Shown here: piece after piece, positions 1 through 32,129 of the stretch
How positions within the stretch are numbered: position 1 is the stretch's first letter
Layout: each line of letters begins with the position of its first letter
Virus record (IMG/VR): IMGVR_UViG_3300023184_000358
Location: 1 to 32,129 of that record
DNA length: 32,129 nt
Reading direction: 5' to 3' (one strand)
Origin: a virus
Notes under the pieces: generated by a model
The model's database searches: none
Seen by the model: the letters and a program-made list of their open reading frames with translations, nothing else
What the model was told of the DNA's origin: nothing
Translations under genes and position numbers: made by a program

Positions 1-1283
1 CTTCCCGAATCCCCGCCGCCTCCTCCTCCAGCGCATCCAGTGCTTCCGCCTTGGCTTGCCCCATCTTGCCCCGCGGCTGCAGTTCCTCCGCCAGCCCCGC
101 CTGCAAAATTATTAAAATTGTAGGTTCCGCCGCCTTGTCCAGCAAGAGGTCCATTTCCAGCAGCCCCAGCGTAAAAAAGTTGCGACGAAATAACAAAACC
201 TCCTCCGCCGCCGCCGCCATATCCAATGCTCCCAGCTTGTCCGGCGGTGCCGCCAGAGAAAAGCTGCCCATTAAAAGTGATTGATTTGCCAACAGTCCCC
301 ACTGATCCGCTTCCATCCGTTCCGTTTGCGCCAACTGTTGGAGCGCCTTGCTCTACATCGCCACCATTTTCTCCATCTGTTCCTTGCCCGTTAGTCCCCG
401 CCGTGCCTGCTGGTGTTGTGATTTGCACCCGAGCGTAGCGCGTAGAGGCTGGCACACTCCAGTAATGCGTTCCAACCGTATTAAAAGTAACCGTCCCGCC
501 CCCGCCGGTTGGCTCCCATTTTGACGTCGTTGAGTTCCAGCCTAAAACTTGCCCAGCCGTTGGCGCTGTTGTTGCAATGTTGCGCCCCTGAAGCTGCGTG
601 GCATTTCCGCCGCCGCCGCTTACAGTCCCCGGCTTCCACGTCGTGTTGGCGTTGTCCCAGACAATCGCCTGCCCATCGGTTGGCGCTGTCTCAGCAAGCG
701 GGCGAAACTGTAACTGCACCGCACTGGCAGGCATCCTCGCCCACCATAGCGGCGACGCTGATGGCTCGTGGTTGGTGTTGTCAGCCTGGATGCAGATCCA
801 TGTGCTGGTCTGGTCCGTGGCGACCAAATCACCCTCGGTGTACGTCGCTGCACTAGACCATGCGCGGCCCCCAATGTCAGTGCCACCGCTGCCTCCACCA
901 GAGCCAGCGACTACGGCACGCACGATGATTGTCGCGCCAGAGGGCGGTGCAGTGGCAAAAATGACAGTCCCACCAGCCGCAGATGAGATTGTCCAGTCGA
1001 CTGTGGGGCGCTGCTCGATCCCGCCGACGCTAACCAGGTAAGCGTTGACGTTGGTGGTCGTATATCCATTCAGCGGGGCAAATGACGTGCCACCCGCTGC
1101 CGTAAAAGTGCTGGTGGCAGTTCCGCCCAAACTCCCCGCAAACGCCAACTCCTGCACCCCCGTGTCGGTGCCCATGTAGAGCTTAGCTGTCGAGCGGTTT
1201 GCGGCCAACTCCCCGAGGGTCAGCGTTGCCGGTGCGCCAGCCCCGGGGGCCGAGTTGAGTTTGGGGATGATCGGGAATGCCAT
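1..1283 (-). CDS. Glycine-rich tail fibre / adhesin, 5' part (3' end beyond the window edge)
   Basis: An open frame starts with ATG at 1283 and stays open to base 1, about 427 residues without a stop. The N-terminus (MAFPIIPKLN, then GELAANRSTAKLYMG) resembles that of the next gene upstream and is probably a baseplate anchor. Around residues 85-125 (coding roughly 1030-910) is a segment (NAYLVSVGG, QRPTVDW, FATAPPSG) of a type common in phage fibres. Two modules with the pattern P-x2-GQ-x2-x-W-x-W-x-P follow (about 690-500). The last 150 residues are extremely Gly-rich, with runs such as GYGGGGGGG. Gly-rich adhesin tips of this kind bind host surface receptors in other phages; that role is inference here. 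The leader is A/T-rich without an SD. The C-terminus may be the fragment at 31906-32129. Confidence 0.85.
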   Translation of the reverse strand, partial: MAFPIIPKLNSAPGAGAPATLTLGELAANRSTAKLYMGTDTGVQELAFAGSLGGTATSTFTAAGGTSFAPLNGYTTTNVNAYLVSVGGIEQRPTVDWTISSAAGGTVIFATAPPSGATIIVRAVVAGSGGGSGGTDIGGRAWSSAATYTEGDLVATDQTSTWICIQADNTNHEPSASPLWWARMPASAVQLQFRPLAETAPTDGQAIVWDNANTTWKPGTVSGGGGNATQLQGRNIATTAPTAGQVLGWNSTTSKWEPTGGGGTVTFNTVGTHYWSVPASTRYARVQITTPAGTAGTNGQGTDGENGGDVEQGAPTVGANGTDGSGSVGTVGKSITFNGQLFSGGTAGQAGSIGYGGGGGGGFVISSQLFYAGAAGNGPLAGQGGGTYNFNNFAGGAGGGTAAAGQDGASQGGSTGCAGGGGGGDSG

Positions 1284-1291
1284 AAATGCGA

Positions 1292-2218
1292 TTAGTAAAC
1301 TCCGGCAGTCGCCACGGTTGCCACGCCAGTCACACCGTCAACGTCAATAGATGCCGACGCTTTAATGCCTCCCAGGACAAACGCGGTTGCGGTTGGTAGC
1401 GTGTAGCCGTCGCCGTTGGCCGAGAGGACTCCATTGCCGTCAATTGCCAGCCCGGTGCCAACCTTGATGGAGCCAAACTCGGAGGTCGTTGCGGCAATGA
1501 GTTGCGAGGTCGAGAGTTTGCCTGCGCCGGTCAACTGCGGGACGCCAGACGCCACTGCTGCGGTCGTCAGCGCGGATGTCGCCACTGCTCCAACATTGGC
1601 GGCGGTCAGTGTAACGTCCCCGTTAATCGGAAGTTGAGAGTTAACGCTGATAACCTCAGAGGTTGCGCCGTGTAAAAGATCCCAGGCAACACCGTTGTAG
1701 GCCATCATGTCGCCCGCCAAGATCTTAGCGTGGCCGTCCACGGGAGCGATGGTTGCGTTTGCGGTGGCGATGTAGTAATCGCCTTTTGTGCCAGTACCGC
1801 TTACAAGGACTGGGTTTGTGTTGGGCACCCAAGCGCCCTTGTAAACCAGAGCGCCGGTCACGATAGGCGGCAACTGCGCGGAAGAGATTTTACCGTCGGT
1901 GCCCAGTTGCGGCACTAGGTTTGCCAGTGCGCCGGTCGTCAAGCAGGCAAGCTGCGTCGTGTTGAGCGCGGCAATCTGCGCGGTGGAGAGGTAGCCAACG
2001 CCGTCAAGCACCGGCACCTTGCCAGCCTCTTTGAGCGTCGTGAGCTGGGATGTGGCAACCTTGTCCTGGCCGACCTCAAAAACGCCAGCGTTGCCTTTTA
2101 GGTAAACGCGATTTGTCTGCGTGTTGACTGCAAGCTCGGCAATGGCCAACACGCCAGCGGTTGGCGCTAACTCGCTAGTGGCGATAATGTTGCGCTTGGG
2201 AATGATCGGGTTGCTCAT
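1292..2218 (-). CDS. Tail fibre protein with AQ(I/L)-type repeats
   Basis: 308 residues. The N-terminus (MSNPIIPKRN, then AIAELAVNTQTNRVYLKG) matches the start of the downstream glycine-rich fibre, so both are probably anchored to the same tail-tip partner. The middle carries short imperfect repeats (GKVPVLDGVGYLSTAQIAAL, GKISSAQLP, GKLSTSQLI) that also occur in the 946-residue fibre at 29058-31898. Repeats like these usually form the thin shaft of a trimeric fibre. The C-terminal part has ALVYKGAWVPN and a terminal VDGVTGVATVATAGVY. The start lies 6 bases after the preceding gene's stop, behind a T-rich leader (TTTTTTATG) with no SD. The receptor is unknown. Confidence 0.8.
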   Translation of the reverse strand: MSNPIIPKRNIIATSELAPTAGVLAIAELAVNTQTNRVYLKGNAGVFEVGQDKVATSQLTTLKEAGKVPVLDGVGYLSTAQIAALNTTQLACLTTGALANLVPQLGTDGKISSAQLPPIVTGALVYKGAWVPNTNPVLVSGTGTKGDYYIATANATIAPVDGHAKILAGDMMAYNGVAWDLLHGATSEVISVNSQLPINGDVTLTAANVGAVATSALTTAAVASGVPQLTGAGKLSTSQLIAATTSEFGSIKVGTGLAIDGNGVLSANGDGYTLPTATAFVLGGIKASASIDVDGVTGVATVATAGVY

Positions 2219-2224
2219 AAAAAA

Positions 2225-2506
2225 CTAGTAGGTGCCTGCGTCAAAAGTTGTTGGAACCCAGCGGATCCCGTTGTATTGCAAAAACTGAGTGCCAGTGGGG
2301 GCGACTTCCGAAACCGGGATTGTTTGAATACCAGTGACGGTTGCGACCGAGCCAAACTCGCCGACGGACAACTCAACGTCTCCACTGAGTGAGGTTAAAT
2401 CGCCTGGAGCCCCTTGAGGTCCCTGCGGCCCAGTTGGCCCAGTCGGCCCAGGGATGCCAGTCAAAAGTTCGACGGCAACGATGCCGCATTCGGATGCGCA
2501 ACTCAT
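2225..2506 (-). CDS. Small collagen-like tail protein
   Basis: 93 residues. Residues 17-33 form a short collagen-like Gly-X-Y stretch (GIPGPTGPTGPQGPQGAPGD). It is followed by a beta-rich segment (LSGDVELSVGEFGSVATVTG) and a C-terminus, FLQYNGIRWVPTTFDAGTY, typical of phage fibre ends. Collagen-like repeats in phage fibres form rigid triple helices, so a trimeric spike or fibre linker is likely by inference. The ATG overlaps the TGA of the preceding gene (ATGA), which suggests translational coupling. Confidence 0.78.
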   Translation of the reverse strand: MSCASECGIVAVELLTGIPGPTGPTGPQGPQGAPGDLTSLSGDVELSVGEFGSVATVTGIQTIPVSEVAPTGTQFLQYNGIRWVPTTFDAGTY

Positions 2507-2814
2507 AAAATGGTAATCCTTGAAGAAATGGCTTGAAATTGAAAGCCGTCGGAAATGCGAGAAACAAAAAGCGCCAAGGTTGCCCGCTGTGGGGCCAGTG
2601 CGGCAGTCGTCGAGTGAGTGATGCGGATGCAGCCATCAACCCCTTCAGCGGCCACTGTAGGCGTCGCAATAAGAGTTCCCGCCGTGGATTTTAAAACAGC
2701 CGAAAAAGTGTAGTCGGCAAGGCTGATTTTTGCACCGCTAGCGTCCAGAAAATGAAACCCCAGAGCATAGTCCGCGCCTCGTATAATTGAGCCAGATGTT
2801 TGCGCGGGAGTCAT
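2503..2814 (-). CDS. Small baseplate/tail protein, beta-sandwich-like
   Basis: 103 residues, rich in predicted beta strands (GSIIRGADYALGFHFLDASG, ADYTFSAVLKSTAGT, ATLALFVSRISDGF). The pattern resembles the N-terminal domain of phage upper-baseplate proteins (BppU-like), which links fibres to the tail tip. That assignment is by pattern only. It stands between a Cys-rich small protein and the collagen-like protein, and its stop overlaps the next start by ATGA. Its own start follows a TAA-containing, A/T-rich leader with no SD. Confidence 0.65.
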   Translation of the reverse strand: MTPAQTSGSIIRGADYALGFHFLDASGAKISLADYTFSAVLKSTAGTLIATPTVAAEGVDGCIRITHSTTAALAPQRATLALFVSRISDGFQFQAISSRITIL

Positions 2815-2837
2815 TACTATTAGGGGGCTAGTAAAAA

Positions 2838-3050
2838 TTAGCCCATCCTATCGCAGCAGCCTGAGATGGCTGGGACATCTTGCGGCCAAGCTTTGGCCCA
2901 CGTCAATTCATCGCTGAGCGGCGGCAATTTGTCAAGCGGGCAGTCTGGCGATGAGTCAAGCATTGTGAATTTGCCAGCGCACCCCAATGCTTGCTGGCAA
3001 ACGTGACAGATGTCGTGCCGTTTTTTGGCAAGCCAAGCGGGAATCTTCAT
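2838..3050 (-). CDS. Small cysteine-rich tail-region protein
   Basis: 70 residues with seven cysteines: C-x2-C near residue 15 (DICHVCQQ), further single Cys (LGCAGKF, SPDCPLD), and a C-terminal SGCCDRMG. The spacing suggests metal (Zn or Fe-S) binding. Lambda tail-tip protein L carries an Fe-S cluster, but this protein is much shorter and I cannot claim homology. The N-terminus, MKIPAWLAKKRHD, is basic. The ATG overlaps the upstream stop (ATGA). The neighbouring upstream protein also contains C-x2-C pairs, so the two may act together. Confidence 0.68.
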   Translation of the reverse strand: MKIPAWLAKKRHDICHVCQQALGCAGKFTMLDSSPDCPLDKLPPLSDELTWAKAWPQDVPAISGCCDRMG

Positions 3051-3652
3051 AAAAAACTGACTCCAAGTGTGACGGCTGGAGCACCGGGATTATCAAGGTA
3101 GTCGTTCGAAAAATATCCAATTGTGCCGTCTTCGCAATTGTTAAAAATCACCTCAGGGCCTTGCTCGTTGTAATAGACTGTATTTTGCAGCCACATTGAA
3201 AATTGCAAAAAGCCGTGCGATTTAAAGGCGTTGTATTGCCGCAAAGCCCCAGGGTAATACGGGTCTTGCTCGTCCCATGGTTTTAGACGCGGCGGATATC
3301 GGCGAAATGAAAACCGATTAGGACGCCATGACAATTCGCAAACGCTTCCGTCTGGGCCGGTTATTGTTTGAGTGTCAGCCCATGGCATTTTTCCAGTTGT
3401 AAACCGAAAGCAAGTTGCCCCATTCCGAACCGCAAGCGCGGCATATTCAGCCTGCGAGCAGGCGTTGTGTTTTCTTGGCGGTGCGGGAAAATGCGGTTCG
3501 TCTTGCGGCGTATAACGACTTTTGCATCTTAGACAAGTGCGGGTGTTTGGGCGTCTTGAGGTGTTTGTTTGCGTCCCTTCGTACCCAGAATCTTGAATCA
3601 TTGCAAAAGTCAGCGTCAGGCCATCAAGCGCTGTAAACTCATAGCAGTTCAT
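3047..3652 (-). CDS. Putative minor tail / tail-tip protein
   Basis: 201 residues, unrecognised family. An N-terminal segment has a C-x2-C pair (RTCLRCKSRYTPQ) and a later Cys (HNACSQAEY), followed by an aromatic, Pro-rich region (LSWRPNRFSFRRYPPRLKPW, EQDPYYPGALRQY). The C-terminus is FSNDYLDNPGAPAVTLGVSF. It lies within the tail-tip block between the 449-residue protein and the small Cys-rich protein, with a stop/start overlap to the latter. A structural tail-tip role is inferred from position alone. Confidence 0.65.
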   Translation of the reverse strand: MNCYEFTALDGLTLTFAMIQDSGYEGTQTNTSRRPNTRTCLRCKSRYTPQDEPHFPAPPRKHNACSQAEYAALAVRNGATCFRFTTGKMPWADTQTITGPDGSVCELSWRPNRFSFRRYPPRLKPWDEQDPYYPGALRQYNAFKSHGFLQFSMWLQNTVYYNEQGPEVIFNNCEDGTIGYFSNDYLDNPGAPAVTLGVSFL

Positions 3653-3655
3653 AAC

Positions 3656-5005
3656 TTACGCCGGAGTACTCCAATTCAACGCACACGGGTTTGGCACAAT
3701 CGCCGCGCATGCGCTCGATATTGTTTTTATTTTGCCCTTTTCCTCGTCCCACTCAACGGTTCCAACCAGCACATATTCAATCAAATCCGTGTTTGCCTTG
3801 GTCGTTGCCTCGGCGGAAAACACAATGCTGTCTGTGCCTGCAATGGTAAATGTCGTGGCGTCGTAAGTGAGAGCGCAATAGATGAAACTCTTCTGAGAAA
3901 TCTCAATCAAAAGCGGTGGCGTAACCGCCGGAGGAACCGGCATCCCTTTTGGGACATAGCTATCAACCTTGCCAAACGCAACTTGAATTTGCTCCTTAGT
4001 GTCTGTGCTGCCATTGGTTAGGCGAAACGGGCAAGGAGGGATCGGTACCACAAAAGGTAGCGTGCAGTAATTATAAATATACTCCACAACTCGATTGCTA
4101 TCCGCGTCGTACCCTGTTTGGATTTCTGCGATTAAGAAATAAACGACCGTATCCGTTGAGATTTGCACGTCGTCATAAAGACCAAATGTGACGTTGTCTT
4201 CGCCGGGGATAATGTTCCCGTTTTCAACAACCAAAACGCAATACAAATACCAGTAATTACTGTTTTCTTCAATTTCAATTGAGTAGGTCGCCTCCCCTTC
4301 CATCCCTGTGGGAAAATTTCCGGCAATTTTATAACTGCGGATGTCAACCTTAAGCAGATCCGCTGGAAAATTTGGGGAGTTTTTTTCGACCAAAAATGGA
4401 CATCCAGGCAAAACAGGAAGTTCAACAATGGGGCACGCGTTTTCAATGTTTGAAAAGTAATAATTGTTGGCTTCGTTTTTTCCAACGTTCACCCCCGCGA
4501 GGTAAACCATTATCTCTGTGCTAGTTGATTCAGCCCAGCGATTAAGAAACACGATTTTAGGAAGCTTTTTGGTTTGCCCGTCTATAAGCAAGTTTTGCCG
4601 TTGGTCGACAATTATTTGCAAATAAATACCGTACCACGCCTCTTCATTTTGAGGAATATTCTTAATTACAAAGTTTGGCTCTTCGGGACTTGTCGTGTCA
4701 GGCCAGCAATGGAAATCACCGCTAGAAAATGCCTGAATTTCTTCGCATTTTACGTTCAGTTTTAAAACAGCCTGCCCGCCGCCTTCTGGAGTTTCTGAAA
4801 TGTCAGTGACCCGGAACGGGCATTGCGTGGCAGCCGATGACGACCCGCCTGGTTGCCGGTCAATAACTAGCGTCGTCCCTCCAGGAGTGCAGGACAGGCT
4901 GCCTCCAATCACGCTTGTAATTGTGCTTGCTCGAATTGAGTTACTTAGCTTGTTGAGTTGTAAAGAGACAAGTTCTAGCCCGCGTCGGAAAACTGGTAAA
5001 TCCAT
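3656..5005 (-). CDS. Putative tail-tip / distal tail protein
   Basis: 449 residues from the ATG at 5005, which shares one base with the upstream TAA (TAATG). A longer form from an in-frame ATG at 5029 is possible but would overlap the previous gene by 25 bases. The N-terminus (MDLPVFRRGLELVSLQLNKL) looks helical. The rest alternates acidic beta-rich segments, with recurring phrases such as CPFRVTD, CPFLVEKNSPNFP and CPFRLTNGSTD. These suggest three repeated domains, each opening with CPF followed by a parallel tail on fibre-like strands. I do not recognise the family; position after the tape measure supports a tail-tip role. Confidence 0.68.
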   Translation of the reverse strand: MDLPVFRRGLELVSLQLNKLSNSIRASTITSVIGGSLSCTPGGTTLVIDRQPGGSSSAATQCPFRVTDISETPEGGGQAVLKLNVKCEEIQAFSSGDFHCWPDTTSPEEPNFVIKNIPQNEEAWYGIYLQIIVDQRQNLLIDGQTKKLPKIVFLNRWAESTSTEIMVYLAGVNVGKNEANNYYFSNIENACPIVELPVLPGCPFLVEKNSPNFPADLLKVDIRSYKIAGNFPTGMEGEATYSIEIEENSNYWYLYCVLVVENGNIIPGEDNVTFGLYDDVQISTDTVVYFLIAEIQTGYDADSNRVVEYIYNYCTLPFVVPIPPCPFRLTNGSTDTKEQIQVAFGKVDSYVPKGMPVPPAVTPPLLIEISQKSFIYCALTYDATTFTIAGTDSIVFSAEATTKANTDLIEYVLVGTVEWDEEKGKIKTISSACAAIVPNPCALNWSTPA

Positions 5006-5613
5006 TATGCGTAGATTGATGGTTCCCAAACTGTGCCATTAGCACTGCCGAGATATTCGCGTGTTACGCGATATTTCACGCCTTCTTGCTGCGCCGACAA
5101 TCCAATCAACACAAAATTAACAGCCCCCACATTGCCACCCCACCCCGTTTCGCTAATTTTCCCAACTTCCGAAGCATTAGGTTCAGTGTCTTCAAGTGTT
5201 GTGCATTTTACAACAATACGAGGCGCAAAATATGAAGTGATTGACCTCTGCCAAAGGAAGTAAAGAAATTGGATAAGCTCCACTGCGCTGTCTTTTGGGT
5301 CCCACCCATTAAGGGCAGGGTCTTGGCTGTTTTGCGTCCATCTGCGCCAGTTTGATCTGTCTGTAGGGTCAAGCGTTGAAAAGTGCGGATGACTTTCGAT
5401 TGGCTCTGTCGTTGTCGAAACGTCGAGTTGATAAACAGGATCCATTGCGTCGAAAAACTCTTCGACAATAGTAACCACTCCGTCATTTTGATTGACGCGA
5501 TAACTGCGGCAATCTTCAGACGGATCCTCCCATGCAAATGCCTGCTTTGTGACTGTCCGCGTGACTAGCCCCGTGGGGTCACGACTGACTTCGATTTGTG
5601 TTTCCGTTGCCAT
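5005..5613 (-). CDS. Tail protein of unknown family
   Basis: 202 residues from ATG 5613 (MATETQIEVSRD). The reading frame extends further upstream but only inside the tape measure gene, and this ATG sits 5 bases past that gene's stop behind an A/T-rich leader. The sequence is acidic and Trp-rich in the middle (RSNWRRWTQNSQDPALNGWD), with RVTREYLGSANGTVWEPSIY at the C-terminus. Its place directly after the tape measure is that of a distal tail or tail-tip hub component. No motif decides the function. Confidence 0.65.
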   Translation of the reverse strand: MATETQIEVSRDPTGLVTRTVTKQAFAWEDPSEDCRSYRVNQNDGVVTIVEEFFDAMDPVYQLDVSTTTEPIESHPHFSTLDPTDRSNWRRWTQNSQDPALNGWDPKDSAVELIQFLYFLWQRSITSYFAPRIVVKCTTLEDTEPNASEVGKISETGWGGNVGAVNFVLIGLSAQQEGVKYRVTREYLGSANGTVWEPSIYA

Positions 5614-5618
5614 AATTT

Positions 5619-6938
5619 TTAAGCTGTTAAAACCATCCCCCCGCCACCAGAAGTGATTCCGAGATCTTGGTTTCCACCCTTGACGATTTCGAGGAGCTGC
5701 TTTGTATAATCCAAAATTGACTCCTGAACCCGCACGGATTGCCACGCGGCTTGATCCTGGACGATGCCTCCGCCCATACCGCCAGACGCCCCGCCGACCT
5801 TGGTTAGACTACTAAGAGTTGAGGAGATGTCAACGTTGGCACCTTTGGCGCCTCCGATTGTAAAACCCTCAGGAGGCGGAGGTTCTTCGGTTTTGTATTT
5901 TGCTTTTGCTGCGGCTTTCTTTTTTTCGATTTCGGCTTTGTATTCAGCAAAGATTCCCTGAGTTTCTGGGGCGGTCTTGGCAATGTTAGCCTCCTCGATC
6001 ATTTGGCCCATTCCTTTGCCTGGGCCGCCCATTCCGCCCATTCCCATAAATGCCTGCCCGCCGGATTGCGCTGCAATGTCTGTTTGTGGCTTGAGCATTG
6101 CGCCCACCGCTTTAAATTTTTCGATAGCGCGGTCGATCATTTCGATGGCAATAGCAATTCCGTCGCCCAGCGATTCGCCAATGCCTGTCAGGTCAATTTT
6201 GTTGAGCGCGTCAATGCCGGTGATGAGCTGCGGGATGACTGCTGACGCCATGCCTACAAACAATCCTTGCACCTTGGATCCGGCAGTGCCTAAAACGTCC
6301 GTTGTGCGATCAAACACGCCTGCGTTTTCTTTCATCAATCGCGCCTGCTGCCCCAGGTTGTCGGCCGCATCATCAAGCCCGCCAGCGGCAAACAACGAAA
6401 GCATCTTTGCTCCGCTTTTACCAAAAACTTCCATTGCCGCTGCCGATTTTTGAGCTGGATCTTTGATGTCGTTGATAGCACTTCCAATGCGTTGCAACTG
6501 CTCATCGGCCGACAGTCCTTGCAGTTCGTAAAGGTTGATGCCGAGGTCTGAAAACTTTTTTGACGCCTCGGCGCTTCCGCTGGCTGCGTCCATGATGCTT
6601 TTTTGCATCTTGGAAATCACCGGCTGGACGCTATCGGCTCCCAGCCCCGCCTGGCTAAAAGCGGTCTGTAAAACCATCAATTTGTCAATGGCAACGCCTG
6701 TCTGCGCAGATAGATCAACCAATGCGCCCCCGGCTTCCATGGCGGAATACATCCCATGCGCCGCTGCTGCAACCGCTGTCATGGCAATTCCGACTGCGGC
6801 AAACATCTCTGGTTTGCCAATGCTCATCTTTTGGCTTTTTGCCGATTGTACCAAATCATTGACGGCTTTTTTTGCCGTTTGTGCTCCCTGTTGAAGCCCA
6901 GCCGCGTCGATCCCTAATTTGATTTTGATGTCGGCCAT
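5619..6938 (-). CDS. Tail tape measure protein
   Basis: 439 residues. It opens MADIKIKLGIDAAGLQQGAQ, the usual start of tape measure proteins, followed by an Ala-rich helical/hydrophobic stretch (FAAVGIAMTAVAAAAHGMYS, residues about 45-70). A conserved-looking TMP core follows (LQTAFSQAGLGADSVQPVIS; LFAAGGLDD). A Gly/Met-rich linker (GGQAFMGMGGMGGPGKGMG) and a helical C-terminus complete it. Tape measure proteins set tail length at roughly 1.5 Å per residue, which implies a short tail of about 65 nm (inference). It sits after the G/GT chaperone genes with one gene between, close to lambda order. Confidence 0.88.
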   Translation of the reverse strand: MADIKIKLGIDAAGLQQGAQTAKKAVNDLVQSAKSQKMSIGKPEMFAAVGIAMTAVAAAAHGMYSAMEAGGALVDLSAQTGVAIDKLMVLQTAFSQAGLGADSVQPVISKMQKSIMDAASGSAEASKKFSDLGINLYELQGLSADEQLQRIGSAINDIKDPAQKSAAAMEVFGKSGAKMLSLFAAGGLDDAADNLGQQARLMKENAGVFDRTTDVLGTAGSKVQGLFVGMASAVIPQLITGIDALNKIDLTGIGESLGDGIAIAIEMIDRAIEKFKAVGAMLKPQTDIAAQSGGQAFMGMGGMGGPGKGMGQMIEEANIAKTAPETQGIFAEYKAEIEKKKAAAKAKYKTEEPPPPEGFTIGGAKGANVDISSTLSSLTKVGGASGGMGGGIVQDQAAWQSVRVQESILDYTKQLLEIVKGGNQDLGITSGGGGMVLTA

Positions 6939-6941
6939 AAA

Positions 6942-7652
6942 TTAAGCGGTAAACCCAACTTTCTTTGCCTGCTGCTGCGCGTAAGATTCAATCTGGCGGC
7001 GCATGTTTCCGGTTTGAATTTCAATCGCTCTTGCCGTAATGCGTTCAATAACGTCAGCTTCCCGATGCGATGTGACATTGATTGCTGTCAGGTAATAGCC
7101 CCACTCACTGACCTCTACGTTTAGTTTTGAGTGGGCCGGACCCCATTTGGAAATCCATTTAGGGAGTGAGATGCCGAAATAATTTGCAGCTTTGCTCCAG
7201 CCCGCGGCAAAGCTTCCCTGTCGGTCTAAAATAGACCTGCGCACAAAGTTAATTTGCTGCGCAGATGCGGGACGTTTAGGTGCGCCTTTGATTCGTTTTC
7301 GCGAATTGCGAGCGCCAAGATACCAACCAAGTGCTTCTTGCTCATTAGAAAATGCAAGCAAGCTCTTCTTTCCCACAGTTTTGAATGCCTTGTTTAAATC
7401 TGCCAAGATTGCAGATTTCCCTTTTTCTTTTCCTCCTGCAAAATCTACGCTCCCAGTTTTTTTACCTTTGGCATCAAACTTAAACCCCCCTTGCTTTCCT
7501 CCCATTGGAGGACTGAGCGCCAAAAGGTTGCGAATCACTCCCCTGAAATTTTCGTTGATGACTTCAACAGCCGTGCGTTTAGACGTCACTGCCATCATCT
7601 CTAGCGCGCGATAAAACTTATCGGATCCAATCACTTCAACTTCAAGATTCAT
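6942..7652 (-). CDS. Putative minor tail protein (between chaperones and tape measure)
   Basis: 236 residues, basic. The N-terminus (MNLEVEVIGSDKFYRALEMM) and the phrase RNLLALSPPMGGKQGGF recall head-tail/minor tail proteins of the HK97 gp10 or lambda Z type, but I cannot confirm it. In the middle are SNEQEALGWYLGARNSRKRI and FAAGWSKAANYFGISLPKW; the C-terminus is helical. The start has a real SD-like element (AGGAAG, 3 bases before ATG), unusual in this window. It overlaps the end of the T-domain frame by 11 bases. Confidence 0.7.
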   Translation of the reverse strand: MNLEVEVIGSDKFYRALEMMAVTSKRTAVEVINENFRGVIRNLLALSPPMGGKQGGFKFDAKGKKTGSVDFAGGKEKGKSAILADLNKAFKTVGKKSLLAFSNEQEALGWYLGARNSRKRIKGAPKRPASAQQINFVRRSILDRQGSFAAGWSKAANYFGISLPKWISKWGPAHSKLNVEVSEWGYYLTAINVTSHREADVIERITARAIEIQTGNMRRQIESYAQQQAKKVGFTA

Positions 7653-7872
7653 CGTCTTCCTGCGCCTCCAGTGCGAGGCTCAAAAGCTTCTCGTATTCTG
7701 CTTTCGGAGCTGGCTTTGATTTGACGGTCCACGCTCCATTTGACCAGAGCGCCGCATGGATGTACCTGAGAGCGCGGTGGTAAGGGAGCTGCCATAAAAT
7801 GAAGTCCTCGGTAAAATGGTAATTATTGGCCAAGGCAAAAACCAGAGATTCTAGCTGCCCAGGCCGAACAAG
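7642..7872 (-). CDS. Tail assembly chaperone T domain, reached by -1 frameshift (GT fusion)
   Basis: This frame has no good start of its own; the only candidate is a TTG at 7833. It is open, without stops, from the slippery heptamer at 7872-7878 to the TGA at 7642, giving 76 residues after the shift. A -1 shift there joins it to the first 128 residues of the upstream chaperone, for a product of about 204 residues. The T part contains ILWQLPYHRALRYIHAALW and an acidic end (EAQEDDES). In lambda, G and GT are made in a fixed ratio by the same kind of -1 slip at GGGAAAG and help assemble the tube on the tape measure. Confidence 0.8.
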   Translation of the reverse strand, partial: LVRPGQLESLVFALANNYHFTEDFILWQLPYHRALRYIHAALWSNGAWTVKSKPAPKAEYEKLLSLALEAQEDDES

Positions 7873-7878
7873 TTTCCC
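7828..7878 (-). promoter_or_regulatory. Programmed -1 ribosomal frameshift signal (slippery site plus stem-loop)
   Basis: On the minus strand the heptamer GGGAAAC occupies 7878-7872 in the phase G GGA AAC, which fits the X XXY YYZ rule. Six bases later a stem begins: 7865-7856 (GGCCTGGGCA) pairs with 7837-7828 (TGCCTTGGCC). That gives ten positions with one U-U mismatch and one G-U pair, and an 18-base loop holding the zero-frame stop. Slippery heptamer, 6-base spacer and stem are the classical layout of a -1 signal. Confidence 0.82.
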
Positions 7879-8255
7879 AGCGCGGTTTCCTTTCCTGCGC
7901 CTGGCTTTTGGGCCACGTCAACAGACGCTTCAGCGCTTGCCGCGCTAATGCGGTTAATTTCTGAAATAATGGCTGGCAGGATGTGGACTGGCAGCGTGAA
8001 CCCAAAACACTGAGCGGCGGAGTCACAGGTGCCATTACGCACCGCTGTCAGCACATTCTCCAACGGCTCGGAATGCAACCAAGTGAAAGCGATCAATTGC
8101 CGCTCTGACTCACCGGCATCATCTGATACCTCGCCACTAGTAAACATCGTGAGCCGCATTTGTTCGCAGATCGCTTTGCTGCCAATCGTAAACGCGCGGA
8201 AGCGAATGCCTCCAATGGTTTTTTCTCCATCAAGAAAATCGTGGATTTCATTCAT
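7851..8255 (-). CDS. Tail assembly chaperone (G-like)
   Basis: 134 residues, MNEIHDFLDGEKTIGGIRF at the start and GKETALGNLFGLGS at the end. Its position between the tube genes and the tape measure, and the frameshift signal in its last 10 codons, identify it as the functional analogue of lambda G even though the sequence is divergent. The helical middle (RQLIAFTWLHSEPLENVLTA) fits that role. The ATG overlaps the upstream stop by ATGA-type coupling. A minority of ribosomes should enter the -1 frame near base 7872. Confidence 0.78.
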   Translation of the reverse strand: MNEIHDFLDGEKTIGGIRFRAFTIGSKAICEQMRLTMFTSGEVSDDAGESERQLIAFTWLHSEPLENVLTAVRNGTCDSAAQCFGFTLPVHILPAIISEINRISAASAEASVDVAQKPGAGKETALGNLFGLGS

Positions 8256-8695
8256 AATTCAGCAAGAATTTGATTTTTTCGTGCTTCAGGAAGGTCGGGG
8301 TGAATTACTGCAACACGTCCTCCGCGACGGATTAACACGGCGGGCTTGAGCGTTTTGATCCACGTCTTCATCTTGGCGCCGTTGTCGCGGAATAGGCGCA
8401 TATAGCTGATCGGGTGGTCTGGGTTCTCCGCGCACCAGGTTGCTGACATCCAGCGTCTGCGAAATTCGGCAAACGTCACCGACTCGGATCCAAACGTCAC
8501 CGGCACATCTCCATCCACGCACCAGGTGACGGTTTGCCTGGGGCCGTCGTGCGTATCTTCAACAGTCCATGCGTAAGGATCTTCTTTTAGGAGTTGGCCT
8601 CCACAGGTAAACCAAGCGCCAACAATGTCGGTGTTTGGGGATTTTAACGGCGGGAGGTTGTCCCGCATGAATTCAATGGTCTGTCCGACGTGCAT
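8252..8695 (-). CDS. Tail-region protein of unknown function
   Basis: 147 residues: MHVGQTIEFMRDNLPPLKSP at the start, a Trp/Cys-rich centre (AWFTCGGQLLKEDPYAWTVE, RWMSATWCAENPDHPISYM) and a basic end (LIRRGGRVAVIHPDLPEARK). Its stop overlaps the start of the G-like chaperone (ATGA). I do not recognise the family. Position between tube-like proteins and chaperones suggests a structural or assembly role. Confidence 0.62.
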   Translation of the reverse strand: MHVGQTIEFMRDNLPPLKSPNTDIVGAWFTCGGQLLKEDPYAWTVEDTHDGPRQTVTWCVDGDVPVTFGSESVTFAEFRRRWMSATWCAENPDHPISYMRLFRDNGAKMKTWIKTLKPAVLIRRGGRVAVIHPDLPEARKNQILAEL

Positions 8696-8713
8696 AATAT
8701 TTCAAACTGCGGG

Positions 8714-9019
8714 TTAAGTTGCGTGTGGGTAAGCTGTTCCAGAATAGGAAAACCCAACCCAATCGTCATTGGTTTCTGTAAGCGTTACGTTTGTGATAAT
8801 AATTTTGCCCGTTGCTCCTGTAGGCGCCCCATCAGCTCCACCAATGGTGACGGGACTTGTGCCTTTGCCCTTAACCGAAAAAGTATAGGAATCGTCCACG
8901 GAGCGAACAGCGGAATGCGTTCCAGTTGAGGTGATTAGCTGTTTAATCTCTGCTTTATGTTCGAGATCAACGCTTTCAATTAAATCACCCGTGATTTTTG
9001 TGATGCCAAAAGTGCTCAT
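8714..9019 (-). CDS. Small tail tube-like protein, second paralogue
   Basis: 101 residues. It aligns with its upstream neighbour at 9025-9324: AEIKQLITSTG against ATIKNATGQ, FSVKGKG against VSVKTKG, and TETNDDW against SETNDDF near the C-terminus. Beta-rich with an acidic C-terminal loop, and in the lambda V (tube) position just before the chaperones. The leader is TAATTTTTATG with no SD. A tube or tube-initiator role is inferred from position and fold type only. Confidence 0.65.
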   Translation of the reverse strand: MSTFGITKITGDLIESVDLEHKAEIKQLITSTGTHSAVRSVDDSYTFSVKGKGTSPVTIGGADGAPTGATGKIIITNVTLTETNDDWVGFSYSGTAYPHAT

Positions 9020-9024
9020 AAAAA

Positions 9025-9324
9025 TTATGCGTAAAGGCTTCCGGTGACTTCAGAGGTTCCAAAGTCATCGTTGGTTTCCGAGTATTTTGACGAGGTAATT
9101 GTCATTCCAGAAAAGTCGCCAATTGCGATGGTCGACAATGTTGCGCTGCCTTTAGTTTTTACGCTTACAGTTTGAAGTGTGCGCGGCTTTTTGATTGCCT
9201 CCACAATTTGCCCCGTGGCGTTTTTAATAGTAGCAACCTCCACGTCTGTAGAGCTTTCTGAACTTTGAACGTAACCAGTAGGAGCTGAGACTCCGAATGT
9301 GTCTGCGACACCGAATGCGGGCAT
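9025..9324 (-). CDS. Small tail tube-like protein, first paralogue
   Basis: 99 residues (MPAFGVADTFGVSAPTGYVQ at the start, SETNDDFGTSEVTGSLYA at the end). Mostly beta strands, paralogous to the following gene, which points to local gene duplication. At about 100 residues each, both are far shorter than lambda V (246). Together they may build the tube, or one may be an initiator or connector. It follows the tail terminator-like gene. Confidence 0.65.
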   Translation of the reverse strand: MPAFGVADTFGVSAPTGYVQSSESSTDVEVATIKNATGQIVEAIKKPRTLQTVSVKTKGSATLSTIAIGDFSGMTITSSKYSETNDDFGTSEVTGSLYA

Positions 9325-9330
9325 AAAGAA

Positions 9331-9714
9331 TTATGGTTTTGGGCCGTAGCCGATTGTGGATGTGAGCGTCGTAGACCAGTGGCGCTCGGTGTTGTTTCCG
9401 TCTGAAGATTTGGAAATAATTCCGTAAAGTTGCACGGCATCAGAGTCGATTTCGATGTTTGTCAAAAAATCTGAAACCTCTTTTACAAATGCAATGTGTT
9501 GCGCAACCGTTGAGTCATCAGCCTGTTGCGCCACAGCGACGGAAAGCTGCCCTGTCCACAGCGGCGAGTTGAGCAGCGAGTTGCCTTTTAAGTCGAGGAT
9601 GATGCAAGGCATTGTGATCCGCTCGTTATCATGCGGCAGGCCCACAAAGGTCGTTGGGAAAGCGTCTTGCAAACTGTTGCGAATGGCATCGCACATCGCC
9701 AAATCAAGGCTCAT
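9331..9714 (-). CDS. Tail terminator / minor tail protein U-like
   Basis: 127 residues from ATG 9714 (MSLDLAMCDAIRNSLQDAFP). An upstream in-frame ATG at 9744 lies inside the previous gene, while 9714 overlaps that gene's stop as ATGA. The middle (TMPCIILDLKGNSLLNSPLW) and the end (ERHWSTTLTSTIGYGPKP) show the alternating strand pattern of small tail terminators. Length and position (after the head-tail joiner, before the tube) match lambda U (131 residues). The family assignment is inference. Confidence 0.65.
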   Translation of the reverse strand: MSLDLAMCDAIRNSLQDAFPTTFVGLPHDNERITMPCIILDLKGNSLLNSPLWTGQLSVAVAQQADDSTVAQHIAFVKEVSDFLTNIEIDSDAVQLYGIISKSSDGNNTERHWSTTLTSTIGYGPKP

Positions 9715-10010
9715 CGTGACACATCCTCCAAGTAAAGAGTCCACGAAACAGGATGTTCAGCGGTGCGCACGATGCGAAGCGGAGTCCCGGCGATTGTCAA
9801 TTTGTCGCCCTTCACCGGCACAGGAAATCCGCGTTTCTGAATTGTGATCGAGCAAGTGCAGTATGTCGCAAAGCCCCCAGCCTCAAGGATTTCGTGCGTG
9901 TCCGTCTGATTGATAACACCACGCCACGTCTGCCCCTGGTAAACAAACTCTTCGCCCATAATGGCTAAAGCTTGGTCTGTGGCGTCTGCGGCTATGGTAA
10001 ACCAGTTCAT
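9711..10010 (-). CDS. Head-tail joining protein (FII-like)
   Basis: 99 residues. The sequence MNWFTIAADATDQALAIMGE followed by beta strands (FVYQGQTWRGVINQ, GDKLTIAGTPLRIVRTAEHP) matches the pattern of lambda FII-type joining proteins. The position between small post-capsid genes and the U-like terminator is as in lambda. The ATG overlaps the stop of the preceding small gene. Such proteins cap the portal/connector stack and receive the tail. Confidence 0.68.
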   Translation of the reverse strand: MNWFTIAADATDQALAIMGEEFVYQGQTWRGVINQTDTHEILEAGGFATYCTCSITIQKRGFPVPVKGDKLTIAGTPLRIVRTAEHPVSWTLYLEDVSR

Positions 10011-10204
10011 TTTTTGGACTTTGCAGCGGGCGGTTCACTCTTCTGAATTTTGATTCGCTTCTCGCGGTCGGGCCGCGTTAGGCAAAACACCTTGATGATG
10101 CCAGGCTCGTTGTAGGCCTTGTACGCTTTAATGGCCGCGTCGTAATCGTCGCCGATGTAAACGATTTCGAGATCCCTTGTAACAACTGTAAGTTTTTGAG
10201 ACAT
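10007..10204 (-). CDS. Small head-region protein
   Basis: 65 residues from ATG 10204 (MSQKLTVVTRDLEIVYIGDD), the first ATG after the capsid-gene hairpin. The N-terminal half looks like a beta-alpha unit with YDAAIKAYKAYNEPG. The C-terminus is Lys-rich (KRIKIQKSEPPAAKSKK). It occupies the position of lambda FI, but no family is recognisable. It overlaps the following gene by 4 bases. Confidence 0.6.
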   Translation of the reverse strand: MSQKLTVVTRDLEIVYIGDDYDAAIKAYKAYNEPGIIKVFCLTRPDREKRIKIQKSEPPAAKSKK

Positions 10205-10219
10205 AGTTAGATAGACAAA

Positions 10220-10249
10220 GGGAGAGGCGAGCAAACGCCCACCTCTCCC
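10220..10249 (-). terminator. Strong hairpin after the capsid gene, weak T tract
   Basis: Between the capsid stop (10265) and the next ATG (10204) the minus strand folds into a stem of 13 pairs, two of them G-U. Bases 10249-10237 pair with 10232-10220 around a GTTT loop. Only TTT follows, so this is more likely a partial terminator or 3'-protecting hairpin for capsid mRNA than a full stop. Confidence 0.6.
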
Positions 10250-10264
10250 CGTGTGAGTGGTTGT

Positions 10265-11143
10265 TTATTCAGCAACGATGCGCACGCCAGCTTCTACGCG
10301 GCCCGCAGTGGCTCCAAACAGCACGCCCATGCTGTAAACCAATTCTCCGGCGTTCACGTCGTAAAAACGGCGCATCTGCACAGGAAGGTTTAGCCCTGGA
10401 ACAAGGACGTCAGCAACCTCAGCACCCATCTGCTGGGCGCCATCAGCGTTGACGCGACGGGAAGCAAGGAGCAACGCGGATTTGTGGAAAACAAAGCCAC
10501 CCAAGCCCTGGCCGTTTGCATCGCACTCGGTGGATTCGTAAACGTCAAACCCAGCGACGCGAGGGATAAACCCTTCGCCCTTTTCAGGGATGAAGCCAGG
10601 AAACTCAGCCGTGTTTAGGGACTTAAGCAAGCTGGCAAAATAAGTTGGATTGAGCAGTACGGCGCGGCCTTCTTGCGGCATTCCCTGCGTGTTCAAACGA
10701 GCGCGAAGATCAGCAAGATCCGAGCGATCAAAGTTGGCAGCATTAATGCCAACCGAATTGAAGTTACTGGAGGTCACCAGATTCCAAATCGTTCCGAATA
10801 CGGACTGACCGACTGCGGTCAACGCGGGAGCAATAAATAGGTCGTTGAGGTTGATCGAGGACTTGGAACGCTCCAAATCATTGAACCCGTAGCAAAAACC
10901 AGGGTAATTGCTGAGGGTGATGGTTTTAGCAACCGTTTCAACGCCAGTCCGAATAAAGCCAAGGCTCAGATCCTGAGCGGTAACGTTTACGGGATAGCGA
11001 GTTGTGATGCTTGCTCCACGGTCTGCGATTTCGGCGGAGAAATCCGTCGTGCACGCGCCGAGGCTGGCAAACAAAGCTTTTAGGGAATCCAGCGACGCCA
11101 TGGCGATCGCTGAGAGGTTTACACCGGCAATGGTATTGGACAT
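10265..11143 (-). CDS. Major capsid protein (candidate)
   Basis: 292 residues, MSNTIAGVNLSAIAMASLDS at the start. It has the features expected of a coat protein: TTRYPVNVTAQDLSLG, FGTIWNLVTSSNF, RAVLLNPTYFASLLKSL, VAGFDVYEST (a typical capsid phrase), GGFVFHKSALLLASR and a C-terminal YSMGVLFGATAGRVEAGVRI. It follows portal, protease and a coiled-coil scaffold-like protein in canonical order. Terminator-like hairpins on both sides suggest separately tuned expression. I call it HK97-fold by inference; sequence alone does not prove it. Confidence 0.82.
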   Translation of the reverse strand: MSNTIAGVNLSAIAMASLDSLKALFASLGACTTDFSAEIADRGASITTRYPVNVTAQDLSLGFIRTGVETVAKTITLSNYPGFCYGFNDLERSKSSINLNDLFIAPALTAVGQSVFGTIWNLVTSSNFNSVGINAANFDRSDLADLRARLNTQGMPQEGRAVLLNPTYFASLLKSLNTAEFPGFIPEKGEGFIPRVAGFDVYESTECDANGQGLGGFVFHKSALLLASRRVNADGAQQMGAEVADVLVPGLNLPVQMRRFYDVNAGELVYSMGVLFGATAGRVEAGVRIVAE

Positions 11144-11169
11144 AAGGACTTAGAAAAGTAGGGGTTGAG

Positions 11170-11568
11170 TTATTTGGTGAGAGTAGCGCGATGTTTTGCG
11201 TAAAATGAATTTCGGTCTTCAAGGGGAAGCGTATTGAACTCGGCCCATAGTTCCTCAGAGCTTTTTGCTTGAGCGGCATCAGGAACGATTGACACAGGAG
11301 CGACGCCGATGTTGGCGACGATTGCGTTGGCACGTTCGGAGGCGGTGAGTTTCTCGGCTTCGAGGGCAGCAATCACTGCGGCTTGATCGGCGGCAGCCAT
11401 TGAAGCGGCAGCCAGCGAAGCGGCTAGCTCTTGGTGTTTGTCGGTCAGCGCGTTGAGTGCGTTGAGCGTGGTCGCGTGTTCAGCGGCGAGGATTTCGAGC
11501 GCCTGCGCATCAGCACGGGCAGCGTTGAGCGCCTCCAGCGCGGAAGCAAGGGTATCGGGTTGATCCAT
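11170..11568 (-). CDS. Scaffold-like coiled-coil protein
   Basis: 132 residues, almost entirely Ala/Glu-rich helix from residue 5 to 85 (ALEALNAARADAQALEILAA; AALEAEKLTASERANAIVAN). A linker follows, then a compact C-terminal helix pair (ELWAEFNTLPLEDRNSFYAK). Small acidic coiled-coil proteins just before the capsid gene normally act as internal scaffolds, with the C-terminal domain contacting coat subunits. It may also be cleaved by the S49 protease. It begins 17 bases beyond the T run of a strong terminator. Confidence 0.72.
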   Translation of the reverse strand: MDQPDTLASALEALNAARADAQALEILAAEHATTLNALNALTDKHQELAASLAAASMAAADQAAVIAALEAEKLTASERANAIVANIGVAPVSIVPDAAQAKSSEELWAEFNTLPLEDRNSFYAKHRATLTK

Positions 11569-11585
11569 ACCTATGGACCCCGTGT

Positions 11586-11623
11586 AAAAAAAACACCCGC
11601 CTGGCGGTTAAACCAGACGGGTG
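11586..11623 (-). terminator. Rho-independent terminator between head protease and scaffold genes
   Basis: On the minus strand CACCCGTCTGG (11623-11613) pairs with CCAGGCGGGTG (11604-11594): 11 pairs with one G-U, and an 8-base loop. Eight T residues (11593-11586) follow directly. This is a textbook intrinsic terminator placed inside the head gene cluster. Confidence 0.88.
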
Positions 11624-11643
11624 AACGATGAAACAAACGAACA

Positions 11644-12465
11644 CTAAATCAATGAAACGAGACGGTCGTAAGCTAACTGCTCTGCCCCGATTTTGTCAAT
11701 AAGCTTATTCTGAAGCGCGCGTCCAGCCAAAAAACACTGTCCGCGCATTGCGCTCGCAGGCACATTACGGTTGCGCAAAACGTTGTCGCGGAAAAGGTTA
11801 AACGAGTCTTGGACATATTCAGCAAGAGACGCGTTTTGCGCTGCCGTTAAGCTTGGACCCATCATCGCTCCTTTGAGATCGCCCTCGGAATTAGTTATTG
11901 GCGCCCACATCATGCCCTCCTCGGCCCACATTGCGCCGTTGTCCACCCAAGGGATGATCGCGCCAATGCTGCCAACCGTGGCGCTTGGCGACGCCCAAAT
12001 TTCGCGGCAACTCGCGGCAATGTTGTACGCCGCAGAGCACGCCATCCCGTCGGTGAATGCCAGCGTGGGAACCTTGCGGGAAATCAGTTGGAGTTGGTCG
12101 GCGATCTCCGAATTGCCAGTACAAGCACCCCCAGGAGAATCAATCTCCAGCCAAATGCCGCGCACGTTTGCGGCCATTGCGGCTTCAAGTTCGTCTTCGA
12201 TGTCTTCATAATCGGTCGCGCCACAGCATTTTTCGATTGCGGAAATTCCTTTTGCCAGCGTGCCACAGATTTCGATGTGAGCGATTCCGTTGGGGTCAAT
12301 TGTCATTGCCTCCCGCTGCTCGGCGTACATGCTCATGTCCGGCATCTCATCGTCATCCATGCGCGTGAGCCGGGCTTGGACAAGGCGATGGACGGCATCA
12401 AACCCACCGGCGGTAATGAACCAGGGTTGATGGTAAACGCGGGAGAGAATGCGGGAGAAGCTCAT
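11644..12465 (-). CDS. S49 (SppA/ClpP-fold) head maturation protease
   Basis: 273 residues. Fold motifs are clear: IWLEIDSPGGACTGNSE (residues 104-120), the nucleophile loop FTDGMACSAAYNIAASC with Ser144, and SATVGSIGAII (161-171). A lysine at about 198 (EGDLKGA) is in position for the catalytic dyad used by S49 peptidases such as lambda C. It lies between portal and scaffold, as lambda C does, and probably trims portal, scaffold or coat during head maturation. No in-frame scaffold domain is fused to it, unlike lambda C/Nu3; scaffolding appears to be supplied by the separate gene after the terminator. The ATG overlaps the portal stop. Confidence 0.9.
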   Translation of the reverse strand: MSFSRILSRVYHQPWFITAGGFDAVHRLVQARLTRMDDDEMPDMSMYAEQREAMTIDPNGIAHIEICGTLAKGISAIEKCCGATDYEDIEDELEAAMAANVRGIWLEIDSPGGACTGNSEIADQLQLISRKVPTLAFTDGMACSAAYNIAASCREIWASPSATVGSIGAIIPWVDNGAMWAEEGMMWAPITNSEGDLKGAMMGPSLTAAQNASLAEYVQDSFNLFRDNVLRNRNVPASAMRGQCFLAGRALQNKLIDKIGAEQLAYDRLVSLI

Positions 12466-13970
12466 GGGTTTTGAGTAGGCGCCACCATATCGGCCGGCTG
12501 CCCGTTAGGGGTGAGAGTTCCGAATACAGAACGCGGGAGCCCACTGCGAGCCATGCGAGCGCGGATGTTGTTTTCCTCGGCCTCAATTTGGTCGAGGTGC
12601 TCGTCAAGCGTTACCCCGCCGGATCCGAGAATGTCAGTCATCGAGCGCATCCCAGCGCGGAAGGATTCAATCGCATCTCGGGAAGCATAGCCAGAGTCAG
12701 CGGTGAGCTGCGGAGGTGCCGTGAATTTGAATTGATACGCACCTCCACGCTCTGCGTCGCTTCCTTTGTACGGCGGAAGCAGTCCCAGCTTGATGGCGTT
12801 GGCGACCGCAAATGCGCAACGACGTTTGCAGTATTGCGATAGATACTGGTGCCGGTCGCTAATGGCGCGGTTTGCGAGTTCAAGCATGATGCGGACGCTG
12901 GCGCCCCCAAGTTTGCTCATATCCCATCCCAGTTCAGGAGGCCATCCCATTGCAAGTAGGGCGTCGCGGATGATGCGTTCTTGCAAACGATCCTGCGCCT
13001 CGGAGGGCACTTCGGATTTGAGTTGGCTGATTTTGGATCCAGAACCTGCGCGGAAATACTGGACGTTTCCACCCTGCATCTGCTCCATTCGGATGCCAGT
13101 GACGTCGTTTGCGGCGGCGTTGGTATCGAGCGCGTAAGCGGGATCGCTCGGATCCGCAAGCCCCGTTTCAGTCTCCATGATTAGCGAGATCTTTGCAGCA
13201 GCATTGCTAGCAAATCGAATGTCGTCGCCCAGTTCTTTCAGCGAGCGAAGCCCCAGGATGGCCGGCGCAAGCCCAGAGATCCCGCGTACTTGGCCGATCT
13301 CGCGCCGGTCGCAGGTCATCATTGCAGCCTGGGCGGAGATGTCGCGGTCTTGGTCAGCGGTCTCGCCCATGACGCGATAGGCAATTGCTCGGCCAGCCGC
13401 GTTTAAGATCACGCCGTTTTCCATCCTGTGCCCTGCGTAGGGCCCATCTTTTACGGTCGCACTGTCAGCATCCCTTGATCCAATCTGATGCCACGGCACA
13501 ATCTGAAGTTGCGGAAATCCGTTTTTTGAAAGTGTGCAGATTGTCAGACAATCTCCGTCGCGATCAATAGCAACCGACTCAAGGAAAAGCGCATCCCACC
13601 AGCTTGACCCGTCGGTGTAAGCGATCTGAAACCAGTCGTTAAGCCAGGCTTCAGCAAGTTTACCCCAAGCTTTGTCCTCGCCAGTGTAGATTGGCCGCAT
13701 TGCCTTCCCCACCGTGAGCATTGCCCGCTGGTCGATAGCACTGTTAACCAACCCCACATTCCAATAAAGCTTCCGAGCCATGGAGGTGAGCGTGCGCCAC
13801 TCCCCAACAGGGAGTTCCTTTGCCATGCTCTGTGTATGGTTTTGGTAAAACGGACGCTGTCCCCACGCGCCGCCTTCGATAAGTCTTTGGCGGCGATAGA
13901 CTTCGTACTCGCTCTTGACTTGCGGCACGTCTGATTTAAAAAACGATTTGAAACGGGAAAGCAGGCTCAT
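12462..13970 (-). CDS. Portal protein, lambda family
   Basis: 502 residues from ATG 13970 (MSLLSRFKSFFKSDVPQVKS); the ATG overlaps the preceding stop (ATGA). Lambda-family portal landmarks are present: KLYWNVGLVNSAIDQRAMLT, WDALFLESVAIDRDGDCLTI, LQIVPWHQIGSRDADSATVK, VRGISGLAPAILGLRSLKEL, LLAMGWPPELGWDMSKLGGA. The portal dodecamer forms the DNA entry channel at one capsid vertex and docks the terminase. Length is close to lambda B (533). Confidence 0.92.
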   Translation of the reverse strand: MSLLSRFKSFFKSDVPQVKSEYEVYRRQRLIEGGAWGQRPFYQNHTQSMAKELPVGEWRTLTSMARKLYWNVGLVNSAIDQRAMLTVGKAMRPIYTGEDKAWGKLAEAWLNDWFQIAYTDGSSWWDALFLESVAIDRDGDCLTICTLSKNGFPQLQIVPWHQIGSRDADSATVKDGPYAGHRMENGVILNAAGRAIAYRVMGETADQDRDISAQAAMMTCDRREIGQVRGISGLAPAILGLRSLKELGDDIRFASNAAAKISLIMETETGLADPSDPAYALDTNAAANDVTGIRMEQMQGGNVQYFRAGSGSKISQLKSEVPSEAQDRLQERIIRDALLAMGWPPELGWDMSKLGGASVRIMLELANRAISDRHQYLSQYCKRRCAFAVANAIKLGLLPPYKGSDAERGGAYQFKFTAPPQLTADSGYASRDAIESFRAGMRSMTDILGSGGVTLDEHLDQIEAEENNIRARMARSGLPRSVFGTLTPNGQPADMVAPTQNP

Positions 13971-14233
13971 GCAAAACGAATTGTGGTGCGCGTAATAGGA
14001 GCGCAGACGCCTGTCTCTTTGTAGCTGATCGCAAGCTGAACGTGCTGAAGCGTGTCCAGGCAACTCATGCCCGATGTAAACGTGAAGCTGGAACCATTGA
14101 CGGTTGATGCACTTAGGTAACCGCCTTGGCCCGAGATCACCTTATCCAGCAACTCGTCCCTGAGTGCGCGGAGTTCCATCAAGTCGCGCGAAAGAAACGC
14201 TTTGAGAATGAGTTGAGGAATCGCGGAGGCCAT
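13967..14233 (-). CDS. gpW-like head-tail joining protein
   Basis: 88 residues. Position between terminase and portal, size, and an N-terminal helical region (LELR-type phrase LMELRALRDELLDKVISGQG) fit lambda W (68 residues) and its relatives. The second half has strands (STVNGSSFTFTSGMSCLDTL). W-type proteins seal the connector after packaging. It is the first gene after the terminator that follows the large terminase. The assignment rests on context and size. Confidence 0.65.
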   Translation of the reverse strand: MASAIPQLILKAFLSRDLMELRALRDELLDKVISGQGGYLSASTVNGSSFTFTSGMSCLDTLQHVQLAISYKETGVCAPITRTTIRFA

Positions 14234-14252
14234 TACTTAAAGGCAGTTGTGT

Positions 14253-14294
14253 AAAAAAACTAAGCCCTCGCATCCCGGGGAGGAACACAAGGGC
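14253..14294 (-). terminator. Terminator-like hairpin after the large terminase gene
   Basis: Minus-strand bases 14294-14264 fold into 13 consecutive pairs (four G-U) with a five-base loop. They are followed by TTAG and a run of seven T (14259-14253). It lies in the 88-base gap between the large terminase stop and the gpW-like gene, so terminase and head transcription can be uncoupled here. Confidence 0.72.
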
Positions 14295-14321
14295 AAAGAG
14301 CTCTGATCAGCTTTTCTTAGA

Positions 14322-16064
14322 TTATGCTCCGTCTTCCTCTGCGTCAACTACCGTCTCGCGTAATAATCCAAGCATCAGCGCCACCGCCGTCACCATTGCT
14401 TCGCAATCCCCCATGTGATTGTCTCGATGGATCCGAACGTAACGCCGTTGGATCGTTTTTGTAAATTTATCAACTACTTCCCGTTTAGCCTCGGCAACAA
14501 TTTGTTTAAGGTAATCTTTTGGCGTATCTAGCCCATATTCCCAAACTGGTGATCCCATTGCCCGCAACTGTGCAAACCGATCCTTAACTCCTTCATTAGC
14601 CCAAAAGATATACCTGGCTCGCCCTCCCGTTGGAGCTGCGGCGTCCTTTACGGGCGAATAAAGCTTATCCACCATTTTGTTTCCGACTGAATGCTGAAAC
14701 GATTTGCGGCCGGATCCATGCAGAGCCGTCCAATTCCATCGAGCACAACAAGCGTAGGTCAACCCTGTGTCGTACTGCGCATCCATAAAAACCAGTTTGT
14801 CGTGGACTTTTAGCCGTTGCTGAATCTGCCGGAGCTGCTCCTCAGTTAGTACTTTTCCGCACCAAATCAAGCGGCTGGATCCATCAGACCGCCACGCTCG
14901 GCATACTGCCCAAAAGTGATCCCGTTGCCGGTCAACTGCCATCAATCGCTTGGCCTCTCCGTCAATAGGTTGACCATCTCCATGATCTGCCAAGTGATAA
15001 TCCCCTGCCGTTAGATTGATTTCGGGCGACTCCTGCTCATCACTCCATGATTGCGCCAATCGTTTTTGGCGAAATTGCTTCAGCGGTTCCGTATTTCCCC
15101 GCCGTTTTTCTTCATTGGCTTTAAGCCACTCAACCACCATGTCAGCCCAAGCAATCCACCAAACGCTTTGTGCCGACCACGTAAACGACACGTTGCCAGC
15201 GATAGGCTGGGCGCCGTGCTCAACCTCATAGCGCCCCCTGCTAGCCATCCCTCGCCTACCCTGAGTCGTGTCCAGCGTGGCGTGCCCACAGAGCGGGCAT
15301 TCATGCCGTACCGATGCCATGACGCCTGCCCAGTTCCATTCGTTTTTCTCGTCGCGGATCTCATCGTATTTTATCGAGGTCCACAGATATTTATGCCAGT
15401 CCCCGCAGCTTTCGCATTCGGTGCCCCATTCGTGGACTACGCCGCTGTGAAACTCACGGTCAAAATCATCGCCGGTTTTGCTGCCTTGCGACACCAAGAT
15501 GGTCTTGCGGTTCCACCGACAATGGTGGCGTTTCTTTAGTTCATCCACCAGCCCTGGCGCCCAGCGCCAGCATTCATCGCCGTAGCAATAGCGCATCGAC
15601 TTTTCCTGCAAGGAACTCATATTTGCGCCACTCATAAACAAAGCCATGTGTGGGAACATGATGGCGGTCTTCCTCTTTTGGTGCCGATCATGCGGAAACA
15701 GCCGAGCCACTGGAGGGCAGGATTCAAGAATTGGCATCAATCGCGACTCGGCCCATTCCTTGGTCGTCTCATCGGTCTGGCCGACTAACATCATTGGCCC
15801 AGGCTGCTGGGCCACGACCCACGGAACGACCAACTCCAGCAACGTTGTCTTTCCTCCGCCCGTCGGCGCCCGGGCAACGATTTGCTTGATCCGGTCGTCG
15901 CAGACTGCGCGAAAAATGTCATTAAGCCAGGGAGCGTTGTCCCGCTGAAACCGTGTCGAGCGCGCCGAGTGCGGCAGCCGGACGTGCTCCGCTAGCCAAT
16001 CCAGCGGGTCGCCCTGGTAGCTGGTGACAATGCCAGCCGCGACCCCATCACTAAGTGGATTCAT
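14322..16064 (-). CDS. Terminase large subunit, GpA family
   Basis: 580 residues. The Walker A motif is at residues 66-73 (APTGGGKT) and a Walker B-like segment is MRYCYGDEC. Two Cys pairs (CESCGDW and CPLCGH) form the zinc-finger-like insert typical of lambda GpA-type terminases. C-terminal nuclease candidates are MAVDRQRDHFW, FMDAQYD and MGDCEAM. It powers DNA packaging and cuts the concatemer, docking on the portal. The start overlaps the small subunit stop by 14 bases. GpA-type enzymes often cut at specific cos sites, but no cos site can be identified by eye. Confidence 0.93.
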   Translation of the reverse strand: MNPLSDGVAAGIVTSYQGDPLDWLAEHVRLPHSARSTRFQRDNAPWLNDIFRAVCDDRIKQIVARAPTGGGKTTLLELVVPWVVAQQPGPMMLVGQTDETTKEWAESRLMPILESCPPVARLFPHDRHQKRKTAIMFPHMALFMSGANMSSLQEKSMRYCYGDECWRWAPGLVDELKKRHHCRWNRKTILVSQGSKTGDDFDREFHSGVVHEWGTECESCGDWHKYLWTSIKYDEIRDEKNEWNWAGVMASVRHECPLCGHATLDTTQGRRGMASRGRYEVEHGAQPIAGNVSFTWSAQSVWWIAWADMVVEWLKANEEKRRGNTEPLKQFRQKRLAQSWSDEQESPEINLTAGDYHLADHGDGQPIDGEAKRLMAVDRQRDHFWAVCRAWRSDGSSRLIWCGKVLTEEQLRQIQQRLKVHDKLVFMDAQYDTGLTYACCARWNWTALHGSGRKSFQHSVGNKMVDKLYSPVKDAAAPTGGRARYIFWANEGVKDRFAQLRAMGSPVWEYGLDTPKDYLKQIVAEAKREVVDKFTKTIQRRYVRIHRDNHMGDCEAMVTAVALMLGLLRETVVDAEEDGA

Positions 16065-16605
16065 GCAGTTTGGCCTTCACCCTGCCCAATAAAAGGTCAA
16101 TGCGGCCCTGTAGCTTGGGCCGGACCTCCTCTTCGGATTGTCCCGCGATCTGTCCCGTCAAATCGTTTACCAGCGCTTGGCACTCTGCCGACAAGATGGC
16201 ACCAATCTGCACCCCCGCCTCCCGCACCTCAGCGCGGTTGATAAGTTCGCCTCGGGCTTGGGCGTTCTGGATCTCCAGTCGCTCAACCTCCAGCATTGTT
16301 TTGCGAAGCTTTGCGTCAGAAAGCCCCACGGGCGTCTCCTTGACCTTTGCCGCGCGCCAAGCGTCCATCTCTTCAACCGTCCCCTTCAGCGGAGCCCCGG
16401 CCTTGCCCCATTTGATTATAGTGACGTGCGACACGCCGTAATGCGCCGCCCATTCCCTTGTCGTTTTGGGAGGCTCCTGCCCACGCTCGTATGCTTCAAC
16501 CTGCGCTTGTTCGCGCTTTGAAATTGTTTTGCCAGCCTTGAGTTTGGCAAAAATGTTTTTTACTTGCGCGTGTTGGGCTTGGTCGGAGAGTTTCATTTTA
16601 ACCAT
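16051..16605 (-). CDS. Terminase small subunit (Nu1-like)
   Basis: 184 residues. A basic N-terminal region contains KTISKREQAQVEAYERGQ. Then comes a helix-turn-helix, TTREWAAHYGVSHVTIIKWG (about residues 48-68), with a wing-like GAPLKGTVEEMDAWRAA. A long helix (KTMLEVERLEIQNAQARGEL) and a C-terminal domain probably serve oligomerisation and contact with the large subunit. It recognises the packaging start site on DNA. It directly precedes the large subunit. ATG 16605 and ATG 16596 are both possible starts. Confidence 0.88.
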   Translation of the reverse strand: MVKMKLSDQAQHAQVKNIFAKLKAGKTISKREQAQVEAYERGQEPPKTTREWAAHYGVSHVTIIKWGKAGAPLKGTVEEMDAWRAAKVKETPVGLSDAKLRKTMLEVERLEIQNAQARGELINRAEVREAGVQIGAILSAECQALVNDLTGQIAGQSEEEVRPKLQGRIDLLLGRVKAKLHEST

Positions 16606-16612
16606 TGATCAA

Positions 16613-16723
16613 TCACAGCGCGACCTGAGTGTCCGAGTGCGTTCTGGAATTTCGCGCGTACGGAATCAGCGTTTCAATCCTGATCATTTCGATTTGGTAA
16701 CGTGGATTTTTTGAATTACTCAT
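16613..16723 (-). pseudogene. Truncated ParB/sulfiredoxin-like N-terminal domain (36 residues)
   Basis: A small ATG frame (16723-16613) encodes 36 residues containing IRIETLIPYARNSRTHSDTQ, then VAL and a stop. This closely matches the opening of phage ParB-like proteins and ParB-N/DNA-methyltransferase fusions (L-I-P-Y-x-x-N-x-R-x-H-S-x-x-Q-V). Those proteins normally continue for over 100 residues more, so this is a remnant cut right after the first helix. It keeps the T-rich leader seen at intact genes. Full-length versions often sit just upstream of terminase genes, as here. Confidence 0.72.
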
Positions 16724-16767
16724 AAAAAAGAAGAACTAGAGACAGGCACTGCGACGAAACCCCCAGC

Positions 16768-17115
16768 TTAAAGAGATTCCTTAGGGGGGGCCTGCCTCAG
16801 CGCAATGTTTGCCCCTTTGCGCCAATTAGCGACCGTAGCATGGCTAACGCCCTCCCCTTGCCCAGCCTCGTCAAACGTCTCGTAGCCCGCCATGTCCTGG
16901 CGTCCGATAGCAAACGCAATGCCAACAGCCTTTGCCCTTGTCGTCCACAACTTAGGCAACGGATCGAGCAACCACCGTACAATTCGGGTGGCGGCCTCAA
17001 CCGTAGCGTCGGCCCGATGCTCTGCCACTTCGGCAGCATGCCAGCGCGCCACCGTCTCAGCGTGGCGCTCTGGGATCCCCATATCGAGCAGGTCGGCAAT
17101 AATATCCTCATCCAT
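16768..17115 (-). CDS. Small helical protein with C-terminal helix-turn-helix
   Basis: 115 residues, MDEDIIADLLDMGIPERHAE at the start. A helical middle (EATRIVRWLLDPLPKLW) leads to ETFDEAGQGEGVSHATVANW, which reads as a helix-turn-helix and resembles the DNA-binding helix of the small terminase two genes on. It could be a regulator or packaging-site binding protein; this is inference. The 5' leader (17116-17167) can form two alternative hairpins. Confidence 0.65.
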   Translation of the reverse strand: MDEDIIADLLDMGIPERHAETVARWHAAEVAEHRADATVEAATRIVRWLLDPLPKLWTTRAKAVGIAFAIGRQDMAGYETFDEAGQGEGVSHATVANWRKGANIALRQAPPKESL

Positions 17116-17127
17116 TTATTCGGTATG

Positions 17128-17148
17128 CGGCAGGTATTGCCGACCTGC
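17128..17148 (-). promoter_or_regulatory. Two mutually exclusive hairpins in the leader of the 115-residue gene
   Basis: GCAGGT (17148-17143) can pair with ACCTGC (17135-17130), or CGGCA (17142-17138) with TGCCG (17132-17128). The stems overlap, so only one can form at a time. They end 12 bases before the ATG at 17115. A translational switch or protein-binding site is possible; no ligand domain is evident. Confidence 0.4.
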
Positions 17149-17167
17149 AAGGATTATTTTTACAAGG

Positions 17168-17392
17168 TTAACCCTCGGCCCACTCGCAACTGTCTGCCGC
17201 CTCCATTAGCGTTAATGCCATCTCGCGCGCCTCGTCGCGCTGTTGCTTAAGTAAAGCGACCTCGGCAATGGTCTGGGTCAACTCCCATTCGATTAATTCC
17301 AGCCTGGTGGCGGCTTCCATCATAATTTCCTGAGCCAACGGTCCAGGGGGTAAAAATCTCCGCAGCTTTTTGATGAGTGTTTCAGTTGTCAT
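17168..17392 (-). CDS. Small coiled-coil protein
   Basis: 74 residues. A short basic N-terminus (MTTETLIKKLRRFLPPGPLA) is followed by one long helix with heptad character (ATRLELIEWELTQTIAEVAL, LLKQQRDEAREMALTLMEAA). No catalytic motif. It lies immediately after the putative origin, behind an A/T-rich leader (AAAAAATATG) without SD. Function unknown. Confidence 0.65.
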   Translation of the reverse strand: MTTETLIKKLRRFLPPGPLAQEIMMEAATRLELIEWELTQTIAEVALLKQQRDEAREMALTLMEAADSCEWAEG

Positions 17393-17402
17393 ATTTTTTA
17401 GA

Positions 17403-17662
17403 TTGTTCCGGCAATGTTCCGGATCGTGTTTTTGTTATGTTGTTTGTTTTGTTGCACTTGCGACTTTGCTCCGGTGTTCCGGCAAAAAAACGCTAAAACA
17501 TTTGTTTTAAGTTTGGCAGCAACACCCCCCCCACACACTCCTATATATATATAATACATGTTTAGAGAAAATATATAGAGCAGTGCTACTGCCCTAACAT
17601 TGAGCAATTTAGGTGCCGGAACATTGCCGGAACATTGCCGGAACATCTGAAATTGCCGGAAT
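17403..17662. other. Iteron cluster with AT-rich core: candidate replication origin
   Basis: Three perfect tandem copies of tgccggaacat lie at 17614-17624, 17625-17635 and 17636-17646, plus a partial copy at 17654-17662. Inverted copies (tgttccgg with ca or a) lie at 17404-17413 and 17415-17423, again 11 bases apart, and at 17475-17484. Between the two arms is an AT-rich stretch (17541-17578, including a run of alternating TA) and a C8 tract (17525-17532). The right arm encodes the last residues of the primase-helicase; the remaining roughly 200 bases carry no convincing gene. Iterons, AT-rich core and an adjacent primase gene are the layout of an origin. An operator region is the alternative. 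Confidence 0.68.
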
Positions 17663-19747
17663 AAGGCGGTAGCCATTGCGAGTGCCGTTGTCGGTGCGCA
17701 GCTTAACCCGGCTCCAGCCTAGGGCGACCATAACGCCAGACAGGCGCTTAGCGTCCTTGAGCGTCTGCTTGCCGACGTCGATACCTAACGGGCCTCCTAG
17801 GATGTCAGCAGAGGTCCATGTGCGGGTCTCCGCCAGTCCAGCGCGCAGGATGTCCTCCCAAGGGTCGTCAGCGCGCCTGTTGGCCACCTCCCGCGCTGCA
17901 GCGTCGTAGGGCACGCTGTACCAGTCGCGACCGGCCCGGTACTGCGCTAGCGCCTCGGCAAAGATCTGCTCTCGGTGCGTTGCGAGCCAGACAAGATCAA
18001 CTGCGCCGCAGCGCACCGGCCAAAACCTGCGGCCGCCGGTGGGGTCTTGGTGCCAGTCGTCCCGGTTCGTCGTGCCCGAGAAAACAACCTGCCTCGGCGC
18101 CTCCTTAAAGTGCCGGTCGTAGGGCGAGCGGAAGCGGTCGGTTGCGGTGGATAGCACCGCTTTGACGCGCTCCACCTCGGCCGCTGTCATGCTATGCAAC
18201 TCAGAAAGCTCCATCAGCCACCGGCCATCAAGGGAGAGGTTAAAGTCCTTGGTCCCGATCTGCTCATGCGATTCGGCAAAAAACTCGCCGCCCAAGATTG
18301 CCAGCGCGGTCGATTTGCCAATGCCTTGCGAGCCCTCAAAAACCGGCATCGTGTCGACCTTGCACCCCGGGCGCATCACCCTGGCGACCAGCGAGACGGC
18401 AAAACACCGCCCGACTGCCTCAGAATACGGCGTTCGGGTTGCGCCAAACCCAACCGGCATCAAATCCCCCAGCCTTGGCACCCCATCCCAGGTCAAACTC
18501 GTCAACCAGTCGGTCATGCAGTTGCGCCGGTTGTCTTGGGCGATGAGACCGACGGCCGCATCAACGTGTGATTTTTCCGCGGTTGCGAGCAGGGCAACAC
18601 GCTGCAACCAAAGCAGCAACCGCGCGGAGTCCGTGTCGTTCCAGTCACACTCTGGGCCGATGTAGTTTGTGCGTATCCGATTCCGGAACGCGTCGTACCA
18701 AATGCGCCCCTTCCAGGTTGGATGCTCTGCAAGGTAGCTATAGATCACGGACATGTTAACCTTTGGTTCGCCTCGGTTGTTGACCGTCACCCCGTAGGCG
18801 GCAAACAGCGCGCGGGCGTCGGCAAGCGGCGCATCCAACGGCGGCGCCACCACTACCAGCGGCACCTCGGCCGTGGAGGTCCCGACAAACGCCATCAACT
18901 GCTCGGCCGTCCAACCCTCAGCGATCGCGTCGGCGCAGTCCCAGCCTTTTGGTTTATCGGCCGGAATTTCCAGCACTCGGGCGCCTGGGATAGACGCCAT
19001 CGCGTTGTGGCCCGGGTCGTCGTTGTCAGGCCACGCCACAAGGGTGCGACCCTGTAGCGGCAGAAGGTCAGTCTGCCGGATCCCATTTGCGCCTCCTGCC
19101 CACGAAACCACAACGGCCTCAGGCAACGCCCTCTGTAGTGCGTCAGCGCACTTTTCGCCCTCGACAATGATCACCTGCGCCGATGGCTTGGCCACAAGAC
19201 GCATGAGTCCGTAAAGCGGCCGTGGCGTCGGGAAACCCTTGGATGTCCACAACTCAGACCCGTCCGATTGCAAATATCCCCAAACGCGCGGGACAAATCG
19301 TTTTTTGCCGTTGCTCTCAAATCGCAGGATGTGCCCAACGTCCTCGCCAGATTTGTTATAATACTGATGCACCGCCTGGGCGGTTGCCGCCATTGGATCC
19401 ATCGGCGTGCAGTCGTCAATCCGCAGCGGCTTCCAGTCATCCTCGACTACTGCCAGCGGCGGCGCAGAAACTGCCGCTGTAGTGCCCAGCATGGCTTTTG
19501 CCGCGTCGAGCATGCCGGTGTGGTGCAGCGCCGCGTAGAGTGACACCGGATCACTTCCGCCTTCGCCGCTCGCAAAGTCCTTCCAAACCCCTTTTTGAAT
19601 ATTGATTTTAAGCGAGTCCCCAGGTTCCCCAGAGAGCGAGCCCACGCACCACTCTTGGCCATGTTTTTTGCCGTTAGGCAACCATTGGTTCAGGCGCCCG
19701 AGGAAGTCTGCAAGTGCAACCGCGTTAGCTGATTCGATATGTTTCAT
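17609..19747 (-). CDS. Toprim primase / VapE-like (VirE-family) helicase
   Basis: About 712 residues from ATG 19747 (an in-frame TTG two codons earlier at 19753 is possible). The N-terminal region has GVWKDFASGEGGSDPVSLYA, typical of primase leader domains. A Toprim segment follows (VIIVEGEKCADALQ near 194-207 and WPDNDDPGHN near 241-250). The C-terminal half is a VapE/VirE-type P-loop ATPase: FEGSQGIGKSTAL near 472-484, WLMELSEL near 512, and GTTNRDDWHQDPTGGRRFWP near 560-579. It should prime and unwind phage DNA. No DNA polymerase gene is visible, so host polymerase is presumably used. Its 3' end is built from the iterons. Confidence 0.9.
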   Translation of the reverse strand: MKHIESANAVALADFLGRLNQWLPNGKKHGQEWCVGSLSGEPGDSLKINIQKGVWKDFASGEGGSDPVSLYAALHHTGMLDAAKAMLGTTAAVSAPPLAVVEDDWKPLRIDDCTPMDPMAATAQAVHQYYNKSGEDVGHILRFESNGKKRFVPRVWGYLQSDGSELWTSKGFPTPRPLYGLMRLVAKPSAQVIIVEGEKCADALQRALPEAVVVSWAGGANGIRQTDLLPLQGRTLVAWPDNDDPGHNAMASIPGARVLEIPADKPKGWDCADAIAEGWTAEQLMAFVGTSTAEVPLVVVAPPLDAPLADARALFAAYGVTVNNRGEPKVNMSVIYSYLAEHPTWKGRIWYDAFRNRIRTNYIGPECDWNDTDSARLLLWLQRVALLATAEKSHVDAAVGLIAQDNRRNCMTDWLTSLTWDGVPRLGDLMPVGFGATRTPYSEAVGRCFAVSLVARVMRPGCKVDTMPVFEGSQGIGKSTALAILGGEFFAESHEQIGTKDFNLSLDGRWLMELSELHSMTAAEVERVKAVLSTATDRFRSPYDRHFKEAPRQVVFSGTTNRDDWHQDPTGGRRFWPVRCGAVDLVWLATHREQIFAEALAQYRAGRDWYSVPYDAAAREVANRRADDPWEDILRAGLAETRTWTSADILGGPLGIDVGKQTLKDAKRLSGVMVALGWSRVKLRTDNGTRNGYRLIPAISDVPAMFRQCSGT

Positions 19748-20075
19748 CTGCAATTTCTTCTTCTAGTTTTTGTAGTGCCTGCTCTGGCGAACGGGCAATA
19801 AAGGCGATCCCGCCCATTCGTTTCACGTTTTTTAACCAAGTTTTTTGCTCGTCCGACGGTGTGCCGATTTCTGTTTTGACTTCCACCGAAAGAAATATCG
19901 CGCGCCCGTTAACTGTCACCCACCCAATAAGATCAGCAGAGCCGACACATAACCCAAACTTCTGGAAATTACCATTGGCAGTCTTAAATGCGCCGACGTT
20001 ATTTCTGAAGATCCGTACGTCTGGGCGGCGGCCGAGAGCAAACAGGATCTTTGCTTGTATTTGCGACTCGGTCAT
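19725..20075 (-). CDS. VRR-NUC domain nuclease
   Basis: 116 residues, essentially a single VRR-NUC domain (PD-(D/E)XK superfamily). Motifs: TESQIQAKILFAL, FRNNVGAFKT, GSADLIGWV (catalytic Asp), FLSVEVKTEIGTPSDEQKTW (Glu-x-Lys), GGIAFIARSPEQAL. Stand-alone phage VRR-NUC proteins are predicted structure-specific nucleases, often beside an SF2 helicase as here. The ATG overlaps the helicase stop (ATGA) and the 3' end overlaps the primase start. Confidence 0.88.
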   Translation of the reverse strand: MTESQIQAKILFALGRRPDVRIFRNNVGAFKTANGNFQKFGLCVGSADLIGWVTVNGRAIFLSVEVKTEIGTPSDEQKTWLKNVKRMGGIAFIARSPEQALQKLEEEIADETYRIS

Positions 20076-21526
20076 GGGCAGCGGGTCCGTGATGCAGCAA
20101 AACCTTCGCGCGCTTTGCGGCGGCCTTCAAGCGTTATATAAACCCATTTTGGCCAATAATTGCGCACCCTGGCGACCTCTTGTAATTGCTCTTCTGTTCG
20201 CGCCCACTTCATCACTTCCGGGTATTTGGCCGACCGAATCCACTCTTCATCGCGTGCCGCCATAACGGTTTGAGAGACTTCGGCAATCACGCCGGTTGAC
20301 GGTGGCGGCTCTGCTTTTTCCACAACAAACTCATGCCCGCACTCAGTGCAAAACCGAACTTGAATCGGATTGAGCGCATAACATTCGGGGCACCGCTTGC
20401 AGGGGATTGTGGAAACTTTGATGCGGGCTTTACCATCAAGATTCCAATCCCGTTCAAGTTCGATTGGGCCGTGATTTTGCTCCCATTTCCCATCGACAAC
20501 TTTTCCAACATTACAAACGTGATCAATCACAATTGCGTGGGTTTTACCCGGCGCTGGGCGCAGCACTCGCCCGACCTGCTGCATGTACAGCCCGAGCGAT
20601 TTAGTCGGCCGCAATAGGATGGCAACGGACGCTGCCGGAAGATCGAAGCCCTCGCTGATAATGTCGCAAGAACTCACTCCGTGCAGCGCCCCAGAGCGAA
20701 GGTCTGCCACAACTTGGCGGCGGTCCTCTTTGCTCATTGTCGACTCAATTGACGCCCATTTGTAGCCCGCGTCGCAAAACTGTGCTGCAACCCGCTTTGC
20801 ATGCTCGATGCTAACGCAAAAAACGACGGACGGCTGCCCGTCTGCGTGCTTGCGGTATTCGTCGATCGCCTTGCCAGTGATTTTACCAATATCGCCTGCA
20901 GGCATCATCGCGGCCTCTGCGCTGCGGGTCGTATATTCGCCCCCGCGTTTTGCAATCTCGGAAGGATCCACCGTCTGTGGACCAAAATATTTAACAGGCG
21001 TAAGAAACCCAAGTGCCTGCAATTCTTTGACCTGCGGACCTTGTACCATGGCCTCAAAGATATCCCCCAACCCAGAACCATCTAGCCTCTCCGGCGTGGC
21101 GGTAACGCCTAACAGCGTTGCCTGCGGGTAAGCGTTGATGACGTTGCGCCACGAGCCAGCAGTCGCGTGATGCGCCTCGTCCAGGATAATCAATTGCGGC
21201 GTGATTAGGTTGAGCCTGTTAACCAAAGTTTGAATGCTCGCAACGGTAACTAACTCTCCGAGTGCTTGTTTGCGTCCCGCGGCTATAAATCCGTGGGGAA
21301 CATCGAAACTGCTCAGTGTGCCGGAAATCTGGTCAATAAGCTCTTCACGGTGCGCGCAAATCACGATGCGATTGCCTCGGCTTGCTGCGATTTGCGCGAT
21401 GTGTGCAAACATTACAGTCTTGCCTGAGCCTGTAGGAGCGACAAGTAGCACTCGTTTTTTCTTGGCTCGCATTGCATGCCGCACTCCCTCAATGGCAGCG
21501 GCTTGATATTCTCTGAGTTTGATCAT
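20072..21526 (-). CDS. SF2 DEAD/DEAH-box helicase
   Basis: 484 residues. Motif I APTGSGKT at about 30-37, motif II DEAH at 116-119, motif III-like LLGVTATPERLDGSGLG, and motif VI QQVGRVLRPAPGKTHAIVID. A C-terminal four-cysteine cluster (CKRCPECYALNPIQVRFCTEC) forms a zinc ribbon. The layout resembles RadD/XPB-like phage helicases of recombination and replication modules. With the VRR-NUC protein it may process branched DNA. The leader is A/T-rich (AACTTAAAATG). Confidence 0.92.
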   Translation of the reverse strand: MIKLREYQAAAIEGVRHAMRAKKKRVLLVAPTGSGKTVMFAHIAQIAASRGNRIVICAHREELIDQISGTLSSFDVPHGFIAAGRKQALGELVTVASIQTLVNRLNLITPQLIILDEAHHATAGSWRNVINAYPQATLLGVTATPERLDGSGLGDIFEAMVQGPQVKELQALGFLTPVKYFGPQTVDPSEIAKRGGEYTTRSAEAAMMPAGDIGKITGKAIDEYRKHADGQPSVVFCVSIEHAKRVAAQFCDAGYKWASIESTMSKEDRRQVVADLRSGALHGVSSCDIISEGFDLPAASVAILLRPTKSLGLYMQQVGRVLRPAPGKTHAIVIDHVCNVGKVVDGKWEQNHGPIELERDWNLDGKARIKVSTIPCKRCPECYALNPIQVRFCTECGHEFVVEKAEPPPSTGVIAEVSQTVMAARDEEWIRSAKYPEVMKWARTEEQLQEVARVRNYWPKWVYITLEGRRKAREGFAASRTRCP

Positions 21527-21571
21527 TTTAAGTTGTGCGCGTTGTCGAGTCGCGCCCCTCGTTTGGAATTT

Positions 21572-22039
21572 TTAGAACGGCTCGATTCCTGCGGCGTCTA
21601 ATTCGTCGGCGTTTCGTTTGCGATCTGCCTCTGATTTAATGATTTGCGCAAGTTTTGTTGTCGCCTGCTCTTCTTTGCCCGGCTCAATAAACTCGATCAG
21701 ATCAATATAAGGGCTGCCACTTTTGGCAATTTTTTCCGCGTACCCGACCAGGCATTGCGCCTCACGCCCGACAAATTCTTCGGTGTCAAAATCAATCAGT
21801 TCGCCCGATGGATCCATAAATCCAAAGGCCCGACGCACTTGCTTAGTTTTCCACAAAACCGAGTCTGTGTGTGTTAGGCGGTAATCAAGCATCATTGTGC
21901 CGACTTGGCATTCTAACAGCGCCATCGGATTTCCAGCTTTTGAAAATCCATCGACAACCGAGATGCACTTTGCGCTATAAATACCCACGGGGATCACTAC
22001 ATTTTGCTGATCCGACGGCACTGTGTAAGTAATTTTCAT
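21572..22039 (-). CDS. Probable single-stranded DNA-binding protein (DUF669-like)
   Basis: 155 residues. The N-terminal strand pattern (NVVIPVGIYSAKCISVVDGF, NPMALLECQVG) and the acidic/aromatic end (DELDAAGIEPF) resemble phage DUF669/OB-fold ssDNA-binding proteins, whose acidic tails recruit partners. It lies directly between RecT and the helicase, with an ATGA overlap to RecT, the usual place for such a protein. The family name is tentative. Confidence 0.7.
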   Translation of the reverse strand: MKITYTVPSDQQNVVIPVGIYSAKCISVVDGFSKAGNPMALLECQVGTMMLDYRLTHTDSVLWKTKQVRRAFGFMDPSGELIDFDTEEFVGREAQCLVGYAEKIAKSGSPYIDLIEFIEPGKEEQATTKLAQIIKSEADRKRNADELDAAGIEPF

Positions 22040-22695
22040 TTAACGAGTTCTGTTTTCTTTTGGTTTTTCACTGCGGTTAGTTCTTCGAGTTCCGAAGGTG
22101 GCGTTTCACTGGGCACGGTTGCCCAGGCATCGCGAAGTTCGTCCAAGGTGGACGCTTCTGCGAGTTTAACTTTTAGGTCCGGCACGGGCAGCATCGGCCG
22201 GAGCGGAATACTGGTCGCAGTGATCTCAATGGCTTCACTTTCTTCGATTAGGCCCGACAAGCATGCGGGGTAAACTGCTCGCACTGCCTCCGTTACAGCG
22301 CGCGCCCTGAGCATTGCGGCCGGATGTTTCTGCCATGTGGGATTTGCGGTGAGCCCGGCTTTTTTAGCGCGCTCGATCGTCCATTGGATCGACAGCTCGC
22401 CTCCAGACGGATGCGATGCGACAACCTCGACCACCGATTCCGAGTTTCGGAAGTAGCGCAGGGTGCCCCCAGCCCGTTGAAAACGAGCCAGGATCACTTC
22501 CGATTTGAGTGCTAGTTTGCCATTGATGATGTGATACTCGTGGATGACACGGCCAATGGGGATGCCCTCGGCGGTTGCTAGCATTAAGCCTACCATTGCC
22601 TGCTCTGGCGTTTTAAAGCCGCCCATACCTGATTTTGCAATCATGGTAGCAAAGCGTTCGAGGGTGTTAAATTCTGTGTTTGTTATTAGTTCCAT
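22036..22695 (-). CDS. RecT-like single-strand annealing protein
   Basis: 219 residues from ATG 22695 (MELITNTEFNTLERFATMIA); sequence upstream of it in this frame overlaps the nuclease gene. RecT-type landmarks: KTPEQAMVGLMLATAEGIP, YHIINGKLALKSEVILARFQ, PAAMLRARAVTEAVRAVYPA, CLSGLIEESEAIE. It anneals complementary strands and pairs with the exonuclease encoded just upstream, like RecE/RecT or Red. The C-terminus is linker-like and Lys-rich. Confidence 0.85.
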   Translation of the reverse strand: MELITNTEFNTLERFATMIAKSGMGGFKTPEQAMVGLMLATAEGIPIGRVIHEYHIINGKLALKSEVILARFQRAGGTLRYFRNSESVVEVVASHPSGGELSIQWTIERAKKAGLTANPTWQKHPAAMLRARAVTEAVRAVYPACLSGLIEESEAIEITATSIPLRPMLPVPDLKVKLAEASTLDELRDAWATVPSETPPSELEELTAVKNQKKTELVK

Positions 22696-22723
22696 TGTGT
22701 TTTTTTTGTTGACTGCGTGAGGG

Positions 22724-23686
22724 TTAGGCCTGCACAAGGGCAGGGATTGAAAACTTGGTTGAGATGGCAACTTCTGGCAATTCAAGCCCTGCGTTCTGCC
22801 AAAGTTCTCGGGCTTTTTTTGCGGTGATTGCGCCTTGAGCGCGAATGATGTCCAAGGGATTGATGTCTACGGCGGCGGCCACTAAGGTCTCCGCTCCCAC
22901 CGTCTCGCTAATCCGTGGTTTTTGCAGCCGCCAGCCTGGGACCTCCAGCCCCGCGTCTAATAGTTCGCGGGCTCGCAGTCGCGCGGCGTCCTCAAATGCT
23001 GCAAATATTTTACAACGGTCGAGAAACTGGGCGAGCAGTGCCGGGTCAGCCAGAACCCCCAGAAACGAGCCCTGCGTTGTCGCCAGAGCCGCCTCCTGCG
23101 CTGCCAGTCTCGGCGCGCATGTCAGCGAGTGGACGCACCAGCCGCAAAAATCGTTAGGGGTCGGAGGTTGACCAACGTTGGCGAGCGCCGCCGCAACTAC
23201 CTCCAGCGCAGACTGGTAGGTAAACCGGTGCACCACAACTTTGCGCTGGTCGCAAAACAGCAGGTAGGCCGTCCATTCTTGCTCTATATGGGTGTGCATG
23301 AGCCCGAGCGCGTAGGCTGCCATTTGCGCCTGATAGTCGTAGACTTGGCCCGATTTAAGGTCAGCATGCCACCGACGCTCAACACAGATCGCATCAGCGG
23401 TCCCACCTGCAGGCATGCCAGGGATCTTGATTTTGCACTCGGCGTCGCGGGTCTCAATGTGGCGCGAATTGTCGTCGGCGTTGATGCCAGCAAGCTGGCT
23501 CCAGGCCCACTCGACGGCCTCTTTGTCGGCGTCGGCTAGGCCGCCAGGGAAATCTCCGCTACCCCAGCCGTCGCGAAAAAACGCATCTAGGTTGGTGCCG
23601 CGAGCTGCGGCAGGGGATGTTGTTTTTGTGCCCTCGTACTGGCCGCAGAGGGCCAACTTGGGAAGTGATGACGGTCGGATGTTCAT
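22724..23686 (-). CDS. Cas4/RecB-like PD-(D/E)XK exonuclease (DUF2800-like)
   Basis: 320 residues. Nuclease core: MPAGGTADAICVERRWHADL with KSG (catalytic Asp and D-x-K) then YDYQAQMAAYALGLMH (Gln/Tyr motif). An N-terminal Cys (LALCGQYEG) plus C-x2-C-x5-C (FCGWCVHSLTC) match the Fe-S cluster of RecB-family nucleases such as Cas4 and AddB. It probably resects DNA ends for the RecT-like partner encoded 28 bases downstream. The ATG overlaps the upstream stop (ATGA). Confidence 0.87.
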   Translation of the reverse strand: MNIRPSSLPKLALCGQYEGTKTTSPAAARGTNLDAFFRDGWGSGDFPGGLADADKEAVEWAWSQLAGINADDNSRHIETRDAECKIKIPGMPAGGTADAICVERRWHADLKSGQVYDYQAQMAAYALGLMHTHIEQEWTAYLLFCDQRKVVVHRFTYQSALEVVAAALANVGQPPTPNDFCGWCVHSLTCAPRLAAQEAALATTQGSFLGVLADPALLAQFLDRCKIFAAFEDAARLRARELLDAGLEVPGWRLQKPRISETVGAETLVAAAVDINPLDIIRAQGAITAKKARELWQNAGLELPEVAISTKFSIPALVQA

Positions 23687-24192
23687 TTGGTTTTTGCTTT
23701 TTGACGTGCGCGAAATGCTGCGCAGGCGCGGTTGACTGATTGTCTGCGTTTTTCGAGGTCGAGAGTTGGCCGGCGCTTGGGTGGTCCATGTTTGGCTCGG
23801 TAGATCTCCCGACGCCGGGCGAGTAGCGTCTGCTGCTGCTCTGGGGTCAGGTTGCGCTTGTAATTTTGAGCCCGGCTTAGGTGCGGCAAGCTGTTTTTCT
23901 CCGAGCGCGGACCCTGTGGCGGGCGTGGAGCGCGTGGGACTTTGATGGGGATGGCGCTGGGCTTTTTCGGCCTTGGATTCCAGGTAATTTCAGCCCGAGT
24001 CGTTGGTTTAGCGCGGCGATACAGACTATTTGCGCCGCCGTACTTAAACTCGTTTTTGCCATCCCAGCGCTTTTGATCCCATGCTTTTAAGGCTCGCTTT
24101 AATGCGCCGCAAACGCCTCCCTCTAGCCCTCCCTCGGCCTGGGAGGGGTAGGCGTCCTGCATTAACAGTGACTGACAAGCGGGCCGCCTCAT
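23683..24192 (-). CDS. Basic protein of unknown function
   Basis: 169 residues, strongly basic and Pro-rich. An N-terminal third (CGALKRALKAWDQKRWDGKN) leads to a Pro/Lys/Arg linker (PRPKKPSAIPIKVPRAPRPP) and a charged helical end (QQQTLLARRREIYRAKHGPP, then CAAFRARQKAKTK). Nucleic-acid binding is likely from composition. It is coupled by ATGA overlaps to genes on both sides, so it belongs to the recombination transcript. No family recognised. Confidence 0.66.
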   Translation of the reverse strand: MRRPACQSLLMQDAYPSQAEGGLEGGVCGALKRALKAWDQKRWDGKNEFKYGGANSLYRRAKPTTRAEITWNPRPKKPSAIPIKVPRAPRPPQGPRSEKNSLPHLSRAQNYKRNLTPEQQQTLLARRREIYRAKHGPPKRRPTLDLEKRRQSVNRACAAFRARQKAKTK

Positions 24193-24497
24193 GGCAGCAA
24201 CCCCGCTTGTTTTTTAATTCGATCAAGCGCCATTTTTATTTTGATGCGAGCCTCCCTCAAAGGCTCAAGTGCTTTATTTTTAGGAGTTTCAATCAAACTT
24301 TTGACACAATCTTCGCGTCGGGTTTGTTTGTGTTTTTCAACCTGCGCAAACACACCTTTTGCAAACCCTTTTCTTTTTGCCCATTTATTAGGTTCCCCTT
24401 TATCGCGATCATGCTTTCGCATTTTTTTAAGGTGAGACTGCCGGCGCGGGAGTTCCGGCTGTCCTGCAAATTCCAACCGCTGGGAATCATTCCTCAT
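24189..24497 (-). CDS. Small basic helical protein
   Basis: 102 residues, very rich in Lys/Arg (RRQSHLKKMRKHDRDKGEPN, KWAKRKGFAKGVFAQVEKHK). It ends DRIKKQAGLLP. The ending KQAGLL is shared, at DNA level too, with the upstream neighbour, suggesting a duplicated tail segment. Both ends overlap adjacent genes by ATGA. Function unknown; composition suggests nucleic-acid binding. Confidence 0.66.
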   Translation of the reverse strand: MRNDSQRLEFAGQPELPRRQSHLKKMRKHDRDKGEPNKWAKRKGFAKGVFAQVEKHKQTRREDCVKSLIETPKNKALEPLREARIKIKMALDRIKKQAGLLP

Positions 24498-24518
24498 GAG
24501 AGCAACCCCGCTTGTTTT
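24196..24518. repeat. 18-bp direct repeat at the 3' ends of two adjacent genes
   Basis: An identical 18-base block (agcaaccccgcttgtttt) occurs at 24196-24213 and 24501-24518. In both genes it encodes the C-terminal KQAGLL. The genes are otherwise different, so the tail segment was probably duplicated or exchanged. Confidence 0.75.
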
Positions 24519-24709
24519 GCCAGCTCTTTTAGCGCTTCAAACCCATACTTTGGCTTGGGACGTTTGTCGCGGTGCTCCTCCAAAATTGTGTTGATCTCGG
24601 AAGTCTTGAGCCCCATCTGGCGGGCAATGACTTGGTTATTCTCCCCTTTATCCGATAGCTCGATGATGCGAGCCTGGATCTTTTTAAATGCCGTAATGAT
24701 TCTGCTCAT
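24494..24709 (-). CDS. Small helix-turn-helix protein
   Basis: 71 residues from ATG 24709 (MSRIITAFKKIQARIIELSD), overlapping the previous stop. KGENNQVIARQMGLKTSEIN reads as a helix-turn-helix of the sigma-70 region 4 / transposase type. A basic linker (RDKRPKPKYGFEALKELA) and the terminal KQAGLLS follow. It could be a small transcriptional regulator of this early region; no repressor-type oligomerisation domain is present. Confidence 0.7.
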   Translation of the reverse strand: MSRIITAFKKIQARIIELSDKGENNQVIARQMGLKTSEINTILEEHRDKRPKPKYGFEALKELAKQAGLLS

Positions 24710-24933
24710 TTTCGTGCCTCCATGGCTGCCAAAATAACAAAAATGCCTGTTGGCATTGTCAGCGCGGCCACAATACAGGCCTCGACGCCAGAGTCGGCAA
24801 AATGCGCCATGGCGCACCCGTCGGCCATCAGCAGCGCGATGCCCACCAGCAGCCAGACGGCAGCGGCGGTGCGCTGTGGGCGCGGGCGCAGGTGCGAATC
24901 ACCGAGCGGGATCCGGAAGTGTGAGGTGCTCAT
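24706..24933 (-). CDS. Small two-helix membrane protein
   Basis: 75 residues from ATG 24933 (MSTSHFRIPLGDSHLRPRPQ). Two hydrophobic segments, AVWLLVGIALLMADGCAMAH and ACIVAALTMPTGIFVILAAM, are separated by a short polar loop (FADSGVE). A Lys/Arg-poor C-terminus (EARK) follows. Probably an inner-membrane protein; holin-like or superinfection roles are possible, but it lies away from the lysis genes. It overlaps the next gene by ATGA. Confidence 0.66.
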   Translation of the reverse strand: MSTSHFRIPLGDSHLRPRPQRTAAAVWLLVGIALLMADGCAMAHFADSGVEACIVAALTMPTGIFVILAAMEARK

Positions 24934-24937
24934 AAGA

Positions 24938-25336
24938 TTATTTGGCGATGCGATACCCTGCACGCACGCCAGCCACGATCCGCTCGTCCTGGGCAGCCGT
25001 AAGAGTTAGCATGCTGCCGCCACCGTGCCATGTCTCGACGCTGGAGAGCTCCGTGAGCGTCCAGCCTGTGGCGCACCGCACCAGCGTCGCCTGGGTGATG
25101 CGAACTTTATATTTGTAGGCAGAGGGCAACTTTTGCCCGCTGGCAAGTACCACACGAGCGCCCTTGCATGCGCTCTTGGGTAATCCCAACCTCCCTAGGG
25201 CAAGCTCTGCCAGCGCTGCGCCGGAGATTAACTCGCTGGCGCGGGTGTAGGTGTGCACGCAAGCTTTGCCGTTGACGGCGAGCAGCGCGGCTTCAATGGC
25301 GATTTTGTTGGCGCCTGTGAGTTTTAGTGGTTTCAT
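24938..25336 (-). CDS. Protein of unknown function
   Basis: 132 residues. A helical N-terminal half (IAIEAALLAVNGKACVHTYT, SELISGAALAELALGRLGLP) and a beta-rich C-terminal half (ARVVLASGQKLPSAYKYKVR; WTLTELSSVETWHGGGSMLT). I recognise no family. Its leader follows three tandem hairpins and carries a short repeated AACGAAC motif instead of an SD. Confidence 0.65.
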   Translation of the reverse strand: MKPLKLTGANKIAIEAALLAVNGKACVHTYTRASELISGAALAELALGRLGLPKSACKGARVVLASGQKLPSAYKYKVRITQATLVRCATGWTLTELSSVETWHGGGSMLTLTAAQDERIVAGVRAGYRIAK

Positions 25337-25364
25337 TTTTGTTCGTTTGGTTCGTTTTTTGACT

Positions 25365-25416
25365 CTGACGGCCTCGTCAGTGGCGGCATTACCGCCAGAC
25401 GCCCCCGTGGGCGTTT
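25365..25416. repeat. Three back-to-back perfect hairpins in the 84-base gap
   Basis: ctgacg/cgtcag (25365-25370 with 25375-25380, loop gcct); tggcgg/ccgcca (25381-25386 with 25392-25397, loop catta); acgccc/gggcgt (25399-25404 with 25409-25414, loop ccgt). Each stem has six perfect pairs and there is at most one base between hairpins. No T run follows on either strand, so they are not ordinary terminators. Confidence 0.8.
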
Positions 25417-25420
25417 CGGC

Positions 25421-25978
25421 CTACGCACCGCGGGCGGCGGCGATGTCCTCCGCGGTCACTAGGCGGCTGGGCGCCCAGGCATCGACAGCGCGGTCCCCTC
25501 CGCCGTCTCCTGACTGAAATACCCAGTCCGAAAACACCGCGGACGGCGGCTGGTTAGGCTCTCGCAGGAGACCGTTGACGACCGTAGCGCCCCAAGAGCC
25601 AACGGTTGCGGTGTAGGTTTTGCCTCCGACAGTCGCCATCATGGCCAGGCGCTGGGGAGCGGTCAGCGTCGCAAATGCCTGGACGGCGGACTCCGCTGCC
25701 TGGTCGGCCAACACCATTCGGGCGCGGATGGCCAACACCGTGGCCGCTCTAGCGATGCGGTCGGCCATGGTCGCATCGGAAGGCTCTTCGAGAGCCACTC
25801 CAGCCAAGGCGCCCAGCTCGGCGCCCAACTCGGCAATGAGCTGGAGCCGGCCCGCCTCGATGGAGGGCGTTGTCTGCGCCCGGATGAGGGCGTCTTCCAT
25901 CGCCCGGAAGGACTGGTGGGCCTCTGCGACGTCCCAGTTAACTGTGGGAGAGTTGATATTTTCTTGCATGGCGCACAT
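25421..25978 (-). CDS. Protein of unknown function, helical
   Basis: 185 residues (an in-frame ATG three codons later at 25969 gives MQENINSPTVNW and is equally plausible). Ala-rich helices dominate (LQLIAELGAELGALAGVALE, AARATVLAIRARMVLADQ-like stretch, FATLTAPQRLAMMATVGG). A Gly-rich C-terminal domain follows (FQSGDGGGDRAVDAWAPSRL). No family recognised. It is preceded by palindromic sites and followed by the three hairpins, so its expression may be controlled separately. Confidence 0.65.
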   Translation of the reverse strand: MCAMQENINSPTVNWDVAEAHQSFRAMEDALIRAQTTPSIEAGRLQLIAELGAELGALAGVALEEPSDATMADRIARAATVLAIRARMVLADQAAESAVQAFATLTAPQRLAMMATVGGKTYTATVGSWGATVVNGLLREPNQPPSAVFSDWVFQSGDGGGDRAVDAWAPSRLVTAEDIAAARGA

Positions 25979-26018
25979 CTTAGCTAAGCCGTTTCGCTAG
26001 TAAAGAAAAAAGTGAAAC
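25979..26018. promoter_or_regulatory. Palindromic sites upstream of the 185-residue gene
   Basis: A perfect 10-base palindrome, cttagctaag, at 25979-25988 abuts the ATG. A second dyad, gtttcgct (25991-25998) with agtgaaac (26011-26018), has seven of eight Watson-Crick pairs plus one G-T. A related copy (ctaagctaac) lies at 26031-26040. They resemble operator sites; no clear -35/-10 pair was seen. Confidence 0.45.
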
Positions 26019-26030
26019 TATTTTTCAGCC

Positions 26031-26165
26031 CTAAGCTAACCCCTTATCTTTGCGTGCGTTAGGACGCGGCTTTTTTGCGTTCTCCCTGCACGCGGCAGCC
26101 TTTTTAGCCGATTTTACAGCCCCCCCCTTGCGCCCAATTTCGCCAAGATACTTTTTAAAGTCCAT
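26031..26165 (-). CDS. 44-residue basic protein with a GRKGG-type motif
   Basis: A short frame from ATG 26165 to TAG 26031 encodes MDFKKYLGEIGRKGGAVKSA, followed by a Lys/Ala-rich body ending NARKDKGLA. The pattern G-x-x-GG-x-x-K-S-x-x-K-x-x-A-x-x-E-N resembles a widespread family of tiny phage/bacterial proteins of unknown function. A G-rich element (GTGGGGGG) directly precedes the ATG. A run of eight G in codons 13-15 region could make the frame slip-prone. It lies in the gap between the lysozyme and the unknown-gene cluster. Confidence 0.68.
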   Translation of the reverse strand: MDFKKYLGEIGRKGGAVKSAKKAAACRENAKKPRPNARKDKGLA

Positions 26166-26193
26166 CCCCCCACTCTAGCCCAACCAGCTTAGT

Positions 26194-26793
26194 TTACGCA
26201 AGCGCCTGCGCAAATAGCTCAGCCTCAGCCACTCGGCGATCACGGAGCCCTTCCGTATCGGGCCAAAGTCGTACCTGTTTGCGAAACAAAGCAGGAATAT
26301 CACTTAACCTACCGTCTGCCAGCGCGTTACGGATGTCCATCATCTCCGTGCGCCGCTCGCCTGTGAGTTTAGTGCCGCGGTTGAAAACTAGTGAGAGCAA
26401 AGCACTTGCGGCATCCGGCGGGATAGATTCGGCGTGCGGGTAAATCCGCAGCATTTGGAGATAAAAACGCGGCACCGTCTGCTCCTCAAATACCTGGCAC
26501 GCGGCATCCCACGGGATCTCAATGTCGTGTAGCGCGACGCACGCCTGGTTAGCGGCCTCGCCGGTCACGCCGCAGTAGCGACTCAATCGCTCTAGGTTGC
26601 GTGGGAATATATGCGCCCCCCAGTCGCGAGTGACCTGCGCCACTGCATTGTACCCGAGGTCGTAGCCGATTCCGATAGTTACGCCAGACACCTCTCCAGG
26701 CCAATTAGGGTGGGCCTCGTGTTTGGTATAATACGCCTCCGAGGTAGCTTCTTGGGCAATGATAAAATCGAGACCTTTGCGGGAGAGGTTCAT
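26194..26793 (-). CDS. Endolysin: T4-lysozyme/pesticin-like muramidase
   Basis: 199 residues. The opening FIIAQEATSEAYY places a catalytic Glu at 15, and VTIGIGYDLG places Thr39 and Asp45, the arrangement of T4-lysozyme and pesticin-type muramidases. NRGTKLTGERR near 135-147 is the conserved second-lobe motif (usually N-R-G). No signal peptide or SAR helix is visible, so release should depend on the holin. The start overlaps the previous stop by ATGA. Confidence 0.85.
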   Translation of the reverse strand: MNLSRKGLDFIIAQEATSEAYYTKHEAHPNWPGEVSGVTIGIGYDLGYNAVAQVTRDWGAHIFPRNLERLSRYCGVTGEAANQACVALHDIEIPWDAACQVFEEQTVPRFYLQMLRIYPHAESIPPDAASALLSLVFNRGTKLTGERRTEMMDIRNALADGRLSDIPALFRKQVRLWPDTEGLRDRRVAEAELFAQALA

Positions 26794-26972
26794 TTTTGCT
26801 TTTTGTCGCGGATTTCTTGAACCGTCTGAACGATTTTTGTGACGGTGTAAACTAATGACGCGATCATCACGAGCAGCTTAACGGTCTCAGAAAAGTCGCT
26901 AATACTGACCGCAAACGCCGCCAGGCTGACAAAGTTAACCTTCAATATTTCGTCGATGTTGCGCTCAAGCAT
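26790..26972 (-). CDS. Small membrane protein in the lysis cluster
   Basis: 60 residues with one or two hydrophobic helices (VNFVSLAAFAVSIS and VKLLVMIASLVYTVTKIV) and a charged tail (QEIRDKKQK). Size and position directly before the endolysin fit a second holin, antiholin or pinholin; inference only. Its ATG lies 8 bases inside the end of the preceding proline-rich frame, so translation may be coupled. Confidence 0.68.
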   Translation of the reverse strand: MLERNIDEILKVNFVSLAAFAVSISDFSETVKLLVMIASLVYTVTKIVQTVQEIRDKKQK

Positions 26973-27195
26973 GGCTTAGAAAGGTAAGTGTGGAAACAGG
27001 CGTTGGCAAGCGTCCAGACTCGTCATAGATGCCTGAGTGCGGTGTGATTGCGTTAGGCCCGAGGCCGTTTCCGTCCATTCCCGCTGGCGGCAGGACGCGG
27101 TTTGGTTTTGCGAGAACCACCAGCCCGGCGGGCGGCACCTCGTTGAGGTAGCGCTGCTGCATTCTTGGGATTTGTGGGACGGGCAAGACGGTCAT
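26965..27195 (-). CDS. Possible overlapping proline-rich protein
   Basis: 76 residues, Pro-rich (MTVLPVPQIPRMQQRYLNEV; LPPAGMDGNGLGPNAITPHS). Its first 140 bases overlap the preceding gene in another frame, and its end overlaps the next start. The overlap recalls Rz/Rz1 spanin pairs, but there is no lipobox Cys, so a true Rz1 is not supported. No SD or A/T-rich leader precedes the ATG. Either a real coupled gene or a chance frame. Confidence 0.45.
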   Translation of the reverse strand: MTVLPVPQIPRMQQRYLNEVPPAGLVVLAKPNRVLPPAGMDGNGLGPNAITPHSGIYDESGRLPTPVSTLTFLSHA

Positions 27196-27334
27196 GCTTG
27201 AAGTGGTTAAAAAGACGCGGGCCGTAGGCGCCGATGCCGATGCCTAGTGCACCGGAAGCGAGCACCCAAAGTATTGGGGCGATAAGTGAAAGCAAGTTTA
27301 GGAATAGCGGAATCATGGCGGTTTTGCCCGTCAC
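27053..27334 (-). CDS. Small single-pass membrane protein with basic tail
   Basis: 93 residues from GTG 27334, which overlaps the holin stop (GTGA) and has a good SD-like GGGGAG five bases upstream; ATG 27316 is the alternative. One transmembrane helix (IPLFLNLLSLIAPILWVLAS, continuing GALGIGIGAYG) is followed by a long Arg/Lys/Pro tail (RRAGGSRKTKPRPAASGNGR). It might be an i-spanin-like or holin-modulating protein, but it lacks the coiled coil of Rz. Confidence 0.65.
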   Translation of the reverse strand: MTGKTAMIPLFLNLLSLIAPILWVLASGALGIGIGAYGPRLFNHFKHDRLARPTNPKNAAALPQRGAARRAGGSRKTKPRPAASGNGRKRPRA

Positions 27335-27816
27335 TTTTTCTCCCCAGGCTGGACGTGGGACGCGCCAAAATAAAACGAGACAATCATTGCCCAGGCGGAG
27401 GCCAGCGAGCCTACCAGCATCTGAAGTTCTGCGTGGCCTTCCCACATTTTTAGATCGCCAGTCATTAGACCAACAAGGATCCCGAAGAAACCCACGGTGA
27501 CGGCACTCGCAAGGATCGGCACCGTGTGTGAGCCGGTTTTGACTTGCATTTCCCGCGCCGACGCCCGATCTGCTGCGGCCAATTTTTCGGCATCAATTCC
27601 CAGCTCCGCCATCTTTGTCTTAAGCTGGAAATCAGCAGCTTGGAGCGCTGCCATCTGTTCTGCGGTAAGGTTTCCGGAACTAAGCGCTTTAGTGACCTTG
27701 TCAGCGGTCGCGTCAGACATGCCCAGCGCTTTGCCTACGGCCTCAACGGCTAGGCCGCCCATGGGGCCGCCAAGGACCGTTGCAAGCGTGGGGAGGATGG
27801 ATGAGAGCCAGTTCAT
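27331..27816 (-). CDS. Holin, 3TM type
   Basis: 161 residues. An N-terminal hydrophobic segment (SILPTLATVLGGPMGGLAVE) and an amphipathic helical domain (LTAEQMAALQAADFQLKTKM, ADRASAREMQV) precede two transmembrane helices (VPILASAVTVGFFGILVGLM; MLVGSLASAWAMIVSFYFGA). This arrangement, with R-x-A-R-x-M-Q before the helices and Y-F-G-A-S at the end, is that of the three-TM holins of gene transfer agents and many phages. It opens the inner membrane for the endolysin encoded downstream. Confidence 0.82.
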   Translation of the reverse strand: MNWLSSILPTLATVLGGPMGGLAVEAVGKALGMSDATADKVTKALSSGNLTAEQMAALQAADFQLKTKMAELGIDAEKLAAADRASAREMQVKTGSHTVPILASAVTVGFFGILVGLMTGDLKMWEGHAELQMLVGSLASAWAMIVSFYFGASHVQPGEKK

Positions 27817-29055
27817 TTAGCCAGAGTAAATTCCCGTTTCGTCGCCACTTGCCAAAAGCTTAGTGGCGTTGCCAGAGATCATTGGATACGAGTTCCAAGC
27901 AATGTTTAAATCAACCGGCTCAGGGTAGGTCCCAGGCATTACGTTTTTAATCCAAAAAACCCCATCGGCAGACGACCATGCGTTAAACGTGGTTGGGGAA
28001 CTTCCTATTTGCGACAATGTTACAAAAAGTCCATTGTAATAATGCACGCCAGTAAAAACGTAGCCGGTAGCAATTGTTGCCGGTGACGTCCAAGTGGCGG
28101 CATCTGTGGAGGTTATAACCTTGCCGTCTTCGGAAACTGCAACAAACTTCCCGTTTCCAAACGCAACACCTCCAAAATGCAAAGCGTTTGACCCCAGCAA
28201 CGTTAACAGCCGCGTTGAATTTGTTGTCAAATTGCTGACAACCGCCATGTATTGGTAAGATCCGACCACAACCCATTTTCCCGCGCCATAAGCGACTCCG
28301 GTGAATCTTTTTAGCGGGTAAGTTGCTGCAGATCTTGAGTCTAGTAAATAACCGCTATTGTAAGAATTATTTTCAAAGCCGTAAACGTCGTAGACAATAA
28401 CGCTTTGATTCATTGTGCCGGGAAAAAATTGAGTCGTCGCATCCCACCCAACTGTCATCGTGTTGCTGCCATCTGTCGCAAAACGTTGACAGTTTTGAAA
28501 ACTTGCGCCTGCATTGTTGACAAAAATAAACCCTAGTCCCAAAGCGTTTGGTGGCGGAGTTGTTGGAATAATCTCGGCATTAAATGCAAAAAAAGCAGCA
28601 CCCCCACTGGCGTTGTACCAAACGCCTTGAAATTGTATGTAAACTTTTAAACTAGTGGCGTTTATGGCTGAAAAAGCTAATTGTGTTACAATTTTACTGG
28701 TACTATTACTCCAGCGCCCAGTCCCAAAAACTGTCGTGTCTGGCGACAGTGTTCCATAAATCGTCCAGTTAATTAAATCCGTGGACGTGTAGAGCGTAAT
28801 CACCGCACTACCGTCTGAGTTGTGCACTGGGGCGTAGTAGGTTGCGTTTGCAGCGTGATAGTAAACGTACCCAACGCGTTTCCCAGAAAATGACCATCTT
28901 AAGGTCCACGCAATCCCAAGGTAAGCAAAGACTTGCTGCCAAACTCCCGCCTGTTTTGAGTAGACTTTTTTAACGGTCTCCCATACGCCGCTGCGTTTAG
29001 CGTAAATTTTCGCTATTGGCTGCCATGTCCCTGCGATTTTTGAGGAAATGCCCAT
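27817..29055 (-). CDS. Tail protein with GVW repeats and propeller-like domain
   Basis: 412 residues. The N-terminus carries three copies of a short motif: AGTWQPIAKIYAK, SGVWETVKKVYSK, AGVWQQVFAY. Such repeats are common at the start of phage tail-tip proteins. The rest has blade-like repeats, GVAYGAGKWVVVG, GVAFGNGKFVAVSEDGKVIT followed by STDAATW, and GVHYYNGLFVTLS then SSADGVFW, resembling BNR/beta-propeller sequence. A receptor- or glycan-binding tip is plausible. It starts two bases after the large fibre gene's stop. Confidence 0.78.
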   Translation of the reverse strand: MGISSKIAGTWQPIAKIYAKRSGVWETVKKVYSKQAGVWQQVFAYLGIAWTLRWSFSGKRVGYVYYHAANATYYAPVHNSDGSAVITLYTSTDLINWTIYGTLSPDTTVFGTGRWSNSTSKIVTQLAFSAINATSLKVYIQFQGVWYNASGGAAFFAFNAEIIPTTPPPNALGLGFIFVNNAGASFQNCQRFATDGSNTMTVGWDATTQFFPGTMNQSVIVYDVYGFENNSYNSGYLLDSRSAATYPLKRFTGVAYGAGKWVVVGSYQYMAVVSNLTTNSTRLLTLLGSNALHFGGVAFGNGKFVAVSEDGKVITSTDAATWTSPATIATGYVFTGVHYYNGLFVTLSQIGSSPTTFNAWSSADGVFWIKNVMPGTYPEPVDLNIAWNSYPMISGNATKLLASGDETGIYSG

Positions 29056-29057
29056 GG

Positions 29058-31898
29058 CTAGTATTGGTACCAGAAGTCGCCGTTAGCGCCGTCGCCGCTA
29101 GTTGGCGCAACCGTCGAAACCGTTGGTGCATAAGCCACTGTGATAGCACCTGCTCCGTTTGTAATCGCGATTCCGGAACCTTGCGTCAATGTTGCTTTTG
29201 TAAGTGTGCTGCCGGTTGTGTTGCCGATTAGCAACTGCCCGTTTGTGTAGGCGTTTTGACCCGTCCCGCCGCTTGCCACCGCCAATGTTGCGCTAAGTCC
29301 CCCCGCCGTGCCGGTGATGTTACCAGACGGCGTAACGTAATCGGTTCCCGCTGTAGCGGCAACCATTGCTGTTGTGCCGGTGCCTTTGACAAGCCCTGTG
29401 AGCGTGGTTGCGCCAGTACCGCCGTTTGCAACCGCCACGGTGCCGGTAACATTTGCGGCGGTGCCGGTAATGTTGGACGTCAAAAGCGCGTTGTCTCCTC
29501 GCTGGCTAATTACTCTTGCAGTCAAAGGAGTGACGCCTACCGTAATATCAAAAGCACCCACCGTTGTCGGGTATAAATTGCAGGTAAGGCCCTGGCTTGT
29601 TGGCCCTTGTTGGATTGTACAAGCAAGAGGATAAGCCATGCCGGTAAACCAGCTTGGGCGCGTCAAAACTTGAGAAATCCCAGTTGCTCCTTTGGTTGTG
29701 CAAACCCACGGACCATTTTGCGCTGTTGCCACCTGCGCAGTAAAAAACACAACGTCCCCAATTTCAATTGTGCGCCCGTCAATTACCTGCGCGCCAGTTG
29801 GGTAAATAAACGTGGTGTTTGTACCCCGATACGCCGAATTGTTTTGAGATGTTGCATTTATCGATGGGCTTCCCGACATTGTAACATCAAGGCCGTTACC
29901 GCTAATTGCAGTAATTGTAAACGCCCTTAAGGCTGTGGCTGAAAAAGTAGAGCCAACAGTCAGTCCCGCGCTACCTCCTACGTTTGTGCATGTAACTGTT
30001 GGAGAACCAGCAGTATACGTCAAAAGATAAACCCCAATTGTGTCGGGAGTTACAGGCGTTGTTTGTCGCACCGTTGCGTAAAACACAGCGCCGCTCGCAG
30101 CTGGAGCCCACTGCGTGCCGTCCCATGACAGCACCTGCCCTGACGCGGGCGCTGTAGCCGCAACAGTGCGCCCACGAAGCTTTTCCACAGTCGTTGCAGG
30201 GTTTCCGGCAGCGCTTGTAACGTCGCCGGTAAGCGCTGCCATCTGGTCAGTTCGGAGCGTGCTCCCCGAAAGTTTGGCTAGCGTTGACAATTGGTCTGTC
30301 GCCACTGCGCCAATGCCAGCGGGCGTGATTTGCGAGATCTGCGCCGTGGTCAGAGCAGGGACCTGGGCCGTTGAAAGTTTGCCTGCGGCATCGAGTTGCG
30401 GGACTTTGCTCGCGGTCGCTGCGGTCGTCAAATTGGACGTCAAGACGTAGCTTGCCAGCGCCGCCGTGGTTAGCGCGGTGACGCGCCCTTTGGCGTCAAC
30501 TGTCACCGAGGGGATAACCGTTGCCGAGCCCTGCGCGCCTGCTGGTAGCCCGGAGATGGTTGATAGCTGATCCGTGCGCAGCGTGCCGGTTGTTATGTTG
30601 CTGGCGTTGGTTGTGTCCGTCGTGGCGGAGGCTGCCAGCCCTGCGATTTTACTGTTGGCAATCGCGGCAAGGGCGTCGACGTCAGCGTTAACCAGTAAAC
30701 TTGCCTGCGGCTGGAGATACCCCGCTACCGACTTCCAAAGGCCCGTCCCCCCCACCAATGGGAGCGAAGTGTGGAGGTGCGAAGGAGTTGTGCCGCCAAA
30801 AGATACAGTGACGCTGTGCCCATTTGTAATAGCAAGCGCTTCAATCGCAATGTAAATACGGTCCGTTACAACAATTTCTGTTTGCGGCACAAGCGCCGTC
30901 AAAGCGTACTGAGCGACAGTCCCATTAACAACTTGCGAGGCAGATGTGGCGACTGGAGTAAGTGTGCCTCCACCGGCGGTGCTGTAAACGTAAACTCTTG
31001 TGCGAATACTTGTTTTATCATTCAGACTACCATCTCCAAATGCCCACACGTTAGCATCCCAAAGCCCGGCCGGGATAAGAGCCACCTCTGGATCTAAGGT
31101 GCCAGACACAAAGCCAATTAGTGGCGTCCATGTATCTTTTGTCAGCGTGCCGCTGTTGATTGTCGAAACAATTGGAACGCCAACGCGCCCGAGTTGGTAA
31201 ACGGTTCCTTGAATGTTTGTAACAGGAGCGTCTGGAGAGTTTCCCTCGTTTAAAAAGTACGTCAGCCCGTTAGCCCCGCCGCCGCCGCCCGTGTTGTTGC
31301 TCGTCGCCGGAGCCCACTGAGCGCCATCCCAGACAAGCGTCTGGCCGGTTGTAGGCGTTGCGTTTGAGATCGCCTTGCCTTGGATTTTGCCGACAACCGT
31401 CGAGGGGTTGCCTGCGGCGGAGGTCACGTCGCCGGTCAACGCTAGCGCCTGCGTGGTTGTCAGCGTGCCTGCGGTCAGTGTTGCTAGTCCAGCGCGCTCG
31501 CCGGTCGCCATTGCGCCAATAGTCGCGGGCGTAATGTCCAGCGCGGTGCGTGCTGCTGCTGCGGTTGTTGAGCCCGTGCCGCCCTTGTTGATGGCGATTA
31601 CATCGCCGGTTGCCACTGCTCCAATCGCAGCGGGAGAGATCTGCGAGATCTGCGCCGTGGTCAGCGCGGGAATCTGAGCCGTGGTCAGCTTGCCAGCGCC
31701 GTCGAGCGTAGCGACTCCGCTGAGTGCTCCCAGCTGCGACGTGGCAATCGCGCCAACGTCTGCGGCAGAGGGCTTTTTATGAACGTGATCCGCCCGCGAG
31801 TAGCTAGACGACGTGCCTGCTGCTGCCGTGCCGAGGTCCTGCGCGGCAGAGTTGCTGCCAGCGTTGAGCATGTCGCCCGTGGGTTTGTTGAGTGCCAT
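29058..31898 (-). CDS. Large modular tail fibre
   Basis: 946 residues. The N-terminus has SYSRADHVHKKPSAADVGA, typical of fibre anchor/shaft junctions. Many repeats follow: GKLTTAQIPALTTAQISQIS and GKLSTAQVPALTTAQISQIT; GQTLVWDGAQWAPA and GQVLSWDGTQWAPA; VANGGTGATTL and VASGGTGQNAYTNGQLLIGN. A central beta domain (FLNEGNSPDAPVTNIQGTVY) ends near HLHTSLPL. The C-terminus is TSGDGANGDFWYQY. Repeated shaft units and a separate inserted domain suit a long trimeric fibre. The leader is CATTTTATG without SD. Confidence 0.85.
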   Translation of the reverse strand: MALNKPTGDMLNAGSNSAAQDLGTAAAGTSSSYSRADHVHKKPSAADVGAIATSQLGALSGVATLDGAGKLTTAQIPALTTAQISQISPAAIGAVATGDVIAINKGGTGSTTAAAARTALDITPATIGAMATGERAGLATLTAGTLTTTQALALTGDVTSAAGNPSTVVGKIQGKAISNATPTTGQTLVWDGAQWAPATSNNTGGGGGANGLTYFLNEGNSPDAPVTNIQGTVYQLGRVGVPIVSTINSGTLTKDTWTPLIGFVSGTLDPEVALIPAGLWDANVWAFGDGSLNDKTSIRTRVYVYSTAGGGTLTPVATSASQVVNGTVAQYALTALVPQTEIVVTDRIYIAIEALAITNGHSVTVSFGGTTPSHLHTSLPLVGGTGLWKSVAGYLQPQASLLVNADVDALAAIANSKIAGLAASATTDTTNASNITTGTLRTDQLSTISGLPAGAQGSATVIPSVTVDAKGRVTALTTAALASYVLTSNLTTAATASKVPQLDAAGKLSTAQVPALTTAQISQITPAGIGAVATDQLSTLAKLSGSTLRTDQMAALTGDVTSAAGNPATTVEKLRGRTVAATAPASGQVLSWDGTQWAPAASGAVFYATVRQTTPVTPDTIGVYLLTYTAGSPTVTCTNVGGSAGLTVGSTFSATALRAFTITAISGNGLDVTMSGSPSINATSQNNSAYRGTNTTFIYPTGAQVIDGRTIEIGDVVFFTAQVATAQNGPWVCTTKGATGISQVLTRPSWFTGMAYPLACTIQQGPTSQGLTCNLYPTTVGAFDITVGVTPLTARVISQRGDNALLTSNITGTAANVTGTVAVANGGTGATTLTGLVKGTGTTAMVAATAGTDYVTPSGNITGTAGGLSATLAVASGGTGQNAYTNGQLLIGNTTGSTLTKATLTQGSGIAITNGAGAITVAYAPTVSTVAPTSGDGANGDFWYQY
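30331..31664. repeat. 23-bp exact direct repeat inside the large fibre gene
   Basis: An identical 23-base block lies at 30331-30353 and 31642-31664, within longer imperfect copies encoding the TTAQIS shaft unit. It marks internal duplication of fibre modules and is a likely site for recombination. Confidence 0.75.
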
Positions 31899-31905
31899 AA
31901 AATGA

Positions 31906-32129
31906 TTACCAAGTGATGGTGCAAGAGGCAGTTCCAGCGCCTGTAGAAATTACAATTGGAATAAGATCACCTGCCGTAAATAGTTGAGCGCGATCAATTG
32001 ATTGACCTGCCCCTCCTGCTGTTGCGCCTGAGCCTGAGCCCCCTTTGCCTCCAAAACCACCTATGCCAGTATTAAGGGAATCTCCCGCGCCTACGCCACC
32101 ATTGCCTCCTCCTCCTGCGCCCTCCCCCC
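31906..32129 (-). CDS. Glycine-rich fibre C-terminus (5' end beyond the window edge)
   Basis: An open frame runs in from the right edge to TAA at 31908-31906, about 74 residues. It reads GEGAGGGGNGGVGAGDSLNT, then GIGGFGGKGGSGSGATAGGA, then a folded end (AQLFTAGDLIPIVISTGAGT, ASCTITW). It is the end of a glycine-rich tail adhesin. The next gene, the large fibre, starts 8 bases further on. It is the natural missing C-terminus for the glycine-rich fibre cut at the left edge. Confidence 0.82.
   Translation of the reverse strand, partial: GEGAGGGGNGGVGAGDSLNTGIGGFGGKGGSGSGATAGGAGQSIDRAQLFTAGDLIPIVISTGAGTASCTITW

Follow-up and report, generated by a model that had tools for sequence, protein, structure and literature searches.

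Origins of the SaPI/PICI type, such as those of SaPIbov1 and EcCICFT073, consist of two opposed iteron sets that flank an AT-rich core and lie directly 3' of the gene for a self-loading initiator helicase. Older SaPI papers reportedly call the SaPI replicon phage-like. The C-terminal domain of SaPI Rep recognizes the downstream iterons (PMC7581432), and the head-to-head arrangement of two helicase hexamers is attributed to the opposed repeats (PMC9894130). The C-terminal domain of Cch2 also binds downstream repeats, and there direct repeats alone suffice (PMC7581432). The two-armed organization has been stated to occur in no other known replicon (PMC6092414), in the work in which the origin region of EcCICFT073, an E. 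coli PICI, was tested experimentally.

The DNA analyzed here, referred to as the window, is IMG/VR virus record IMGVR_UViG_3300023184_000358, complete at 32,129 bases. An earlier note on it had proposed a candidate iteron origin beside a replication gene, and this is still the best reading: the same layout is kept at the helicase 3' ends of relatives. We consider it very probable that an autonomous tailed phage has its replication origin in these arrays and their core, which are built in the SaPI/PICI manner.

The phage and its primase-helicase

The main gene set of the window is encoded on the minus strand and includes genes for the portal, major head protein, head protease, large and small terminase subunits, and tape measure, together with a RecT-like annealing protein, an exonuclease, and a DEAD helicase. 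Because structural, terminase, and other phage genes are all present, the window is a phage and not a satellite, and it lacks the defining trait of PICIs, reliance on a helper phage to supply the structural genes of the virion. A search of known phages with the window at the DNA level gave no match. Its terminase relatives, up to 97% identical, have other replication genes.

The putative initiator is a VapE-type primase-helicase with a VapE-like helicase domain (PF05272, E 9.6e-67) and a PHROG assignment of DNA helicase/primase. Searched with a profile built from seven orthologs, the solved structures yield a single strong relative, PriRep1 (7PDS, E 2.1e-48; entry title "The structure of PriRep1 with dsDNA"). 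The 7PDS chains are also the best Foldseek match of the AlphaFold model (mean pLDDT 87, pTM 0.53; E 2.7e-25, TM 0.69 on the target), and the SaPI5 primase-helicase (7ola) is also among its structure matches. Sequence profile and predicted model thus both show homology to the SaPI-type initiator PriRep1. The C-terminal 90 residues are predicted to form helices and then two strands, a winged-helix-like order; a fold search with this domain alone was insignificant (best E 0.05). Scanning contigs of genomes with the helicase gave no confirmed match.

Two opposed arrays around an AT-rich core

The repeat word is 11 bp long, with the core TTCCGGC/GCCGGAA, and is found in two opposed arrays. Read in the sense of the helicase gene, four TTCCGGC-type words lie in its last codons. 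After the stop codon come a terminator-like hairpin, the AT-rich stretch that holds (TA)6, GTGTGTG-G8, three words in the opposite orientation, and the next small ORF (Table 1). The earlier note had described three perfect tandem copies plus a partial one, three inverted copies of which two keep the 11-bp period, and a TA-rich stretch with a C8 tract in between, all of which proved accurate. It had also placed one arm in the last codons of the primase-helicase gene, correctly: since the stop codon is at 17609-17611, the helicase-proximal arm falls within the last 18 codons, where it codes past the conserved end of the protein.

Table 1. Coordinates of the candidate origin and adjoining features in the window
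Feature	Position	Strand	Details
VapE-type primase-helicase, putative initiator	17609..19753	-	714 aa; first ATG 19747
Helicase-proximal iteron arm	17614..17664	+	3 perfect TGCCGGAACAT copies and 1 partial copy
Perfect TGCCGGAACAT copies	17614-17624, 17625-17635, 17636-17646	+	
Partial copy TGCCGGAATAA	17654-17664	+	9/11
Degenerate iteron copy TGCCCTAACAT	17590..17600	+	2 mismatches; alone could be chance
Hairpin with T-rich tail, terminator-like	17576..17596	-	just after helicase stop codon; consensus scan
AT-rich core, putative melting region	17537..17584	.	(TA)6, TATATATATATA, at 17542-17553
G/GT tract, GTGTGTGGGGGGGG on minus strand	17525..17538	-	between core and distal arm; C8 at 17525-17532
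Distal arm iteron	17474..17484	-	1 mismatch
Distal arm, two adjacent iterons	17403..17424	-	17403-17413 (1 mismatch), 17414-17424 (2 mismatches)
Small ORF	17168..17392	-	74 aa, no family match; start just beyond distal arm

The consensus scan found 4 terminator-like hairpins in 800 nt against 0.9 expected, and the one behind the helicase gene may, to judge by its sequence, act as a terminator. A 92-aa ORF that runs across the arrays (17398-17676) is a mechanical ORF without family match and was set aside. DnaA boxes (TTWTNCACA, at most 1 mismatch) are absent from 14861 to 20316, and with them the boxes beside iterons that mark iteron plasmid origins of the DnaA-box type.

Could the arrangement have arisen by chance? 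Segments were scored by their best 7-mer on the left together with its reverse complement on the right. The array region scores 6 (4+2), whereas none of 5,000 dinucleotide-preserving shuffles exceeds 4; the 6 is the best score in the whole window, which elsewhere stays at or below 4. Between the arms also lie the most AT-rich 40-mer of the window (33/40) and its one alternating purine-pyrimidine run of at least 12, the (TA)6. The single 11-mer, sought window-wide as the earlier note had suggested, is not enriched (14 seen with at most 2 mismatches, 11 expected); what is unusual is the clustering and orientation of the copies. The GC-skew check proposed in the same place gave no signal, with no inflection around 17.5 kb.

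The layout at helicase 3' ends

The earlier note had made its reading depend on the motif being present in related phages. The word itself is absent from close relatives, but the architecture is kept with other words. This test was too simple, because relatives carry the architecture in words of their own, and an apparent refutation by the missing word was overturned once their own helicase 3' ends were read. The helicase has orthologs of about 45% identity on seven contigs. On six of these, a core at the 3' end of the gene is flanked by clear opposed arrays, with a different word in each: TGTTTCC (L029), GAACCCC (L031), GTTTCCG (L032/L018), GTAGCCG (L033), TGTAACG (L034), and TGTTACC (L038) are the words found, while the array of the L030 ortholog is degenerate. 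Contig L015, which has a different primase and a small terminase subunit 91% identical to that of the window, bears ACTCA/TGAGT words after its own primase. Most orthologs have a GC-rich CGCGCGAG-type element where the window has its G/GT tract; in L029 to L034 this recurrent element (CGCGCGAGG and similar) sits between the AT-rich core and the distal arm in most cases, and GTGTGTG-G8 takes its place in the window.

The survey was extended to 90 non-redundant VapE-type loci. A score of at least 6 occurs at 26 of the 90 helicase 3' ends, against 1 of 1,280 windows elsewhere and 1 of 1,054 at other gene ends, where the one exception (L112) lies behind an ORF adjoining a truncated helicase ORF. 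With helicases collapsed at 50% identity, 14 of 43 clusters reach this score. Among cultured phages, such arrays are found in, for example, Marinobacter phage PS3 and Paenibacillus phage Pd_22F; Staphylococcus phage 2638A scores 5. About half of the VapE loci, among them those of phages Mica, VarioGold, and LPPA36, are without a clear array when exact 7-mers are used. The word of the left arm is pyrimidine-rich in 32 of the 39 loci scoring at least 5. Put through the same procedure, the EcCICFT073 origin region scores 6 (3+3).

These counts bear on whether the arrays might be inverted repeats for recombination, or remnants of a mobile element, with no part in replication. Arms of 19 nt are indeed perfectly complementary across the gap, 193 nt apart, as such an idea would have it. 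The arrays are nevertheless multi-copy with helical-turn spacing, no recombinase or transposase gene adjoins them, and the words vary between relatives while the layout is kept; together with the recurrence of that layout at helicase 3' ends, this makes a recombination role very improbable.

The cores of the phage loci have a feature of their own. Among the 33 with a clean gap between the arms, 24 have an alternating purine-pyrimidine run so long that at most 1% of equal-length stretches in the same locus match it. Counted independently of the arrays, 42.5 of the 90 loci have their longest alternating run within the 400 nt at the helicase 3' end, where 4.6 would be expected by length (16.8 against 2.3 when averaged over clusters at 50% identity). 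In this 3' region, runs of at least 14 have a density of 1.22 per kb, compared with 0.047 per kb outside it; for non-coding stretches alone, the figures are 1.11 and 0.066. Unlike the (TA)6 of the window, most of the tracts are (CG/CA)n and belong to GC-rich phages, many of whose cores are not AT-rich; the longest measure 51-53 nt (L098, L055). Tracts of 30-53 nt were seen in the helicase 3' regions of L098, L055, L063, L059, and L047. Going by their sequence, the (CG/CA)n tracts could form Z-DNA; within the window, a search for a Z-type core found GTGTGTG only, nothing unusual. EcCICFT073, the one control, is without an alternating core.

The same word behind other primases

Where else is the word of the window found? 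Among all viral contigs searched, the exact 19-mer CCGGAACATTGCCGGAACA is present in 30 others, in compact clusters of 5-14 words over roughly 90-430 bp. Nearly all of these clusters hold both orientations, and so does one that is truncated by the end of its contig. The search in related phages that the earlier note had called for thus brought up the same word at the same position in unrelated ones. A large ORF (811-1030 aa) ends at most about 90 nt from the cluster in 24 of the 30. These ORFs are mostly PHROG 1139 DNA primases of about 900 aa, with the cluster about 80 nt 3' of the gene, in phages akin to Pseudomonas phage phi3; in L150 and L145, the cluster lies behind a VapE helicase. Contigs L125 to L154, of the phi3 kind, have TGTTCCGG/CCGGAACA arrays about 80 nt after the PHROG 1139 primase gene, a candidate second origin family. 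Because its clusters stand behind other primases, the word marks replication regions of phages whose initiators are not detectably related to that of the window, and because the order of orientations differs in those contigs, it has been reused rather than copied along with an origin. C-terminal domains compared between loci sharing TGTTCCGG show no significant similarity and so give no sign of a coupling of word and domain; with the word also behind an apparently unrelated primase, the helicase need not be its reader.

Arrays of this kind might instead be operators for a regulator, either a repressor or the small downstream proteins, of the genes past the helicase. The distal arm does stop just ahead of the start of the 74-aa ORF, and several small ORFs are close by. 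Against this, no sigma-70-like promoter was found in 17100-17900, half of the array is inside the helicase gene, and the layout follows the helicase 3' end across loci with differing downstream genes and recurs behind a different primase family. We regard an operator function as improbable.

The probable genome end

On the minus strand around 16749, GTGCCTGTCTCTAG probably marks a fixed end of the genome (cos). Contigs L010, L011, L013, L014, L009, and L020 begin at or near the homologous position, and the start of L014 directly follows an apparent sequencing-adaptor sequence. An end at this position would put the candidate origin 0.65-0.9 kb away from it in the linear genome. Might the arrays then be cosB-like packaging sites for the small terminase? 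Terminase genes and the probable end are within 1 kb, and related contigs start 0.65-0.9 kb from the arrays. Yet two genes separate the arrays from the genome end, close relatives with the same terminase genes, such as L015, bear other words after their own primase, and the arrays accompany the helicase gene across very different phages, all of which leaves packaging a most unlikely function. Several GTATAC words in the first 110 nt of L010, L012, L013, and L014, just inside the probable genome end, are possibly terminase binding sites. In L015, the small terminase gene and the ortholog of window 16768-17115 are separated by a 412-aa ORF (8234-9472) that is missing from the window.

How the origin would work

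From the homology of the initiator and the identical layout, we infer that the SaPI mechanism applies here, with its protein binding, melting, and origin activity. The VapE primase-helicase would bind the iterons of both arms, probably by its C-terminal domain. One hexamer would assemble on each arm, the two in opposite orientation and head-to-head, and together they would melt the intervening AT-rich core with its (TA)6. The hexamers would then load themselves on the opened strands and begin bidirectional unwinding, with the N-terminal Toprim-like primase part priming synthesis.

A broader proposal is more tentative, and we hold it to be possible rather than probable: that VapE-type phages are a large class with satellite-style origins, in which the core is defined by an alternating purine-pyrimidine tract ((TA)n or Z-DNA-prone (CG/CA)n) rather than by AT-richness and opens when the strain from two bound helicases drives a B-to-Z or unwinding transition, while iteron words change fast and unrelated initiators reuse a few of them, such as TGTTCCGG.

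Why does this matter? (i) That a complete phage has the layout, as do dozens of VapE-type viral loci, suggests one initiation system for satellites and phages. (ii) Origins become predictable from sequence alone for many phages. (iii) Fast turnover of repeat words would stop coinfecting replicons from firing each other's origins, and matching words would allow theft between them. (iv) The recurrent alternating core bears on how such origins open in GC-rich genomes.

Comparison with known origins

In phage lambda, iterons lie inside the initiator gene O, next to an AT-rich stretch. The window is similar in that its iterons overlap the initiator gene beside such a stretch, but the lambda iterons are one-sided and O is no helicase, whereas the arrays of the window are two-sided and opposed and the putative initiator is a helicase; one-sided iterons in a lambda O-like gene are not what the window has. 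The alpha protein of phage P4 is a primase-helicase that binds short iterons to initiate, as the helicase of the window presumably does. Its two loci, ori and crr, are kilobases apart, whereas both arms of the window fall within 260 bp. The putative origin of Cch2/SCCmec has its repeats directly downstream of the helicase gene as well; its binding, in contrast, requires direct repeats only. The earlier note had drawn its analogy with plasmids and lambdoid phages: an iteron origin by its own gene is borne out, but the type is that of SaPIs and PICIs, with two opposed sets.

With SaPI/PICI origins, the window shares opposed iteron sets flanking an AT-rich core, a position directly 3' of the gene for the initiator helicase (stop 17609-17611, arms 17403-17664), and an initiator homologous to the SaPI Rep/PriRep helicases. 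As in EcCICFT073 (TCTACC...GGTAGA), pyrimidine-rich words point to the core from the helicase side, but EcCICFT073 is without the alternating core of many phage relatives. The window also differs in having one arm within the helicase coding sequence and in being a complete tailed phage. Read as the origin of such a phage, it departs from the statement that no other replicon is organized in this way (PMC6092414).
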